Numbered from the stretch's first letter, positions 1 through 64,000 are shown. The stretch: 64,000 bases of DNA from Desulfosporosinus sp. Sb-LF (GCF_004766055.1 NZ_SPQR01000006.1:62001-126000), one strand, 5' to 3'. Made by a program: numbers and translations. The notes: generated from the letters alone by a model not told the origin.

Positions 1-1
1 G

Positions 2-298
2 TTAGTTCCGGAGGTCAATCCCCCTGAGGAACTATTTAGTATTTCCCCACGGAAAGTAATCGGTTTAACATTAAGGCCTGAATTGCTTAACCAGATCCGT
101 ACAGAGCGCTTAAAAACCCTTGGCTTGGGTGCCACTGCGGATTATGCGAACCTGGAGCGAATTATGCGAGAGCTGGAGTATGCTCGAAGTATTATGAAAC
201 GTATTGGCTGTCCGATCGTCGACGCTACCGGCAAAGCAGTTGAAGAGACTGCGAGCATTGTGTTAGAAATATTATTTAAGGGGGAGCGAAATGGCTAA
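2..298 (+). CDS. ppsR: PPDK regulatory protein (kinase/pyrophosphorylase), C-terminal part
   Basis: The reading frame is open from the window edge, so only about the last 98 residues are present. It contains KVIGLTLRPELL, IRTERLKTLG, a ERIMRELEYA-type segment and IMKRIGCPIVDATGKAVEET, the usual C-terminus of the DUF299 family. These proteins phosphorylate and dephosphorylate the regulatory threonine of pyruvate phosphate dikinase, using ADP and phosphate. The stop codon lies eight bases inside ppdK, so the two genes are translationally coupled and the assignment is supported by context. The start and the nucleotide-binding P-loop lie outside the window. Confidence 0.93.
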   Translation, partial: LVPEVNPPEELFSISPRKVIGLTLRPELLNQIRTERLKTLGLGATADYANLERIMRELEYARSIMKRIGCPIVDATGKAVEETASIVLEILFKGERNG

Positions 299-2945
299 GA
301 AGTATGTTTACTTATTCCGGGAAGGAAAGGCTTCCATGCGTGACTTATTGGGGGGAAAAGGGGCAAATTTGGCGGAAATGACCCAAATTGGTTTGCCTGT
401 GCCTCCAGGATTTACGATTACTACTGAAGCGTGCAATGAGTATTATAGCATCGGCGAAAATGTTCCAGAAGGGACTTGGGAACAGGTCTGGCCGGCTTTG
501 ACTGAGGTTGAGGCAAGTACGGGTAAACTTTTTGGCGATAAGAAAAATCCATTGCTCGTTTCTGTTCGATCCGGTGCGAAGTTCTCGATGCCCGGTATGA
601 TGGACACCGTTCTCAACCTTGGATTAAATGACGATACTGTAGAAGCCTTAGCTGCTAATACGCAAAATGAACGTTTTGCTTGGGATTGTTACCGGCGCTT
701 TATCCAAATGTTTGGAGATGTCGTCTTAGAAGTAGAACATTACGTCTTTGAGCAAATTTTAGAGATCGCTAAGGAGAAGCAAGGGGTCCGCTACGACTCT
801 GAACTCTCCCCTGAGAGCCTCAAATGGATGGTCAGTGAGTACAAGAAAAAGATTCAGCGTCATACCGGTAAACCCTTCCCTATGGATCCGAGAGTCCAAT
901 TAGAGCTTGCGGTTTTAGCAGTTTTCCGTTCTTGGAACAATGATCGTGCCAATGTCTATCGTAGAATTAATAATATTCCTCATGACATTGGAACGGCGGT
1001 GAACGTGCAGTCCATGGTCTTCGGAAATATGGGTTCTGACTCGGGAACTGGTGTGGCTTTCACTCGTAATCCATCCACTGGCGAAAGTGCCCTCTATGGT
1101 GAATATTTGATGAATGCTCAAGGGGAAGACGTGGTTGCTGGGATTCGGACTCCAAATCCCATTGCCACCTTGGCACAGGAAAACTTAGATATTTACAATC
1201 AATTTGTCGATATTTCCAAACGTTTAGAGTCCCATTATCGGGATATGCAGGATATTGAGTTTACGATCGAACGTGGCAAGCTCTATATGCTCCAAACTCG
1301 AAATGGAAAACGAACCGCTTCGGCGGCCATTCGTGTGGCTGTTGAACTTTTCCATGAAGGCGTCATTACGAAAGAAGAAGCTATCATGCGAATCGAACCG
1401 GAACAGTTAGAACACTTATTACATCGCCGCATGGATTCAGATGCTAAGCTTCAAGTACTAGCAAAAGGGCTTCCAGCCTCACCGGGTGCTGCGTCTGGAA
1501 GGATTGTCTTTAGTGCAGAAGAAGCGGAACGGTTAGGAGATGCCGGTGAGAAAGTTATTCTAATTCGTACGGAGACCACACCAGATGATATCCGTGGCAT
1601 CTTGGCTGCTCAAGGAATCTTAACCAGTCGTGGTGGTATGACGAGTCATGCTGCTGTTGTTTCCCGTCATATGGGAAAACCGGCTGTCTGTGGGTGTGAT
1701 GCCTTAAAGATCGACTATGGTCAGGGTTTGGTGGTCATAGAAGGCGTGGAGTATTCGCAAGGAACTGTTCTCTCCATCGACGGATCCACCGGACGGGTCA
1801 TTAAAGGCGAAGTGATGATGGTGGACCCAGAACTGAGTGAAGAATTTAAAGAGTTCTTGGGTTGGGCCGATGAAATCGCTCGACTCAAGGTGATGGCCAA
1901 TGCCGATACACCAACGGAAGCGTCTAATGCTAGGGGTTACGGAGCGGTCGGAATCGGGTTGACTCGGACTGAGCATATGTTTATGGACCCTGCGCGTATT
2001 CCGATCGTTCAAGCGATGATCCTTGCGCAAACTCTTGAAGAGCGCGAAGACGCTTTGGCAAAGCTGCTACCCATGCAAGAAGAAGACTTTTATGGCATTT
2101 TAAAGGCGATGCAGGGACTCTCTGTGACTATTCGACTCTTGGATCCACCGCTGCACGAGTTTCTGCCCCACTCCGAAGAATTGATTGTGGAGATCACGAA
2201 ACTCAAAATAACTCAAAAAGACCCTGTGAACCTACATGAAAAAGAGGCGTTGCTACGTAAAGTTCGGGCACTTTCTGAGCTTAATCCGATGCTTGGACAT
2301 CGCGGTTGCCGCCTAGGCGTTTCCTTTCCTGAAATCACGGTCATGCAAGCACGAGCAATTTTCCAAGCAAGTGCGCGGTTGTTAAAAGAAGGGCTTGATA
2401 TCCATCCGGAAGTTATGATCCCGTTAACTATGGGAAAAGAAGAATTCATTATGATGCGTAAGCTTGTGGATGATACCGCGCAAGACGTGATGAAAGAACA
2501 AGCTATTCAAATAAATTATAAAGTTGGAACGATGATTGAGGTCCCGCGTGCTGCTCTTTTGGCGGACGAGATCGGAAAAGTAGCCGACTTCTTCTCCTTT
2601 GGCACGAATGACCTTACTCAGATGACGATGGGCTTGTCTCGAGATGATGCTCAGGGCAAATTCCTCCCAGTCTATCTGGAAAAAAACCTCATGAAAACAG
2701 ATCCTTTCGTCGTGCTTGATCGCGATGGGGTAGGTAAGCTCATCGGCATAGGGGTAAACCTTGGCCGGAGTACAAATCCGGACCTTCACTTAGGGATCTG
2801 TGGTGAGCACGGTGGGGAGCCTAACTCTGTGGAGTTCTGTCACATTGTTGGACTGGATTATGTCTCCTGCTCTCCATTCCGCGTACCTATTGCACGGCTG
2901 GCCGCAGCCCAGGCTGTGGTAAAGAATAAAGACCAATCGAAGTAA
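291..2945 (+). CDS. ppdK: Pyruvate, phosphate dikinase
   Basis: This 884-residue protein has the normal length for the family. It interconverts pyruvate + ATP + Pi with PEP + AMP + PPi. The N-terminal ATP-grasp domain includes GGKGANLAEMTQIGLPVPPG and SVRSGAKFSMPGMMDTVLNL. The phosphohistidine swivel domain follows at about residues 445-460, with TSRGGMTSHAAVVSRHMGKP holding the catalytic His and the regulated Thr. The C-terminal PEP/pyruvate barrel has TRTEHMF and the catalytic Cys in GICGEHGGEPNS near residue 837. The ATG follows AAGGGGGAGCG. The gene overlaps ppsR and is closed by a strong terminator at 3015-3055. In anaerobes it serves PPi-linked glycolysis or gluconeogenesis. Confidence 0.98.
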   Translation: MAKKYVYLFREGKASMRDLLGGKGANLAEMTQIGLPVPPGFTITTEACNEYYSIGENVPEGTWEQVWPALTEVEASTGKLFGDKKNPLLVSVRSGAKFSMPGMMDTVLNLGLNDDTVEALAANTQNERFAWDCYRRFIQMFGDVVLEVEHYVFEQILEIAKEKQGVRYDSELSPESLKWMVSEYKKKIQRHTGKPFPMDPRVQLELAVLAVFRSWNNDRANVYRRINNIPHDIGTAVNVQSMVFGNMGSDSGTGVAFTRNPSTGESALYGEYLMNAQGEDVVAGIRTPNPIATLAQENLDIYNQFVDISKRLESHYRDMQDIEFTIERGKLYMLQTRNGKRTASAAIRVAVELFHEGVITKEEAIMRIEPEQLEHLLHRRMDSDAKLQVLAKGLPASPGAASGRIVFSAEEAERLGDAGEKVILIRTETTPDDIRGILAAQGILTSRGGMTSHAAVVSRHMGKPAVCGCDALKIDYGQGLVVIEGVEYSQGTVLSIDGSTGRVIKGEVMMVDPELSEEFKEFLGWADEIARLKVMANADTPTEASNARGYGAVGIGLTRTEHMFMDPARIPIVQAMILAQTLEEREDALAKLLPMQEEDFYGILKAMQGLSVTIRLLDPPLHEFLPHSEELIVEITKLKITQKDPVNLHEKEALLRKVRALSELNPMLGHRGCRLGVSFPEITVMQARAIFQASARLLKEGLDIHPEVMIPLTMGKEEFIMMRKLVDDTAQDVMKEQAIQINYKVGTMIEVPRAALLADEIGKVADFFSFGTNDLTQMTMGLSRDDAQGKFLPVYLEKNLMKTDPFVVLDRDGVGKLIGIGVNLGRSTNPDLHLGICGEHGGEPNSVEFCHIVGLDYVSCSPFRVPIARLAAAQAVVKNKDQSK

Positions 2946-3014
2946 GGTTTATAGAGCCTGATCAGAAGCAGTAAAGCCTTGTGCATAAAGGGTTTGATGG
3001 TTTTAGTGTAGAAT

Positions 3015-3055
3015 AATAGGGTGCTATCTCTTAGTGTTAAGAGTAGCACCCTATT
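3015..3055 (+). terminator. Rho-independent terminator after ppdK
   Basis: AATAGGGTGCT on the left pairs with AGCACCCTATT on the right around an AT-rich apex, followed by a T-rich tail. It lies 70 bases after the ppdK stop. Confidence 0.85.
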
Positions 3056-3157
3056 ATTATTAAAATATGGTATTATGGAACATAAAAGTAAAAGTGGAGT
3101 CCTTTAGCTGGCGATGCATTGGACGAAACAAGTCGTCGGAATTCTTTCCCAAAAGAC

Positions 3158-3188
3158 TTGACATAGGGTGAACTCGAGAGTTTATATT
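3158..3188 (+). promoter_or_regulatory. Promoter with MerR-type long spacer and dyad
   Basis: A TTGACA -35 box at 3158-3163 is followed by TAGGGTGAACTCGAGAG and then TTTATATT. A TATATT -10 at 3183 gives a 19-base spacer. The centre TAGGGT-GA-ACTCGA is an imperfect dyad resembling the AGAGT..ACTCT operators of MerR-family activators, which work on overlong spacers. A 17-base spacer to TTTATA is also possible. No merR gene is visible in the window. It would transcribe the two-component pair 160 bases downstream. Confidence 0.5.
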
Positions 3189-3347
3189 ATTAATGAAGGT
3201 GCAAATTTTGGGTTATTTTTGCATGTTTAATATTGATAAAATCTTTGTCCAAGCTATTAACATTGTCCGCAACCAGAAAATTCGATTCGTGCCGGCAGTT
3301 GGTCATCATAGAGGGATTTTCTGCTGTCAAGAAAAGGAGGTGCAGCT

Positions 3348-4085
3348 GTGCTTCGCATAGCAGTTTGTGATGACCTGCCGGATCAGCTTGAAGCCATGGC
3401 CACATACATAAACGATTTTATCGAACTTAACGCTCATGATGCCGAGGTTCGCCAGTTTGAACATCCTGATGGATTGCTGACGGCTTGCGAAAGGGAGCGG
3501 TTCCATATTTACATCCTGGATATTGTAATGCCGATGATTAATGGGATTGAGGCCGGCAGGGAGATTCGCCGGCTGGATCGGGAAGGGCAAATCATCTACG
3601 CCACCACCGAGCCGTCCTTTGCGCTGGAAGCCTTTTCTGCCACCCCCATTAACTATCTTCTAAAGCCTGTGGACAAAGAGCGACTTTTTCAAACTCTGGA
3701 GCTTGCCATTTCCAAGGTGAATACCGGCGAAGAGAACATCATTACCATCAAAACCAAGGACGGCCTTCGCGTGGTGAAGTTATCCTCCATCATTTTCTGC
3801 GAATATGTGAAGCATACCGTTCTCTATACTCTGATGGGAGGAGAGAGGCTGACCACCCGCACCATCCCGGAGAGCTTTGCCGAGCATGTTCGTCCGCTCC
3901 TTGCTGATGGGCGTTTTCTTCAGCCCCATAGTTCGTTTGTGTTGAACATGAGCCGGGTAGAAGGGTTTTCAAAGGATGGGTTCGTGATGCGAGGCGGAAC
4001 GGTAATCCCGATTCCTGCCAAGCAATACCCGGCAGTGAGAGACACCTATATGGACTACCTCCTCTCCAGGGAGGGATGTCCATGA
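3348..4085 (+). CDS. LytTR-family response regulator (AgrA/VirR-like)
   Basis: The 245-residue protein has an N-terminal receiver domain with phosphoacceptor Asp58 in ILDIVMPMING and Lys106 in LLKPVDK. A C-terminal LytTR DNA-binding domain runs from about residue 130 to 240 and includes GRFLQPHSSFVLNMSRVEGF. It would be phosphorylated by the adjacent histidine kinase and bind direct repeats in promoters. The GTG start at 3348 is chosen because AAAAGGAGGTG lies just upstream. Its stop overlaps the kinase start in an ATGA. The position just upstream of a giant surface-protein gene suggests that gene as a target, but no binding repeat was identified. Confidence 0.9.
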   Translation: MLRIAVCDDLPDQLEAMATYINDFIELNAHDAEVRQFEHPDGLLTACERERFHIYILDIVMPMINGIEAGREIRRLDREGQIIYATTEPSFALEAFSATPINYLLKPVDKERLFQTLELAISKVNTGEENIITIKTKDGLRVVKLSSIIFCEYVKHTVLYTLMGGERLTTRTIPESFAEHVRPLLADGRFLQPHSSFVLNMSRVEGFSKDGFVMRGGTVIPIPAKQYPAVRDTYMDYLLSREGCP

Positions 4086-5368
4086 GCACTTTGCTTCCCG
4101 ATTTTTTACGCGGTACGGTAACTGACATCATGAACATCCTGTTGATGCTCACGCTGCTTCAGCCAAAGTATGGTAAAAAAGTAACAGGTCTTGGGATGGC
4201 AGGCATTTTGACCGTCAATTTGCTTGTGAACGGATTCGGTTACCTTACCGGGAACCTCACGTTGCTGGCCAAGCTGGACTTTATTTTATGGATAGTCATT
4301 TGCTTTGGGGCACGGCCCTTGTTCCGGGACAGCTTTATGCAGTGGCTGTTTAGCGTCCTCACCGTGTGGAGCCTCAGCCTGTCCGTTATGGTGCTTAGTT
4401 TCTCTCTTTCTCGGTTGATGCCCTATCCCATGTATGCGAATACACTGGTGCGGCTGGTTCTGTATGCCGGGATTTTATTCCTGTTGCACCGGTATGTCCG
4501 CCCCTTGTATCGGCAAATAGTGGAGTCTTGGCATGTGTTTTTTTACGTGGCGGTAGCTCTTACAGCTACCCTATCCTATTATTTTGTCAGCGGGGAGGAT
4601 GTCGTCCGCACCCTCACCGAACAGGCGGTGCCGATCCATCTTCTAGTTCTCGTTACAGTGGCGGTCTATGTATCCATCGTCTTTTCCCTTAAAACCCTTT
4701 CTCGCGAGTATGCCCTGCGGGAGGAAAACCTGAGGATGCAAAACAATCAGGAGCTGTTGCACGTGTCGGCTTCCGCTATGGCAGATCGAATCAAGCTATT
4801 GGATGCGTCCCGTCAGCAAAGCTGTATTGCCGAACATGACCGCCGCCATTTCAACCACACCCTACAAGAGCTGTTGGAGCAGCATAAAACCGAGGACGCC
4901 ATTGCCTTTCTCAAGCAGCAGGTCGGTGCGGTACCGGCTAAAGTGAGAAATTACTGCGAAAATACGGCGGTTAATGCCGCTGTGTGCTATTATGCGGGGC
5001 TAGCGGAGGACAAAGGTATCACCACTGATATGAGTCTGGATATCCCCAACGCCCTGTCGGTGGATTCGCTGGAGCTGGCCATGGTGATTTCCAATCTGAT
5101 AGAAAATGCTATTCAAGCCTGTGAAGGCGTGGAAAAAGACAGAGAGAGGACGATCCGGTTCATCTGCCGTCAGGTAGGAAGGCTCGCCCTGGAGATCAGC
5201 AACCCCTCCGACGGTTCCGCCGCTCTTGACGAAAAGGGACACCCGATCGCTAAGGAGAACGGCCACGGCGCAGGCACCAAAAGCGTGCTTGCCTTTGTCG
5301 AGAAATATGATGGGGAGATCCTGTATCAGATCGCCGACGATATTTTCCGGGTGCGTATGCTGGTATAA
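4082..5368 (+). CDS. AgrC-like GHKL sensor histidine kinase
   Basis: This 428-residue membrane kinase starts with roughly six hydrophobic segments over residues 10-200. A dimerisation/phosphotransfer segment follows with HDRRHFNHTLQELL, then an HATPase_c_5 domain with NLIENAIQAC (N box) and a glycine-rich GHGAGTKSV stretch, ending in DDIFRVRMLV. This is the AgrC/BlpH type. An alternative ATG lies at 4076 but abuts the GGGAGGG ribosome binding site, so 4082 is preferred. That gives a four-base overlap with the regulator gene. No agrB or agrD gene accompanies it, so its signal is unknown. Confidence 0.88.
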   Translation: MSTLLPDFLRGTVTDIMNILLMLTLLQPKYGKKVTGLGMAGILTVNLLVNGFGYLTGNLTLLAKLDFILWIVICFGARPLFRDSFMQWLFSVLTVWSLSLSVMVLSFSLSRLMPYPMYANTLVRLVLYAGILFLLHRYVRPLYRQIVESWHVFFYVAVALTATLSYYFVSGEDVVRTLTEQAVPIHLLVLVTVAVYVSIVFSLKTLSREYALREENLRMQNNQELLHVSASAMADRIKLLDASRQQSCIAEHDRRHFNHTLQELLEQHKTEDAIAFLKQQVGAVPAKVRNYCENTAVNAAVCYYAGLAEDKGITTDMSLDIPNALSVDSLELAMVISNLIENAIQACEGVEKDRERTIRFICRQVGRLALEISNPSDGSAALDEKGHPIAKENGHGAGTKSVLAFVEKYDGEILYQIADDIFRVRMLV

Positions 5369-5436
5369 CATACCGGACTTTGTGTTTGTCTATCGCTTTT
5401 TAAAATAAAATAGTTTCTTAAGCGCTTTTTGAGCAT

Positions 5437-5472
5437 AAAAACGAGTCTTTTGAGAAAAGAGGCTCGTTTTTT
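5437..5472 (+). terminator. Terminator after the kinase gene
   Basis: AAAAACGAG pairs with CTCGTTTTTT across a loop, with the T-run forming the tail. It separates the two-component pair from the following genes. Confidence 0.8.
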
Positions 5473-5530
5473 GTTTTCATATGGTACGTTTTCACTGTAA
5501 AGCTTAGAGCCAGAAAGGTCGTGAACGGTT

Positions 5531-5755
5531 ATGGCAGAGCCAAGAAACAGAAGGGATAAAGACGCGCCCCTGACTGCACCCAACGCGGAAGGAAACGTCT
5601 GGCCCAAGCAACGCTGCCCAGCCTTTGAACCCAGGGAAGGCGCTGCAGCAGGTCTGTGTCAATGCTGGTACTGCCGTTATGCGGACTTTCATTTGGATAA
5701 ACCCAGGGCGCTGGAGGTGGGCATCTGCTACTGGCCTAAAAAGATCATGAAATGA
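5531..5755 (+). CDS. Small Cys-rich protein of unknown function
   Basis: A 74-residue soluble, basic protein. It has a C-terminal cluster CQCWYCRYADFHLD, an isolated upstream Cys (QRCPAF) and GICYWPKK near the end, so five cysteines and a histidine could bind a metal. I do not recognise a family. The ribosome binding site is weak (AGAAAGG well upstream of ATG). The gene lies between the two-component terminator and the giant surface-protein gene, on the same strand, with codon use like theirs. It is not AgrD-like, having no amphipathic leader or acidic tail. It could assist secretion or folding, but that is a guess. Confidence 0.6.
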   Translation: MAEPRNRRDKDAPLTAPNAEGNVWPKQRCPAFEPREGAAAGLCQCWYCRYADFHLDKPRALEVGICYWPKKIMK

Positions 5756-5859
5756 GGACAGACAGCGACCCGACCATCGAAATCAGCCAAAACCTTAATG
5801 CCAAAGGCAGTGCAATCACCATTCCAAGATGCAGAATGAATCGAGAGGAGAGATTGAGC

Positions 5860-8800
5860 GTGAAACAAAACACAGGTCGTAAATTTTTAACGGTACTATT
5901 ATCCCTCCTGATGATAGTAAACATGTTCGTCGGCCCGGTGTATGCCAATCAGGAGACAAACAAGGTGTGGGACGGCACACCCCTTACCGCCGATCCGGCG
6001 TACGCTTACAGCGGCGGCACCGGTGCGGCTGAAACGGACCCTTACCTGATCGCCAACAGCTACGATCTGGCCATGCTGGCGGCTAACGTCAATGCCGGCG
6101 GCAACTACAGCAAAGGGAAATTCTTTAAAATGACGGCGGATATCGTCCTCAACGACACACTCACCGGCAGCCCCAAGAAGTGGACGCCGATCGGAAAAAA
6201 ATGGTCACTTGATTCCAACACGGCGTTTAAAGGCAGTTTTGACGGTAACGGGTATACTGTCAAGGGTGTATATACCATAATCGACTACTCTTCCGATGAC
6301 TTAACAGGCTTGTTCGGATTCATCTCGGGCGAAAACGAGTACACCCCGGGCGCCACCGTGAAAAACGTGGGAATCATCGGCAGCTCCATTAGCGGCCGAT
6401 CCAATGTAGGTGGCATAGTAGGACTCAGCTATAACAACAGCAGTGTGGAAAACTGTTATAATGACAGCCCAGTCACTGGAGGAGCCCTTTATGTCGGTGG
6501 CATAGTAGGATACAGCAGACTAAGCTGGGTGAAAAACTGTTACAACACCGGTGACGTTATTGGCAGCACGGGCGTCGGCGGTTTGGTGGGCGGCGGTCTT
6601 CAAGGCCGTGTGAAAAACTGTTACAACACCGGTGACGTTATTGGTAGCGGCTTTGACGTCGGCGGCGTGGGGGGCGAGTTTACCGGCGGAAGTGTAGAGA
6701 ATTGCTACAATACCGGCAATGTTTCAGGCGAAAATTATGTAGGCGGTGTGGTGGGTTTACCCGGACCCCGGGCAACTTATACCACGGTGCAATACAACGT
6801 TTCACTGGGGCAGACGGTAACGGTAACCGGCAGCACCACGGACCAGTATTGTGGCCGAATCGTAAGTTCTAATGATTATACTTATTATCCCGAGAACAAC
6901 GTCTGCTTTAATTATGCCCATAAAGATTTGAAAATTAGCGTAAAAGGCCATGAACACATTGTCACCACAAGCTGGTCAAATGATAGAGATGGGGTAAGTA
7001 TAGATACACCTCAGGCTTGGGACAAGTGGTTCATGAACGACACCGAGGTATGGAATTTCCCCCAAGGCAATGATCTCAACGCTTGGACAGTCCTCCCAAC
7101 ATTAAAGCCTTATTTGCCAGTCGGACCAGCCGTAAACGGTGTTACAAGGGATGATGCCACAAACACAATGACAGGTATGACAGCAGCCATGGAATTCTCA
7201 ACGGATGGGATAACCTGGACAGCATATAATGAAACAACACCGAACCTCCCTGATCTGACAGGAACAGTGGCTTTACAGGTAAGAGTGGCAAAAACTGCAA
7301 CTAATCCTGCCGGAGCACCGACCACCTTCAACTTTACAGTTCCAACTTTATCCAGCATAGCGATTACCACCCCAGCGACTAAAACAGTGTACAAAATCGG
7401 AGAGAGTTTAGACATCACCGGTCTGGTCGTAACGGGAACCTACAGTGACAAGAGTACAAAAACAGAAACCATAACCTCCGATAACGTAAGCGGGTTTAAT
7501 AGTTCATGGGAAGCCACTCAGACACTGACAGTGACAGTCGGTGGCAAGAATGTAAAGTATACAATAGCTGTAGTCAAAGCAGACGGACCAGCCGTAACCG
7601 GTGTTACAATGGATGATGCCGCAAACACATTGACAGGTATGACAGAAGCCATGGAATTCTCAACGGATGGGATAACCTGGACAGCATATACAGTATATAA
7701 TTATAGATGGCCGAACCTCCCTGATCTGACAGGAACAGTGGCTTTACAGGTAAGAGTGGCAAAAACAGCAACCCATGCTGCCGGAGCAGCGACCACCTTC
7801 AACTTTACAGCATCAACTTTATCCAGCATAGCGATTACCACCCCAGCGACAAAAACAGCGTACGAAATCGGAGAGAGTTTAGACATCACCGGCCTGGTAG
7901 TAACGGGAACCTACAGTGACAAGAGTACAAAAACAGAAACCATAACCTCCGCCAACGTAAGCGGGTTTAATAGTTCGGCGGTGGCGGCCACTCAGACACT
8001 GACAGTGACAGTCGGTGGCAAGACAGCAACGTATACAATAGCTGTAGTCAAAGTAGACAACCCCACCGACTGGGACGGCAACCCCCTTACCGCCAATCCC
8101 AAGTACACATACAGCGGCGGCACCGGTACGGCTGAAACGGACCCTTACCAGATTGCCAACAGCTACGATCTGGCCATGCTGGCAGCTAACGTCAATGCCG
8201 GCGGCAACTACAGCCAAGGAAAGTTCTTCAAACTGACGGCGGATATCGTCCTCAACAATGCCCTCACCGGCAGCCCCAAGGCCTGGACGCCGATCGGAGT
8301 ATACGCATTAAATGATTCCAGCAGGGCGTTTAAAGGCAGTTTTAACGGGGGCGGGCATACCATCAAGGGCGTGTATATCAGCAACTCCCTTGACAATCAA
8401 GGCCTGTTCGGATACATCTCGGGTGCCACCGTGAAAAACGTGGGTGTCATCGACGGCTCCATCAGCGGCAAAATTTATGTCGGTGGCATAGTAGGATGCA
8501 GCACCGGCAGCAGTGTGGAAAACTGTTATAATACCAGCCCGGTCGCTGGCATTGGCTATGTCGGCGGCGTCGTGGGCGGAGGTAACACTGGTAATCTTGT
8601 GAAAAACTGTTATAACACCGGTGCCGTTACCGGTACTATTACCGATCAGCCTAATGCCGGAACCGGCATCGGCGGCGTGGCGGGCATTTACACCGGCGGA
8701 AGTGTAGAGAATTGCTACAATACCGGCAAAGTTTCAGGTGCAAGCCCAGTGGGCGGTGTAGTGGGCATACTCCAGGGCGGCGGCGCGGTGAAAAACGGCG

Positions 8801-11800
8801 TCTCACTGGGGGAGACGGTAAACGGCACAAGCCCTGTCGGCCGAGTCATAAGCGGTCTAGGCAATGGCGGCACAGTCAGCGCTTCTTATGCCCGTAAAGA
8901 TATGAAAATAGGCGCCAGCGGCAGTGAAGCCATTGTCACCGGCGGCGCAGCCGACAACCAAAACGGCGCGGATCTGACCGTAAGCGCGGCCACGCCCCAG
9001 GCATGGGGCACCTGGTTTAGCGATACCGCAGCCTGGGATATCACTGGCGTAGGGAACCTGGTGGGAGGGGCTAACCTGCCCATCCTGAAAAATTTTAGCG
9101 CCGGGCAGAACCCCACCCTACCTGGGTCCATACAAGCCGGTACCTACACCTTAACCGTAAACCTAAATGGTGGTAATAGCGGCATAACAGGAGGAAATTA
9201 CGCCGCCGGTTCAGTGGTTGCGATCAACGCCGGAACGAAAGCCAGTTACACCTTTAGCGGCTGGACAACCTCAAATGGCGGTACATTTGAAAACGCTACC
9301 CTTACAAACACAAACTTTACCATGCCCTCAGAACCGACAACGATTACGGCAACATGGACCTCCGATTCCCCCGTTCGCACGTTCAACATTAGTGACGGCG
9401 CTATAAAAGTAGAAAATGGCTCAACAGTGGGTAAGCTCAAAGTGACCTACGAAACCGGTCAAATAGAAGATAACATTGACAGTGGAGATATGTTGAAAAT
9501 TATCCAGACAACCGCAAGTACAGCAACAACAAACACCATTGTCGTGAATACGTCAGGTGACAAAACCGTCAATATTACCCTAAGTGACGTGAACATTGAC
9601 GTATCGGCAACAAGTAATAGCTGTGCCTTTGAGATTCAGGATAATTCTGTAGTCAATCTGACCCTGACAGGCAGCAACACACTAAAAAGTGGCGTGGATA
9701 AAAATGTAACTGGCAAGAATAAAGCAGGCTTGCAGGTGCAGACAAAGGGAGGAAAAACGGCAACCTTAACCATAGACGGCACAGGAACACTTGATGTCAC
9801 CGGTGGCGGGCTTGGTGCAGGCATTGGCGGCGGTGAAGGCGGAAGTGCAGGCGTTATCACCATAAATGGCGGAACGATAACAGCCAGAAGTGTAGATGGT
9901 GCAGGCATTGGAAGCGGCTATGGTAATAATGATCCAGGTGGCGTTATCACCATAACTGGTGGAACTGTAACAGCCACAGCCACAGGTTGTGGTGCGGGCA
10001 TTGGCGGTGGCGATTGCAATGTCAATGGTTGCACCATCAACATCACGGGTGGAGTTATTACGGCTACAGGTGGTGATAATGGTGGCGCGGGCATAGGCAG
10101 CGGTAGAGAAAGTGGCACAGGCAAAGACAAACCAGGCACGATCACCATCAGTGGTACAGCTAAGGTGACAGCCACTGGTGGTCAAGATGCGGCAGGCATT
10201 GGCGGTGGCGTAGGCACCTATGATTTTAATCTTAATAAACTCGTTGGCCTCGGCGCTGGCCCCATCAACATCAGCGGTGGAACAGTAATCGCTAAAGGTG
10301 GTATATTTGGAGCAGGTATTGGCGGTGGCAATGCTGGTGCGGGTGGCGAGATTACCATCAGTGGTGGAAATGTCACAGCCACAGGCGGCCCAATTGGTGG
10401 TGCAGGAATTGGTGGCGGCAAGGACGGCAAAGGCGGCACCATTAAGATTGACCAAGGAGCAATGGTAATTGCAAGTGCTTATATGTCAATGGACACAAAA
10501 AATGCCATAGACGATACGGATGGCCTGATCGAGGCAAGTGCAGGAGGCAAAACTGTTGCCAACATCTTGATGGCAAACTACACTGCCCCTGTTGCCTCTA
10601 AAACAACGACCACGGTGAAGAATGGTGCAACTAAAGTCGCTGCATTTGCACCAACCTCGCCGTATCAATCGATCGCTTTTACCGTGCCGGCAGGCAGCTA
10701 TACGTTGTACAAGGGAGCAATCCCGCAAACTCACAGCGATCCAGAAAAACAGATATTTGAGGTAAGCGCGCTAGGGCTGAATATCTTTAGCAACGTAAAG
10801 GACGATAGCAGCCTACCACCTGAACCCCAAACCTACACCGTAAGTGGCACAATCAAGGACACGAACAACAACCCAGTATCTGGTGCAACCGTAACCTTGA
10901 CGGATTCCAAAGACAGTAGCAAGACGTACACCGGTACAACAGATGCCGATGGCAACTACAGCATACCCAGCGTACCCGACGCAAGCTATACCGTTACCGT
11001 AAGCAAAGGCAGCGAAACCCTCGGTAGCGGCAGCGTAACGGTGAAGGGCAGCGATGTATCCGGTGACAGTGGAAATATAACCGTAACGCCACCAACACCG
11101 CAAACGACGCCAACCCACACCGTAAGCGGCACAATTAAGGACACGAACAGCAACCCGGTATCCGGTGCAACCGTAACCTTGACGGATCCCAAAGACAGTA
11201 GCAAGACGTACACCGGTATAACAGATGCCGATGGCAACTACAGCATACCCAGCGTACCCGACGCAAGCTATACCGTTTCCATAACCAAAGGCAGCGAAAC
11301 CCTCGGCAGCAGCAGCGTTACGGTGAATGGTAGTAATGTATCCGGTGACAGTGGAAATATAACCGTAACGCCACCGACACCGACACCGCCAACGACTCCA
11401 ACCTACACCGTAAGCGGCACAATCAAGGACACGAACAGCAACCCGGTATCCGGTGCAACCGTAACCTTGACGGATCCAAAAGACAGTAGCAAGACGTACA
11501 CAGGTACAACAGACGCCGATGGCAACTACAGCATACCCAGCGTACCAGACGAAAGCTATACAGTTTCCGTAACCAAAGGCAGCGAAACCCTCGGTAGCGG
11601 CAGCGTAACGGTGAATGGTAGTAATGTATCCGGTGACAGTGGAAATATAACCGTAACGCCACCAACACCGCAAACGACTCCAACCTACACCATAACCTTT
11701 AATTCAAACGGTGGAAGTAATGTTAGGGCCATGATCGAAACTTACGGCACAGCTATAATTCTCCCAACCCCCACAAAAGCAGGCTATAACTTTGTCGGCT

Positions 11801-13833
11801 GGTATAGGGACAGCAGCTTTGCAACCTCGTATCTTGCCACCACAATGGGCGCGGAAAATATAACCCTTCACGCCAAGTGGGAGCAACTCACCTACGAAGT
11901 CAGCGGTAATATCAAGGATGAAGATAACGCCAATGTAGACAGTGCGACAGTAAAGCTGATGGCAGGTAGTCGACAAGTTGCCCAAACAACCACCGACGCT
12001 AACGGCGTTTTCAGCATCAGCGGAATTCCAAGCGGGATCTATAACTTGGTAATCAGCAAAGGCACCGACCAAATTATAACCTTAACCATCACAGTTTCAG
12101 GTAATACTACAACTGGGTCGGTTACATTGCCAAAGGGTAATAAAAATAGTGTCGTAGAGGTTAAGTCCGGTACTCCAGATATAATTGTGGATAAACTCAA
12201 CGACTTCTTTGCTAGCAATCAATTTACTCAGGATGATAGCAATGTTATCGACGCCGGCGGAACAGTTGAGATTAGGCTAATCGTTGAGCAAAGGATTGAA
12301 AGTGGCGACAATGCCGCTGAAAATGCGCAGAGCATTATAGCTGCAGCAGGAAGCGGAAAAGAAATCGGGATTTTTCTGAATTTAAGCTTAAGCAAAATTA
12401 TAACACCGACTCCCGGTGGTACAGCAGAACAGCCAATTCCAATAACGGAGCTAGATCATCCATTAATCATTGACATACCCCTTCCTACTGAGCTGCAAGG
12501 CAAGAACAATTATGTAGTATATCGTTATCATGGTACAGAGGTTCAAACCATCACTCAAACAAACTCCGATGCTGAGTATATTGAGTTAAGCGCTGATGGT
12601 AAGTCTATAACGCTCCACGCGAAAAAATTCTCTACCTATGCTATAGGATACACAGCGGCTTCAACACCAAGCAGAGGCGGTGGTAGTGGTGGAGGCACAG
12701 CCGCTGCACTGTCCATTACAACCGACAGCAACACAGGTGGAAAGGTTACCATCAGCAGCGATCAAAAGACCGCTACAATTACACCTGAGGAAGGCTATAT
12801 AATTTTCGATGTACTGGTGGATGGCAAGAGCGTTGGCGCAATTGCGGCATATACCTTTACAGACAGCGAAAACCACAAAATAAGAGCACTTTTCGCTGAA
12901 AAAACAGGCGTAAAAAGACTCGCAGGAGTAAATCGAGTGGACACCGCTTTGGAAATCGCCAAAGCTGCTAACGCCGGTAAAGTAAGCAATGTTATTCTGG
13001 CCACAGCCGAAAACTATCCGGATTCTCTGGCAGGAAGCGTCCTAGCCGGCAAGTATAATGCGCCGATCCTGCTCGTAGGAACGGAAGCGGATGATCAACA
13101 AAAGGTACTTGATTACGTGCAATCCAATCTTGAAACTACAGGAACAATTTATATTCTAGGCGGCTACGCCGCGGTAAGCCAAGACATCGAGAGTAGAATT
13201 AAAGCTCTGGGATTCGGCAATATCATCAGGCTCGGTGGCAAAGACCGCTATGAAACATCAGCCATTATTGCCGCGCACATGGTAAAGGACAATGATGGAA
13301 CGCCTATCGTCATCACCACCGGTGAAGATTACCCCGATGCCCTATCGATCAGCAGTATAGCCTCCCGCTATCAGTATCCGATCTTGTTGACCGCTAAAAA
13401 TGAATTAAGCAGCGCCGTTAAACAAAAAATCCAAGATATTAAGCCCAGCAAGATCTATCTGATCGGTCTCGAAGGTTCAATCAACCAATCCGTCGAGGAA
13501 GAAATACTGCAAACTACTGCATTAGCCAAAGATAGTATCATCCGAATAGGAGGAGCGGATCGCTTTGAGACATCCCTCGCGATAGCCAGACACTTTAAGC
13601 CGACCGGCAACTACGTCTGCATCGCCACCGGCAATAACTTCCCGGACGCCCTATCCGGCAGCCTCTATGCTGCTCGGATGAATGCGCCTATACTCCTTGT
13701 GGATGAAACGATCTCAGATCAAATGACGAGCTATTTCAAGGAAGAGGGCATTAAGGGTGCGACAATTTTCGGAGGGGAGGCTGTCGTCGGTAAGAAAATA
13801 TTTGAGGAACTGACGAATTTAGTTAAACCGTAA
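5860..13833 (+). CDS. Giant secreted surface protein with GLUG, Ig-like, carboxypeptidase-regulatory and CWB2 repeats
   Basis: GTG 5860 is chosen because GAGGAG precedes it by nine bases and it begins a signal peptide ending VYA near residue 29. The ORF is open upstream to 5752. The 2657-residue product has, in order: a GLUG-repeat block (about 37-415, VENCYN/VKNCYNTG motifs); two copies of a unit ending in a bacterial Ig-like fold (420-733); a second GLUG block; an InlB-like repeat; a Gly-rich AGIGGG region (about 1280-1540); three nearly identical carboxypeptidase-regulatory modules (1658-1940); another InlB-like repeat; and three CWB2 cell-wall-binding repeats (about 2350-2657) such as RLAGVNRVDTALEIAK. 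CWB2 domains anchor proteins to wall glycopolymers. It is probably an adhesin or S-layer-associated protein. Confidence 0.9.
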   Translation: MKQNTGRKFLTVLLSLLMIVNMFVGPVYANQETNKVWDGTPLTADPAYAYSGGTGAAETDPYLIANSYDLAMLAANVNAGGNYSKGKFFKMTADIVLNDTLTGSPKKWTPIGKKWSLDSNTAFKGSFDGNGYTVKGVYTIIDYSSDDLTGLFGFISGENEYTPGATVKNVGIIGSSISGRSNVGGIVGLSYNNSSVENCYNDSPVTGGALYVGGIVGYSRLSWVKNCYNTGDVIGSTGVGGLVGGGLQGRVKNCYNTGDVIGSGFDVGGVGGEFTGGSVENCYNTGNVSGENYVGGVVGLPGPRATYTTVQYNVSLGQTVTVTGSTTDQYCGRIVSSNDYTYYPENNVCFNYAHKDLKISVKGHEHIVTTSWSNDRDGVSIDTPQAWDKWFMNDTEVWNFPQGNDLNAWTVLPTLKPYLPVGPAVNGVTRDDATNTMTGMTAAMEFSTDGITWTAYNETTPNLPDLTGTVALQVRVAKTATNPAGAPTTFNFTVPTLSSIAITTPATKTVYKIGESLDITGLVVTGTYSDKSTKTETITSDNVSGFNSSWEATQTLTVTVGGKNVKYTIAVVKADGPAVTGVTMDDAANTLTGMTEAMEFSTDGITWTAYTVYNYRWPNLPDLTGTVALQVRVAKTATHAAGAATTFNFTASTLSSIAITTPATKTAYEIGESLDITGLVVTGTYSDKSTKTETITSANVSGFNSSAVAATQTLTVTVGGKTATYTIAVVKVDNPTDWDGNPLTANPKYTYSGGTGTAETDPYQIANSYDLAMLAANVNAGGNYSQGKFFKLTADIVLNNALTGSPKAWTPIGVYALNDSSRAFKGSFNGGGHTIKGVYISNSLDNQGLFGYISGATVKNVGVIDGSISGKIYVGGIVGCSTGSSVENCYNTSPVAGIGYVGGVVGGGNTGNLVKNCYNTGAVTGTITDQPNAGTGIGGVAGIYTGGSVENCYNTGKVSGASPVGGVVGILQGGGAVKNGVSLGETVNGTSPVGRVISGLGNGGTVSASYARKDMKIGASGSEAIVTGGAADNQNGADLTVSAATPQAWGTWFSDTAAWDITGVGNLVGGANLPILKNFSAGQNPTLPGSIQAGTYTLTVNLNGGNSGITGGNYAAGSVVAINAGTKASYTFSGWTTSNGGTFENATLTNTNFTMPSEPTTITATWTSDSPVRTFNISDGAIKVENGSTVGKLKVTYETGQIEDNIDSGDMLKIIQTTASTATTNTIVVNTSGDKTVNITLSDVNIDVSATSNSCAFEIQDNSVVNLTLTGSNTLKSGVDKNVTGKNKAGLQVQTKGGKTATLTIDGTGTLDVTGGGLGAGIGGGEGGSAGVITINGGTITARSVDGAGIGSGYGNNDPGGVITITGGTVTATATGCGAGIGGGDCNVNGCTINITGGVITATGGDNGGAGIGSGRESGTGKDKPGTITISGTAKVTATGGQDAAGIGGGVGTYDFNLNKLVGLGAGPINISGGTVIAKGGIFGAGIGGGNAGAGGEITISGGNVTATGGPIGGAGIGGGKDGKGGTIKIDQGAMVIASAYMSMDTKNAIDDTDGLIEASAGGKTVANILMANYTAPVASKTTTTVKNGATKVAAFAPTSPYQSIAFTVPAGSYTLYKGAIPQTHSDPEKQIFEVSALGLNIFSNVKDDSSLPPEPQTYTVSGTIKDTNNNPVSGATVTLTDSKDSSKTYTGTTDADGNYSIPSVPDASYTVTVSKGSETLGSGSVTVKGSDVSGDSGNITVTPPTPQTTPTHTVSGTIKDTNSNPVSGATVTLTDPKDSSKTYTGITDADGNYSIPSVPDASYTVSITKGSETLGSSSVTVNGSNVSGDSGNITVTPPTPTPPTTPTYTVSGTIKDTNSNPVSGATVTLTDPKDSSKTYTGTTDADGNYSIPSVPDESYTVSVTKGSETLGSGSVTVNGSNVSGDSGNITVTPPTPQTTPTYTITFNSNGGSNVRAMIETYGTAIILPTPTKAGYNFVGWYRDSSFATSYLATTMGAENITLHAKWEQLTYEVSGNIKDEDNANVDSATVKLMAGSRQVAQTTTDANGVFSISGIPSGIYNLVISKGTDQIITLTITVSGNTTTGSVTLPKGNKNSVVEVKSGTPDIIVDKLNDFFASNQFTQDDSNVIDAGGTVEIRLIVEQRIESGDNAAENAQSIIAAAGSGKEIGIFLNLSLSKIITPTPGGTAEQPIPITELDHPLIIDIPLPTELQGKNNYVVYRYHGTEVQTITQTNSDAEYIELSADGKSITLHAKKFSTYAIGYTAASTPSRGGGSGGGTAAALSITTDSNTGGKVTISSDQKTATITPEEGYIIFDVLVDGKSVGAIAAYTFTDSENHKIRALFAEKTGVKRLAGVNRVDTALEIAKAANAGKVSNVILATAENYPDSLAGSVLAGKYNAPILLVGTEADDQQKVLDYVQSNLETTGTIYILGGYAAVSQDIESRIKALGFGNIIRLGGKDRYETSAIIAAHMVKDNDGTPIVITTGEDYPDALSISSIASRYQYPILLTAKNELSSAVKQKIQDIKPSKIYLIGLEGSINQSVEEEILQTTALAKDSIIRIGGADRFETSLAIARHFKPTGNYVCIATGNNFPDALSGSLYAARMNAPILLVDETISDQMTSYFKEEGIKGATIFGGEAVVGKKIFEELTNLVKP
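5968..9105 (+). repeat. Large duplicated GLUG/Ig-like coding blocks inside the surface protein
   Basis: The block starting at 5968 (WDGTPLTADPAYAYSGGTG) recurs at about 8070 (WDGNPLTANPKYTYSGGTG) with the same order of GLUG motifs. The Ig-like unit at about 7117-7590 recurs at 7600-8050. Nucleotide similarity is high, so the duplications are recent or maintained by recombination. Confidence 0.85.
10831..11690 (+). repeat. Three tandem ~285-bp carboxypeptidase-regulatory repeats
   Basis: Units begin at 10831, 11113 and 11401 (282 and 288 bases apart). Each encodes YTVSGTIKDTN, GATVTLTD, TDADGNYSIPSVPD and a TPPTP linker. They differ at only a few positions, such as SK/PK and AS/ES. They are likely unstable in copy number and easily collapsed in short-read assemblies. 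Confidence 0.9.
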
Positions 13834-14006
13834 AATGCAGTAAGGCCAAAAATAAGCTAAACAATAATACAAAAGCCAGAAAGCGTCACGTGATATGCTC
13901 GCCTTATGGTAAACAGTTTACGCTGACAAAGAATTTCTATAGTTTAATCGTGTTGAATTATTAGAAGTGTTCCATAATGCGAAAAAACGTCGATTGGTCT
14001 ATTTTG

Positions 14007-14042
14007 ATTGCCGCAGCCCAAGCCGCGGTGCAGAACCGATAA
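14007..14042 (+). pseudogene. Orphan ppdK 3'-end remnant
   Basis: The frame reads IAAAQAAVQNR and stops. This matches the C-terminus of the intact ppdK, LAAAQAVVKNK. At DNA level GCCGCAGCCCA is shared, with about 21 of 25 bases alike, and similarity stops abruptly upstream. A terminator follows 18 bases later, as expected for a genuine gene end. It is probably the displaced tail of a ppdK copy. Confidence 0.55.
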
Positions 14043-14059
14043 TATCTGAAGATTTGATG

Positions 14060-14101
14060 AAGGCAAGAACTGGCTTGTAAAGCTGAGTTCTTGCCTTTTT
14101 G
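14060..14101 (+). terminator. Terminator after the ppdK remnant
   Basis: AAGGCAAGAACT and AGTTCTTGCCTT form a perfect 12-bp stem with a T tail. Confidence 0.9.
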
Positions 14102-14298
14102 AATGTTAAAGACCAAGCCGTTTCAACTGAATACCATGAGGAATGGTACCCGAATGATAAAGAGAGTGGTGATAGGGAGCAAATAGTTGTTTTTATCTAT
14201 CCCATATTATGGTATAGTTTAAATATCCTGATTCGAGCAAACAAGCATTATCAAAATATTGTTAATCAAGATAAAAGATCTAGAAAATGAGGTTTGGA

Positions 14299-14706
14299 AT
14301 GATGGACGAGTTAGTACAGAAATTCATTGCAGTGGTTGTATCCTTCCCAGAGATTGAACTGGCTTACTGGTTTGGATCACGCGCCCAAGGAAAAGGGACA
14401 CCCCTGAGTGATTGGGATTTTGCTGTAAAATATAATAAGGAAATGACATGGAAAGAACAATTGAATATTCGTTCCTCGTTTGCGGACTGTCTTAAAACAG
14501 ATGCTGTTGATCTGGTGGACTGGGATTATTCTCCACTATCTTTACGCTACTCTATCGTCCAGGAGGGAATCTTAATCCTTTGCCGTGACGAGAATCTAAG
14601 GGTGGAATTGGAAACAAAGACACGTTCTCGCTATTGGGATTTTGAACCCTATTTACGAGAATACCAGGAAGCATTTTTTCGTCGCGTAACGGAAAGGGGA
14701 TTGTAA
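14299..14706 (+). CDS. mntA: MNT-type nucleotidyltransferase antitoxin (MntA-like)
   Basis: About 135 residues. The minimal nucleotidyltransferase signature is complete: GSRAQGKGTPLSDWDFAV gives the GS motif and the metal-binding D-x-D pair, and a later Asp lies in AVDLVDWDYS. In type VII HEPN/MNT modules this protein AMPylates a tyrosine of the HEPN toxin and so neutralises it. The start at 14299 is chosen because GAGG lies six bases upstream; ATGs at 14287 and 14302 are alternatives. The toxin gene follows with no gap (stop TAA, then ATG), so the two are co-translated. Confidence 0.85.
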   Translation: MMDELVQKFIAVVVSFPEIELAYWFGSRAQGKGTPLSDWDFAVKYNKEMTWKEQLNIRSSFADCLKTDAVDLVDWDYSPLSLRYSIVQEGILILCRDENLRVELETKTRSRYWDFEPYLREYQEAFFRRVTERGL

Positions 14707-15129
14707 ATGGTTAATCGCACAAAGGTGGAACGGCAGTTGGAGCTAATCAAAGAATATCTGGATTTCTTACAAGAAATTCGATCGCTCACAGAAGAAGAGT
14801 TTGCCGCATCCAAAAGGAATTTTCATAGCGCAGAACGTTGTTTGCAGTTAGCCATTGAATGTTTAATTAATATCGGAAACCATATTATTTCCGATCAAGG
14901 TTTGCGCGCTCCAAAGGATTATGCAGATATTTTTAGAATTCTGGCGGAGAACAGTATTTTATTAACAGAGGATGCCTTGACACTCAAACAAATGGTGCAG
15001 TTTCGAAACCGGCTCGTTCATGTGTATTGGGATATTGAACCAAAATTTTTATGGCAGATTATTCAGGAGGAGTTAGAAGATATTGAACGGTGTGCGCAGG
15101 ACTTGGCAAGATTTGCGCAAAACCACTAA
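14707..15129 (+). CDS. hepT: HEPN (DUF86) RNase toxin, HepT-like
   Basis: A 140-residue helical protein of the DUF86/HepT family. The catalytic motif R-x4-H-x-Y is present as RNRLVHVYW near residues 103-111, including the tyrosine that the cognate MNT enzyme AMPylates. HEPN toxins of this type cleave RNA (for example tRNA) when not modified. It lies directly after its antitoxin-like partner and is followed by a terminator at 15150. The reading frame is undamaged, so the pair looks functional. Targets cannot be told from sequence. Confidence 0.87.
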   Translation: MVNRTKVERQLELIKEYLDFLQEIRSLTEEEFAASKRNFHSAERCLQLAIECLINIGNHIISDQGLRAPKDYADIFRILAENSILLTEDALTLKQMVQFRNRLVHVYWDIEPKFLWQIIQEELEDIERCAQDLARFAQNH

Positions 15130-15149
15130 TCAGGTGGATTTCGTAATGG

Positions 15150-15173
15150 AAACCGACTCCGATGGGTCGGTTT
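15150..15173 (+). terminator. Hairpin after the HEPN/MNT pair
   Basis: AAACCGAC and GTCGGTTT form an 8-bp stem with only a short T tail, so it is a weak terminator. Confidence 0.5.
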
Positions 15174-15259
15174 GATCGTCTCAACCTTTTATTGGAGATA
15201 AAATGGGTGAGAACGGAAAAGAAATTGCTGCCTAGGTTCAATCTAGAGGGGGCCAAACA

Positions 15260-16258
15260 ATGAGCGATGTTCATAACATCCGACAAAGGACTGAAAAGGA
15301 AGAACAAGAACGCCTATCACCTTATGCGGCAAAAAGTGGGGAAGCGAATCGCGAGCACTGGGAAGAAGAATGTCCGATCCGCACAAAATTTCAACGGGAT
15401 CGTGATCGAATTCTGCACAGTAAGCCCTTTCGTCGCCTTAAACATAAAACCCAAGTATATATTGCTCCATCGGGAGATCATTACAGAACTCGTATGACCC
15501 ATAGTTTGGAAGTCTCTCAAATATGTCGTACTATCGCCCGGGGACTACAACTAAATGAAGATCTTATAGAAGCGATAGCGTTAGGCCATGATGTCGGTCA
15601 CACCCCGTTCGGGCATGTCGGAGAAGAGGCTTTGAGACGGATTATCACCCACTTTGAACATAATGAGCAGTCCATTCGTATTGTAAAAGTTCTTGCTAAT
15701 GAGGGGCGTGGATTAAACCTGACAGAGCCTGTTCTCGATGGGATATTACATCACACTGGAGACGGAGTTCCCAAGGCGCTAGAGGGGCAGATTGTAAAAA
15801 CCGGGGATCGAATTGCCTATCTCTGTCATGATTACGACGATGCCTTGCGAGCGGGCTTACTGATCCGAAGTGATTTGCCGGAGACCGTCAGGAGGACGCT
15901 TGGAGAGAAACCAAGTGATATGATTACCACAATGGTGGTTGACATGATAGAGGCATCCATCGGGCAATGTCGCATTCAACAGTCGGCAGAGGTCAGAGGT
16001 GCAATGCAGGAATTCCGGCAATTTATGTTTGCCAGGGTCTATAATAACCCTAAATTACGTGAAGAACGTCGTAAAGGTCAATACATAATACAGGCTCTTT
16101 TCGAATATTACAGTCAGGATATATCGAAACTTCCTGAGAACTTTTTGGTTTGGGCTCATGGAAACGAAGTTCAAGCGGTTGTGGATTATATATCGGGACT
16201 AACAGATAATTATGCTATTGATCTATTCGAGCGACTGTTTGTTCCACGGCAAAAGTGA
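15260..16258 (+). CDS. dgt: Deoxyguanosinetriphosphate triphosphohydrolase-like protein (HD domain)
   Basis: The 332-residue protein has the family N-terminus (RTKFQRDRDRILHSKPFRRL, then HKTQVY) and the HD metal site: H in RMTHSLEV, HD in ALGHDVGHTPFGH, and Asp in VKTGDRIAYLCHD. It hydrolyses dGTP or other dNTPs to nucleoside and triphosphate. Its place upstream of dnaG and rpoD is common in Clostridia. The ATG follows AGAGGGGG. A strong terminator closes the gene at 16280. Confidence 0.94.
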   Translation: MSDVHNIRQRTEKEEQERLSPYAAKSGEANREHWEEECPIRTKFQRDRDRILHSKPFRRLKHKTQVYIAPSGDHYRTRMTHSLEVSQICRTIARGLQLNEDLIEAIALGHDVGHTPFGHVGEEALRRIITHFEHNEQSIRIVKVLANEGRGLNLTEPVLDGILHHTGDGVPKALEGQIVKTGDRIAYLCHDYDDALRAGLLIRSDLPETVRRTLGEKPSDMITTMVVDMIEASIGQCRIQQSAEVRGAMQEFRQFMFARVYNNPKLREERRKGQYIIQALFEYYSQDISKLPENFLVWAHGNEVQAVVDYISGLTDNYAIDLFERLFVPRQK

Positions 16259-16279
16259 TTTAATTGATCTAAAACAATG

Positions 16280-16318
16280 AAAAAGTGGTTGAGCGACTAG
16301 TCTGCTCAACCACTTTTT
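16280..16318. terminator. Bidirectional terminator between dgt and the GerMN gene
   Basis: AAAAAGTGGTTGAGC and GCTCAACCACTTTTT are perfect 15-base arms with A/T runs on both sides. It can therefore serve both convergent genes. Confidence 0.92.
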
Positions 16319-16410
16319 GTCAATAAGTCATTTATAAAGTATAAGTTTCGGGCAACAGAAGTAAACTAAGGCTAGGGCCAAGTTTTAGCTTCTTTGAGCC
16401 TTTTGAAATA

Positions 16411-17025
16411 CTATTTGGGCATTATCAAGCTGGTATTAGGTTTGAGGGGCAGACTTGTGTCTAGATTTCCCAGAATTCCATCTAGTTTTTTCCCCTCCAA
16501 GAGAAATTGGACGCTTTGAATGGTTGGTAGGGTCGTCAATGTGTTTACGATACTGTACATAGTCATTAGCTCACCAGATGACCCTCCGTGAAAGTTCTTT
16601 TGGAATTCCTTTGAAAGATTAAGGGTTGCAACGCCGTCTGCGCTCACAGACGCGCTAAGAAGCGTTGTCCCCTGAGGAAGGGGTTTTTCCAATCCAGAAG
16701 GGGGAGTTAACAGTTCCTTGAACATCGCTTTGATAACTTCCTGATCAGTCACCACGACGGTTCGATTCGTCGCAACTAATCCCGTAGCCTCAGCATTAGG
16801 GAAATAAAGTGTCAGTTTCACGGATTGCGGACTAGTGCTCTCAGGGTTATTCACTACAGGAGGGGTTGTTGTCGCAGGGGTTGTGGTTGTGGAATTATCC
16901 GAAGGCTTAACAGCTTGAGTTTGGGTTTTGGCCGCATTACAGCCAGTCAGGAAGACTCCTGCAAGTAACATGGTAACAATCACTACGATGAACGTTTTAA
17001 AGGTGCGTCGATACTTAAAGTACAT
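16411..17025 (-). CDS. GerMN-domain lipoprotein
   Basis: The start is placed at 17025, where AAGGTGA precedes the ATG; an in-frame ATG at 17103 lacks a site. The 204-residue product has a hydrophobic leader and lipobox LTGC, so it should be lipidated and anchored outside the membrane. A Thr/Pro-rich linker follows, then a GerMN domain (VKLTLYFPNAEATGLV, VATLNLSKEF, VQFLLEGKKL). GerMN domains occur in GerM, a spore-assembly protein, and in other envelope lipoproteins. It is convergent with dgt and divergent from dnaG. Confidence 0.85.
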   Translation of the reverse strand: MYFKYRRTFKTFIVVIVTMLLAGVFLTGCNAAKTQTQAVKPSDNSTTTTPATTTPPVVNNPESTSPQSVKLTLYFPNAEATGLVATNRTVVVTDQEVIKAMFKELLTPPSGLEKPLPQGTTLLSASVSADGVATLNLSKEFQKNFHGGSSGELMTMYSIVNTLTTLPTIQSVQFLLEGKKLDGILGNLDTSLPLKPNTSLIMPK

Positions 17026-17415
17026 AAGGTATTCACCTTCCTCGTAAGGTTCTTTATTTATACTAGATAGAATATTAGTAGGGTCTATGTATCCGTTTTT
17101 CATATAAGTGACTTGAGTTTGTTACTTATATACTAACATGGTTTTCAGATGTGGGAAAGGGCTAGTCAGGGATTCTTAGCTTTCATGAAAAGGATAACCC
17201 AAAATTTAGTATAAATAATTGTCGAAGAAAGCAGGTATTACCATTGAAAAGGGAGAATTAATAACATTGTACGATGGAATTTCTCCTCTTCCTAAAAACT
17301 GATTTGTGGATTAATGGTTTAAAAAGAGGATTTTATGAATTTTCGGCGAAGGATTGTATAAGCCCAGGGTTGACAAACTATATAAACTGTGGCAGGGAAT
17401 CGAAAGGCGATAAAC
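17026..17415. other. Intergenic region upstream of dnaG
   Basis: No gene is seen. ATATAAGT and ACTTATAT form an inverted repeat at about 17099-17131, beside the divergent GerMN gene. An AT-rich sequence with TTGACA at 17371 lies close to the dnaG start. I cannot assign a confident promoter. Confidence 0.4.
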
Positions 17416-19266
17416 GTGGACAACAGAAGTCATGAAGAATTTATTCCAGAAGAGGTCATCGAGGAAGTGCGTCAGCGCACGGATATCGTAGAAGTTATAT
17501 CTGACTATGTGAGCTTGCAGCGTAAGGGGAAAAACTATTTGGGGCTTTGCCCTTTTCATTCAGAAAAGACGCCGAGTTTTACCGTGACCCCTGAGAAACA
17601 GATGTTTTATTGTTTTGGGTGCAACGTTGGGGGGAACATGTTTTCCTTTCTTATGAAGCTGGAGAATTGGTCTTTTCTGGAGAGTGTTCAAAATTTAGCA
17701 TACCGATGCGGCGTGCAACTGCCAGAGAAAGAATTGTCTTCCCGCGAACGTGAAGAAAGTAGACTCCGACGGCGCTCTGAACAAATTCATGAATGGGCGG
17801 CAAGCTACTTCAATAACTTACTGCTGATGTTGCCTGAGGGAGAACCAGGACGTCTTTACTTTGAAAAGCGTGGGATGGACCTTGAGACGATAAAAAGCTT
17901 TCGTTTGGGTTATGCTCCAGAGCGATGGGACGGATTATTGGTTTATATGCAGGAACGTGGTGTTCAGCCACAAGAATTAGCGGAAGCAGGGTTAGCCTTG
18001 GAACGGGGGACGCCGGGGAAAGGGGGACAATATTATGATCGTTTTCGCAACCGTGTCCTCTTTAGTATATTAGACCGTCGCAACCATCCTATTGCGTTTG
18101 GCGGCCGAGTTCTGGATGATTCGCTTCCTAAATATCTAAATTCTCCTGAGACTCATTTTTTCAACAAGGGTCATCACCTCTATGGAATGCATCGTGCGCA
18201 CCAAGGAATCCGTGAACAAGGTTACGCTCTCTTGGTTGAGGGTTATATGGATGTCATTGCGCTTCAAAATGCTGGATTTCCGAATGCCGTTGCCTCCTTA
18301 GGGACGGCTTTGACAAGGGATCAGGCAAAGGTTTTGAAACGATATACTCAGCGTGTTGTCCTCCTCTATGATTCCGATGAAGCAGGAATCCAGGCTGCCT
18401 TACGAGGGGGAGAAATTCTGCGTGATGCAGGAATGCGCGTGGATATCTTAACCTTAATCGGGTCAAAGGATCCTGATGAGTATTTGAAAACCCACGGTGT
18501 GGAAGAGTTTAATAAAGCTCTAAAGCAGGCATTAACCTACGTTGAGTTCAAATATCGGATCCTGGTCCGTGAAGCACCCCCACAAAGCATTCCAGAAAAG
18601 GCGGAACTAGTCATTAAACTTGCCCCAGATATCTTGAAAGTTATCAGCCCCGTTGAACGGGAAGGGTATGAGCGCTTTTTGAGTTTGGAACTCGGGCTTA
18701 CTTTAGAAGCCGTACAACGCGAGATTTCAAGCCAAGAGCAGAATAAATCTAAAAAAGTGCGCGTACAAGAATATTCTCCACTAAAACAGGTTAGTTCTGG
18801 GAAAAATAGAGATAATATTATTAATGGCATTATATGTAAGGATAACGCGGAAGAATTATTGCCAGTAGTCTATTTGGGGGTTTATCGAGCAGAGCGCATG
18901 CTTCTGCGTATGTTGCTGGAAGATATTTCACATTTGCCTAAAATTAAGGCCAAGCTGGGAGTATCCTTTTGGAGAGTTCCAGAGCATCAAAAAATCTTCA
19001 ATTATCTCGATCAGGATGGTGGATTGCCCGCGAATAGCGACGAAACGGTTCAGAGCCGGTTGGCTAGCTTACTCCTGGAAGAGTTAGATATATCTCAAAC
19101 TGAGCGACTTTTAGATGATTGTATTAAGGGGATTCTCTCGACTCAAGCAGATGAACGAGTAGAAGATCTTCAAGCACGCATGGCAACTTTAGAAAAATCC
19201 GGTGACATGGCAGGGGCCATGACTCTGTTGAAAGAGATAGGAGAGCGGTTGAAACGTGGCAAATAG
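17416..19266 (+). CDS. dnaG: DNA primase
   Basis: About 616 residues. The N-terminal zinc ribbon is [11 protein letters not shown]...[11 protein letters not shown]. The TOPRIM core has [16 protein letters not shown], then LYDSDEAG and a SKDPDEYL segment. A C-terminal helicase-binding domain ends the protein. It makes RNA primers for replication. The GTG at 17416 is preferred because GAAAGG precedes it; the ORF is open to an upstream GTG at 17389 that lacks a site. It overlaps the open frame of rpoD, giving the classic dnaG-rpoD operon. Confidence 0.96.
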
Positions 19267-19315
19267 TAAGGTAAAAGGCACCCAAAAGAAAAGTCCGAGG
19301 GAAGGTGGGGGTCAG

Positions 19316-20440
19316 ATGAGCGATGAACAAAAAATGGAAAGCGTCCAAGCCCTCATTCAGAAAGGCAAAAAGAAGGGATCCTTAACATACCGCGAGATTA
19401 TGGATGCTCTCCAAGGTGTTGAACTTTCCCCCGATCAAATTGATGATGTATATCAACAACTTGGGCGAATGGGAATAGATGTGGTGCCAGAACCTGAAGA
19501 TGTAGAGCGGGAAGCCTTGAAAAAGGGCAAGGATGATGACGATCTGGTAGATGAGCCAGACGAAGATGTAGAGGAAGAAGCGGAAGTAGATCTTTCCGTG
19601 CCTGAAGGCGTAGGAATTGACGATCCCGTGCGCATGTATCTTAAGGAAATTGGGCGAGTTCCCCTGCTCTCGGCTGAAGAGGAAATTCAACTAGCGATAC
19701 GTATGGAGGCTGGCGACGAGGAAGCTAAACGACGTTTGGCTGAAGCCAATTTGCGTCTTGTGGTTAGTATTGCGAAACGCTATGTTGGACGAGGTATGCT
19801 TTTCTTAGATCTGATTCAGGAAGGAAACCTTGGCCTCATTAAAGCTGTTGAAAAGTTTGACTATATTAAAGGGTTTAAGTTTAGTACGTATGCCACCTGG
19901 TGGATCCGTCAAGCGATTACCCGTGCCATTGCAGACCAGGCCCGGACAATCCGGATCCCAGTTCATATGGTAGAAACCATTAACAAGCTCATCCGCGTTT
20001 CAAGACAACTCTTGCAGGAACTGGGACGGGAACCGGCACCTGAGGAAATTGCTACAGTTATGGATATTCCGGTCGAACGTGTACGGGAGATCATGAAGAT
20101 TGCCCAAGAGCCCGTTTCACTAGAAACCCCCATCGGAGAAGAGGAAGACTCCCATCTAGGAGATTTTATCCCAGATGAGGATGCCCCAGCACCGGCAGAG
20201 GCTGCTTCGTTCATTCTCTTAAAAGAGCAATTAGAAGAAGTTCTAGAAACATTAACCCCGCGCGAAGAGAAGGTACTTAGGCTGCGCTTTGGCCTTGACG
20301 ATGGACGAACCCGGACCTTGGAAGAAGTAGGACAGGAATTTGGTGTCACTCGAGAACGGATTCGACAGATTGAAGCCAAGGCATTACGGAAGTTGCGTCA
20401 TCCGAGTCGGAGTAAGAAGTTAAAGGATTATTTGGAGTAA
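19316..20440 (+). CDS. rpoD: RNA polymerase primary sigma factor SigA/RpoD
   Basis: About 374 residues from the ATG at 19316, which follows GGAAGGTGGGGG. A GTG at 19256 would add 20 basic residues and overlap dnaG. Region 1.1 begins [20 protein letters not shown]. Then come an acidic linker, region 1.2 ([11 protein letters not shown]), region 2 ([20 protein letters not shown], then DLIQEGN and [15 protein letters not shown]), region 3, and region 4 ([20 protein letters not shown]). It directs polymerase to TTGACA/TATAAT promoters such as the tRNA promoter just downstream. Confidence 0.98.
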
Positions 20441-20495
20441 AAGACGGCAACGTTTGCTACTCTGAAAAATACTAAAAGATAATATCGAAAAAGAC

Positions 20496-20524
20496 TTGAC
20501 TATAAGCTCAGAATTTCGTATAAT
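20496..20524 (+). promoter_or_regulatory. Sigma-A promoter of the tRNA operon
   Basis: TTGACT at 20496-20501 and TATAAT at 20519-20524 are separated by exactly 17 bases. The first tRNA begins 19 bases after the -10 box. Confidence 0.93.
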
Positions 20525-20542
20525 AATCCGTGCAAAGGACAT

Positions 20543-20617
20543 TCCTCGATAGCTCAATGGTGGAGCAACCGGCTGTTAACCGGTAGGTTGTAGGTTCGAG
20601 TCCTACTCGGGGAGCCA
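20543..20617 (+). tRNA. tRNA-Asn (GTT)
   Basis: It folds as a full cloverleaf. The acceptor TCCTCGA pairs with TCGGGGA, the anticodon stem-loop is CCGGCTGTTAACCGG, the T arm is present and CCA is encoded. It is the first gene of a three-tRNA operon. Confidence 0.95.
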
Positions 20618-20639
20618 ATTTTTTGCATAAGTATAATAC

Positions 20640-20714
20640 GGGCCCATAGCTCAGCGGTAGAGCCCCCCGCTCATAACGGGTTGGTCCTAGGTTCGAATCC
20701 CAGTGGGCCCACCA
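20640..20714 (+). tRNA. tRNA-Met (CAT)
   Basis: Acceptor GGGCCCA pairs with TGGGCCC, the anticodon loop is CTCATAA, and CCA is encoded. The CAT anticodon could also be a lysidine-modified Ile tRNA. The body resembles elongator tRNA-Met of related Clostridia. It lacks the three G-C pairs of an initiator anticodon stem. Confidence 0.88.
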
Positions 20715-20829
20715 CTTCAAATGTCAGTGTTTGATTGCCAAAGGTCAGAAAATAGAAGACCGAAGCTAATTTTTGAGAAGGAACTTAAAAGATGTAGCTA
20801 TTCCAAAGGGCATATCGAACATCTAATTA

Positions 20830-20904
20830 GGGCGATTAGCTCAGCGGTAGAGCGCATCCTTCACACGGATGAGGCCACTGGTTCGAGACCAGTATCGCCC
20901 ACCA
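20830..20904 (+). tRNA. tRNA-Val (CAC)
   Basis: Acceptor GGGCGAT pairs with ATCGCCC, the anticodon loop is TTCACAC, and CCA is encoded. Its last 23 bases plus five flanking bases are repeated exactly at 25386-25413, marking it as an integration site. Confidence 0.95.
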
Positions 20905-20909
20905 AATAA
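20882..20909 (+). repeat. Left attachment-site repeat
   Basis: Proximal copy of the 28-bp direct repeat, embedded in the functional tRNA-Val gene and beginning TTCGAGACCAG. Confidence 0.8.
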
Positions 20910-21068
20910 AGTAAGATTTGGCTAATGAAAATGCTGAAAGTCTTGGTACAAACGGATATTGTAAAATTGTGAGACTGAACGACAAAATAGTTAAATATTC
21001 ACTTATAATTGTAAGTATCCGTAAGTAGTCGGTCAAGATTCGGTCAGGCAGTCATTATGAATAAGCTG

Positions 21069-21100
21069 ATACCTCATTGATTTGTCAATGAGGTATTTTT
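21069..21100 (+). terminator. Terminator hairpin in the island
   Basis: ATACCTCATTGA and TCAATGAGGTAT form a perfect 12-bp stem with a 4-base loop and a T run. It may end the tRNA transcript now that the native terminator has been displaced. Confidence 0.88.
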
Positions 21101-21150
21101 ATATACCTGTGATTATTTTAATAGAAGAACTGTTGTAGATGGGATACTTA

Positions 21151-21480
21151 TTATTGCAACACAAATTGCAGAGGCTCTAGACGGCCCTCTGGGCCTTTTG
21201 AGGAGCTAGAGACGGAGGAAGAGGTCACAGTCGCAGAACGTATTTGTTGTGCAATTTTGGGGCATCGAGAATGGATTTGTGTCACACCAGGATTTCCCTT
21301 AATCAACTGGCTACCAAAATGAACCGTGCCGTCCGTCATTGTCGATTGAATTTGTGACACGCAAATGGAATTTTCACCTCGGTTTTGTTTAAGGGAACGT
21401 TTAAGCGTTAAGAATGTAGATATGCCTGCTGATAACCTGTGATGCGATACAAATGCCTTGCTGTATGATTGACCATTCAA
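21151..21480 (-). CDS. Doubtful hypothetical protein
   Basis: An open frame of 109 residues, Ser-rich near its C-terminus (SATVTSSSVSSSSKG), with no recognised domain and no ribosome binding site before the ATG. The opposite strand is also partly open. It is included only because the island left end otherwise has no gene. Confidence 0.25.
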   Translation of the reverse strand: MNGQSYSKAFVSHHRLSAGISTFLTLKRSLKQNRGENSICVSQIQSTMTDGTVHFGSQLIKGNPGVTQIHSRCPKIAQQIRSATVTSSSVSSSSKGPEGRLEPLQFVLQ

Positions 21481-21525
21481 TAATATGCATTTAATGAGCT
21501 TATCCTTTATCTGACGGAGGAACTC

Positions 21526-22251
21526 GTGAAGAGATTCATCAAGAATTTGTTTAAATTCCTTATTTATACATCTGTGTTTCTATGTATTGGTTGGTTTGGA
21601 GTAAAATATTACTTTACTCATGTCAACAGAATTGCCGATCAGGTGCGTAGTGACGTGCTCACTCATGTACAAACCCATCATAGCCAGTTTCTAACGTACA
21701 ACGATATACCGGAAATATATCGAGATGCCATAATCTCAACTGAGGATCGCAGTTTTTTCACAAACAGAGGAATAGATTTAAGAGGAACTTTACGTGCAGT
21801 GTCTGTGGACATTGGCAGTGGGCAGGCCCGTCAAGGTGGCTCTACAATCACGCAACAGTTGATTCATAACACACTTTTAAGTAATATGTCAAAATCATTG
21901 ACGTGGAAATTACTTGAGAGTATCTATGCCATAGGGGTGTATGACTCGATGAGTAAGCAAGAAACATTCGCGTTCTACACCAATGTCATTTACTTCGGAC
22001 ATGGGGCTAACGGATTGTACCAAGCGGCAGAGACATACTTTGGAAAACCTCCATCGGAACTGAACGCAGGAGAACTGACAATGCTAGCTGGCCTTCCGAA
22101 TGCGCCAAGTAACTATGACCCATATCACAACATGAAACTTGCCCGTGAGCGACAACATATTGTCGTACAAAGTATGGTTGATAACGGAGAAATTAGTGAA
22201 TCTCAGGCGAAGAAGATTATCAGCGAACCTATTGCGGGTAAAATAGAATAA
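21526..22251 (+). CDS. mtgA: Monofunctional peptidoglycan transglycosylase (GT51)
   Basis: The 241-residue protein has one N-terminal membrane helix (about residues 8-28) and a GT51 domain. The catalytic Glu lies in AIISTEDRSFF, and RQGGSTITQQL and the chain-binding EIxYFG-like stretch (NVIYFGHGANGLYQAAETYF) follow. There is no transpeptidase domain, so it only polymerises lipid II. The GTG start at 21526 follows GACGGAGG. It lies inside the tRNA-Val island, so it may duplicate a housekeeping enzyme elsewhere. Confidence 0.9.
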   Translation: MKRFIKNLFKFLIYTSVFLCIGWFGVKYYFTHVNRIADQVRSDVLTHVQTHHSQFLTYNDIPEIYRDAIISTEDRSFFTNRGIDLRGTLRAVSVDIGSGQARQGGSTITQQLIHNTLLSNMSKSLTWKLLESIYAIGVYDSMSKQETFAFYTNVIYFGHGANGLYQAAETYFGKPPSELNAGELTMLAGLPNAPSNYDPYHNMKLARERQHIVVQSMVDNGEISESQAKKIISEPIAGKIE

Positions 22252-22394
22252 AGAAAAGCTATTAGAAAAACTTAATCTAGATTTCAGTAAATGAGTCTAT
22301 TTTGCTCTAATGATGTAATAAATCGCAATGCAAGCCAAGGCGTAAAAATTAATGTTAACTACCTTATATATTGTCTTTTATGGGCAAAAATTAA

Positions 22395-22422
22395 GGCCTC
22401 AGCTTGACCGGCTGGGGTCTTT
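22395..22422 (+). terminator. Weak terminator hairpin
   Basis: GGCCTCAGC pairs (with G-T pairs) with GCTGGGGTC, followed by TTTAAT. It lies between the transglycosylase and ytaF genes. Confidence 0.55.
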
Positions 22423-22515
22423 AATGTAATTGAAAAGAATACGTTAACAAATGCCTTTTTCCTTGAATAGTATGGTTCGGAAACTAGGATTTCTATGTTC
22501 AAGGGGGAGGCACTA

Positions 22516-23148
22516 ATGCATATAGTTTCGGCACTCTTTTTAGGTCTTGCCGCTAACCTGGATAACCTTGGGGTAGGTATTAGTTATGGAGTTAAAAAAA
22601 TACGTGTTCCCTTTCTCTCCAATTTCTTCATAGCCTTATTATCGGGTGTAGTTGTAGCCATTTCCGTCTTAACAGGGCATCTTCTTAGTCGATATATTGC
22701 GGTAGCAGGTGAGATAGGGGCCTTAATAATTGTCGCCATAGGATTTTGGGTAATAGCACATAAGACATCAACAAGTGATTGTTTACCAGCTGCTATTCCA
22801 GTTATGAAGACCTACTCTGTTCCAATCAAGGCGTTGAATTGTGTTGTCCAAATCACTAAAGAACCTTCTGTCGCCGATTTTGACGCTAATGGTTTCATCT
22901 CGACCAAAGAAGCCATGGTTTTAGGCTTGACGTTATCGTTTAACTGTATTGCTACTGGGGTTGGGGCTGGACTTACAGGAATGGACCCTCTTTCATCAGG
23001 TATTTCAGTCTTTATCTTCAGTATGATTTCAATTAGCGTGGGATACTTGATCGGTTGGAAAACTGCTTCCGACCGATTTGAACAATTCGCCCAAGTGATT
23101 TCAGGAGTGGTACTTATTATAATCGGTATTTATGAACTTCTTAACTAG
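22516..23148 (+). CDS. ytaF: Sporulation membrane protein YtaF (MntP-like fold)
   Basis: About 210 residues with six hydrophobic helices. The first half has LGLAANLDNLGVGISYGVKK and the second half repeats the pattern as LGLTLSFNCIATGVGAGLTG, the internal duplication of the YtaF/MntP family. A soluble loop contains DFDANGFIS, an acidic, EF-hand-like stretch typical of YtaF. ATG 22516 follows AAGGGGGAGG; the ORF extends to an upstream ATG at 22495 that lacks a site. The function of YtaF is unproven. The family resembles manganese exporters. Confidence 0.88.
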   Translation: MHIVSALFLGLAANLDNLGVGISYGVKKIRVPFLSNFFIALLSGVVVAISVLTGHLLSRYIAVAGEIGALIIVAIGFWVIAHKTSTSDCLPAAIPVMKTYSVPIKALNCVVQITKEPSVADFDANGFISTKEAMVLGLTLSFNCIATGVGAGLTGMDPLSSGISVFIFSMISISVGYLIGWKTASDRFEQFAQVISGVVLIIIGIYELLN

Positions 23149-23280
23149 AAGTTGTTATTTTCAACTATGAGTATTAACATAGATTCTTAACGTCTAACCA
23201 TCCATAGAGGTCTACATACCTTAAAGTAATCATCACAGAAGTTTTTCAAGATGAGAGAGGATATAGCTTCTCAAAAAGTG

Positions 23281-23302
23281 AACACCCCAATCAAGGGGTG
23301 TT
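23281..23302. terminator. Terminator between ytaF and the convergent lipoprotein gene
   Basis: AACACCCC and GGGGTGTT form an 8-bp stem followed by TTTCTGTTTC. Confidence 0.75.
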
Positions 23303-23345
23303 TCTGTTTCTAGTAATAGAAAAATAGTGTTTATGTGACACTTTG

Positions 23346-23867
23346 TTATTGCAAGTTAACCTCCATTTTATTGACTAGTTTATTGTCCTTAAAGGCCAGG
23401 AACACTTCTCCAGCGGATGGAGATTTCACGTGACATAAATAGGTTGCGGTATAATCTTTGCTTCCCTTTATACCGCTTTCTGTGACGACTTCACCAGTGC
23501 CTCCCAACAAGCCTTTAACTTTTTCATAGGTATCACCGTATTTTAGCTGGTTGTACTTAGCTTTACTAATGGTTAGTGTATTGCTTTTCTCAGTGGCTTT
23601 AGCTGATGTTGTTTTACCGGATTCAGATACTTTTTGGCTCGAGGTTAGAGTTTGATTGTTTGTATCTTTAGGAGTAACTGGAACCGATGGAATTGTTTTA
23701 TCGGCTGAAGAGTTCGTATCTAGTGTGTTAGGTGCAGCAGCCGTAGAAGTCGATTGTTTTGAAAGCCCTGTTGTTAACTTGCTACAGCCGATAAGAGCCA
23801 TGCTTAAGCCTAGGAGTAGAGTAATTAAAACTAGCCAGTGTTTTTGAACTGATACTTTAGCACGCAA
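23346..23867 (-). CDS. Lipoprotein with SmpA/DUF3862-like C-terminal domain
   Basis: The 173-residue product starts at a TTG preceded by AGGGGAG. It has a signal peptide with lipobox LIGC, a Ser/Thr-rich linker, and a compact C-terminal domain: KAKYNQLKYGDTYEKVKGLL, then GGTGEVV and FLAFKDNKLVNKMEV. This is the pattern of the DUF3862/SmpA-OmlA (BLIP-like) fold, usually a protein-binding lipoprotein domain. It lies in the tRNA-Val island. Its partner is unknown. Confidence 0.78.
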   Translation of the reverse strand: MRAKVSVQKHWLVLITLLLGLSMALIGCSKLTTGLSKQSTSTAAAPNTLDTNSSADKTIPSVPVTPKDTNNQTLTSSQKVSESGKTTSAKATEKSNTLTISKAKYNQLKYGDTYEKVKGLLGGTGEVVTESGIKGSKDYTATYLCHVKSPSAGEVFLAFKDNKLVNKMEVNLQ

Positions 23868-24094
23868 TAAAATTCACTCCCCTTATATAATATATCCATA
23901 TATTACCATATAAGGAACTGCGTACTAGCTTTTCGACAATATCCCTTATACTAATTCTAATTAACAATAGATAAATATAGGAGAGTTTATTTTACGAATA
24001 AAATTAAGAAATAGTCAAAACTGATATAGACCGCCGTTCGGCTAGATTAATTTGGGCCCTAAATAGAATACAACGATAAAAAATGATGTATGAA

Positions 24095-24145
24095 GAGTAA
24101 ACCTCCTAGTGTAGATTTATAACCTACGTAGGAGGTTTACTCTTT
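24095..24145. terminator. Strong hairpin, orphan terminator
   Basis: GAGTAAACCTCCTA and TAGGAGGTTTACTC are perfect 14-base arms, with T runs following. No intact gene now leads into it on the plus strand, consistent with a deletion. Confidence 0.75.
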
Positions 24146-24386
24146 AAAATTTGAAGATAATCTGTTGGAATTATTCTGAATCAAGCGGTTCAGTTAAAAT
24201 AAGTTATCTATGCACTAACTTGTTTTTGCTTTAAACATTTTAAGTTGTTTTTAAGAAAAAGATGATAAGTTGTAGGGTATACCGCATAGTATAAGTATAG
24301 CAATGATGAAGGAGTAGAAAGTTGAACTTTTTCGAAAGTGTTCTGGTCTCTCTTTGAGCTTTGCGAGTGAACAAACTAAGGTCGGC

Positions 24387-24476
24387 AGCTTAACAACCCT
24401 GACTATTGCTGATGTCGCCAAGATTCTAAAATGTTACTATAGAACCATTTGTGACTATCGTAATAAATATTTTTAA
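24387..24476 (+). pseudogene. Excisionase-like HTH fragment
   Basis: The frame reads SLTTLTIADVAKILKCYYRT, then ICDYRNKYF and stop. This matches the start of MerR-type excisionase (HTH_17) domains, which begin T-x-x-E/D-V-A-x-x-L and continue R-T-[VI]-x-x-Y/W. It lacks the normal continuation. In-frame upstream sequence has no good start and a TAG at about 24310. It is probably a remnant of the island's recombination genes. Confidence 0.4.
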
Positions 24477-24501
24477 CCCAACTTGAGGAGAAACGGCGAT
24501 A

Positions 24502-25227
24502 ATGGATTTGCGTAGATTAATAGTAGAGTTCACTTTTTTGTTAATTGTAGCTTATATAATTATTCCAAATATTGTATTGCGTTGTGGAGGGATCGGTTGT
24601 TGGAAAAGGCAAAACGCCTTAGGTGTTGCAATTACGTTTGATGATGGGCCTCACCCGGAATATACCCCTAAAGTTTTAGAAATTCTTGAGCGGTACAAGG
24701 TACCGGCGACCTTTTTCGTTGTCGGAGAAAATGCCGCCACTTATCCTGAATTGATTAAGGAAATTCAGGGCCATGGGCATCAACTTGGTATACACTGCCA
24801 ACAACATATTTGTTCCTGGTTTCTAAATCCATGGGCAACTTGGAGGAAGTGGGACGAAGGTGTTGCCACATTGGAACGGTTAACCGGGCAAAAGGTGGAA
24901 TGGATTCGTCCACCTTGGGGGGTCTTTAACATGGCACTTTGGCTATGGTTGAAATACCGTAAAAAGAAAGTGGTTCTCTGGAATGTAGAGGGTTACGACT
25001 GGCTCGCTCAACGAAGTCCAGAGCAAATCACAAAACGGGTTTTGAAAAAAACAACAGTAGGCTCCATAGTATTGTTACACGATGCCGGGGGTCAGCCAGG
25101 AGCACCGGCAAATACCATTTGTGCTCTAGAAAGCATTTGCCGAAGGGTTGCAGTCGAGAAAAAGTTGCCTTTTGTTAGCCTGGATTTGCCATTGAAGAAT
25201 TCACAAAGCAACAAATGGACAACCTAA
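24502..25227 (+). CDS. Polysaccharide deacetylase (NodB domain)
   Basis: The 241-residue protein has one N-terminal hydrophobic segment (residues 9-25) and a NodB fold. Present are TFDDGPHPEYTPKVLEIL (catalytic and metal Asp), HxxxH in GIHCQQHICSWF (metal His pair), RPPWGVFN and LLHDAGG. Such enzymes remove acetyl groups from peptidoglycan or exopolysaccharide at the membrane exterior. The ATG has TTGAGGAG eleven bases upstream. It is the last gene before the right attachment repeat. Confidence 0.9.
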   Translation: MDLRRLIVEFTFLLIVAYIIIPNIVLRCGGIGCWKRQNALGVAITFDDGPHPEYTPKVLEILERYKVPATFFVVGENAATYPELIKEIQGHGHQLGIHCQQHICSWFLNPWATWRKWDEGVATLERLTGQKVEWIRPPWGVFNMALWLWLKYRKKKVVLWNVEGYDWLAQRSPEQITKRVLKKTTVGSIVLLHDAGGQPGAPANTICALESICRRVAVEKKLPFVSLDLPLKNSQSNKWTT

Positions 25228-25385
25228 TGATAAAGCCGTATAATAAAGTTGTTGTTCAGCCTCCAAAAAGGGGCGTAAAATTCAGAAAAACACAATTTCA
25301 TTCAACTAATTAAATAAAGCGGTTTAAAAGTCGGTCACATTAACTAAAAACTGCACCACAAGGGTTCTAGGGTGGGTGATACACC

Positions 25386-25413
25386 TTCGAGACCAGTATC
25401 GCCCACCAAATAA
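25386..25413 (+). repeat. Right attachment-site repeat (tRNA-Val 3' end)
   Basis: An exact 28-base copy of the tRNA-Val T arm, acceptor strand and CCA, without the rest of the tRNA. Sequence upstream of it is unrelated to the tRNA gene. Confidence 0.82.
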
Positions 25414-25421
25414 TGCAAACA

Positions 25422-25457
25422 ATGGACTGTGGCAAAATAAGCCGTAGTCCATTTTGT
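25422..25457 (+). terminator. Probable native terminator of the tRNA operon
   Basis: ATGGACT and AGTCCAT, extended by GGC/GCC pairs, are followed by TTTTG. It stands nine bases after the displaced tRNA-Val 3' end, where the operon terminator would be before insertion. Confidence 0.75.
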
Positions 25458-25544
25458 GTTTTCGGCAGATAGACCTATCCTGAGCACTAGTTTTTTGGCC
25501 ATAATAAAGTATAGGGTTAGATCATTATATATGAGGTGAAACCT

Positions 25545-26354
25545 ATGAAAGTATCAATAACACTCGGACCACGCTTGCAGACAGTCGCAGCATTTGTTCC
25601 AGAGGGTGCCAAGCTGGGGGACATAGGGACTGACCATGCGTACCTGCCCATAGTCCTCTATGAGACCCAGCGGATATCAAAAGCGGTCGCAGTAGATGTT
25701 CATGAAGGACCGTATCAATCCGCTTTGAATGCCGTAAAAAGTCGAGATTTAGCCGCGGTGATTGATGTGCGATTTGGTGATGGCTTGATCCCGCTCGAAC
25801 GCGGTGAAGTCGATGTCTTGACACTCGCCGGGATGGGAGGAAAAACCATGCTGGATATCCTTTCTTCTCGACCGGACGTCCTGGAGAACGTGACAGATCT
25901 CATTCTTCAACCGCAAGGCGCGGAGGGGGCTGTACGTTTGGCGTTACTAGAGAATGGGTGGCGCCTTAAGGCAGAGCGGTTAGTCGAAGAAGAGGACCGT
26001 ATCTATGTCGTCATGGCTTTTTCGAGGAACGAAGGATGGGATAAAGTCGAACTGGTGAAGAAAGTGCAAGCTTGGAAACAGCGCTTACAGCTTCTCTTAG
26101 AGAAAGAGAGCATGATGACGGGGATCCTAGCATCTGAGTTTCCAAGCTTAGTTTATAGGCTTGTGTGGCATTTTGGGCCTCTTGTCTTGGAAGAGCGAAC
26201 AGACCTCTTGCGAGCCCATCTGAACGAATACAGTGGCATGCTATCAAGGCGTCTTGAGCAGATGAAAAAGTCTCATAGTCCAGAGATAGAGGCCAAACTT
26301 AGAGAGGTCCGCGATGAGTTGGTCTTTGTGGAGGGTTTAAGAATATGGCAGTGA
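25545..26354 (+). CDS. trmK: tRNA (adenine22-N1)-methyltransferase TrmK
   Basis: About 269 residues. The class I SAM-dependent core has GAKLGDIGTDHAYLPI (SAM motif I), AVDVHEGPYQSA, and VLTLAGMGGKTMLDIL with the AGMGG loop typical of TrmK/YqfN. The C-terminal part is a coiled coil. It methylates N1 of A22 in tRNA. ATG 25545 is chosen since GAGGTG lies six bases upstream; a GTG at 25536 is inside that site. It overlaps the next gene by ten bases, the usual trmK-nif3 pairing. Confidence 0.93.
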   Translation: MKVSITLGPRLQTVAAFVPEGAKLGDIGTDHAYLPIVLYETQRISKAVAVDVHEGPYQSALNAVKSRDLAAVIDVRFGDGLIPLERGEVDVLTLAGMGGKTMLDILSSRPDVLENVTDLILQPQGAEGAVRLALLENGWRLKAERLVEEEDRIYVVMAFSRNEGWDKVELVKKVQAWKQRLQLLLEKESMMTGILASEFPSLVYRLVWHFGPLVLEERTDLLRAHLNEYSGMLSRRLEQMKKSHSPEIEAKLREVRDELVFVEGLRIWQ

Positions 26355-27163
26355 CAGTTGGCTTAGTGGCCCAAATCATAGAACAGATAGCACCAAAATC
26401 ATGGGCTGAGGATTGGGATAATGTCGGGTTGCTCGTCGGAAGCGGATCCGCCCCTATAGAACGCATTCTCCTTGCTTTAGATGGAACGTTAGAAGTGGTT
26501 GAAGAAGCCAAAGCTTTTGGAGCACAGCTCATTGTGGCACATCACCCTATCATCTTTCGCCCGCTAAAAAACTTGAGAGCGGATAATGCTGCAGCCCAAG
26601 TCCCGCTTCGACTTCTGCAGCATGGGATTGGATATTACGCTGCCCACACGAATTTAGATCAGTCCATCGTTTCTTCAAGCCAAGCCCTTGGCGAGGTCTT
26701 AGGACTGAAAAAAATGAAGACTTTTGAGGAAGGAGTCGAGCCACGTGGGTATGGGGTAAGCGGGTATCTAGAGCATCCTGAAAAGCTAGGAATTCTTTGG
26801 AAGAGCTTTTTGAGCAAACTACGCTCGTCAGATATTTATGCCCAGCCCTATGACCTAGCGGGTGTTCGACTTGCTGGAGAGTTAGAGAGAGTAGTACGTA
26901 AAGTGGTGATTGTCAATGGGAGTGGAAGCCGTTTTGTATCGAAGGCGTTGTTCAAAGGTGCAGACCTACTAATTACAGGGGATGTTGACCATCATACAGT
27001 CCTCGACGCACTTGAGGGAGGGATGGCTGTGGGCGATCTCGGACACTTTCTTACCGAGGCACCCATGCTTAAAGCAATGTATCATTACTTATCCACTGAG
27101 AAATCCCTACAGGGAATTGAAATTCGCGTGAGTTCGATCAATCGTTCGCCTTGGCAACTATGA
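26345..27163 (+). CDS. Nif3-like dinuclear metal centre protein (YqfO family)
   Basis: A 272-residue member of the Nif3/DUF34 family. Metal-binding residues are visible in LIVAHHPIIF, AAHTNLDQ and the C-terminal GDVDHHTVLDA with GDLGHFLTE. It lacks the large central insertion present in Bacillus YqfO. The family has been linked to GTP cyclohydrolase-like folds and metal handling, but the reaction is not settled. It is translationally coupled to trmK. Confidence 0.92.
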   Translation: MAVTVGLVAQIIEQIAPKSWAEDWDNVGLLVGSGSAPIERILLALDGTLEVVEEAKAFGAQLIVAHHPIIFRPLKNLRADNAAAQVPLRLLQHGIGYYAAHTNLDQSIVSSSQALGEVLGLKKMKTFEEGVEPRGYGVSGYLEHPEKLGILWKSFLSKLRSSDIYAQPYDLAGVRLAGELERVVRKVVIVNGSGSRFVSKALFKGADLLITGDVDHHTVLDALEGGMAVGDLGHFLTEAPMLKAMYHYLSTEKSLQGIEIRVSSINRSPWQL

Positions 27164-27183
27164 ATATTTGAAAATCCCGTATC

Positions 27184-27229
27184 AATTCAAGGATAATACA
27201 TAACTTTGTATGCGTATTATCCTTGAATT
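27184..27229. repeat. 16-bp perfect inverted repeat
   Basis: AATTCAAGGATAATAC and GTATTATCCTTGAATT are exact complements around a 14-base loop. No T run follows on either strand, so it is either a weak terminator or an operator. Confidence 0.7.
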
Positions 27230-27371
27230 AAGGGTTGGCAAACTTATCCCTTAAGCTATTGGTCTCATGGATCAAAGACATTAAACTCGTTATTTCTCCT
27301 TGATAGTTCAATTTTGTTTAATAAATTAGTATAATCGAGAAAAGTTTCTTTGTGAAAGTGGGCATTAGTGC

Positions 27372-27401
27372 TTGACAATATAATGTCGAATATTGTACTA
27401 T
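27372..27401 (+). promoter_or_regulatory. Candidate sigma-A promoter
   Basis: TTGACA at 27372-27377 and TACTAT at 27396-27401 are separated by 18 bases. It would drive the 52-residue gene at 27531. Confidence 0.5.
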
Positions 27402-27530
27402 AAATATGCGAAGAATAGTCAAAAAATTGAGTGTTTAAGAAGATTCTAATTCTCAAGCGTATTCTTTAGGTGTTTCGTTTCGTCTTAGACCTTAGTTAGG
27501 AATAAAGTTGAAGAGAGGAGAGTGATTAAC

Positions 27531-27689
27531 ATGATGATAAGCCGAACGGAAACTTTACGCATTGAGCGTGAAAAGGTTTTAACAAACTTAGCGGAAAATA
27601 ATGGAAGCCGCGTAAAGTGGTTAACTGCGTTGATGGACATTGATGATGAAATGGAACAAATGGCAGAAAAAGAGATAAAAGCTAATTAA
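27531..27689 (+). CDS. Small helical protein of unknown function
   Basis: A 52-residue, charged, probably all-helical protein beginning MMISRTETLRIEREKV and ending EKEIKAN. GAGAGGAG precedes the ATG by ten bases and codon use is normal for the region. No domain is recognised. It lies between nif3 and rnpB and may have its own promoter at 27372. Confidence 0.65.
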   Translation: MMISRTETLRIEREKVLTNLAENNGSRVKWLTALMDIDDEMEQMAEKEIKAN

Positions 27690-27703
27690 CCAATACTCTC
27701 CAT

Positions 27704-27732
27704 TTGACCAAAGTGCTTTTTTCTAGTAAGAT
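27704..27732 (+). promoter_or_regulatory. rnpB promoter
   Basis: TTGACC and TAAGAT are separated by 17 bases. The mature RNA would begin seven bases after the -10 box. Confidence 0.85.
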
Positions 27733-27738
27733 AATCAA

Positions 27739-28111
27739 GCGAAGCCAACTAGATGATCGCGGGGGTAAGGACCGAAAGGTCGCCTCTGAGGAAAGTCCGA
27801 GCTCCATAGGGCAAGGTGCTGGGTAACGCCCAGTGGGGGAAACCCCAAGGAAAGTGCAACAGAGAGATACCGCCTAATACTCCGCTTGAGTGTTAGGTAA
27901 GGGTGGAAAGGCGAGGTAAGAGCTCACCGGCAGTCAGGTGACTGACTGGCCATGTAAACCCCACCTGGAGCAAGACTGAATAGGGGAACTTTGAACGGCC
28001 CGTTTTTGTTCCCGGGTAAGGTCGCTAGAGGCCGTCGGTAACGGCGGTTCGAGATAGATGATCATCACCTCCATACGGAGGAACAGAACTCGGCTTATAG
28101 GTTGACTTCGC
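27739..28111 (+). ncRNA. rnpB: RNase P RNA (class A)
   Basis: The catalytic RNA for tRNA 5' maturation. The conserved P4 strand GAGGAAAGTCCGAGCTCC is present near the 5' end, with its partner ACAGAACTCGGCTTATAG near the 3' end. The GCAACAGAGA motif is present, as is the purine-rich GGTAAGAGCTCACCGG region of the specificity domain. Terminal strands GCGAAGCCAAC and GTTGACTTCGC pair. Length (about 373) fits class A. A promoter and a terminator flank it. Confidence 0.95.
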
Positions 28112-28131
28112 ATTATTTTCTGGGTTATAGG

Positions 28132-28168
28132 AAACTAGGGTTGTATAATAATGCAGCCCTAGTTTTTT
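28132..28168 (+). terminator. rnpB terminator
   Basis: AAACTAGGG and CCCTAGTTTTTT pair around a loop, with the T run as tail. Confidence 0.88.
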
Positions 28169-28589
28169 AAGTCACCTGTATATTATCTAGGCCATTCATG
28201 TTGATTCGCCGCAGAAAGGGCAACCGTTGAGGTTGTCCTTTCTTATCTTTTGGGTTTAAACCTCTAGTGCTATTTCTGAGCGATTGAGCATAGTTCAAAG
28301 CACTCAGTTCCTCCGGACTCAGTTCAATGTCTAAAACCCCTCTAACCGGAGGTTGAGATTCTTTATCCTGGGCAAAATCGGTAAACACAACGCTTCCCGT
28401 TAAATCGGGCATTCCATTCCCCATATATGGCTGGACTCCTGTAAGTGCAGTTCCTCCAAACTTATTGGGTCGGGAGTCTTTATGAAAATAACTAGTTAGA
28501 GGCTGAAGACGCCGCACTGAAGTTTTTACTGTGTCGTTGCAATAAGCAATTGTTTTCTCATCTAAAGTCGGATTTCTAATAGCACCAAA
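28167..28589 (-). pseudogene. C-terminal fragment of an unidentified protein
   Basis: The frame is open from a stop at 28590-28592 down to 28167 (141 codons). Coding character is present from the very first codons (FGAIRNPTLDEKTIAYCNDT), so it looks like the tail of a longer gene whose front is gone. An in-frame GTG at 28517 could still start a 116-residue product. The segment GNGMPDLTGSVVFTDFAQDK and RGVLDIELSPEEL faintly recall glucose/sorbosone dehydrogenases, but I am not confident. No ribosome binding site precedes the GTG. Confidence 0.5.
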
Positions 28590-28736
28590 TTAAGGTTGGG
28601 GAATCTGATGAAAACAATGCTTTATTTCGATAATTATGGAGGCGATAATATGCCACACAATAGAGGGAGGATCATGTTTAGGAGTGAGAGCTTTTCTTAG
28701 TTTTGAGTTTGGGGTAGATAAAACATGAGCGGGGGT

Positions 28737-28762
28737 AAACCCCGCTCTTTTTCGATCAGCGT
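28737..28762. terminator. Terminator hairpin
   Basis: GAGCGGGG and CCCCGCTC form a perfect 8-bp stem with T runs. It can end the minus-strand gene at 28768. Confidence 0.85.
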
Positions 28763-28767
28763 ACTTT

Positions 28768-28971
28768 TTAAAAAGGCATACGAGGTGTGAACTGCATACG
28801 GTTTGCTAGATCGGCAGGAGAGTTGATTCCCTTTTTAGCTAGGAAACGTTGCATCCCCAGGGGCATGTTTTGGGCTGGGTTAAGAAAATTCGCGTTTTCT
28901 TCTGCTCCAGGAACGAAACCTTCTGCAGGGGCTCCGTTTGGATTTAAGAAACGATTTCTTCCAAATAACAT
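28768..28971 (-). CDS. Small Asn/Pro-rich hypothetical protein
   Basis: A 67-residue protein beginning MLFGRNRFLNPNGAPAEGF and ending with NRMQFTPRMPF. GGGGAGGAG lies ten bases before the ATG, and a terminator follows at 28737, so it is very likely a real gene. It has no membrane segment and no recognised domain. A FLNP sequence occurs twice (FLNPNG, FLNPAQ). Confidence 0.7.
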   Translation of the reverse strand: MLFGRNRFLNPNGAPAEGFVPGAEENANFLNPAQNMPLGMQRFLAKKGINSPADLANRMQFTPRMPF

Positions 28972-29068
28972 AGTTTTGCCACTCCTCCCCTATCTTACTA
29001 ATACTTTCCATAATACACAATATTCGAATGTTACGATAATGGAACAAAATGGAATAGGTTATTAGGGT

Positions 29069-29176
29069 TTGGTTCAACAAGGAGGATGGGGGAAGTTTCC
29101 CGGTGAAAAAACGGATGAAGAGGTAACGAAGATCGTTGAAATGGTCCTTCATGGGAGTCAGCGGATGGAGAGCTGA
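29069..29176 (+). pseudogene. Short coding-like fragment
   Basis: A TTG-initiated frame of 35 residues includes GGWGKFPGEKTDEEVTKIVE and ends HGSQRMES. It looks protein-like but has no ribosome binding site, and an in-frame stop lies just upstream. It may be the end of a deleted gene. Confidence 0.3.
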
Positions 29177-29251
29177 TCAAACATTACATAGGTATCAACA
29201 AATTTATAAGGGATCTACTTTAGAGAAAAAAAGAAATAACTAAAATATGAA

Positions 29252-29299
29252 AATACCCCCTATGCACTTTGCATTGTTTGTAAAGTGCTGGGGGGTATT
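29252..29299 (+). terminator. Long hairpin, probable terminator
   Basis: AATACCCCC with GGGGGGTATT, and inner GCACTTT with AAAGTGC, form an extended stem with a weak T tail. Confidence 0.6.
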
Positions 29300-29394
29300 G
29301 TTGATCTTTAGTGGACCCGATACAGTCGTTGTCACGTCACCCTCGAATTTCCATAAGAATATAATAGTCCTATAAGAAACGGAGAGCATTCAGT

Positions 29395-30720
29395 ATGTTT
29401 GAAATACCTTCGAGACATTTTTTCCGTTACTACGAAATCCTTTCCGTGCTCATCCGACATGGCTTGGGTTATATGCTGTTCTCTGGGAATCTTAGGTCAA
29501 TGCAGGAGGAAAACTTAGTACTTGTTGGAGTGCATCTAAGAAATGCCTGCGCGGAACTTGGTCCAGCTTTTGTAAAAGTAGGACAATTAGCGAGTACACG
29601 ATCGGATCTTCTTCCACAACCCATTGTTCAAGAATTAGCGAAGCTCCAAGACCGGGTTCAGCCACTTTCCTTTGAGGTAGTGCGCCGAGTGGCTGAAGAA
29701 TCCTTACAGTCTCGCCTAGAGTCAGCCTATCATGAATTTGATCCTGTCCCTCTGGCGGCAGCGTCGATTGGGCAAGTCCATCAGGCTGTTCTGCACAATG
29801 GAGAAAGAGTGGCCGTGAAAGTGCAGCGTCCACACCTTCGTGAGACTGTTCAAACTGATTTGGAAATATTTGAGATCTTTGTCGATCAAATTGAACAGAG
29901 AACGCAGTGGGGAAGACGCTATCCTCTTCGCATACTGCTTGAGGAGTTTTCCAATACGATTAAGGGAGAACTGGATTTTGTAAATGAGGGGCGAAATGCC
30001 GAGAAACTAGCCAAAGTGTGCATAAGGGATCCCTATATTCTAATACCGAAGATTTACTGGGAATTTACGCAGCCCTCAGTGTTAACTATGGAGTATATTT
30101 CAGGGATTCCGTTACATCAAATTATAGGTTCTCAAGAGACCTCTTATGATGTTCATCGGATCGCCGATCGCTTAAGCAAAGTACTTCTCCAACAAATCCT
30201 TCTGGGGGACTGTTTTCACGGCGATCCTCATCCTGGCAATATTTTGATTTTACCTGAGGAAAAAATTGCCTTGCTTGATTTCGGGATAACAGGACATCTA
30301 ACCCGTACCATGAGGGGTCAGATTTTGTCACTAATGTCAGCACTGATCCGAGGAAATAATGCTTTGATTTTGGAGACGATTTCGCAAATGGGAATTGTAT
30401 CTGAGCAGGTTGACAAGCTGGCCTTCAAAACGGATATTTCTGCCTTACGTCATAAACATTTAAAAGGACCCTCGAAGAAACCGAAACTTACCATGGGTGA
30501 ATCTATTCAGGACTTTTTTAATATCATCTTTCGCCATGGAATTTATATTCCTTCTGAATTCATCCTCGTAGGTAAATCCTTGATAACCCTTGAGGGAATT
30601 CTTAATGAGTTGGATCCTACTTTAAGCCTGGTTGAACAAGCCAAGTTCTATAGCCGAAGGCTTATCTGTTGGAAGTTTGATCTGATGAATTTATGGGAAA
30701 GAATTTTGGGAACGAGGTAG
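29395..30720 (+). CDS. ABC1/UbiB-family atypical kinase
   Basis: The 441-residue protein carries the family hallmarks: KxGQ in GPAFVKVGQLASTRSDLL, the Ala-rich loop in PLAAASIGQVHQA, VAVKVQRP with the lysine, DCFHGDPHPGNILI (catalytic loop) and LLDFGITGHL (metal-binding DFG). UbiB/AarF/ADCK proteins support isoprenoid quinone biosynthesis or lipid homeostasis. The usual C-terminal membrane helices are not evident here. The ATG follows GGAGAG. In a menaquinone-using anaerobe the client pathway is uncertain. Confidence 0.9.
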   Translation: MFEIPSRHFFRYYEILSVLIRHGLGYMLFSGNLRSMQEENLVLVGVHLRNACAELGPAFVKVGQLASTRSDLLPQPIVQELAKLQDRVQPLSFEVVRRVAEESLQSRLESAYHEFDPVPLAAASIGQVHQAVLHNGERVAVKVQRPHLRETVQTDLEIFEIFVDQIEQRTQWGRRYPLRILLEEFSNTIKGELDFVNEGRNAEKLAKVCIRDPYILIPKIYWEFTQPSVLTMEYISGIPLHQIIGSQETSYDVHRIADRLSKVLLQQILLGDCFHGDPHPGNILILPEEKIALLDFGITGHLTRTMRGQILSLMSALIRGNNALILETISQMGIVSEQVDKLAFKTDISALRHKHLKGPSKKPKLTMGESIQDFFNIIFRHGIYIPSEFILVGKSLITLEGILNELDPTLSLVEQAKFYSRRLICWKFDLMNLWERILGTR

Positions 30721-30928
30721 ACTGACACGACTGTCTTACCAATATAATACAGTAGCATAAAGATAAGGAAAAATATAGAATCCTGTTTTTTACAGGGCTT
30801 ATTTTATGGGTGGTGAACCTCCATGGATGTGTTTGAATTCACCGATACTTTAGGGACGTATGATTGCTGTCTTCTCAATAACAATATCCACTATTTTAGC
30901 AGCGATAAGCGTGAAAGGCAGGGAGGAA

Positions 30929-31801
30929 ATGATCGAGGTTAAAGAACTGACTAAAGTTTACCGCGAAGGGCGTGGAATTTGGAACATTAGCTTTCAGATC
31001 GAGCCCGGAACAGCGTTCGGATTTCTCGGTCCGAATGGAGCAGGGAAGACTACGACCATCCGTCTTTTAATGGGATTTTTAAAGCCGGATTCGGGACTCA
31101 TAACGATCAATGGACATGATTGTTGGCAAGAAAAGACGGAGGTGAAGAAGATCGTCAGTTACCTTCCGGGTGAACTTCACTTCATTGAAAACTTAACAGG
31201 GACTGAGTTTTTAGACTTAATCGCGGGAATGCATGGCGATTATCCTCGCATAAAGAAGAATCAAGATTATTTTGTGAGTGCCCTCGACTTAGACTTAAGA
31301 ATACTCATTCGGAAGATGTCCAAAGGGACGAAGCAGAAGTTGGGGATAATTTCGGCCTTAATGTTGGATGCCATGGTGCTCGTCCTTGATGAACCGTCAT
31401 CAGGACTGGATCCCTTAATGCAAAAAGTGTTGGTCGATTTAATCCTAGAGGAAAAGAAAAAGGGGAAAACTTTATTTATGTCTTCCCACCAATTCGCGGA
31501 GATTGAACGCACGTGTGAGCAGGTTGGCATTATTCGAGAAGGGAAACTTCTAGCGGTTCAAAGTATTTCTCAGCTTAGAGAAGCTGAATATCAGACGTTC
31601 GAAATTGAAGTTGAAAGTGAGGATGCCGAGCTTCTAAAGCAGAGTCAGTTAAATTTTACCCCAATTCAGGGAGGACGTTTCGTCATCCGTGTAGCGGGTG
31701 AACTGGATAATCTATGGCTTGCTCTCGCTCAAGTTCGGGTCAAACGCTTTAGGCAACGTTCTCTGGAGTTAGAAGAAGCTTTTATGGATTTTTACCGGTA
31801 G
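30929..31801 (+). CDS. ABC transporter ATP-binding protein
   Basis: About 290 residues. Walker A is GPNGAGKTTT, the signature is MSKGTKQKLG and Walker B is LVLDEPSSGLDP, followed by the switch His in MSSHQFAEIERT. A C-terminal domain of about 80 residues follows, as in exporters of the YtrB/NatA type. ATG 30929 is chosen (start MIEVKELTKVY after AAAGGCAGGGAGG). The ORF extends to 30860, but that adds 23 residues without homologous character. It pairs with the permease 50 bases downstream. Confidence 0.9.
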   Translation: MIEVKELTKVYREGRGIWNISFQIEPGTAFGFLGPNGAGKTTTIRLLMGFLKPDSGLITINGHDCWQEKTEVKKIVSYLPGELHFIENLTGTEFLDLIAGMHGDYPRIKKNQDYFVSALDLDLRILIRKMSKGTKQKLGIISALMLDAMVLVLDEPSSGLDPLMQKVLVDLILEEKKKGKTLFMSSHQFAEIERTCEQVGIIREGKLLAVQSISQLREAEYQTFEIEVESEDAELLKQSQLNFTPIQGGRFVIRVAGELDNLWLALAQVRVKRFRQRSLELEEAFMDFYR

Positions 31802-31851
31802 TCGTTGTGTTTGACAGAGAGCCTTAGTTGCAAACTTAAGGTGGGGTGAAT

Positions 31852-32658
31852 ATGAATAGGGCATTGTTCCGGGCGATGTTTAAACAGTATCGAAAGAAAG
31901 TAGTTGCCATTTCGGTAGGAATTGTTCTTTATGAAGGACTCTTAACCTGGGTTTACCCTGTGATTGCAGAAAATCCGGGGGTTACGGAGATCGCAGAGTC
32001 CATCCCATGTGCGGTAAAGAGCGTGTTTGGGGTCCCTGAAAATGGTCGGACCGACACCTTTGAAGCCTTCATATCGGGCCAGTTTTTTGCGAGGATCTGG
32101 GTAATGATCATGGCATTATATGGAATACAAACAGCGAATTCCTTACTTGCCAAAATGGTGGATGATGGCTCCTTAGCCTTTCTTTTGTCCACGCCGGTAT
32201 CTCGAGGTGAGATTCTTTCAACTCAAACTGGAGTTTTGCTTAGCACAAACGCTATCCTAGTCGCTGCTACGATTGTCGGATTATATTTTGGCACCTTTTG
32301 TTCAGGGATTGAAATCGAACATGGTCGTTATATAGACTTAGGCCTCTTAGGACTTTCCTTTTTCTCGCTGATCGAAATTTATAGTCTATTTTTCTCGGCT
32401 TGGTTTGTCGAGGAAGAACGGGCTTTAACTTATGCGGCGGGGTTAACGCTGCTCTTTTACGGTCTGGATGTCGCTGGAGGACTCAGTGATAAATTATTTT
32501 GGTTAAAAAACCTTTCTCTCTTCCAATGGTTTCAGCCGCAAGAGGTACTAGAGGGAACAACAGACCCTGTATGGCCCATTATAGGGTTTAGTGTTGCTTC
32601 AGCGGTTCTTTGGTTCTTGACAAAAAAGGTATTTGATACAAAGGATCTAGCAATCTAA
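31852..32658 (+). CDS. ABC-2 type transporter permease
   Basis: A 268-residue membrane protein with about six hydrophobic segments, beginning MNRALFRAMFKQYRKKVVAI and including a typical ABC-2 motif region (LLSTPVSRGEILSTQ). It would form the membrane channel for the preceding ATPase. ATG 31852 follows AAGGTGGGGTGA; GTG 31846 falls inside that site. The substrate cannot be read from sequence. Relatives export drugs, ions or peptides. Confidence 0.87.
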   Translation: MNRALFRAMFKQYRKKVVAISVGIVLYEGLLTWVYPVIAENPGVTEIAESIPCAVKSVFGVPENGRTDTFEAFISGQFFARIWVMIMALYGIQTANSLLAKMVDDGSLAFLLSTPVSRGEILSTQTGVLLSTNAILVAATIVGLYFGTFCSGIEIEHGRYIDLGLLGLSFFSLIEIYSLFFSAWFVEEERALTYAAGLTLLFYGLDVAGGLSDKLFWLKNLSLFQWFQPQEVLEGTTDPVWPIIGFSVASAVLWFLTKKVFDTKDLAI

Positions 32659-33023
32659 AGGAATCTGCTCTTATAGATAACTTTTAGCTTATAAGTTGAA
32701 TATTAAAAGGCCTCAAAAGTGTAAACTTTCCGGGGCCTTTAAAGTGTCCATATCAACTTATCTTTTGACGTTTCTCACGGTACTCTACTCGTATATCTTG
32801 AGTCACGACGATGTTGAGAATATTGTTTTTGAGCATCTCGAAGCCCTTTACAAAAGTGGATTACTCAAAACGGATAGTCTCGATAAGAGCCTTGAGGAGA
32901 GACGGCAATCTTTTTAATTTTATGTTAAGTGTACTCTCTCCAATATTGGCATGGTATTTGCATAATTAAATTATAGAGGTCAAATTAGTGTAAACCGAAA
33001 AATTAAGATGATGGAGATGAATT
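32659..33023. other. Intergenic region with terminator and gene-like tail
   Basis: A terminator lies at 32705-32740. After it, a frame open to 32917 encodes DDVENIVFEHLEALYKSGLL and KSLEERRQSF, which looks like a protein tail. It has no start or ribosome binding site, so I read it as a possible remnant. Confidence 0.4.
32705..32740 (+). terminator. Terminator after the ABC operon
   Basis: AAAGGCC and GGCCTTT bracket an inner AAAGT/ACTTT pairing. Confidence 0.75.
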
Positions 33024-33815
33024 ATGAATAACAGGGAAATAGTTCATAGCATCAAAGATTATGTGCGAAATTATCAGGAGATAAACAAAACCGAATCTAA
33101 CTGGCGTGAACCAATTATAGGTTTTGCAAAGGCTAGTGATCCATTATTCCTTAAACTTAAAGAAATAGTCAGTCCAACCCATGCAACACCTAGTGAGTTA
33201 TTAGATGATGCAAAATCTGTAATAGTGTATTTCATCCCTTTTGAGACTGGAATTATTTTAAGTAATATTGATGAAGAAGAAAGTTCCAGGGAGTGGGATA
33301 TCGCATATATTGAGACGAATAATCTCATTTCGGGATTAACTCAAGATATGCATGATAAAATATTGCAAGCAGGATATAGGGCAACAAACATACCACCAAC
33401 CTACAATTACGATCAAGAAAAGTTGATTAGTGATTGGTCACATAGGAGCGTGGCTTATATTTCTGGTATCGGAACATTCGGTATGAATAATATGCTAATA
33501 ACCGAGAGTGGATGTTGTGGCAGACTTGGAAGCATAGTAACAAGTCTTGAACTTGAGCCATCTGAAAGAAAGGAAGTTGAAAATTGTTTATATAAGTTTA
33601 ATAAAAGTTGTATGAAATGTGCAGATAGATGTGTAAACAATGCTTTCATTAAAACAAATGAAAATTACACCTTCGATAGACACAACTGTAATGAACAGAT
33701 ATATGATAAAATAATTCCCGTTTATCCCAATGGACTTGGGGATACGTGTGGAAAGTGTATGTGCAAGGTTCCATGTTCTTTTACGAATCCTACCAAAAAT
33801 CTAATAGAGAAATAA
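33024..33815 (+). CDS. QueG-like 4Fe-4S protein
   Basis: The 263-residue protein resembles epoxyqueuosine-reductase-type iron-sulfur proteins: IIGFAKASDP near the N-terminus, and SVAYISGIGTFGMNNMLITE with GCCGRLGSIVTSLEL in the core. Two C-terminal Cys groups follow, CMKCADRCVNNAF and CGKCMCKVPC. It is shorter than true QueG (about 300-380) and lacks the clear cobalamin-binding part, so the reaction is uncertain. It may be a reductase related to QueG or to corrinoid-activating proteins. Codon use is markedly more AT-rich than neighbours, suggesting transfer. The ATG follows GGAGATGA. Confidence 0.78.
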   Translation: MNNREIVHSIKDYVRNYQEINKTESNWREPIIGFAKASDPLFLKLKEIVSPTHATPSELLDDAKSVIVYFIPFETGIILSNIDEEESSREWDIAYIETNNLISGLTQDMHDKILQAGYRATNIPPTYNYDQEKLISDWSHRSVAYISGIGTFGMNNMLITESGCCGRLGSIVTSLELEPSERKEVENCLYKFNKSCMKCADRCVNNAFIKTNENYTFDRHNCNEQIYDKIIPVYPNGLGDTCGKCMCKVPCSFTNPTKNLIEK

Positions 33816-34422
33816 GGTCAATAACCAGGAAAGATGATTGATGGGAAGCAGTCGTCTTGCTAGTGCGACAGATAAATGTAGTCGACAAATAGTTGATATG
33901 GCAAAAACATTGTCTGAATTACGTGTCCGGTAAATGAGTAAGAAAGTCTTATATTTACTGACATAGTTAAACTCAGCTAAATCCCATCGTCATTTCTGCC
34001 GAGATTAAAAGGTTAGAAGGGGGGGTATTTACCTGTGCGGGTGTGTGACGGAAAGCTTTCATGTGGAGCAGAGCAAAAGGTGGGATAATATCAAAACCTT
34101 ACCTAATGCTATTGTTTATCGGATACAAGCGTGTTTTTGGGTTAAATAGCAAGGAAATTTGTTAATTGTTAGAGATCAATAAACTGATAACAAAAATCTA
34201 TTTTCGGAAAGGCGTTACTTTGTTCGGGGAATTAGAAAATACACCTTAAATTCAGTCCCACATGAGCTACTCTCTATTGCCTATGTTGCTAATACTATTT
34301 GTTTGTTTTGCGTGGAGGTATCTGCCTGTAGAAGAGGGAGCCTTTCGCCTCTCCATACTCCAGAAACAGTTCAAACGCTTGATGTAACTCCCTCTGATAA
34401 AAAGGTTATTGGAGGTTTTATT
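33816..34422. other. Long intergenic region
   Basis: 607 bases between the QueG-like gene and a frameshifted small gene. I found no gene, RNA motif or strong hairpin. An upstream extension of the next frame (34303-34422) has no coding character. Confidence 0.5.
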
Positions 34423-34642
34423 ATGGAAAGGGAACTGCATACCGATGTATATTTATACACTTCTATGCAAGCGAGAATTGTTCTTTCCATAACCCAGCAA
34501 ACCCCAAGGCCAGAGCGTGTTATAATTCAGTTTACAGGTTGGTTCCGCATTATATTCTGTGCCCGTTTCTGCCGGTCGAGTGCATATTGAGAGTATTGAG
34601 TGGAACCATATAAAGTATATAGAGCTAGAAAAAGGGATGTAA
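34423..34642 (+). pseudogene. Frameshifted small gene
   Basis: The ATG has GGAGG seven bases upstream. The frame reads MERELHTDVYLYTSMQARIV and continues to about RVIIQFTG. The coding sense then moves to another frame around 34530: VGSALYSVPVSAGRVHIESI, ending IELEKGM. One inserted or deleted base near 34528-34532 would join them into a protein of about 73 residues. The family is not recognised. A sequencing error is the alternative. Confidence 0.45.
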
Positions 34643-34727
34643 TTTGTAAAAATATTTGATATAGTATGATAGCATGGGAGGAAGCTTTCTGTGGCGAAAA
34701 TGGAATGAAAAGAGGGTGGTATTAGTA

Positions 34728-36656
34728 ATGTCAGTAAAAGTTAGAATTCTAGCGATCCTTATCGCATTCGCCTTAGTCCCAGTGCTAGTTGGCGGAGGAA
34801 TTAACTACTGGACAGTTTATAATGACTTGTCGAAAACAGAACGCGAGCAGGCGATGTTTGCTACGCAGGCATCGGCCAATACTATGACTATATTAGGTCA
34901 ACAGATGGAGCAAGCGGCAAAAACCTATGGCTTTTGGGATGATTCACATTCTGCTATTCAAGCTAAAGATACTGCTTGGATTGTTGATAATATAAATGTT
35001 GCCGCCGATGATTTCGGTATTGACTTTGGAATTACAATGGACGGGACCGGAACCGTTTTAAATTCGTTTGGAAAAGAGACATACACAGGTGATTTGCGAC
35101 AACAGCCGTTACTAAAAAGAGCCATCGCAGGGGAAAAGATATTATCGGGAGTCTATCAGGCCCAAAAGGGATTGGCCTTTGTGGGTGTAGCTCAAGTGCT
35201 AGGAACTAAGGGAACGGGCGTAAAAGCTGGATATCTTGTATTCGGTAAATACCTAACAACAGACCAAATTGAAACTGTTAAAAAGATGACTGGGTCAGAC
35301 CTATCTGTGTTACCAAAAGCAGGTCAAGCATTAGTTACAAATAAGCAATTTACAAGTAACGGAATCAACGGTTCAGTCGTGCATAGTGTTGGAAACGGTG
35401 TATCTTACTTAACAAGTTATACTCCCTTAAAAGATATAAATAATGAGGAAATAGGTCAACTCGCAATTACAATCACAGCAAACGCCAGTATGGAGGCTAG
35501 GAATGACTTATTAAAAGTTTTCTTAGTGATTGTTATTGTCAGTATTTTATTGGCAATTGTTATTGGACTTATAGCTGCTAATGTACTTATTAAACCGATT
35601 GTTATCACGTCCGGACTCTTAAAGGAGGTGACGGCAGGAGACTTTAGTCACGAACATAAAATTGAGTCAAAAGGCGAAATAGGAGAAATGTTAAATGCCT
35701 ATAACGGCATGGTCGGTGGCCTACGGGTTTATGTCCAGGGGACAAACGATAGTGCCGAAGAATTAGCCAACTCAACCAACATGTTTTCGGTCAATATCGA
35801 CTTCCTGGCCAATGCAAGTGAAGAAATAACAAGGGGTGTTCAAGAAGTCGCTAGTATGGTACAAAATGTCCAGACGAATACGAAGATGACCGTGGATTCA
35901 GTCAAGAGGATGACTGAAAGTATCCGAGAAATATCCGGCAATTCTTTGGGTGTTTACGAACTAGCGAATCAAACCGCTCAGCTTGCTGAATCCGGTGTTA
36001 CGGAAATAGAATCTGCTGTAAGCCAAATGAACACTATTCTAGGCCAATCTAAGACAATGGAGAATGAAGTAGTTCACCTTGATGAGAACTCACAGAAAGT
36101 CGGACAAATAACTGAAGTAATAACAGCCATCGCATCACAGACCAATTTATTAGCCTTGAATGCAGCCATTGAAGCAGCAAGAGCTGGTGAGAATGGTCGA
36201 GGGTTTTCGGTCGTTGCTGATGAAGTAAGGAAACTCGCTGAAGGTGCTACTAGGGCGGCAAATGAAATAAAATCAATTGTCTTTGAAATCCAGAAGGGGA
36301 CAGAGAATGTTACGAATTCCATCTTAAATGAGGCTCGCTCGATTGCCGAGGGAGCAGAGCTTGTAAGAAATGCTGGACAGTCATTTGCAGAAATTCAGCA
36401 AGCAGCGCTGCATGTTACGGACAAGGCTATGGATATTACGACAGAAACCAAGCAATTAGCAAGTGATAGTGATGATGCTGTCAATATCATTATGAAAGCA
36501 GAAGAAAACGCAGTGCAAGTAGCCAATAGTGCTCAAAGCATTGCCGCAGCAACCCAGGAACAATCGGCATCTGTTCAAGAAGTAGCCGGTACAATTGGGA
36601 GTCTGAATACGATGGCGCAGAGACTAAAAGACCTAAGTAGTAAATTTAAAATCTAA
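34728..36656 (+). CDS. Methyl-accepting chemotaxis protein with CHASE4-like sensor
   Basis: A 642-residue receptor. The first membrane helix is at about residues 6-28. The extracellular sensor (about 30-275) contains [15 protein letters not shown], the W-D-D signature of CHASE4 domains. The second helix is [15 protein letters not shown], then HAMP and the signalling domain with the conserved tip ([20 protein letters not shown], then [20 protein letters not shown]). ATG 34728 is chosen, with GAGGGTGG upstream; the ORF opens at 34674. It would signal through CheA to the flagella encoded nearby. No CheW-binding pentapeptide tail is seen. Confidence 0.93.
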
Positions 36657-36776
36657 GAGTCTAGTCATAACACGTTTCGTCCGTATAAAACCATGTCATT
36701 TTGTTAATGACTAAAGCGTTAGCTGCTAAAGATCGGTCGAATGTTAAGAACTTGAGTTTTGAGGAGTTCTGATTCT

Positions 36777-37160
36777 ATGAATCTTATATCCGAAGTGCGT
36801 CCTTTAGCCGTCGCTTTGTTTTCTATAGTATTAGGTGCCACCGGACAGTTTTTATTTCGCCTAGGAATGTTACAGTATGGTAAAGTAACGGTCACGGGAA
36901 TTTGGCGACAACTCGGATCGATCCTTTTGACCCCAGCAATATTTTTCGGTTTCGCATGCTTTGGGGTCAGCTCTATTCTCTGGCTTGTTGTTATATCTCG
37001 TTGGGAGCTTAGCTTTGCGTATCCACTCGTTGCATTGGGGTATGTGCTGGCGATTCTTTATGGTACTTTGCTACTCCACGAAACGATCACGATTCCTAAA
37101 ATCCTTGGAAGTTTACTGATTCTAGCGGGGATTAGTGTTCTAGGATTCTGGGGAACTTAA
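36777..37160 (+). CDS. Small EamA/SMR-type membrane transporter
   Basis: About 127 residues with four hydrophobic helices, resembling half of an EamA (DMT) transporter or the ArnE/ArnF-type lipid flippase subunits (WELSFAYPLVALGYVLAILY, LHETITIPKILGSLLILAGI). Such small proteins work as dimers. ATG 36777 follows GAGGAG; the ORF is open to a TTG at 36759. The substrate is unknown. It is an isolated gene after the chemoreceptor. Confidence 0.8.
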   Translation: MNLISEVRPLAVALFSIVLGATGQFLFRLGMLQYGKVTVTGIWRQLGSILLTPAIFFGFACFGVSSILWLVVISRWELSFAYPLVALGYVLAILYGTLLLHETITIPKILGSLLILAGISVLGFWGT

Positions 37161-37384
37161 AAGAATTCTTTAAGGATGAGCAATTAAATAAAACAAATAT
37201 GTTTTTTCTTATAAGAGAGTTGCAAGGGCTCAATGAATAAGATATGATGAATTAAGGGAAGTTATCTAAGTAGCTACCCCGGCGGTATTTACACATTTTA
37301 AGCACAACTAAATAAGCGTTTCCAAGTGGGACACCCATTATCTTTTTGGAGTCATAAGAGACAAGAAAAAGGGGCGTGTGTTGG

Positions 37385-37579
37385 ATGCAATTAAAAGACT
37401 TCGGGCGAGGCGCGCGGATTGAATTATCCAAAATGGCCAAACAACTCGGAATGAGGTTTATCGGTTTTAATCCAAATGCACAACAAGTATCGTTGGAGTT
37501 TCAAGGAAAAGGGGTTACGTATCCCTTAGAGGAATTTGTTCAACAGTATGAAAGTGTTCGTCCCACGGCGCTGACGTAA
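37385..37579 (+). CDS. Small conserved-looking protein
   Basis: A 64-residue soluble protein beginning MQLKDFGRGARIELSKMAKQ, with GMRFIGFNPNAQQVSLEFQG and a C-terminal EEFVQQYE. AAGGGG precedes the ATG by about eight bases. It has the feel of a small beta-alpha regulatory protein, but I recognise no family. It ends 35 bases before a long hairpin that separates it from cheR. Confidence 0.65.
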   Translation: MQLKDFGRGARIELSKMAKQLGMRFIGFNPNAQQVSLEFQGKGVTYPLEEFVQQYESVRPTALT

Positions 37580-37613
37580 ACTGCATAAGGCATAGGGCTT
37601 GATTTGAAGTTAA

Positions 37614-37654
37614 GGGGGCTCTCACTCATTAATAAAGTAATGAGTGAGAGCCCC
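37614..37654. terminator. 17-bp perfect hairpin between convergent genes
   Basis: GGGGCTCTCACTCATTA and TAATGAGTGAGAGCCCC surround a 6-base loop. There is no T run, but it is positioned as a bidirectional terminator between 37579 and the cheR stop. Confidence 0.75.
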
Positions 37655-37670
37655 TACATGGTTAATAAGC

Positions 37671-38459
37671 TTATAGCTTTTGATAGAAGAATGAGGATAC
37701 AGGCTTAAGTCCTAAATTATTCATCCCGAAGAGGTGTTCCGTGCTTCCGGTAAAGAGAATTCCGCCAGGACGTAAGGCATCCGTAAACTTCTTGTAGAGC
37801 ATTTCCTTGGCTTCATCCGTGAAATAAATCACGACATTACGGCAAGCTATAAAATCATAGCCAGGTTGGAAACGATCTGTGAGCAAATTCTGGCGCTGGA
37901 ACGTGACTAGCCGTTTGACAGGATCCTTGATTTGATACCCGCTGTCAGATGGGGTAAAATACTTCTGCAGGAATTCTGGCGGAGTGCTCGCGAAATCATT
38001 TTGTTTATAGAGGCCGTCTTTTGCTTGCTGAAGTACATTGACATCAATATCCGTACCGAGAACGGTAAACTTGGTACTTGTGAAATATTCCATCATCGTT
38101 ATGGCTAAGGAGTAAGGCTCTTGGCCGCTCGAACATCCAGCACTCCAGAGCTTTAATGGATTTTTTGCCTTCAGGAGCAGGGGGATAACCGTTTCTCGCA
38201 GTGTTTTCCATTGATTAGCATCTCGAAAGAATTGAGATACGTTAATTGTCAAATGTTTGAAGAAGGCGTCATATAAGACTGGGTCAACATCGAGGGCTTT
38301 TATAAATAGTGGATAGGTTTGATGCCCATGGGAGCTCATGAAGCTAAGTATTCGCCGTTGCATTTGGTTTTGTTTATAAAATTTAAGATCGAGCCCACTT
38401 TTAGGGTGAAAGGCTTTAACAAACTCTTCGTAGGTGTTGGGCATTGCTGCGTAGGACAA
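37671..38459 (-). CDS. cheR: Chemotaxis protein methyltransferase CheR
   Basis: About 262 residues. The N-terminal CheR-N helices are followed by NVSQFFRDANQW and a SAM-binding core: LKLWSAGCSSGQEPYSLAI, then TVLGTDIDVNVL and YDFIACRNVVIYFT, ending with GGILFTGSTEHLFGMN. It methylates receptor glutamates, such as those of the MCP at 34728. The TTG at 38459 is chosen, with AGAGGTG eight bases upstream. A GTG at 38468 sits inside that site, and the ATG at MPNTYEEF is also possible. Confidence 0.94.
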   Translation of the reverse strand: MSYAAMPNTYEEFVKAFHPKSGLDLKFYKQNQMQRRILSFMSSHGHQTYPLFIKALDVDPVLYDAFFKHLTINVSQFFRDANQWKTLRETVIPLLLKAKNPLKLWSAGCSSGQEPYSLAITMMEYFTSTKFTVLGTDIDVNVLQQAKDGLYKQNDFASTPPEFLQKYFTPSDSGYQIKDPVKRLVTFQRQNLLTDRFQPGYDFIACRNVVIYFTDEAKEMLYKKFTDALRPGGILFTGSTEHLFGMNNLGLKPVSSFFYQKL

Positions 38460-38509
38460 GGGTCTCACACCTCTTTTCTGGAAATTTATAAATCCGTCTT
38501 GACATAGTT

Positions 38510-38947
38510 TTACGCGAAAAGGTCGACGATTAATCCTCGGATCTCATCAATCTTGGTTAAGACTTCCAGGGGTTTGGCCTGCTGATCGAGAAGTTGTTTT
38601 CCTAGCTCATCGAGCGATTGATCGATTTTTGCGATGCGCGCCATGACTTTGGGCCGCCCTTGTGCATCCCAAGACGATTCTTCCTGCATTTCTCGGCTTT
38701 GGCCGAAGGTCGAACGAAGGAAGGATTTAACCATATCACGGAAATCTTTAAGATCACGGATCGAGAGAGAATGAGCTAACTTCTTCCCTTGGGTTTCAAG
38801 GCGGTCGAGAAAGGCTCGAAGTTCAAGCCGCTGAATTTTTTGGGTCTTCGATAAGACACCGCTGAAATCATTGCTTCGCTCTAGGGAATTTGAAGAATCG
38901 AGATTGGAAGTCGGGGTTTGATGTGGAGCATCAATGCGTATAGCCAT
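38510..38947 (-). CDS. yaaR: YaaR-family protein (DUF327)
   Basis: About 145 residues, mostly helical, with LELRAFLDRLETQGKKLAHS, then SIRDLKDFRDMVKSFLRSTF and a C-terminal LEVLTKIDEIRGLIVDLFA. This is the DUF327/YaaR pattern, a family found near flagellar genes in Firmicutes. Start MAIRIDAP is selected because GAGGAG lies about eight bases upstream; further upstream ATGs are too close or lack a site. It is adjacent to cheR and divergent from the peptidase gene. Confidence 0.85.
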   Translation of the reverse strand: MAIRIDAPHQTPTSNLDSSNSLERSNDFSGVLSKTQKIQRLELRAFLDRLETQGKKLAHSLSIRDLKDFRDMVKSFLRSTFGQSREMQEESSWDAQGRPKVMARIAKIDQSLDELGKQLLDQQAKPLEVLTKIDEIRGLIVDLFA

Positions 38948-38976
38948 AGTCATTCTCCTCTTAGAAAGGATTTGAA

Positions 38977-40011
38977 ATGCAGACTCGTAGAGTATTTCTG
39001 AAGACATTACTGGGTCTCGGGGCCATCATCTTACCTTGGAGTTTGTTGCCGACCCGTTTTGGAGAGTCTATGAAGGAGTGGCTAGGACATCCACCCGTTG
39101 AATTATTGCTGCCCCCTCCGATCAAAACGACTAATCCGATCAATGTCCAAAGTCTGAACCGCACAGCAATCGATGATATCCTCACCTTGACCGCCCCTGA
39201 AATGCAAGGACGCAAAGCGGGATCTGTAGGGGAAGCGAAAGCAGCAGAGTATCTTGCCTCGCAATTAAGCATGCTGGGGTTAAAGCCAATGGGGGACACG
39301 GGAACAGAATTTACACATGCGTTTACGTTTCCACCGGTGATTGAAGGCAGAGTCAACGGTCGATTGACCTTTAGACCTGGAGAAAACACAGACTTGAGAA
39401 CTCCGAGTGTCAATCTTTTAGGCGGGCTGATGGGCGAAAAACTGCAGGAGATCATTCTGCTATCCGCCCATTATGACCATCTGGGAATTTTCGAGGGTAA
39501 GGTTTACCCCGGGGCCAACGATAACGCTTCTGGCGTCGGATGCGTACTTGATGTCATGCGGCGAATCCTCCGGGAAGGAAAAAGCCCCAAGCGCACGATT
39601 GTTATTGCTTTCTGGAGTGCGGAAGAGATGGGATTCGTAGGGTCTGAGGCGTTTGTCCGATCTTCACCGTTTCCCCTTCAACAGATTAAAGCGGTACTCA
39701 ACGCCGATACAGTAGGAAATGGGATGATAGGGAATTTTGCACTTTGGGCGGATGGGGAAAATACGGCACTAAAGGCTATCAGCCAAGCAGCCGCTGAATG
39801 TGGGGCTAGTGCTCTATTAGTTTCAAAAGCAGGGCATAACAGCGACTCGGTCAGTTTTGCTGCGGCGAACATACCTGCGATTACGTTCATGTCGCATGAC
39901 TGGCTCACTAAAAACCATACTCCTGACGACACTATTGCCTTAATAAAGCCTGAACAAATAACCTTGGCAGCGGAGATACTATACCGGGCGGTCCACACTC
40001 TTGCCTTCTAG
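38977..40011 (+). CDS. M28-family zinc aminopeptidase with Tat signal
   Basis: The 344-residue protein starts MQTRRVFLKTLLGLGAIILP, a twin-arginine (RRxFLK) export signal. The M28 metal ligands are all visible: SAHYDHLG, GANDNASG, WSAEEMGF, NADTVGN and KNHTPDDT. It should be exported folded with two zinc ions and cleave N-terminal residues from peptides outside the membrane. AAAGGA precedes the ATG. It is wedged between yaaR and motB on the opposite strand, and its link to motility is unclear. Confidence 0.9.
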   Translation: MQTRRVFLKTLLGLGAIILPWSLLPTRFGESMKEWLGHPPVELLLPPPIKTTNPINVQSLNRTAIDDILTLTAPEMQGRKAGSVGEAKAAEYLASQLSMLGLKPMGDTGTEFTHAFTFPPVIEGRVNGRLTFRPGENTDLRTPSVNLLGGLMGEKLQEIILLSAHYDHLGIFEGKVYPGANDNASGVGCVLDVMRRILREGKSPKRTIVIAFWSAEEMGFVGSEAFVRSSPFPLQQIKAVLNADTVGNGMIGNFALWADGENTALKAISQAAAECGASALLVSKAGHNSDSVSFAAANIPAITFMSHDWLTKNHTPDDTIALIKPEQITLAAEILYRAVHTLAF

Positions 40012-40017
40012 TTGTTT

Positions 40018-40899
40018 CTAGGGTTTGATGGTTGCGGGCACTACTGTGTCAGAGACGGGAGCTTGTTTTGCTGGCTCAGTCAGGTCGTATTTAGTGCGGA
40101 GAATGATCAGGTCAATTCGGCGGTTTTTACCGCGCCCTGCATCTGTATCATTCGTAGCAATCGGCCGATATTCTCCGTAGCCCGTGGCTGAGAGACGGTC
40201 CGGGATAATACCGTCATGCTGTAATATCTGTACGACATTGGTCGAACGAACCACGGAGAGCACCCAATTGCTTGGGAATTGGGCAGTGTGGATGGGAAGA
40301 TTGTCCGTATGTCCTTCGACCTTGATTTGGTTAGGCGCTTGTGCAAGGACTGTCGAAATCTTTTCCAGAATTTCGCGGGCTCGGGTAGTAATATCAGCAG
40401 AACCGCTTTCAAAGAGCAAGGTCTCTTGGATGCTAACCACGAGGCCACGTTCCTCAATGGAAGTGACTAAGGTTGTCTGAATTCCATTATCCGCTGCGAA
40501 TTTATCCAGCTTGACTTTAATCGAGTTAATGGACGTGCTTTCTGCATCAGCATTTCCCTGACCGACATTTTTGTTATTGGGGCTTGAGGCTGGATCCGTA
40601 TAGGTCGTATTGTTGGGATCTGTCCCCTTCCCAGGAACGGTAGCTTTCGCGGAAGGAGTTCCTGTCTGAAAGAGAGAAGGCCCAGCAGGACTGGATGATA
40701 TTTCCATTTTAGAAGGTGTCCCCCCACCGAGGGCTTTGTTTAAAGACTCAGCCACGGCTTGGAACTTTTGAGCATCGACCTTACTCATAGAATAAAGAAC
40801 GACAAAGAAAATCATGAGCAGGGTAATTAGGTCAGAATAGGTGAGAAGCCAGCGTTCGCCATTTTCCTTTTCGGCTTCATGTTCACGCTTTCTACTCAT
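40018..40899 (-). CDS. motB: Flagellar motor protein MotB
   Basis: The 293-residue stator subunit has one N-terminal membrane helix with the proton/sodium-binding Asp in LLTYSDLITLLMIFFVVLY. A Ser/Thr/Pro/Asn-rich linker is followed by a peptidoglycan-binding OmpA domain (VEGHTDNLPIHT, LSATGYGEYRPIATN, GRGKNRRIDLIIL). It anchors MotA rings to the wall. The start overlaps the motA stop by four bases. Without transport assays the coupling ion is undecided. Confidence 0.95.
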   Translation of the reverse strand: MSRKREHEAEKENGERWLLTYSDLITLLMIFFVVLYSMSKVDAQKFQAVAESLNKALGGGTPSKMEISSSPAGPSLFQTGTPSAKATVPGKGTDPNNTTYTDPASSPNNKNVGQGNADAESTSINSIKVKLDKFAADNGIQTTLVTSIEERGLVVSIQETLLFESGSADITTRAREILEKISTVLAQAPNQIKVEGHTDNLPIHTAQFPSNWVLSVVRSTNVVQILQHDGIIPDRLSATGYGEYRPIATNDTDAGRGKNRRIDLIILRTKYDLTEPAKQAPVSDTVVPATIKP

Positions 40900-41711
40900 C
40901 GGCTATCACCCATGGCGGCAGCACCCGGTGCACCTGAACCTTCTGCGATCGTTTCCTCAGAGGGGAGTAGCGTCCCAACGTGAGTTTTTAATTTTTCTTT
41001 CAGAATAGAGGGATTTTCGCCCGCCTGAATCGAGAGAATTCCGTCTAAAACCATTTCCATGGCTGACACTTCTGCTTTGTCTTTCATTTTTAGTTTGCTG
41101 GCAATAGGAAGCCAGAGAAGGTTTGCGGAGGCGACCCCATAGAGGGTGGCAATAAAAGCGGCAGCGATAGAATGGGAGAGTGCTTCAGCATCTGAAAGAT
41201 TACCTAGCACCATGACAAGGCCCATAACGGTTCCGATAATTCCCAGGGTCGGTCCAAATCCACCGGCTGCTTCGAAGACGGCGATCCCGACCTTATGGCG
41301 TTTCTCCAGAACCGCAATATTCGATTCTAGGATCTCTCGTGTGATTTCCGGATCCGTTCCATCAATAACAAGCTGCATGCCTTGGCGCGTAAAACGATCA
41401 GTGACAGATTCGAGTTCTTGTTCAAGACTGAGTAATCCTTCACGCCGTGCTTTCTCAGCAAACCGCACTAAGGTCGTGTAAGCTTCAAGAGTCCCAAAGG
41501 ATTGTGTCGTAAAGGCCATCTTTATCCACTGTGGGAATTTCTTGAGATCAGCGAGTGGAAAGCTAGTAACAACCGCCCCGATGGTCCCCCCAAATACAAT
41601 GATGGCCGCAGATAATCCGCCAAGTGAAGCTGGACTTCCCCCTTCTAAAATAAATCCGGTCAGTAGGGCGCCGAATCCTGTGATAATCCCAATTACAGTT
41701 GATAAATCCAT
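40896..41711 (-). CDS. motA: Flagellar motor protein MotA
   Basis: A 271-residue protein with four membrane helices and a cytoplasmic loop of about 100 residues carrying the FliG-facing charges (RFAEKARREGLLSLEQELE). The conserved GGFGPTLGIIGTVMGLVMVL and IAAAFIATLYGVASANLLWLPIA segments form helices 3 and 4. It forms the ion-driven stator with MotB. The operon reads away from flgM. The site upstream of ATG is poor, so translation may be modest. Confidence 0.95.
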   Translation of the reverse strand: MDLSTVIGIITGFGALLTGFILEGGSPASLGGLSAAIIVFGGTIGAVVTSFPLADLKKFPQWIKMAFTTQSFGTLEAYTTLVRFAEKARREGLLSLEQELESVTDRFTRQGMQLVIDGTDPEITREILESNIAVLEKRHKVGIAVFEAAGGFGPTLGIIGTVMGLVMVLGNLSDAEALSHSIAAAFIATLYGVASANLLWLPIASKLKMKDKAEVSAMEMVLDGILSIQAGENPSILKEKLKTHVGTLLPSEETIAEGSGAPGAAAMGDSR

Positions 41712-42073
41712 GTTGTAGTTGCCGGGCCCCGTTCCATTGAGGGCTTGCGACGTACCTCCCTTGCTTAATTAATTAATAATGTTACTGAGATTCGGCTATT
41801 TATGAGGGAAGAGAAGTATCTAAGTGAAACTTTGAATAAATTTAGTTTCGTACTAGAAATTTGGACTAAGCATAACCAGTCCTATTTGTTCTATCGTCAT
41901 ATTTCAGCTTAAACTTTAGTTCGTAGTCCAAACATATTATACAGGAAAAGCTGAGAAGGGGCTAGAATTCTTATCCCCCCCGAAAAATGTTCACAATGAA
42001 CAAAATTCCTCTTCAGTTTTATAGGAACATCTACGATATAGTGAGTAAGAATAAGATTGTTGGAGTGAACGAT
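41712..42073. other. Divergent intergenic region motA / flgM
   Basis: No gene is seen. Promoters for both directions should lie here, but I could not identify a clear sigma-A or sigma-D match. Confidence 0.4.
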
Positions 42074-42346
42074 ATGAAAGTAGAAGGACCATCACTGCCT
42101 CCCGTCGGGGGCGTTAAAGCGACCAGTCGCATCAATCAAATCTCTAAAAAGACGATGCCTTCCGAAGGTGATAATGTGGCCGTCTCGGATAAAGCACAAG
42201 TTTATCAAGCCTTAATTCAGAAGGCTAAAGAGCTTCCCTCCATTCGTGAGGATCGCGTACGAGCCCTCTCTGAGCAGATTGAACGTGGGGAGTTTAAAGT
42301 GAACGGACAAAAAATTGCCGAAACTATAGTTTCTCCGGAGTTCTGA
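42074..42346 (+). CDS. flgM: Anti-sigma-D factor FlgM
   Basis: A 90-residue, largely unstructured, polar protein with a C-terminal sigma-binding helix region (REDRVRALSEQIERGEFKVN, then GQKIAETIV), as in FlgM. It holds sigma-D inactive until the hook is complete and FlgM is exported. ATG 42074 is chosen because TTGGAG lies upstream; the open frame to 41987 adds 29 residues with no FlgM similarity. It is the first gene of the flgM-flgN-flgK-flgL run. Confidence 0.9.
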   Translation: MKVEGPSLPPVGGVKATSRINQISKKTMPSEGDNVAVSDKAQVYQALIQKAKELPSIREDRVRALSEQIERGEFKVNGQKIAETIVSPEF

Positions 42347-42377
42347 GTGAGATTCCATACGTGAGGGGGAAATTCTT

Positions 42378-42860
42378 GTGCCTGAAGTACTTCGGAACTT
42401 GAACGACAATTTAAAACAGCAAGTGGCACTTTATGAGGAATTAAACGTCCTAGAAATAGAAAAACAGAAGGCCTTAATCGCAAACAATCTTCAAGGAATT
42501 GAGGAGATCACTGCCCAGGAAGAACAACTCTTATTAGGTGCTAATCACCTGGAAAAGGAACGAATGTTATGGGCTGAACACATAGGGCGAGACCTGGGAA
42601 AGGCTTCGGAAGACCTCACATTGGTAGAACTAGCGGAGCATTTCCCGGTTTTAGAGGAAGTTCGCCTTGATCTTGATAAAGTAGTTAGCCGTTTACAAGA
42701 GGTTCATGACATTAATGCCCAGCTTCTGCAGCAGGCTATGAAAATTGTTGAGTTTACCGTAGGGATGCTAACCCACCAAGAAAAAAATACCTACGCGCAT
42801 CCACACCGCAGAGAGAATGAACGAAACGAAAAGCTCCACCTTTTGGATCGGAGGATTTAA
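42378..42860 (+). CDS. flgN: Flagellar export chaperone FlgN
   Basis: The 160-residue helical coiled-coil protein begins MPEVLRNLNDNLKQQVALYE and has EIEKQKALIANNLQGIEEIT, the pattern of FlgN/YvyG. It escorts the junction proteins FlgK and FlgL to the export gate. The GTG start follows AGGGGGAAA. The neighbours are flgM upstream and flgK five bases downstream, as in Bacillus. Confidence 0.88.
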   Translation: MPEVLRNLNDNLKQQVALYEELNVLEIEKQKALIANNLQGIEEITAQEEQLLLGANHLEKERMLWAEHIGRDLGKASEDLTLVELAEHFPVLEEVRLDLDKVVSRLQEVHDINAQLLQQAMKIVEFTVGMLTHQEKNTYAHPHRRENERNEKLHLLDRRI

Positions 42861-42864
42861 AGAT

Positions 42865-44391
42865 ATGAATTCGACTTTTTTTGGATTGGAATTATCGCGA
42901 AGAGCGCTGGAATCACAGCAAGTCGCTTTAAATATTACCGGGCACAATATTGCCAATGCCAATACCCAAGGGTATACAAGACAAATTGCAAATTTGACGG
43001 CCACGACGCCAGATTCTATTCCAGCAATGGGGCGGAATCTTAGTTTAGGTTCAGGGGTGACACTGGATACGATCACTCGGGCGAGGGACGCGTTTGTGGA
43101 TCGGCAGTTTCGGTCGGAGACGTCAAAGCAACAATACTGGGGCTCGAAACAGGATAGCCTTACGAAGGTTGAAAGCATCCTAAATGAACCTTCAGACAAC
43201 AGTTTGAGTAGTGACATGAATCAGTTCTGGACTGCTTGGAGTGACCTTTCAAAGGATCCTGAGAATGCGGGGGCACGCTCAGTCGTCAGTGAACGTGCTC
43301 AAGAGTTAACGGATAGTTTTCACAATATTGCCCAACAGGTCAGCGATTTAAAGGAAAATGTGGATGCATCAATTAAGGTGCAAATTACTCAAATAAATAG
43401 CTATGGTCAGCAAATTAAAGATCTGAATGACCAAATCAAGCGGGCCGAAGTCGCTGGAGATAGCCCTAACGATTTGCGGGATCAACGGGACTCCTTAGTG
43501 GATGATCTTTCAAAGATTGTCAGTGTCAGAGTCGTCGAAACCAAGGACACGACGTTTGCGGACCGAAATGTGAATAGTTACAAGGTGATTATCGGGAACG
43601 AAAATTCAACGAGTAATAATGTATTGGTGGATGACAGTACTCTTAACTCTTTAGATACCAATCCCACTACGGATTTAAATGGCCTATCTGGAATCGCATG
43701 GAGTGATAGTACACCCGTTGACTTAGGTACAAAACTTGGGACACTGTCAGCAGACCTCGAAACGCGTAATAACGATATTCCCGATTTTGAAGCGCAAGTT
43801 GATGCACTAGCACAAGGAATCGCCGACGCGGTTAATGCACTTCATCGGACAGGTCAGGGGTTAACAATAGGATCGGGTGGGATTGATTTTTTTACAGATG
43901 GAACGTATTCTACTTCGACTCCATCGGCCCTCCCGGGAGTAACAGCTGCAACAATTACCCTCAACTCTGCAATCGAGACCGATGTCAATAAAATTGCTAC
44001 AGGAACCACCCCGATAGATGGTACGACAACGGTTACAGCAGGAGATGGGTCGATTGCTCAAGCTATTTCCTCATTATCGAGCGGCTGGAATGCTCTAAAG
44101 AGTCTAAGTGGTTTTACTAATACTATTTCGGCTTCCTCACTTTCGGATTTTTACGCTGCGAATGTCGCTCAATTGGGCGTAAAAGTGCAGCAGGCTGACA
44201 GAATGAAAGCAGGAGAAGATGTCTTGGTTACAAATGTAACAAACCAACGGGAGTCTTTGTCTGGTGTATCACTGGATGAGGAAATGACCAATCTTGTCAA
44301 GTTTCAGAAAAGCTATTCTGCAGCTGCTCGGATGGTCACCATGATGGACGATATGTTAAGTACGATCATGAATATGGGGATAACAAAATAG
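42865..44391 (+). CDS. flgK: Flagellar hook-associated protein 1 FlgK
   Basis: A 508-residue protein. The start MNSTFFGLELSRRALESQQV and GHNIANANTQGYTRQ are the conserved FlgK N-terminus, and GVSLDEEMTNLVKFQKSYSA the C-terminus. Both terminal heptad regions polymerise at the hook-filament junction. ATG 42865 has GGAGG ten bases upstream; the frame continues to 42817 inside flgN but without FlgK character. It forms the junction together with FlgL. Confidence 0.96.
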   Translation: MNSTFFGLELSRRALESQQVALNITGHNIANANTQGYTRQIANLTATTPDSIPAMGRNLSLGSGVTLDTITRARDAFVDRQFRSETSKQQYWGSKQDSLTKVESILNEPSDNSLSSDMNQFWTAWSDLSKDPENAGARSVVSERAQELTDSFHNIAQQVSDLKENVDASIKVQITQINSYGQQIKDLNDQIKRAEVAGDSPNDLRDQRDSLVDDLSKIVSVRVVETKDTTFADRNVNSYKVIIGNENSTSNNVLVDDSTLNSLDTNPTTDLNGLSGIAWSDSTPVDLGTKLGTLSADLETRNNDIPDFEAQVDALAQGIADAVNALHRTGQGLTIGSGGIDFFTDGTYSTSTPSALPGVTAATITLNSAIETDVNKIATGTTPIDGTTTVTAGDGSIAQAISSLSSGWNALKSLSGFTNTISASSLSDFYAANVAQLGVKVQQADRMKAGEDVLVTNVTNQRESLSGVSLDEEMTNLVKFQKSYSAAARMVTMMDDMLSTIMNMGITK

Positions 44392-44403
44392 GAGTGAACA
44401 TCA

Positions 44404-45303
44404 ATGCGGATAACGAATAACATGTTGAGCCAAAGCCTGTTGCGCAATCTAGAATCGGCTCAGGGAAGAATGGATCAGATGCAAAATCAGCTGTCTTCCG
44501 GGCATCGGATAAGCCGTCCCTCAGACGATCCCGCGGGGATTCAAAATGCAATGCGCTTGAAAAGCAATATTTCCTCCGTTGAGCAGTGGAAGAGCAATGC
44601 AGATGCGGCGTTGCAGTTTATGAATACGACGGACAGCACCATGGGGGATATGACGTCAATGCTGCAACGTGTCAGGGAGCTTGCAGTACAAGGAGCTAAT
44701 GGGACTTTAGCTACTGCCGACCGAGGCGCTATAGCGGATGAAGTAGATCAAATCTCTACCCAACTTAAGATGATGGCGAACACGCAAGTTGGGTCGAAAT
44801 ATATGTTCTCGGGTACGGCAACGGATAAGGAACTCATACTTTCAGATGGAAGTGCTTCTCAGGCTAACGGGCAAGATATCAAGTTTGAAGTCGGAAATAA
44901 TTTAAGTATCCCTGTTTCAGTCAACGGTCAAACTTTGTTTGGATTAACTTCTACTAATACTCCTACTCCCACCGGAATGCTGAGTACACTCAATACTTTG
45001 AGCTCAGACTTGAGGAGCAACGATTCAACAGGTGTCAGTAATTTATTGGGCGATATTGACACAACTATTAATAACGTTGTCGATCAGCGCGCAGGCCTGG
45101 GAGCGCGCATCAACCGAATGACTGCAATACAGGGTCAGTTGGATTCTACATCAACTAATATGCAAGATAACCTTTCCAGTATTCAAGATGTGGATATGGC
45201 GAAGACGATTACGGATTTTACGAGCCAGCAAAATGTTTATAAAGCAGCATTATCTGTTGGTGCCAAGATTATTGAGCCGTCCTTGGTGGATTTTATGAGG
45301 TAG
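44404..45303 (+). CDS. flgL: Flagellar hook-associated protein 3 FlgL
   Basis: A 299-residue flagellin-like protein starting MRITNNMLSQSLLRNLESAQ, with LSSGHRISRPSDDPAG and a C-terminal TDFTSQQNVYKAALSVGAKI. It is the second junction protein, connecting FlgK to the filament. It follows flgK after 12 bases with its own GGAGTG site. Similarity to flagellin is confined to the N- and C-terminal helices. Confidence 0.95.
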   Translation: MRITNNMLSQSLLRNLESAQGRMDQMQNQLSSGHRISRPSDDPAGIQNAMRLKSNISSVEQWKSNADAALQFMNTTDSTMGDMTSMLQRVRELAVQGANGTLATADRGAIADEVDQISTQLKMMANTQVGSKYMFSGTATDKELILSDGSASQANGQDIKFEVGNNLSIPVSVNGQTLFGLTSTNTPTPTGMLSTLNTLSSDLRSNDSTGVSNLLGDIDTTINNVVDQRAGLGARINRMTAIQGQLDSTSTNMQDNLSSIQDVDMAKTITDFTSQQNVYKAALSVGAKIIEPSLVDFMR

Positions 45304-45668
45304 AGGATGTTTTGTTAACACGCGTTCAGCCAGATCTCGCAGGCCAAACTAGAACTTAGACTCGGTTGGGGGTGAGGGTACCCGCCAAATTCGCCATCCG
45401 ACGGCCATGGATGGCCTAGTGTCGCCGGAGCCAAGGACGGCGGGAGGCGACCTTGGCTCAGTTGGCGGCTTCGCACATCGTGTGCTCAGCCCTTAGTATG
45501 GGGGCCTCGTCTTCGTTGAGTTTGGCAAGCTGCTCATTCTAAGGCTTCTCTTTGTGTTAAGCAAAACATCTGGGCATTTGTGGGAAGAGTTTTATGATCT
45601 AGGAATGTTTTGTTAGCCTCGGCTAGCCATATCATTTGCAGACTGAACTTGAACTTAGGCTTGGTTGG
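45304..45668 (+). repeat. Imperfect ~66-bp direct repeats in the flgL-fliW gap
   Basis: 45304-45369 and 45601-45668 align along most of their length: TGTTTTGTTA, then AACTTGAACTTAGGCTTGG against AACTAGAACTTAGACTCGG. They flank a GC-rich structured insert. A shorter related stretch (AGGAATGTTTCGTTA) occurs at the end of csrA, at 46352. Confidence 0.6.
45382..45485. other. GC-rich branched hairpin element
   Basis: Outer arms CCGCCAA (45382) and TTGGCGG (45462) enclose two hairpins: GCCATCC/GGATGGC (45393-45415) and GAGCCAAGG/CCTTGGCTC (45428-45459). A small GCACA/TGTGC hairpin follows at 45473. The three-way-junction layout in otherwise AT-rich DNA suggests a structured RNA or a palindromic mobile unit. 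Confidence 0.55.
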
Positions 45669-45695
45669 ACGAACTAGTATAAGGAGTTGAGTATA

Positions 45696-46130
45696 TTGCC
45701 TAATGAACCACGAATATTTCACTTTCCCCAAGGGATTCCGGGATTTGAGACGCACCACGACTTTAGATTTTTTCCTGAAGAAGATGCTATGCTCGCTCAG
45801 TTGATCTCTGTCCAAGAAGAGAAAATTGGATTTATTCTCATGCGCCCTGAAGCCTACTTTCCTGAGTATTTGAAGGGGCTGGATGTTGATGAAGAAAGTA
45901 TCAAGGTTCTAAACGTTCATGCGGATATGCCAGTGGACGTATGGGTGATTCTGACCCTACATCGTCAAGATATGGCCAAGACGACGGCGAATTTACGTGC
46001 TCCGATTCTCTTTAACACCGTAGATAGGATTGGAATGCAGGTGATCTTCAATGACGATCGATATCCGTCAAGGCAACCAATATTTACAGAAGAAAACCAA
46101 AAGCCCCGACAGGAAGGGGTTGCGGGATAA
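45696..46130 (+). CDS. fliW: Flagellar assembly factor FliW
   Basis: About 144 residues, with IFHFPQGIPGFETHHDFRFF near the start, DDEESIKVLNVHADMPVDVW-like mid-section and NLRAPILFNTVDRIGMQVIF near the end, the FliW pattern. FliW binds free flagellin or, when flagellin is scarce, CsrA, and so sets flagellin translation. TTG 45696 has AAGGAG nine bases upstream; a TTG at 45687 is within the site. It abuts csrA directly. Confidence 0.95.
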   Translation: MPNEPRIFHFPQGIPGFETHHDFRFFPEEDAMLAQLISVQEEKIGFILMRPEAYFPEYLKGLDVDEESIKVLNVHADMPVDVWVILTLHRQDMAKTTANLRAPILFNTVDRIGMQVIFNDDRYPSRQPIFTEENQKPRQEGVAG

Positions 46131-46367
46131 ATGTTGGTTCTAGCACGTAAACTTAATGAAAAAATCAGGCTTGGAGAAGACATTGAAATTACGATTGTCG
46201 CTATTTCTGGGGATACCGTACGTATCGGGATTGATGCTCCGCGTGATCTCAAGATTTTGCGAAATGAAATCTATGAAGAAATCCAAAGACAGAATCGTGA
46301 AGCAGTGGCAGGAGAAGAACATGGACAATCGCTTCAACTTTTGAAAGAGTTAGGAATGTTTCGTTAA
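46131..46367 (+). CDS. csrA: Carbon storage regulator CsrA (canonical, FliW-linked)
   Basis: A 78-residue translational repressor. The dimer fold is clear: MLVLARKLNEKIRLGEDIEI, VRIGIDAPRDLKILRNEIYE. Its C-terminal tail of about 25 residues (NREAVAGEEHGQSLQLLKEL) is of the length that FliW contacts in Bacillus. It binds GGA-containing hairpins in mRNA leaders, classically that of hag. The ATG starts one base after the fliW stop. Three shorter paralogs lie at 53099-53942. Confidence 0.96.
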   Translation: MLVLARKLNEKIRLGEDIEITIVAISGDTVRIGIDAPRDLKILRNEIYEEIQRQNREAVAGEEHGQSLQLLKELGMFR

Positions 46368-46397
46368 AACTCGGTCAGCATAAGGGAGGGTGCTTCC

Positions 46398-46946
46398 ATG
46401 CTTCGAATTAATATTTCTACGCAATCCACACGTCTGGAATATACCACTCGAAATGCCCAGTCAAATCTGAAAACTACTCGGCCTTCGCTGCAAATGGAGA
46501 CGACACCGGCAACGTTAGAAATTAGCCAACCGCGTGGGGAGTTGACAATTGATATGACGCCCTGTCGTTACTCAATTGGTTTGAAGAATAACGCCGATTT
46601 CGCCCGGGATAATGCTGCACTCGGAAAACAAACTGCCATGGACGCCATTGCTAGAATTGCTCAAGAAGGCTATCAATTGGCTCACATTGAGAGCAATTCC
46701 AATGCGATAGCTGACATAGCCGCTGATTCCACCCGTTCTGAACTACTGGGCGTTACTTGGGCACATATCGATGCACCTGACATTCATTATCAAGCTAATC
46801 CGGTTCAATTCAACCCCGTCGCCGGAAAAGTAAACTTTACCGTACAACCCGGCACCGTCCAAGGGGATTATCAGCCCGGGAGTGTCGATATTCGGGTCAG
46901 TCAATACCCCAGTATTGAAATATCAGTAATGGATGTCAAGGTTTGA
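46398..46946 (+). CDS. DUF6470/YviE-like flagellar-cluster protein
   Basis: The 182-residue protein starts MLRINISTQSTRLEYTTRNA and has PRGELTIDMTPCRYSIGLKN and a C-terminal beta-rich PGSVDIRVSQYPSIEISVMD. This matches the YviE family that sits among flgL, fliW and csrA in Bacillus. Its role is unknown. GGGAGGG precedes the ATG. Here it follows csrA instead of preceding fliW and ends with a terminator at 46988. Confidence 0.85.
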   Translation: MLRINISTQSTRLEYTTRNAQSNLKTTRPSLQMETTPATLEISQPRGELTIDMTPCRYSIGLKNNADFARDNAALGKQTAMDAIARIAQEGYQLAHIESNSNAIADIAADSTRSELLGVTWAHIDAPDIHYQANPVQFNPVAGKVNFTVQPGTVQGDYQPGSVDIRVSQYPSIEISVMDVKV

Positions 46947-46987
46947 ATTTCCCAATAATTTATTGGAGTCGGATAAGCTGAGGGCTA

Positions 46988-47028
46988 AAAAAGAGGTAAG
47001 GTGCTAAAGTTGCATCTTACCTCTTTTT
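46988..47028 (+). terminator. Terminator ending the flgM-to-yviE transcript
   Basis: AAAAAGAGGTAAG and CTTACCTCTTTTT are perfect arms with a T run. Confidence 0.93.
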
Positions 47029-47093
47029 AGTTCGGGAAGAATATTTGAGCTAAATATTTTCTCTCTTCAGTCAAAAAATTTCCCCAAAGGCCT

Positions 47094-47120
47094 TAAGTTT
47101 TCACTCCAACCTCTCGATAT
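47094..47120 (+). promoter_or_regulatory. Sigma-D promoter of flagellin 1
   Basis: TAAG at 47094 and CTCGATAT at 47113 are separated by 15 bases, close to the sigma-D/FliA consensus TAAA-N15-GCCGATAT. It leaves a leader of about 115 bases. Confidence 0.85.
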
Positions 47121-47161
47121 ATAAGTAACATGTCAAAAAGCTCTGCTTTCTTCCAACCGGC

Positions 47162-47230
47162 CGGAGGGAGAAACATGGCTGGAGGGCATGAAGAAATCGG
47201 GCAAGGACGCCTGATGTAATATCAAGGAGG
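47162..47230 (+). promoter_or_regulatory. Flagellin 1 leader with GGA motifs
   Basis: The untranslated leader has GGA motifs at about 47163, 47181, 47205 (in a small GGC-AAGGAC-GCC hairpin) and 47226, where CAAGGAGG is also the Shine-Dalgarno. This arrangement fits CsrA repression of hag, but no single site is as clear as in flagellin 2. Confidence 0.45.
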
Positions 47231-47239
47231 ATTCTATTT

Positions 47240-49138
47240 ATGATTATCAATACTAATATGGCTTCACTCAACACCGTTCGGCAGTTGGGTATCAATGAAA
47301 AGGCTACTCAAGGTGCTTTGGCAAAATTGTCCTCAGGTCTTCGCATCAATAGCGCAGCTGATGATGCCGCAGGTCTCGCTATTTCTGAAAAAATGCGCGG
47401 TCAGATCAGTGGTTTGAACAAAGCTGTTAGCAATGCTCAAGATGGTATCTCCATGGTATCCACTGCTGAAGGTTCACTGAGTGAAACCACTAGCATTCTC
47501 CAACGTATGCGTGAGTTGGCTGTTCAGGCTGGTAATGATACTAATACGGCTAATGATCGTACCGCTATGCAGACGGAAGTGAATCAGCTGACCTCTGAAA
47601 TTAATCGTATCGGAAACAGCACCGAATTTAACACTCAGAAGCTCTTGGATGGCGGACAATCTGCAAAAGGTATCAGTGCAGGTACTTCTGGAACAACAGG
47701 AACTGCAGCGCAAGGGGGTAAACTTCTAGGGATTAATGCAACAGATTTCACTACAGATCCTGGGACTTTAAATTTTGCTACCGATGGGGACAACTTGGAA
47801 ATTGATGTAGTGGATGCCGCTGGAGCAAGTGGGACTTTCATCATAAATGGTGATCAGTTTGCAACTTTATGGAATCAGACGGATGCTGCTAAAGCTGGCG
47901 GTAACGCCACAACCGCTATGAAAAATCAGGCTCTAGGGTCGGTATTAGGTAGTATTGCCTCCACAGGTAATTTCACGATGAATGATGGCACTTCTAGGAA
48001 AGTCACCTTAGGTGAAGTCGCAGATGTCAACATTTCTAGCAGTGGAATTCTTTCCTTACAGTCAAAGGTTGGCGCTGGAGATATTACAATCGCGGCTGAT
48101 GGTTCAGGTGGTGCGACAACTGATTCGTTTGGTACCCTATTAGGGTTTGGTGCTGTAGATACAGCTGGTAGTGATATTACAGCTGCAGGAACTACCGCAA
48201 TAGAGGCCACTCTATATGGTAATAAGGTGCTCAATGCTACCGCTGGTGCCGACACATTAGAGGCTGCTGATTGGAGAGGTCAGACCTTTTCAGTAAACTA
48301 TAATGGAAGAGATGCAAATATTACTTTAGGGGCCGAGTTTGGTACTGATCCCACGTTGAAAACAGTAACTTCTGATGATTTAGTAACTGAATTAAATAAA
48401 CAATTAGATTCAGTATTTGGTTCAGGTGCGGTAACAGCATCTATAACTACTAACCCGAATAATGTTAATGATGTAAACAATTACTTCCAATTCACAACTG
48501 ATTCAACAGTAATGACTTCTGGTGGGGTAGCTAACGGTGATATTGTTCAAGAAACTACACCGAAATTCAGCATCAGTGGTAGTCATCTGGATCAAATACT
48601 AGGTTCAGTGGCAGCAGATTCGTCAGCAGTTGGAGGCAACTTTAATGCTACATTCCAGATTGGTGCCAATACTGGCCAAACGATGACTGTTAATATCAAA
48701 GATATGCGTTCACAAGCTTTAGGCATTTCGGGAACTGTTGCGGGCGGTACTGATACGGCATTAAACGGAGCAAAAGCATCGTTCGGAAAAATTCTATCAG
48801 CTTCCAATGGTTCTGACAACAATAATGTTGAGTACACGCTTGACCTGTCTACCGCCGCTAAAGCAACTGCGGCGATCAGTATTATTGATGATGCTATCAC
48901 CAAAGTATCCGCTGAGCGTTCAAATCTGGGTGCGGTTCAAAATCGTTTGGAACACACCATCAACAACTTGGGAACTTCTTCACAAAATGTTACCACTGCT
49001 GAGGCCAACATCCGCGATGTAGATATGGCCAAAGAAATGACTAACTTCCAAAAGAACAACATTCTCCAACAGGCTGCTCAAGCTATGCTTGCTCAAGCTA
49101 ACCAACAAGGCCAAGGCGTTCTACAATTACTGAGATAA
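47240..49138 (+). CDS. hag: Flagellin (632 residues)
   Basis: The conserved N-terminal D0/D1 region runs [20 protein letters not shown] to about residue 140 ([22 protein letters not shown]-type [10 protein letters not shown]). The C-terminal D1/D0 region has [20 protein letters not shown] and ends [13 protein letters not shown]. The central 400 residues are variable, Gly/Thr/Ala-rich surface domains. It forms the filament. GGAGG lies nine bases before ATG. It is larger than the typical 270-400-residue Firmicute flagellin and shares its ends almost exactly with the giant flagellin at 54169. Confidence 0.97.
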   Translation: MIINTNMASLNTVRQLGINEKATQGALAKLSSGLRINSAADDAAGLAISEKMRGQISGLNKAVSNAQDGISMVSTAEGSLSETTSILQRMRELAVQAGNDTNTANDRTAMQTEVNQLTSEINRIGNSTEFNTQKLLDGGQSAKGISAGTSGTTGTAAQGGKLLGINATDFTTDPGTLNFATDGDNLEIDVVDAAGASGTFIINGDQFATLWNQTDAAKAGGNATTAMKNQALGSVLGSIASTGNFTMNDGTSRKVTLGEVADVNISSSGILSLQSKVGAGDITIAADGSGGATTDSFGTLLGFGAVDTAGSDITAAGTTAIEATLYGNKVLNATAGADTLEAADWRGQTFSVNYNGRDANITLGAEFGTDPTLKTVTSDDLVTELNKQLDSVFGSGAVTASITTNPNNVNDVNNYFQFTTDSTVMTSGGVANGDIVQETTPKFSISGSHLDQILGSVAADSSAVGGNFNATFQIGANTGQTMTVNIKDMRSQALGISGTVAGGTDTALNGAKASFGKILSASNGSDNNNVEYTLDLSTAAKATAAISIIDDAITKVSAERSNLGAVQNRLEHTINNLGTSSQNVTTAEANIRDVDMAKEMTNFQKNNILQQAAQAMLAQANQQGQGVLQLLR

Positions 49139-49187
49139 TTGGCTTAGGGTCCTAGATTTTAAACGTATAGCCAATCGTTACCACTCG

Positions 49188-49215
49188 AGAGCCAGAGAAT
49201 TATTTCTCTGGCTCT
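49188..49215 (+). terminator. Hairpin after flagellin 1
   Basis: AGAGCCAGAGA and TCTCTGGCTCT pair. The same hairpin follows flagellin 2 at 58533. The T tail is short. Confidence 0.75.
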
Positions 49216-49283
49216 TCTCGAAATTAAAAGGATGTGTGGTTTCTTGAGACGACTAGGAGTTAGGCATCGCAAAGGAGCCAGAT

Positions 49284-49517
49284 GTGACCGATGAAGACTA
49301 CTTGAACCAAAAATTGAAATGGGTGAAATACCGACTTGAAAAGTTAGACCAAATGAAGCCGAACTGTTTGAAATGAGACAACTGGTTGAAAGCGCCAGAG
49401 ACAACAAGCTAAGCAGCAAGCAAATCAAGGTGATGAATACCTAACTGCGCAGATGCCAACAAGAAGTTAGCGAAATGGATGAACAAAAACAAAACCTTTT
49501 GGCTAGACGTCTAGTAA
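49284..49517 (+). pseudogene. Decayed copy of the coiled-coil gene at 58628
   Basis: It starts GTG after AAAGGAG like its intact paralog and encodes TDEDYLNQKLKWVKYRLEKL. It then loses one base near 49350, has an in-frame-equivalent TAA at about 49440 where the paralog reads AGA, and differs by further small indels near the end. It belongs to the duplicated flagellin/coiled-coil/YjfB block. Confidence 0.8.
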
Positions 49518-49588
49518 TTCTCAGTGGGATTGATCCACTCTAAGACTAGACACCATATTGGTAAATCCAACGTAAGGGGTGATCTACA

Positions 49589-49786
49589 ATGGATATAGCA
49601 GCCATGTCAGTCGTGCTTAGTCAGAGCAAAGTACAGCAACAGGCGGGTATATCGGTCATGAAAATGGCGATGGGCATTGAAGCGACTAAAGGTGATTCAA
49701 TAGCGTCTCTAGTAAGTGGAACAACCAAGGCCATGGAATCGTCTGTTCAACCAAATTTAGGAGCGAATCTTGATATACAAGCATAG
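49589..49786 (+). CDS. YjfB-family putative motility protein
   Basis: A 65-residue protein beginning MDIAAMSVVLSQSKVQQQAG with VMKMAMGIEATKGDSIASLV, the YjfB family often found near flagellin genes. It has no signal peptide or membrane helix, and its function is unknown. AAGGGGTGA precedes ATG. The copy at 58931 differs at only a few residues. A hairpin terminator follows. Confidence 0.82.
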   Translation: MDIAAMSVVLSQSKVQQQAGISVMKMAMGIEATKGDSIASLVSGTTKAMESSVQPNLGANLDIQA

Positions 49787-49790
49787 GGAG

Positions 49791-49828
49791 CAGCCACTAG
49801 TTTAGAAAATACCTGGCTAGTGGCTTTG
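49791..49828 (+). terminator. Terminator after yjfB copy 1
   Basis: AGCCACTAG and CTAGTGGCT are perfect 9-base arms followed by TTTGTT. The copy-2 gene has the same hairpin at 59134. Confidence 0.82.
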
Positions 49829-49967
49829 TTAATCTTGAGAGCCAGGTATGGATAAAGTCGCGTGTTGACAAGCACTTTGCTTCCTTGACTGTTATTACAA
49901 AGGAGTCGGTAGATTCTACCTGCTGGATGGGAGTATTATTATGAAAGAGGATAATTGAAACCGAGGT

Positions 49968-51890
49968 GTGAAGAAAGGCATGAAAAACGCTGGATCGAAT
50001 TGGAGAATAATATTCATCATATTATTTGTTGCTTCGATGCTTTTTGCCATTGGCATGATGTATACATCGGGCTCAGGAATTGTTGATAACGGCAATGTAG
50101 ATTTGTCGAACGTTGATTTTAACCAAAATAAGTTAGTGGCATTAGATGGTCAATGGGAATTCTATTGGGATAGATTATTGATGCCGGGAGATTTCAATGC
50201 AAAGCAACCGCCACAAATGGATTCGCTCATAAAAGTGCCAGGTACTTGGGATGATAGAGGAGCAGGAACCAAGGTTTATCCACATCGTGGGGTTGCCACC
50301 TATCGTTTGCGCCTAAACTATCCATCGACTCTTAAAGACCCTGCTCTTCGCATTCAAAATGTTACCAATGCCTATAAGCTCTATGCCAATGGACAGCTTA
50401 TGGCGGAAGTCGGAAAGGTATCGACCAAACCTTCTGATTTCAAAGACGGCGAGAAATTGCTTATTCTAGATTTGCCAAAGGATACGCAAGAGCTTGAGTT
50501 GATTTTTCAGGTGGCCAATCTGGATTATGCCAGGGGAGGACTTCGCCAAGGCCCAGTATTCGGATCAAAACAAGTATTAGAACGACAAAAAATGACACTC
50601 TTAGCGCTACAGCTATTCTTTATTGGCAGTGTTTTTATAGTTAGTATTTATTATTTATTACTCTTTCTTTTGCAAACAAAAAATAAGACAGCCTTGCTTT
50701 TTAGCATGCTTTGTTTTATCACAGCCTTGCGTTCCTTGATATGGGGCGAAACACCGCTCATGATCTTCTTCCCTAATGTGTCATACGACGTCAAAATGTA
50801 TATTAATTATTTGACAGGTTATAATTTGATGCCAATTATGATCTTGTTTGTCCTTAGTATTTATCCTTTGGAATACACAAAAACGACATTGGGTTTAGTC
50901 TTGTTGCCTACACTATTTTTTGATGGAATGCTGCTAACACCCCCTGGGTTGATGTCGTCATTTACTAATTATTTATACGTACTGATTCTGCTGCAAATGA
51001 TTTACATCATGGGCGTCCAAATAAAAGCAGTGCTCCGTAAAAGAGACAATGCGATAATAATGTTTGTAGCCATCTGCGTCTTTGTTTTAGCTAGCATTGA
51101 AGATATACTTCATTATAAAGGAATTGGCGGTATTAATTTATCCTATATGATTTTATATGGAAATTTTGCCGTTATTATAGCGATGTCTTTTGTTCAAGCC
51201 AGACAACAGGCCAATACCTATAAAAAGCTTATTATGTACAATGAGAACTTAGTTGAGGCAGACACACTCAAGGACAAAATAATGGCAACAGAAATGTCAT
51301 TTTTACAAGCACAGATTAAGCCGCATTTTCTATACAATGCCTTGAATGCCATTGCCAATGTATGCGAAAAGGATGGGGCAAAAGCTGGCAAGCTAATAAT
51401 AGATTTAGCAATCTATTTAAGAGGAAGTCTGGAATTTAATCACATGGATAAAATGGTGACGTTAGAAAAAGAGCTGGAATTTATCAACACTTATTTCAAC
51501 ATTGAACAAGCACGCTTTGGTCAAAAGATACAGCTCCTTAAAGAAATTGAAATACCTTTAGACGATCAAATACCTGTTCTAATCCTCCAACCCTTAGTGG
51601 AGAATGCAGTTCGACATGGTATATCAAAAAAACAAGGCGGAGGAAGGGTTCGCATAAGGCTGATGCAGCTAGAAGAAGGCATAGGCATTGAGGTTGAAGA
51701 TGATGGTATTGGAATTGAAGGGGAAAAGCTTACTCGCCTCTTGAGTGAAGAAAGAAAAGATCAAGGCGTTGGTCTCCTTAATATCCACCATCGACTCCTT
51801 AGATTATATGGCAGAGGTCTCGATATCAGCAGTGAGGTGGGACGAGGCACCTGCGTGATACTGGTGATACCGGAAGGGAGAAAGCCATGA
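49968..51890 (+). CDS. 7TMR-DISM-type sensor histidine kinase (LytS-like kinase core)
   Basis: A 640-residue protein. After an N-terminal helix, an extracellular jelly-roll domain (about 45-205, GQWEFYWDRLLMPGDF, KVPGTWDD, YRLRLNYP) is followed by seven membrane helices (about 210-410). A short coiled coil follows, then a His_kinase domain with phospho-His in LQAQIKPHFLYNALNAIANV and an HATPase domain (LQPLVENAVRHG, DDGIGIEGEKL, GVGLLNIHHRL). It probably senses a carbohydrate or other small ligand. The GTG at 49968 or ATG at 49980 may start it. It overlaps its regulator gene by four bases. Confidence 0.9.
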   Translation: MKKGMKNAGSNWRIIFIILFVASMLFAIGMMYTSGSGIVDNGNVDLSNVDFNQNKLVALDGQWEFYWDRLLMPGDFNAKQPPQMDSLIKVPGTWDDRGAGTKVYPHRGVATYRLRLNYPSTLKDPALRIQNVTNAYKLYANGQLMAEVGKVSTKPSDFKDGEKLLILDLPKDTQELELIFQVANLDYARGGLRQGPVFGSKQVLERQKMTLLALQLFFIGSVFIVSIYYLLLFLLQTKNKTALLFSMLCFITALRSLIWGETPLMIFFPNVSYDVKMYINYLTGYNLMPIMILFVLSIYPLEYTKTTLGLVLLPTLFFDGMLLTPPGLMSSFTNYLYVLILLQMIYIMGVQIKAVLRKRDNAIIMFVAICVFVLASIEDILHYKGIGGINLSYMILYGNFAVIIAMSFVQARQQANTYKKLIMYNENLVEADTLKDKIMATEMSFLQAQIKPHFLYNALNAIANVCEKDGAKAGKLIIDLAIYLRGSLEFNHMDKMVTLEKELEFINTYFNIEQARFGQKIQLLKEIEIPLDDQIPVLILQPLVENAVRHGISKKQGGGRVRIRLMQLEEGIGIEVEDDGIGIEGEKLTRLLSEERKDQGVGLLNIHHRLLRLYGRGLDISSEVGRGTCVILVIPEGRKP

Positions 51891-52759
51891 TGATACGGAT
51901 TGCGGCAGTCGACGATGAGATGCATGTGTTGGAACGATTTGAAAGAATGGTGCTGGGAATTAAGGAACTTGAGCTATGCGGTCTGTTTGAAACAGCGGAA
52001 CAGTTATTATCCTATCTAAAAGAGCATCCGCTGGATGCCGTTTTCTTAGATATTGAAATGCCAGATGTTAATGGCCTTCAGCTATCCGAGCAGATATTAG
52101 ACCTTAATGAAACGATCGATATTATTTTCGTGACCGCCTTTAACCAATATGCGGTGGAGGCTTTTGAATTACAGGCGATGGATTATATTATGAAGCCCTT
52201 GACAGAAGAAAGACTGGGGAAAACAGTCAAGCGATTATTGAAAAACAAGAGTACAGTCGGGCGACCTAGGAAACCGTTTATTCAATGCTTTGGCGACTTT
52301 GAAGTGTTCCTGAATGGAGATGCTCTGGTCTGGAAAAACTCCAAGGCAAAGGAAGTATTGGCTTTCTTGATACATAAAAATGGCGTGCCAGTAAATTGGG
52401 AAAAGATAGCGGATGCAGTTTGGCCAGACTATAATTCTGAAAAAGCCCAAACAAACTTTCATGCAACCACCTATTTGCTGCGTAAACGATTGGCAGATGC
52501 AGGCATCTCTCAGATACTGGAAAGCGGCCGTGGGAATTATAGAGTCGTGACAGACCAAGTTAAATGTGAACTCTATCAGCTGAATGAGCTGATCAAGGGC
52601 TATCAGATAAAAAGAGAGGAAGATTTTCGTTTGCTTGAACGGTTAAAGCAAAGGGGATATATGGAAGCGAGTGGGTATGCTTGGGCACATTCAAGAGCTG
52701 CGGAACTTGATGAAATGTGTAAAATGATAATAAAAAATTTGAAAAAGATATATAAATGA
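51887..52759 (+). CDS. Response regulator with SARP-type winged-helix output
   Basis: A 290-residue protein. The receiver domain has AVDDEMHVLERFER, phospho-Asp in AVFLDIEMPDVNGLQ, and Lys in YIMKPLTEERL. The output (about 125-215) is a SARP/OmpR-like winged helix: IQCFGDFEVFLNGDALVWKN, LAFLIHKNGVPVNWEKIADA and NFHATTYLLRKRLADAGI. A C-terminal helical BTAD-like tail follows. It is co-translated with the kinase. Lying between two flagellin blocks, it could control them or the csrA array, but no binding site is known. Confidence 0.88.
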   Translation: MMIRIAAVDDEMHVLERFERMVLGIKELELCGLFETAEQLLSYLKEHPLDAVFLDIEMPDVNGLQLSEQILDLNETIDIIFVTAFNQYAVEAFELQAMDYIMKPLTEERLGKTVKRLLKNKSTVGRPRKPFIQCFGDFEVFLNGDALVWKNSKAKEVLAFLIHKNGVPVNWEKIADAVWPDYNSEKAQTNFHATTYLLRKRLADAGISQILESGRGNYRVVTDQVKCELYQLNELIKGYQIKREEDFRLLERLKQRGYMEASGYAWAHSRAAELDEMCKMIIKNLKKIYK

Positions 52760-52767
52760 GTTTTTTA

Positions 52768-52794
52768 AATTTGTTCTATATTATAGAACAAATT
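52768..52794. repeat. 27-base near-perfect palindrome
   Basis: Arms AATTTGTTCTATA and TATAGAACAAATT flank one base. It sits nine bases after the regulator stop. Symmetry this complete suggests an operator as well as a hairpin. Confidence 0.65.
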
Positions 52795-52828
52795 ATTCCA
52801 AAACCGTGATATATAAGGTTTTACATTG

Positions 52829-52864
52829 AGTGCCCAATAAGAGTGATTAATCTTATTGGGCACT
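52829..52864 (+). terminator. Terminator after the two-component pair
   Basis: AGTGCCCAATAAGA and TCTTATTGGGCACT are perfect 14-base arms. The tail is only weakly T-rich. Confidence 0.8.
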
Positions 52865-52937
52865 TCCCATTTAGGGTTCATTTAGGGTGAGTGGTTTATG
52901 ATCGGACTAACACAGTAAATGGAAGGTGAGTGAGGTT

Positions 52938-53033
52938 ATGGATGGAAGTTTATCGATGATTCCAGTGCAGAAATCTATTTTTAACTCAAAAAATGTTAGG
53001 ATACCACTGCCTGGAATCTGCATTAAATTTTAA
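52938..53033 (+). CDS. Possible 31-residue peptide
   Basis: A short frame beginning MDGSLSMIPVQKSIFNSKNV, with GTGAGG five bases before the ATG. It ends 20 bases upstream of the sigma-D promoter of the csrA array. It is too short to judge as coding on composition. Confidence 0.3.
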   Translation: MDGSLSMIPVQKSIFNSKNVRIPLPGICIKF

Positions 53034-53052
53034 ACATCTTTAAAAAAGTCCT

Positions 53053-53078
53053 TAAGTTTTGCGACGATATTACGATAT
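53053..53078 (+). promoter_or_regulatory. Sigma-D promoter of the csrA array
   Basis: TAAG at 53053 and TACGATAT at 53071 are separated by 14 bases, with the same CTTAAGTTTT context as the flagellin 1 promoter. It lies about 20 bases before the first paralog's start. Confidence 0.72.
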
Positions 53079-53098
53079 ATAGAATAGGAGGAACAATC

Positions 53099-53299
53099 GT
53101 GCTAGTGTTAGGAAGAAAACCTGGCGAATATGTGATGATTGGTGACGACATCATGGTCAAAGTTGTCAGAAGTGACACAGGTAATTTAAGACTCGCAATT
53201 GATGCCCCTGAAACCACAACAATTACACGTGGAGAATTATATCAAAATCAAAATAACTCTCTCACGATGAATACGCACCAAAGCCATATCAATGGCTAA
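53099..53299 (+). CDS. Short CsrA paralog 1
   Basis: A 66-residue CsrA-family protein: MLVLGRKPGEYVMIGDDIMV, then LRLAIDAPETTTITRGELYQ. The residues that contact RNA in CsrA (the first strand MLVLxRK and the Arg of the TITRGELY strand) are kept. Only about 16 residues follow, and they are unlike the FliW-contacting tail of the canonical copy at 46131. The GTG follows TAGGAGGAA. A sigma-D promoter precedes it and a hairpin RNA element follows at 53330. It should bind GGA hairpins as a dimer, possibly a heterodimer with its paralogs. Confidence 0.88.
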   Translation: MLVLGRKPGEYVMIGDDIMVKVVRSDTGNLRLAIDAPETTTITRGELYQNQNNSLTMNTHQSHING

Positions 53300-53329
53300 T
53301 AGCATACGTAATTAAATAACATTGCATGG

Positions 53330-53397
53330 ACGAGCAAATAAGCCAAATCACCCTTACAGGACGTAGGGAAGGTTTGGAATATTTGCTCGTTTTTTTT
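53330..53397 (+). ncRNA. CsrA-binding-type hairpin element 1 with terminator
   Basis: Outer arms ACGAGCAAATA (53330-53340) and TATTTGCTCGT (53380-53390) are perfect, and a T run to 53397 follows. Inside, CCCTTAC and GTAGGG form a hairpin presenting loop AGGAC (53358-53362). TACAGGACGTA is close to the CsrA consensus RUACARGGAUGU. It is probably both the terminator of paralog 1 and a CsrA-binding RNA. Confidence 0.7.
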
Positions 53398-53434
53398 ATT
53401 GACCTAATTTATAGGAATCAAGGAGGAGAAAATC

Positions 53435-53614
53435 GTGCTAGTATTAGGAAGAAAGCCTGGCGAATATGTCATGATCGGCGATGTTATGGTTAAAGTTGTC
53501 AGGAGTAACTCAGGTGATTTAAGACTCGCAATTGATGCCCCTAAAAGCGTAACGATCACACGTGGAGAGTTGTACGAAAGTCAAAAGAATTCTCTCACGA
53601 CTAATATGCAGTAA
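53435..53614 (+). CDS. Short CsrA paralog 2
   Basis: A 59-residue protein too short for most gene finders: MLVLGRKPGEYVMIGDVMVK, LRLAIDAPKSVTITRGELYE, ending NSLTTNMQ. It differs from paralog 1 at about a dozen positions and keeps the RNA-binding strands. The GTG follows AAGGAGGAGAAAATC. It begins only 38 bases after the T run of element 1, and I see no promoter in that gap, so its mRNA probably arises by read-through of element 1. It is followed by element 2. Confidence 0.86.
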   Translation: MLVLGRKPGEYVMIGDVMVKVVRSNSGDLRLAIDAPKSVTITRGELYESQKNSLTTNMQ

Positions 53615-53656
53615 TGCTATCTTAACGACACATTGTATGAACCCAATTTAATACAA

Positions 53657-53734
53657 GTACAGGGACGAGCAAAAAAACCAAGTAACTCTTACAGGACGTA
53701 GGGGATAAATTTGGGATAGTTTGCTCGTTTTTTT
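53657..53734 (+). ncRNA. CsrA-binding-type hairpin element 2 with terminator
   Basis: Outer arms ACGAGCAAA (53665-53673) and TTTGCTCGT (53720-53728) are perfect, with a T run to 53734. Inner hairpin CTCTTAC/GTAGGGG is fully paired and presents loop AGGAC at 53693-53697. An extra GTACAGGGA, an exact match to RUACARGGA, overlaps the 5' edge at 53657. Confidence 0.7.
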
Positions 53735-53765
53735 ATTTATTCATACAATCAAGGAGGAGTGAATT

Positions 53766-53942
53766 ATGCTGGTGTTAGGCAGGAAGCCAGGCGAATACGT
53801 GATGATTGGCGACGATATCATGGTCAAAGTCATTGAAAGTGACTTAGGAGATTTGAGATTAGCAATTGATGCCCCTAAAACCACACCTATTATACGTGGA
53901 GAATTGTATGAAGAACAAAACAAGCCTCCCGAGACCAATTAG
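53766..53942 (+). CDS. Short CsrA paralog 3
   Basis: A 58-residue protein: MLVLGRKPGEYVMIGDDIMV, LRLAIDAPKTTPIIRGELYE, ending EEQNKPPETN. The ATG follows AAGGAGGAG. It lies 31 bases after the T run of element 2, again without a visible promoter of its own. The RNA-binding strands are kept, while the C-terminus has diverged most among the three copies. Element 3 follows at 53989. The three genes plus elements form a head-to-tail array of about 330-base units. Confidence 0.86.
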   Translation: MLVLGRKPGEYVMIGDDIMVKVIESDLGDLRLAIDAPKTTPIIRGELYEEQNKPPETN

Positions 53943-53988
53943 GTGAAGTATATCAAATTTTGCAAAGAGACCCTTTAATAATACTTCA

Positions 53989-54057
53989 AGGACGATTACC
54001 TTTGCTGATTCCTAGCAGGACGCTGGGTTAAATGCAGCAGAGCAATCGTCCTTTTTT
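53989..54057 (+). ncRNA. CsrA-binding-type hairpin element 3 with terminator
   Basis: Outer arms AGGACGATT (53989) and AATCGTCCT (54044) differ completely from those of elements 1 and 2 but are still perfectly paired. A further TGCTG/CAGCA pair is added. Inner hairpin CCTAGC/GCTGGG keeps loop AGGAC (54017-54021) although its stem changed from TAC/GTA to AGC/GCT. This compensatory change supports a selected RNA structure. A T run ends it. Confidence 0.72.
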
Positions 54058-54118
54058 CTATAGTTAAGCATCTTCTTATGGTAATAAGCCGAGTGGCCAT
54101 GAGGCTTGTTATATAAAT

Positions 54119-54160
54119 ATGTGAACACGGATGTTCACATAAATAAAAAATACACGGAGG
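54119..54160 (+). promoter_or_regulatory. Flagellin 2 leader with two CsrA-type sites
   Basis: TGTGAACA and TGTTCACA form a stem whose loop is CGGA (54128-54131); ACACGGATGT matches the CsrA consensus core. A second ACACGGAGG (54152-54160) is the Shine-Dalgarno itself. One upstream hairpin site plus one site over the ribosome binding site is the layout by which CsrA represses hag in Bacillus. No clear sigma-D promoter was found upstream. Confidence 0.65.
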
Positions 54161-54168
54161 TTTTAATT

Positions 54169-57100
54169 ATGATTATCAATACTAATATGGCGTCCCTCAA
54201 CACCTTACGTCAGTTGGGTATCAATGAGAAGAATACCCAGAGCGCCTTGGCAAAATTGTCCTCAGGTCTTCGCATAAACACTGCAGCTGACGATGCAGCA
54301 GGTCTAGCGATCTCCGAAAAAATGCGTGGTCAGATTGCTGGTTTGAACAAAGCTACTAGCAATGCTCAAGATGGTATTTCCCTAGTATCCACTGCAGAAG
54401 GTTCACTGAATGAGACCACTAGCATCCTTCAACGTATGCGCGAATTGGCTGTTCAGGGTTCTAATGATACCAACACTACGAGCGACCGTACTGCAATCCA
54501 AACTGAGATGAATCAGTTAACCTCTGAAATCAACCGGATCGGTAATACCACTGAGTTCAATACCCAGAAATTGCTCAAAGGTACCAATGCAGCGGCAGTG
54601 ACCACTGCTCAAACCACAAATACTAATGTTGATGGTGTGACTGGCATTGCTGCAGGCGCAACCGATGCTATGGTAGTCAATGCAAAGAGTGTTGTGGCGA
54701 TAGCTTCTACCGGCTCAGTGCAGGGTAATACTGCCGCTGCCACCGGTAAAGTCGGCTCTACGGATATCACAACGGCGAGCGTGAAAGGTGCTACCGCTTC
54801 GACTACGCTCCAGGGACTTACTTTTACCTCAATTACCAAAAACGATAAATCTGTAAATGGGGTAACGGTTAAGATTAACCAATTGGCAAACGCAACTGGA
54901 ATTGGCAGTTCCGTAGACATTACTGGTTCTGGTGCTACTGCTGTAATCAACTTTAATATTGGTACTGGTACGGATGGCAAATCCCTCTTTACTGGTTCTA
55001 ACCGTGGTGAATTGTCCAATTATCTCACCAGTATCACAGGTGGCTCAGGTTATGCTGGTTCAGGAGTGACAATTGCTCCTCCAGGTGCTGGTTCTGCAGA
55101 AAAACTGGTTGGTATGTCAGATGCTACGAAAGTAGCCGCTGCCTCAACAATTTCCAGTAGCAGCTTGTCTGGTGGTATAACCGAAGTAAAAGGTGTTAGT
55201 ACGTTCTCTATTACCAGTGCCATCAAAGAAGCTGGCGATACGATTAATGTCGGTGGCAAAACCTTTACAGCGGTAGCAGGCACTGCGGATGCTTCCAAAG
55301 GTGAATTCAATGTTGATAAAACTGCAGCTGCAGTTGTTGCAGGAGCAGGCGCTGCGGCAACAACAGACGTTTCCGCTGCTACAGGAAATCAAATTGATAT
55401 TGCAATTGGTGGCACAACTTATACCTTGAATAATACGGCAATTACGGGATATGGTGACGGTGTTGGAAAAACTAATGCAGATGTAGCGACGTTAATTGGT
55501 AGCGCTGCAAATGGTACAGCTAAACTTTCAGATGTGGCTAATGTAACTGTTGACACTAGTGGAAAAATTAATATCACTGCCAAAACTGCTGGATCTGCTG
55601 TTGCTGCACCTGTAGTTTCGGTAACAGGTAGTGCAGCCTCGACTTTAACTGGATTTGCTGTTTCTGCTAATGTTGGAACCGCTGGAACCGATCCCGATCT
55701 AGGAAGCGCGGCAGTTGTTGCTGCAGCAGGTGATAGAACAATAGCGACAGATATGACTGGAGTAACAACTGATGGACAGATAGACATCGCATTTGGTGTA
55801 ACGACTTATACTATCGATCATACCGCTCTATCAGGATATGGCGATGGTTCTTCGGCAGCTGCTAGTGATCTGACTGATCTATTTGATAATGCATCTGATG
55901 GCGGTACTGGTAAACTTTCAGACGTTGCTAACGTAACTATATCTGGTAATAAAGTTACTATAACAGCCAAGACCAATGCTTTACTCGGCGCAGCACCTAC
56001 AGTTACTGTATCAGGTACTAGTTCAACTGAAACAGATTCGATTACAGCTTTAACTGGATTTGCTTTGGGTTCTACTCCTGGCACTGATGGTACCGATATT
56101 GATGCAGGAACTGCGGGAGTTGTTGCTGCAGCCAGTGATAGGGTGTCAGCTACAAATACGGGCGCCACATTAGCAGGTAATGAAAATATAAAAATCAACC
56201 TAGGTGGAACGGATTATAATGTGGATCATAACGCTCTAGCAGCGTATGACGGCTCCGTAAAAGATGATGCTGCGCTGATTGCATTAATTGGTGCTGCAAA
56301 AACTGCTGGCAATGTTGCTCTTTCAACCGTTGCAAATGTAACTATAGCTTCTAATAAACTTACGATCACAGACAAAACAAATAACGCAGCCCACGGTGTT
56401 CCTACAGTTACTTTATCTGGTACGAATGCAGCTAACCTTGCAACTTTAACCGGATTTGCCGCTCCAGTCACTGGAACCGCTGGTACAGATACTAGCAGTG
56501 CTGCTGAGCAGGCAAAAAATTTACTGATGGCTATCAATGCCGATACTGATTTAAGCAAACATTTTAGTGCTACTGTGGCGAATGGCAAAATCACCATGAC
56601 CGAAAAAACTAACCAAGCAACTGGTACGGCATTATCCACTGTTACTACTGCCGGTGCTGGAGCCAATGACAAACTAGATATTACTGACACAAGCGGTAAG
56701 AATTTGAGCCAAATTACCATTGTCAAAGGTTCTCTTGCCGCTGGTACTGCAGCTGTAACATCAGCCGTAGATTCTATGACCTTGACGTCTGGAACAAAAA
56801 GCACCGAGTTAAATGGTATAAAGCTGTCCTTTTCAGGTTTAACATCAGGGACTTCAACGAGTTTGACGTCTTCGTGGGATGCAGCAGCACAAACCTTAAA
56901 TATAACCGGTAGTATTGCTGATGCAGAAACTGATGCTAATTTTGGAGCTGCTGTTTTGGCTACGGCAAAGACTGGTTTGACTGACGCTGGCTTCCAAGGT
57001 GGGGCTGCACTTACTCTGACTCCTGGTACTGCCGGTACCGGTGCTGGTGGTAGTGCTACTTTGATTGCTACAGCTATGAACGGAAATAGTATGACATTTT

Positions 57101-58485
57101 CTGGTGGCGTAAAAGACGTTGTGGCTGATACCTTGACCGTCGATCAAAAAGACGGCAACCTAACGATCTACTTGGCTAACACCACAGCAAGCAATAATAC
57201 TGCTGCTAAGATTCAGACCGCCGTGCAAGCGTTAGGCACCGTCAAGACTGCAAATGGCGATGTAGACTTTAGCAAATATCAGTTCAAGGCTGAAGGCAAT
57301 TGGGATACCAAAGCAACAGGCGAAGATATTGTAAAAGCTAACACCACCTTGGTAGGTGGTACCACAGAAGTCAAAGGTGACTACAGCTTTGACATCGCCA
57401 AGGCGTTTGACGTTGGTGACCTAGTGAATGTTAAGGGTCAAATCTTCACTGCAGTCGCTGGTAATGCCGTTGGTTCTAAAAACGAGTTCGATGTCTCTGG
57501 TGGCGATATTGACAACCAGGCAATCAGCTTACGCAATGCTATTAGTTTAAACAGCACCTTGAGTGCTACCTATAATGTCAGTGGCACAGGCGCTAACGTT
57601 GACTTGAAGGAAATTACGGCAACTGGAACTGACCTGAAAACTACTGACCTTGCAGTAAAAGGGACTGGAACAGCCGGGCAATACGCCGTTGATGTTAGTA
57701 GTCTGATGACCAATGGTGCGTCCTTTGAACTGGATGGTCAGAAAATTAGCGTTTCCAACAAAGCCGCCAATGTGGGCTATGCTAATGGTACGGCAATTAA
57801 AGTGGCTGCAACCGTGGCCGATCAGACGAAGGCTTTGGCGGATGCCATCAACACCAACGCCACCCTTAAAGTCAATTATACCGCATCGGTTGATTCCACC
57901 AGCGGCAACCTGGTACTCACACAAACTGCCTTTGGAGCCAGCTCGACCGCACCTCAGGTATCGACGACGACTTCAACTTCCGGCGACTTTATTGCCAAAT
58001 TGCAAATTGGAGCAAACACTGGTCAAACAATGACCCTTGACGTTGCTGATATGAGATCCGTGGCACTTGGCATCTCCGGCGATGGCACGGCAAGTACCGT
58101 CGCAGCGCAAAATGGCACCATTGCCTCGTATGTGGCAACAGCCAACGTAAGCAATGGTACCGACAATACCAATGTCGAATTTGCACTGGACATCTCTACC
58201 GCTGACAAAGCAACAGCAGCCATCAGTGTTATCGATGACGCCACCGCCGCAGTATCTGCTGAGCGCTCTAAGCTCGGTGCTTACCAGAACCGTCTCGAAC
58301 ACACCATCAATAACCTTGGCACTTCTTCCCAGAACATTACCACAGCTGAGGCCAACATCCGCGATGTAGATATGGCCAAAGAAATGACCAACTTCCAAAA
58401 GAACAACATTCTCCAACAGGCTGCACAAGCTATGCTGGCGCAAGCTAACCAACAGCCTCAAGGCGTTCTCCAATTACTGAGATAA
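54169..58485 (+). CDS. Giant flagellin (1438 residues)
   Basis: The N-terminal about 150 residues ([40 protein letters not shown]) and C-terminal about 90 residues ([20 protein letters not shown], ending [13 protein letters not shown]) are nearly those of the flagellin at 47240. Between them lie about 1200 residues of Thr/Ala/Gly-rich surface domains, including three tandem units of about 125-135 residues and a second pair of related segments ([10 protein letters not shown] / [10 protein letters not shown]). Start ATG 54169 follows ACACGGAGG; the frame is open to 54106 in the leader. It is exceptionally long for a flagellin and has no stop or frameshift. Variable domains of this size may form a sheath-like outer layer. 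Confidence 0.93.
55375..56510 (+). repeat. Three tandem coding repeats in the giant flagellin
   Basis: Units start at about 55375, 55745 and 56150. Each runs: a [20 protein letters not shown]-like strand pair, a D-x-x-x-LIG helix, a [10 protein letters not shown] strand, a KTN segment and a LTGFA..GTAGTD linker. They are diverged at DNA level, so older than the repeats in the surface protein at 10831. Confidence 0.82.
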
Positions 58486-58532
58486 TTGGCTTAGCGTCCT
58501 GGCTAGCAATTGATGCCCAATCGTCACGCTCA

Positions 58533-58560
58533 AGAGCCAGAGATCTACTTCTCTGGCTCT
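58533..58560 (+). terminator. Hairpin after the giant flagellin
   Basis: AGAGCCAGAGA and TCTCTGGCTCT, identical arms to those after flagellin 1, with a different loop. Confidence 0.75.
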
Positions 58561-58627
58561 TCTCTAAATTGAGGGATGTGTGGTATCATTAGACGACTAG
58601 TAGTCAGGCATTGCAAAGGAGCCAGCT

Positions 58628-58861
58628 GTGACCGATGAAAACTATTTGATCCGAAAACTAGAATGGGTGAAGTACAGACTCGAAATGTTAAATCAAATTG
58701 ATGAGAAGTTGGTTGAAATGAGACAACTGGCCGAAGGTGCCCGAGATAACAAGCTAAGCGGTAAACAAATCAAGGTAATTAATACCAGACTGCACAGATG
58801 CCAACAAGAAGTTAGCGAAATGGATGAACAAAGCAGAACTTTTTGGCTAGACTTTCAGTGA
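58628..58861 (+). CDS. Small coiled-coil protein of the flagellin block
   Basis: A 77-residue, highly charged helical protein: DENYLIRKLEWVKYRLEMLN, DEKLVEMRQLAEGARDNKLS, QQEVSEMDEQSRTFWLDF. The GTG follows AAAGGAG. Length and helical character would suit a flagellin-associated chaperone or regulator, but I recognise no family. It sits between the giant flagellin and yjfB copy 2. Its counterpart after flagellin 1 is a pseudogene (49284). Confidence 0.72.
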   Translation: MTDENYLIRKLEWVKYRLEMLNQIDEKLVEMRQLAEGARDNKLSGKQIKVINTRLHRCQQEVSEMDEQSRTFWLDFQ

Positions 58862-58930
58862 TCTCCAGTGGGAATGATTCACTTTAAGATTTGACTTTTT
58901 GGTAGTAAATCTAACGAAGGAGTGATTGAA

Positions 58931-59128
58931 ATGGATATAGCAGCTATGTCAGTCGTGCTCAGTCAAGGCAAAGTTCAGCAACAAGCAGGCATATCGGTCA
59001 TGAAAATGGCGATGGGCGTTGAAGCGACTAAAGGTGACTCAATTGCATCTCTAGTAAGTGGAACAACTAAGACCATGGAAACGTCCGTTCAGCCAAACTT
59101 GGGTGCTAATCTTGATATACAAGCCTAA
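58931..59128 (+). CDS. YjfB-family putative motility protein, copy 2
   Basis: A 65-residue protein beginning MDIAAMSVVLSQGKVQQQAG, almost identical to the copy at 49589 (changes S/G, I/V, A/T). ATG 58931 is preceded by AAGGAGTGA; the ORF is open to 58922. The strong conservation of both copies, while the neighbouring coiled-coil gene decayed in copy 1, suggests both YjfB proteins are under selection. Confidence 0.82.
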   Translation: MDIAAMSVVLSQGKVQQQAGISVMKMAMGVEATKGDSIASLVSGTTKTMETSVQPNLGANLDIQA

Positions 59129-59133
59129 GGAAC

Positions 59134-59172
59134 AGCCGCTAGTTTAGGATCATACCTAGCTAGTGGCTTTAT
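59134..59172 (+). terminator. Terminator after yjfB copy 2
   Basis: AGCCGCTAG pairs with CTAGTGGCT (one G-T pair), followed by TTTATTATT. Confidence 0.8.
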
Positions 59173-59237
59173 TATTCTTGGCGACCTGTATCATTGCGAA
59201 CTGCCACGCAAAAAAACACGTTTTTAGTAGTTTACAC

Positions 59238-59265
59238 TAAAGCTTAGTAGCACTTCTTACGATAC
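59238..59265 (+). promoter_or_regulatory. Sigma-D promoter of flaG-fliD-fliS-fliT
   Basis: TAAA at 59238 and TACGATAC at 59258 are separated by 16 bases. It sits 35 bases upstream of flaG. Confidence 0.68.
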
Positions 59266-59299
59266 ATATAGTAGAGTAAATCAATCAGAGGTGTTCGAT

Positions 59300-59695
59300 T
59301 TGGATATAAGCGCACTAAAGACTTCCGTAGGTTTTGGTGACTCTGCCAATATAGAGCAGACGGTTCCCCGTACACAGTTCGTTATTAATGTTCCAACTGC
59401 GACTACGGGTAACGTTACGGATAAACTAGTGACTGCACCCATTGACGACAAAGTCAATAAAAAGCCAGTCAATTTGCATGATGTAACCCAGATAACGGAA
59501 TCGATAAATCGGTTTATTGAAGCAATGGATGCCAATATTAGATTCACAGTCCATCAAAAGACAAACGAACTTATGGTACAAGTCATTGACCAAACTAATA
59601 ATAAAGTTCTAAAAGAGTTTCCGCCCCATGAATTTCTCGATACGATGGCTGCGATTCGGGAATATGTCGGGATACTACTTGATAAAAAGATATAG
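59300..59695 (+). CDS. flaG: Flagellar protein FlaG, copy 1
   Basis: About 131 residues. A polar, variable N-terminus precedes the FlaG domain: FIEAMDANIRFTVHQKTNEL, MVQVIDQTNNKVLKEFPPHE, LDTMAAIREYVGILLDKKI. FlaG limits filament length in some bacteria. A TTG at 59300 with AGAGGTG six bases upstream is preferred to the GTG at 59291. It heads the fliD-fliS-fliT run. A second FlaG is encoded at 63404. Confidence 0.9.
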   Translation: MDISALKTSVGFGDSANIEQTVPRTQFVINVPTATTGNVTDKLVTAPIDDKVNKKPVNLHDVTQITESINRFIEAMDANIRFTVHQKTNELMVQVIDQTNNKVLKEFPPHEFLDTMAAIREYVGILLDKKI

Positions 59696-59724
59696 TGATG
59701 GATTTTTGATAGGAGGTCTGAAAT

Positions 59725-61386
59725 ATGTCATCGATAGGAGGAACTTATGGACTGTCTGGTTCGGGCATGGATATTGATTCTATCGTAAAAAAGCTAATGG
59801 CTGGACAGCAAACAAAAGACGATGCGTTGGTGCAAAAGAAGACGGTATTGCAATGGCAAAAAACTGCCTATAATACGGTGTATGATGATATTAGCACGTT
59901 TCGTAATACGGTATTTAATTATAAACTCGAGGGGACTTTAAATCCGAATAAGGTTTCTTCCAATAACATGTCTGTAGTCACTGCGACAGCTAATGCTGGT
60001 GCAGTGGATGTAAATCATTCCTTGGTGGTTGCGCAGTTAGCCAGTGGAGTGAACTTGACGAGTACTAGTAGCATCACCCCTACTGGAGCGGATAAGAAGA
60101 CACTTGCCACACAGTTGGGTGTAACAAGTTCTTTTGCTATTAATATTGGGAACGGTTCGGCTAGCAAGGCTATTACCATTACGCCTACCGAGAGTATTAA
60201 TGATGTTGTCAGTGCGATAAATAGTGCTGGTGTTAACGTGCAAGCAAGTTATGATAGCACCTTAGACCGGTTTTTCCTTTCGACAACCAATTTAGGATCT
60301 ACTACGGGGATTAGTATTAGTAGTACTGTTACTACTGGAACCCCTGATGCAGGGGCCGATTTTATCAGGAAACTTAATCTATTTCCTAATGCTGCTCCTG
60401 ATTCCACAACTAACACTGGAGGTTTCACTACCGCCGACGATACTACTGCTAATACAACTACCACTACGTTTTCTAGTCCTACCGGTCTAGATGCGGAATT
60501 TAAACTAGACGGGGTTCATTTAACCGAAGCTAGTAATACATTTAATATCTCCGGCGTGACGTACAGTATAACAGGCGTATCGCCTAACGTGGGGGCGGGC
60601 AATATCGAAGATAAGTTGTCTGCGGGACAAGCGACTAGTGTGAGTGTGACAAACGATGTCGACAAAGCGGTGGACAATATCCAATCCTTAGTTGATTCCT
60701 ATAATAAGATTTTGGCTGAGGTTAATGGCAAGGTAAAGGAGACGCGCTACACTGACTACCCCCCCCTTACGGATACTCAGAAGGCAGCTATGAAAGATGC
60801 AGATATTACTCTCTGGAATACCAAGGCACAGAGCGGGATGCTTCACAGTGATGCGACCTTGACGAGCCTTGTGAACGCCATGCGAAATGCATTTTCTAGC
60901 CCTGTCTCTGGCATTACTGGCACCTATAATAGTGCGTCCTCAATCGGTATTACCACTGGCGACTATACCGAGGGCGGTAAATTATACTTGAATACGGATA
61001 AATTGCGGACCGCGTTAAACGCGAATCCGAATGTACTGAATCAGCTATTTGGCGCTGCTGGTACAACAACAACAATTAATGGTAAAACGACTACCGACAG
61101 TAAAAGTCAGGGGATCGCAGGGCGGCTGTATGATGGCATTAAGAACACAATGGATCAATTGAACCAAATAGCGGGTACTACTGCTAATTCCCAATATGAT
61201 ACCAATAGCAATTTTGCTAAAAAAATTATTGCCTACAATACGCAGATCAGCAATGCTACAAACAGGTTCAATACGATGCAGAGTGCTTATTATAAGCAGT
61301 ATAATGCTATGGAAGTAGCGTTGTCGGCATTGAGCTCCCAGAGTAGTTGGTTATCATCGCAATTGGGTACCAGTAGTACTGGCTAA
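59725..61386 (+). CDS. fliD: Flagellar cap / hook-associated protein 2 FliD
   Basis: The 553-residue protein starts MSSIGGTYGLSGSGMDIDSI, with VKKLMAGQQTKDDALVQKKT, the FliD N-terminus. The middle has SVSVTNDVDKAVDNIQSLVD, and the C-terminus is coiled coil (NTQISNATNRFNTMQSAYYK, QYNAMEVALSAL). It caps the growing filament and folds flagellin monomers. AGGAGG precedes ATG. It lies 30 bases after flaG and before fliS. Confidence 0.95.
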   Translation: MSSIGGTYGLSGSGMDIDSIVKKLMAGQQTKDDALVQKKTVLQWQKTAYNTVYDDISTFRNTVFNYKLEGTLNPNKVSSNNMSVVTATANAGAVDVNHSLVVAQLASGVNLTSTSSITPTGADKKTLATQLGVTSSFAINIGNGSASKAITITPTESINDVVSAINSAGVNVQASYDSTLDRFFLSTTNLGSTTGISISSTVTTGTPDAGADFIRKLNLFPNAAPDSTTNTGGFTTADDTTANTTTTTFSSPTGLDAEFKLDGVHLTEASNTFNISGVTYSITGVSPNVGAGNIEDKLSAGQATSVSVTNDVDKAVDNIQSLVDSYNKILAEVNGKVKETRYTDYPPLTDTQKAAMKDADITLWNTKAQSGMLHSDATLTSLVNAMRNAFSSPVSGITGTYNSASSIGITTGDYTEGGKLYLNTDKLRTALNANPNVLNQLFGAAGTTTTINGKTTTDSKSQGIAGRLYDGIKNTMDQLNQIAGTTANSQYDTNSNFAKKIIAYNTQISNATNRFNTMQSAYYKQYNAMEVALSALSSQSSWLSSQLGTSSTG

Positions 61387-61419
61387 TAATACAGGAAATC
61401 ATAGGGAGGGTTTATCTTG

Positions 61420-61809
61420 ATGAATTCGCAGATGGCAAATGCTTATAAAAATCAACAGGTTATGACGGCTCCACCGGAACAATTGACCTTATTGCTCTAT
61501 AATGGAGCGCTACGGTTTCTGAATGAAAGCATTTTGGCGATGGAGCAGGGGGATATACAAAAATCCCACAATGCCAATATGCGTGTACAGGACATCGTTC
61601 GTGAATTTGTACTCACGTTGGATATGAGCTATGAACTTTCGAAAAACTGGGCACAGCTTTATGAATACACGGAACACTGCCTTATTCAAGGCAATATTAA
61701 GAAAGATGTGGCACAGTTGCAACAGGCTAAAGGCGTGTTAGAGGAACTGAGGGATGCTTGGGTAGGCGCCATGAAACAAACTCATGTGGCCCGGGCAATG
61801 GCTAAGTAA
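61420..61809 (+). CDS. fliS: Flagellin export chaperone FliS
   Basis: A 129-residue four-helix protein: NAYKNQQVMTAPPEQLTLLL, then YNGALRFLNESILAMEQGDI. It binds the disordered flagellin C-terminus (present in both flagellins here) and prevents early polymerisation. ATG 61420 follows AGGGAGGG; a TTG at 61417 is one codon earlier. Its stop overlaps the next gene by one base. Confidence 0.95.
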   Translation: MNSQMANAYKNQQVMTAPPEQLTLLLYNGALRFLNESILAMEQGDIQKSHNANMRVQDIVREFVLTLDMSYELSKNWAQLYEYTEHCLIQGNIKKDVAQLQQAKGVLEELRDAWVGAMKQTHVARAMAK

Positions 61810-62141
61810 TGGTAGGCGAGACAGCACAAGGTTTGTGGGAGAATTACCGGTTTTTGACGAAAGAAATGATGAAATTTCTGACTAAGCAGGATATGAATCT
61901 TTTTTATGACCTGCTGAATCAAAGGGAGCGGTTGCAGACCCTCATTGAACAGACTGATGATGATGGTTTCAAAGTCTCGCCAGTAGGACAGAGCTTGCTT
62001 ACCGAAATCCAGAAAGATAGTGAATGCATCATCCATAATTTGCAAGTTCGCCTCCACAGTAGCAAGCGGCAACATCAGGTATCAGAAGCTTATAGTGCTA
62101 CGAGCACTACGGCCGTTAGCGAGATGAATTGGAAACGATAA
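61809..62141 (+). CDS. FliT-like flagellar chaperone
   Basis: A 110-residue helical, charged protein (LWENYRFLTKEMMKFLTKQD, LLNQRERLQTLIEQTDDDGF) immediately after fliS, the usual place of FliT, the FliD export chaperone. Sequence identity to FliT is too low for certainty, so the call rests on position, size and helicity. The start overlaps the fliS stop (TAATG). A terminator follows at 62152. Confidence 0.7.
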   Translation: MVGETAQGLWENYRFLTKEMMKFLTKQDMNLFYDLLNQRERLQTLIEQTDDDGFKVSPVGQSLLTEIQKDSECIIHNLQVRLHSSKRQHQVSEAYSATSTTAVSEMNWKR

Positions 62142-62151
62142 TTGGTAGACT

Positions 62152-62192
62152 ATCCTCGACTTTCTATGTGAAGGTCGGGGATGTTTTTCTAG
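62152..62192 (+). terminator. Terminator after the fliT-like gene
   Basis: ATCCTCGACTTT pairs with AAGGTCGGGGAT (two G-T pairs), followed by a T run. It also argues that the next gene starts after it, at 62213. Confidence 0.85.
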
Positions 62193-62212
62193 AAGAGAAG
62201 AGTGGGGATTCC

Positions 62213-63259
62213 ATGAAAATAAGCCTATGCATGATAGTGAAGAATGAAGAAGATGTTCTTCAACAAAGTTTGAACAAGGTTGGTCGTTATGTCGATGAAA
62301 TCATTGTTGTAGACACTGGTTCAACCGATCGTACCAAAGAAATAGCGCTGACATTTACTGAAAAGGTCTATGATTTTACATGGTGTGATGATTTTTCTGC
62401 TGCCAGGAACTTTTCATTAGAGAAAGCGTCTTGCGATTGGGTGCTTGTTTTGGATGCTGATGAAGTCATAACTAATTTCAACGTTGGACATTTCTGGAAC
62501 GTTATAAAGAGCGATAAGTCCGTTGTTGGACGAATTAGACTGATCGATATTGTATCCGATGCGACGGGAGAGAAACGCTGTACGGAGAGAATCAGTCGCT
62601 TATTTAATCGAAGATTATTTCATTATGAAGGGATTATCCATGAACAGATTGTCAAAAAAGACGGAAACTCCTTTAATACTGTTCCGGTGGAGATTACGGT
62701 AGAACATAGTGGTTACACCCAGGAAGTTATTCAACGCACAGATAAAATCGCCAGAAATATCACGTTGCTGGAACAGGCATTGGAGAAAAATCCCGAGGAT
62801 GCTTATATGCTTTATCAATTAGCCAAAACATATTATATGGCTAAGAGTTACAAAGATGCTGTGTATTGCTTTAAACGAGCGTTAGCCTTGCCGCTAGATT
62901 TTTCACTTGAATATGTGAAAAATCTGGTTGAAACGTACGGATATGCTTTAATTAATAGCGGAAGTTATGGAGAAGCAATGTGTCTCAAAAACTATGAGAA
63001 GTATTACGCTAGTTCAACGGATTATCAATTTTTGATGGCTCTTATCTCTATGAATAACGGGAGATTTTCTCAGGCAATCGAACAATTTATGCGGTGCATC
63101 GATAATAAAGAAGGAAAGGTAGAAGGAACTAATTCCTATTTGCCGAAGTTTAACATTGCCGTTATATATGAGTGTTTGGGATACCGGGCTGAAGCGGTTA
63201 GGTATTATGAGAAATGCGAAAACTATCCAGCAGCTCTTAAGCGTCTGAGGGAAATTTAG
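62213..63259 (+). CDS. GT2-family glycosyltransferase with TPR repeats
   Basis: The 348-residue protein has an N-terminal GT-A domain: ISLCMIVKNEEDVLQQSLNK, IIVVDTGSTDRTKEIA, ARNFSLEKASCDWVLVLDAD with the D-x-D metal site, and CTERISRLFNRRLFHYEGII. TPR-like helices follow from about residue 200 (DAYMLYQLAKTYYMAKSYKD). This architecture occurs in SunS-type and flagellin-modifying transferases. ATG 62213 is chosen since the open frame to 62129 runs through a terminator. Position between fliS/fliT and a second flaG suggests flagellin glycosylation, which is an inference. Confidence 0.85.
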   Translation: MKISLCMIVKNEEDVLQQSLNKVGRYVDEIIVVDTGSTDRTKEIALTFTEKVYDFTWCDDFSAARNFSLEKASCDWVLVLDADEVITNFNVGHFWNVIKSDKSVVGRIRLIDIVSDATGEKRCTERISRLFNRRLFHYEGIIHEQIVKKDGNSFNTVPVEITVEHSGYTQEVIQRTDKIARNITLLEQALEKNPEDAYMLYQLAKTYYMAKSYKDAVYCFKRALALPLDFSLEYVKNLVETYGYALINSGSYGEAMCLKNYEKYYASSTDYQFLMALISMNNGRFSQAIEQFMRCIDNKEGKVEGTNSYLPKFNIAVIYECLGYRAEAVRYYEKCENYPAALKRLREI

Positions 63260-63293
63260 TACTCGTTGGGAAGAACTATCGTTGATGAATCTT

Positions 63294-63321
63294 TAAAGTT
63301 ATGAAGCTCAATCTTCGATAT
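63294..63321 (+). promoter_or_regulatory. Sigma-D promoter of flaG copy 2
   Basis: TAAA at 63294 and TTCGATAT at 63314 are separated by 16 bases, upstream of the gene at 63404. Confidence 0.75.
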
Positions 63322-63403
63322 ATAAAGTGTAATCATTCTCCTATTAGATACCACTGAATTTAATCTTATCAATTATTAGGCATGAGGTTAGGAGGAATCT
63401 TCG

Positions 63404-63772
63404 ATGGTCAATCCCATTCAACCGAATACTCAGTCCACCACGATCCCAGTGGATGCCTTTCCAGGTCAAAAGCTGGAAAGGTCCCAAGATACACCGCGTC
63501 AGGTTGTCGATCGTAAGCAGGAAATTCCCTCGGCCCGTGAAGAAATTCCACGTGAAGAAGTAGAAAAAGCTACGGAAAAGCTCAATCGACTTATGGGAAT
63601 TATCGATAAACGTTACGAATTCAGTATTCATGAAAGTTCTCACCGGCTTACGGTTAGGATCGTGGATCAACAAAGCGGGGAAGTACTGGATGAAATTCCA
63701 TCGAAACGTGCTTTGGAGATTTTTGATTCTTTTAGCCAGATGGCAGGTTTATTGTTCGATAAACATATCTGA
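63404..63772 (+). CDS. flaG: Flagellar protein FlaG, copy 2
   Basis: A 122-residue FlaG-family protein: a charged, disordered N-terminal half (VDRKQEIPSAREEIPREEVE) followed by LMGIIDKRYEFSIHESSHRL, TVRIVDQQSGEVLDEIPSKR and ALEIFDSFSQMAGLLFDKHI. It is diverged from the copy at 59300, sharing only the C-terminal domain. TAGGAGGAA precedes ATG. It has its own sigma-D promoter and terminator, so it is a single-gene unit. Confidence 0.9.
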   Translation: MVNPIQPNTQSTTIPVDAFPGQKLERSQDTPRQVVDRKQEIPSAREEIPREEVEKATEKLNRLMGIIDKRYEFSIHESSHRLTVRIVDQQSGEVLDEIPSKRALEIFDSFSQMAGLLFDKHI

Positions 63773-63819
63773 AAGAGTGAAGTGCTTTTAAAATGACGTT
63801 AAGAATTCAATATAGTTTG

Positions 63820-63863
63820 AAAAAACAACAGGATACTTTGTGTACTCTGTTGTTTTTTATTTT
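63820..63863 (+). terminator. Terminator after flaG copy 2
   Basis: AAAAAACAACAG and CTGTTGTTTTTT are perfect 12-base arms with a following T-rich tail. Confidence 0.92.
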
Positions 63864-63985
63864 TGCCCGAAAGTCCTATCAAATTTTGTCGAATAACTAT
63901 ATACGCATTTACAACTTGATGCTAATATTAGGGAATAAGCTGAGAAGATTGTATATTCGTTTTCTTTGGAGGAATTTCACAAAAA

Positions 63986-64000
63986 ATGGCGAATAACAAG
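63986..64000 (+). CDS. Start of a gene cut by the window edge
   Basis: An ATG with GGAGG upstream begins MANNK and runs off the window. Nothing can be said about function. Confidence 0.45.

Follow-up and report, generated by a model that had tools for sequence, protein, structure and literature searches.

The window, the whole 64,000-nucleotide stretch of Desulfosporosinus sp. Sb-LF DNA that was analysed, carries genes for tRNA-Asn, tRNA-Met and tRNA-Val(CAC) at 20543–20904, with rpoD on one side and trmK on the other. A 28-base sequence, TTCGAGACCAGTATCGCCCACCAAATAA, made up of the last 23 bases of tRNA-Val and five more, recurs downstream with 28 of 28 positions identical, as the original prediction had it when it placed an exact copy of the tRNA 3' end 4.5 kb away. 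The displaced tRNA 3' fragment has the same orientation as the intact tRNA, and the two bound the DNA lying between them (Table 1). The inner 23-mer of the repeat has exactly two exact copies in the 4.27-Mb genome, in which the reversed control pattern of this 23-mer gave no match; an exact 28-base repeat at such positions is not due to chance. Farther along, downstream of the trmK–nif3 pair, lies an RNase P RNA (class A, Rfam RF00010) at 27741–28113 on the + strand.

Between the repeats lie four genes, for which the original prediction of envelope-related cargo (transglycosylase, lipoprotein, deacetylase and YtaF) was borne out by the families found: PF00912, DUF3862, polysaccharide deacetylase and spore_YtaF. 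The G+C content of this DNA is 38.9%, against 43.8–43.9% in the flanks. The three cargo genes tested, those for the PF00912 protein, YtaF and the deacetylase, are under purifying selection relative to their best homologues (dN/dS 0.08–0.38), although the low values may in part reflect selection before the genes arrived here. The cargo genes thus appear to be, or to have been, kept by selection, and the cargo would presumably be of benefit. The 20882–25413 interval contains no recombinase gene, again as predicted, and no conjugation gene was seen among its ORFs.

Table 1. Features of the tRNA-Val locus and of the DNA bounded by the 28-bp repeats (positions in the window)
Feature	Position	Strand	Evidence or remark
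tRNA-Val(CAC), target gene, 3' end restored by the element	20830–20904	+	ARAGORN; Rfam
attL core, 28-bp repeat copy 1, start in T-loop	20882–20909	+	
Candidate paired attL arm sites, TCGGTCA(AGAT)TCGGTCA	21029–21046	+	conserved in relatives, at about 150 bp from the core
Putative element-borne intrinsic terminator, 13-bp stem followed by TTTATATA (T-rich)	21068–21097	+	same position in relatives; compensatory changes
Peptidoglycan glycosyltransferase (transglycosylase) domain protein, PF00912, 241 aa	21526–22251	+	dN/dS 0.12–0.38
Sporulation membrane protein YtaF / MntP family, 217 aa	22495–23148	+	NCBIfam spore_YtaF above cut-off; dN/dS 0.11–0.15
DUF3862 lipoprotein, 173 aa	23346–23867	-	
Polysaccharide deacetylase, 241 aa	24502–25227	+	dN/dS 0.08; final 10 or so residues extend into the xis remnant
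xis (excisionase) remnant, residues 45–75 of 80	25188–25280	+	tblastn, G013 Xis against the whole window
int 3'-end remnant, CAACTAATTAAATAAA, including stop codon TAA	25303–25318	+	collinear with the int ends of G013 and G008 and an IMG/VR contig
Candidate attR arm sites	25319–25337	+	first degenerate (GCGGTTT at 25319), second intact (TCGGTCA at 25331); pair at the same place in G008 and G013
Element-side flank of the attR core, AAGGGTTCTAGGGTGGGTGATACACC	25360–25385	+	common to attR of G008 and G013
attR core, 28-bp repeat copy 2	25386–25413	+	
Original tRNA-operon terminator, displaced by the insertion	25422–25452	+	directly 3' of tRNA-Val in G001, G018 and G010; 26 extra bases between in G003

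The native state of the locus

The hairpin that follows the second repeat (ATGGACTGTGGC..GCCGTAGTCCAT, then TTTTG) had been predicted to be the original operon terminator, and the place of the same hairpin in relatives supports this. Three other genomes of the genus (G001, G018 and G010) carry an empty site, in which tRNA-Val is followed after at most about 15 bases by the hairpin ATGGACTGTGGC...AGTCCATTTT and then by trmK, the distance from tRNA-Val to trmK being about 140–165 bp in such relatives. Because it stands directly 3' of the tRNA at these empty sites, the hairpin is the native terminator. In G003 the terminator likewise follows tRNA-Val, after 26 extra bases. When the left flank in the window is joined to the sequence beyond the second repeat, the result aligns to the native sites of G001, G018 and G010, hairpin included. 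The search for tRNA-Val joined to the terminator, proposed with the original prediction as its first check, was therefore successful. Nor are the genes and the repeat ancestral sequence shared by all relatives, the outcome that was to count against an island: the four cargo genes are found at this locus in none of the 28 other genomes of the genus, as far as the locus is assembled there, and the compact arrangement also occurs at more distant loci.

Across the genus, the spacing between tRNA-Val and trmK ranges from about 140 bp to 15.4 kb. A long interval is not always the mark of an element, since in several genomes shared genes occupy the interval but no second core is present. Partial tRNA-Val copies at two loci (L169 in G026, near 5769, and L167 in G025, near 5781) extend no farther 5' than the anticodon stem (GTCCTTCACACGGATGAGG..), beyond which the sequence is unrelated; this suggests a second class of integrase, with crossover in the anticodon loop, and tandem islands at the same tRNA. 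Another recurrent type of sequence just 3' of tRNA-Val, with ATACCAAGG.TTT..GCCTT and GTTACGC-like repeats, is seen at five loci (L156, L165, L168, L171 and L172; genomes G015, G023, G025, G028 and G005) and is possibly the end of a further family of elements.

Attachment sites and remnants of the integration genes

The heptamer TCGGTCA occurs in the window at 21029, 21040 and 25331, and the original prediction raised the possibility that the copies near both ends are arm sites. In G008, G013, G019 and G020, attL has paired TCGGTCA-like heptamers about 150 bp inward, and G026 has a degenerate version of them; at attR of G008 and G013 a TCGGTCA pair 12 bp apart comes just after the integrase stop codon. 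This conservation supports the assignment of the heptamers as putative arm-type integrase sites. So does the arrangement around homologous integrases elsewhere in the class (43–52% identical), since nearly all of these lie beside tRNA-type cores, such as tRNA-Val(GAC) and tRNA-Leu(CAG), and most have paired repeats of their own sequence after int. At tRNA-Leu(CAG), tandem cores were observed at two loci (L243 and L241): in G002 two intervals, of 19 and 39 kb, are stacked, and in G035 one of only 0.84 kb adjoins one of 41.6 kb.

A search of the whole window by tblastn with the excisionase of G013 gave a single significant match (E 5.3e-10, 68% over 31 aa), the next match having an E-value of 1.4. 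The final 13 codons of the deacetylase gene lie within this xis remnant, in a different frame, so that the 3' end of the gene is read as fused into the remnant. Homologues of the deacetylase align with it only up to residue 230 or 231 of 241. Of int, the region of the stop codon is left, followed by an arm and then by the attR flank, in register with the relatives. By comparison with these collinear sequences, the gap falls between about 25281 and 25303, where the integrase reading frame, about 1.1 kb long in G013, has been lost. Two other readings were set aside: 25248–25300 is weak as an int C-terminus (81 of 3000 shuffles were equally good) and is instead the end of xis, and a helix-turn-helix-like reading near 24390 is likewise weak (HTH_23, E 0.004) and does not align to xis.

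A further hairpin lies just inside attL, directly beyond the arms. Hairpins of the same kind are found inside attL in seven relatives (3 of 200 in shuffled sequences), and four of the ten pairs are changed on both sides, a count reached in 3 of 500 shuffles, lost when the helix is slid, and drawn from a small set of seven aligned sequences (that of the window plus those of six relatives, without G020) chosen for forming hairpins. By reading, hairpins also lie 3' of the attL arms at tRNA-Val(GAC) in G033 and at tRNA-Leu in G035, and most members of the family have a terminator just inside attL. It is likely that the attL terminator stands in for the displaced native one and ends the tRNA transcript.

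Integrase-bearing relatives at the same core

Islands with an integrase at this tRNA, which the original prediction expected in relatives, do exist. Related elements occupy the same core in two Desulfosporosinus genomes, G013 and G008 (the latter a D. metallidurans contig), and on two IMG/VR contigs; next to attR, each has a tyrosine integrase, xis or both, in broken form in G008 and intact in the others. In G013 and G008 the second core has an element-side flank like that in the window (AAGG-TT-TAGGGT-GG), and the tyrosine integrase lies directly upstream of this core, intact in G013 (369 aa, PF00589) and interrupted by stop codons in G008. The G013 integrase is preceded by an excisionase-type gene (HTH_17) and genes for a RepB-primase protein and an XRE regulator; further large genes, among them those of a type I restriction-modification system and a kinase-helicase, make up the remainder of the element. 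Both elements are split between contigs; that of G013 lies on two and, provided that both contigs are part of it, is 24 kb or more in length. G004 and G007 show the native state for the G013 insertion, with the same GTTAAAGTA-GGG coming after the tRNA.

On the IMG/VR contigs (3300027566_000046 and 3300029959_000524), the exact core adjoins an integrase that shares 81% identity with the G013 enzyme, together with xis, and the same terminator and trmK lie on the other side of attR. The order xis, int, attR, terminator, trmK at a tRNA-Val core is thus the same as in the window. Unlike the island in the window, this element, read from the head genes to attR, has upstream genes for an anti-repressor, both terminase subunits, an SPP1-type portal, a minor head protein, a scaffold, a capsid protein and a connector. 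The presence of these head and packaging genes upstream of xis and int indicates that a phage-like element, too, makes use of the integration module. On both contigs (L245, L246) the head genes run straight into xis, int and attR, and the stretch from the head genes to int showed no tail genes. The element is possibly a Desulfosporosinus phage satellite that forms capsids. Plasmid records contain no close integrase (E<=1e-40), and in phage records all integrase matches are below 60% identity, the best rows being 28–32%. The cargo of the family members is unrelated: capsid genes, restriction-modification genes or, in the window, four genes of envelope or sporulation type.

Origin and fate of the island

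Taken together, these observations make it very probable that the stretch is a decayed tRNA-Val island, once mobile through a tyrosine integrase that has since been deleted. An element encoding such an enzyme would have entered the T-loop part of tRNA-Val(CAC) by site-specific recombination; because its attP contained the tRNA 3' end, the gene would have been made whole again at attL, and the previous 3' end would have been pushed out to attR along with the operon terminator. The element's own terminator would thereby have been set just inside attL, so that correct termination of the tRNA transcript is probably maintained. The core genes of the element would later have been lost through deletions that spared int only in the region of its stop codon and xis only at its C-terminus; one attR arm would have decayed, and four chromosome-type cargo genes would have been left over as a stranded block, probably immobile. 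The element in the window is known only in this integrase-less form. Its two 28-bp cores have not diverged; this is compatible with a decayed element, but also with a recent or still recombining one.

The original prediction had allowed for either a decayed element or one mobilised in trans; decay is upheld by the xis and int remnants, while mobilisation lacks a candidate enzyme in the genome. It could be argued that the island still moves by means of an integrase supplied from elsewhere in the genome or by an incoming element, acting on the cores and arms, as both cores are identical, the attL arms are intact, and the genus has integrases whose core is the same and whose arms are of the TCGGTCA type, so that an incoming element could in principle rescue the island (CIME accretion, PMC5704250). 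The genome, however, contains no integrase of this family at E<=1e-15, the cognate enzyme that an active element mobilised in trans would be expected to have, and no other tyrosine recombinase reaches that E-value; moreover, no intact xis is present and one of the two attR arms is degenerate. Continued mobility is accordingly judged improbable, and the element is most likely stranded, since no integrase related at that E-value is encoded elsewhere in the genome.

Nor is the second repeat at all likely to be a degenerate duplicate of tRNA-Val with ordinary chromosomal genes of the lineage in between. The sequence GGGTGGGTGATAC before copy 2 can pair with the core and is faintly reminiscent of an acceptor stem, but a similar flank lies beside int at attR of other elements, the genes are absent here in relatives, and a duplication is refuted by the xis remnant and the empty sites and would leave the arm sites unexplained as well. 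A variant compatible with a decayed island, in which the four cargo genes were added by ordinary recombination to an att pair that was already dead, deserves more weight, although it is somewhat the less probable course. Homologues of three of the cargo genes occur singly in other genomes, in varied neighbourhoods and not with this integrase, and the fusion of the deacetylase 3' end into the xis remnant also fits late entry; on the other hand, other members of the family also carry unrelated, mixed cargo, and acquisition before integration is as likely.

As a decayed tRNA-Val island, the element is best labelled a CIME-like decayed genomic island. CIMEs (cis-mobilizable elements) were defined from decayed ICEs and IMEs (PMC5704250). 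The island resembles them in that attL and attR are kept (identical cores, intact attL arms, one of two attR arms intact), in the loss of integration genes, of which remnants of int and xis are left, in having no transfer genes that could be seen, any ancestral transfer genes being presumptive, and in lying in a hot spot for integration that relatives with an integrase also occupy. It differs from them in that its relatives have phage head or defence-type genes and in that no conjugation gene was seen. The intact tRNA on one side, the 3' fragment displaced to the other and the empty site in relatives are those of a tRNA island, and the island shares with Islander-class tDNA islands having a tyrosine integrase (T-loop/J subsite; PMC4383910) this arrangement of tRNA and fragment, crossover in the T-loop part and, in its relatives, an integrase at the distal end. 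In contrast to that class it contains no tyrosine integrase, only the int stop-codon region and the xis C-terminus, and the integrase filter of Islander would therefore have rejected it.

More speculatively, one portable integration module (attL core, paired arms and substitute terminator at one end; xis-int, paired arms and attR core at the other) might serve the tRNA-Val site in common for otherwise unrelated elements, including a tail-less, capsid-encoding Desulfosporosinus satellite, with dead copies acting as parked cargo for pick-up by an incoming element with the same integrase; we consider this unlikely as it stands. Islands of this type are common; here the missing parts, the empty site and the intact relatives are all demonstrable. 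The locus thus provides a worked case of the death of a tRNA island, in which the integrase, most of the excisionase and one arm site were lost, whereas the att cores, the attL arms, the terminator and working cargo genes were kept. The terminator just inside attL hints at a means by which elements of this kind escape read-through from a tRNA operon that they have disconnected. Finally, the elements point to a small integrase family in Desulfosporosinus and its relatives, in which the arm sequence varies with the integrase, and this helps to find integrase-less islands that standard finders reject.
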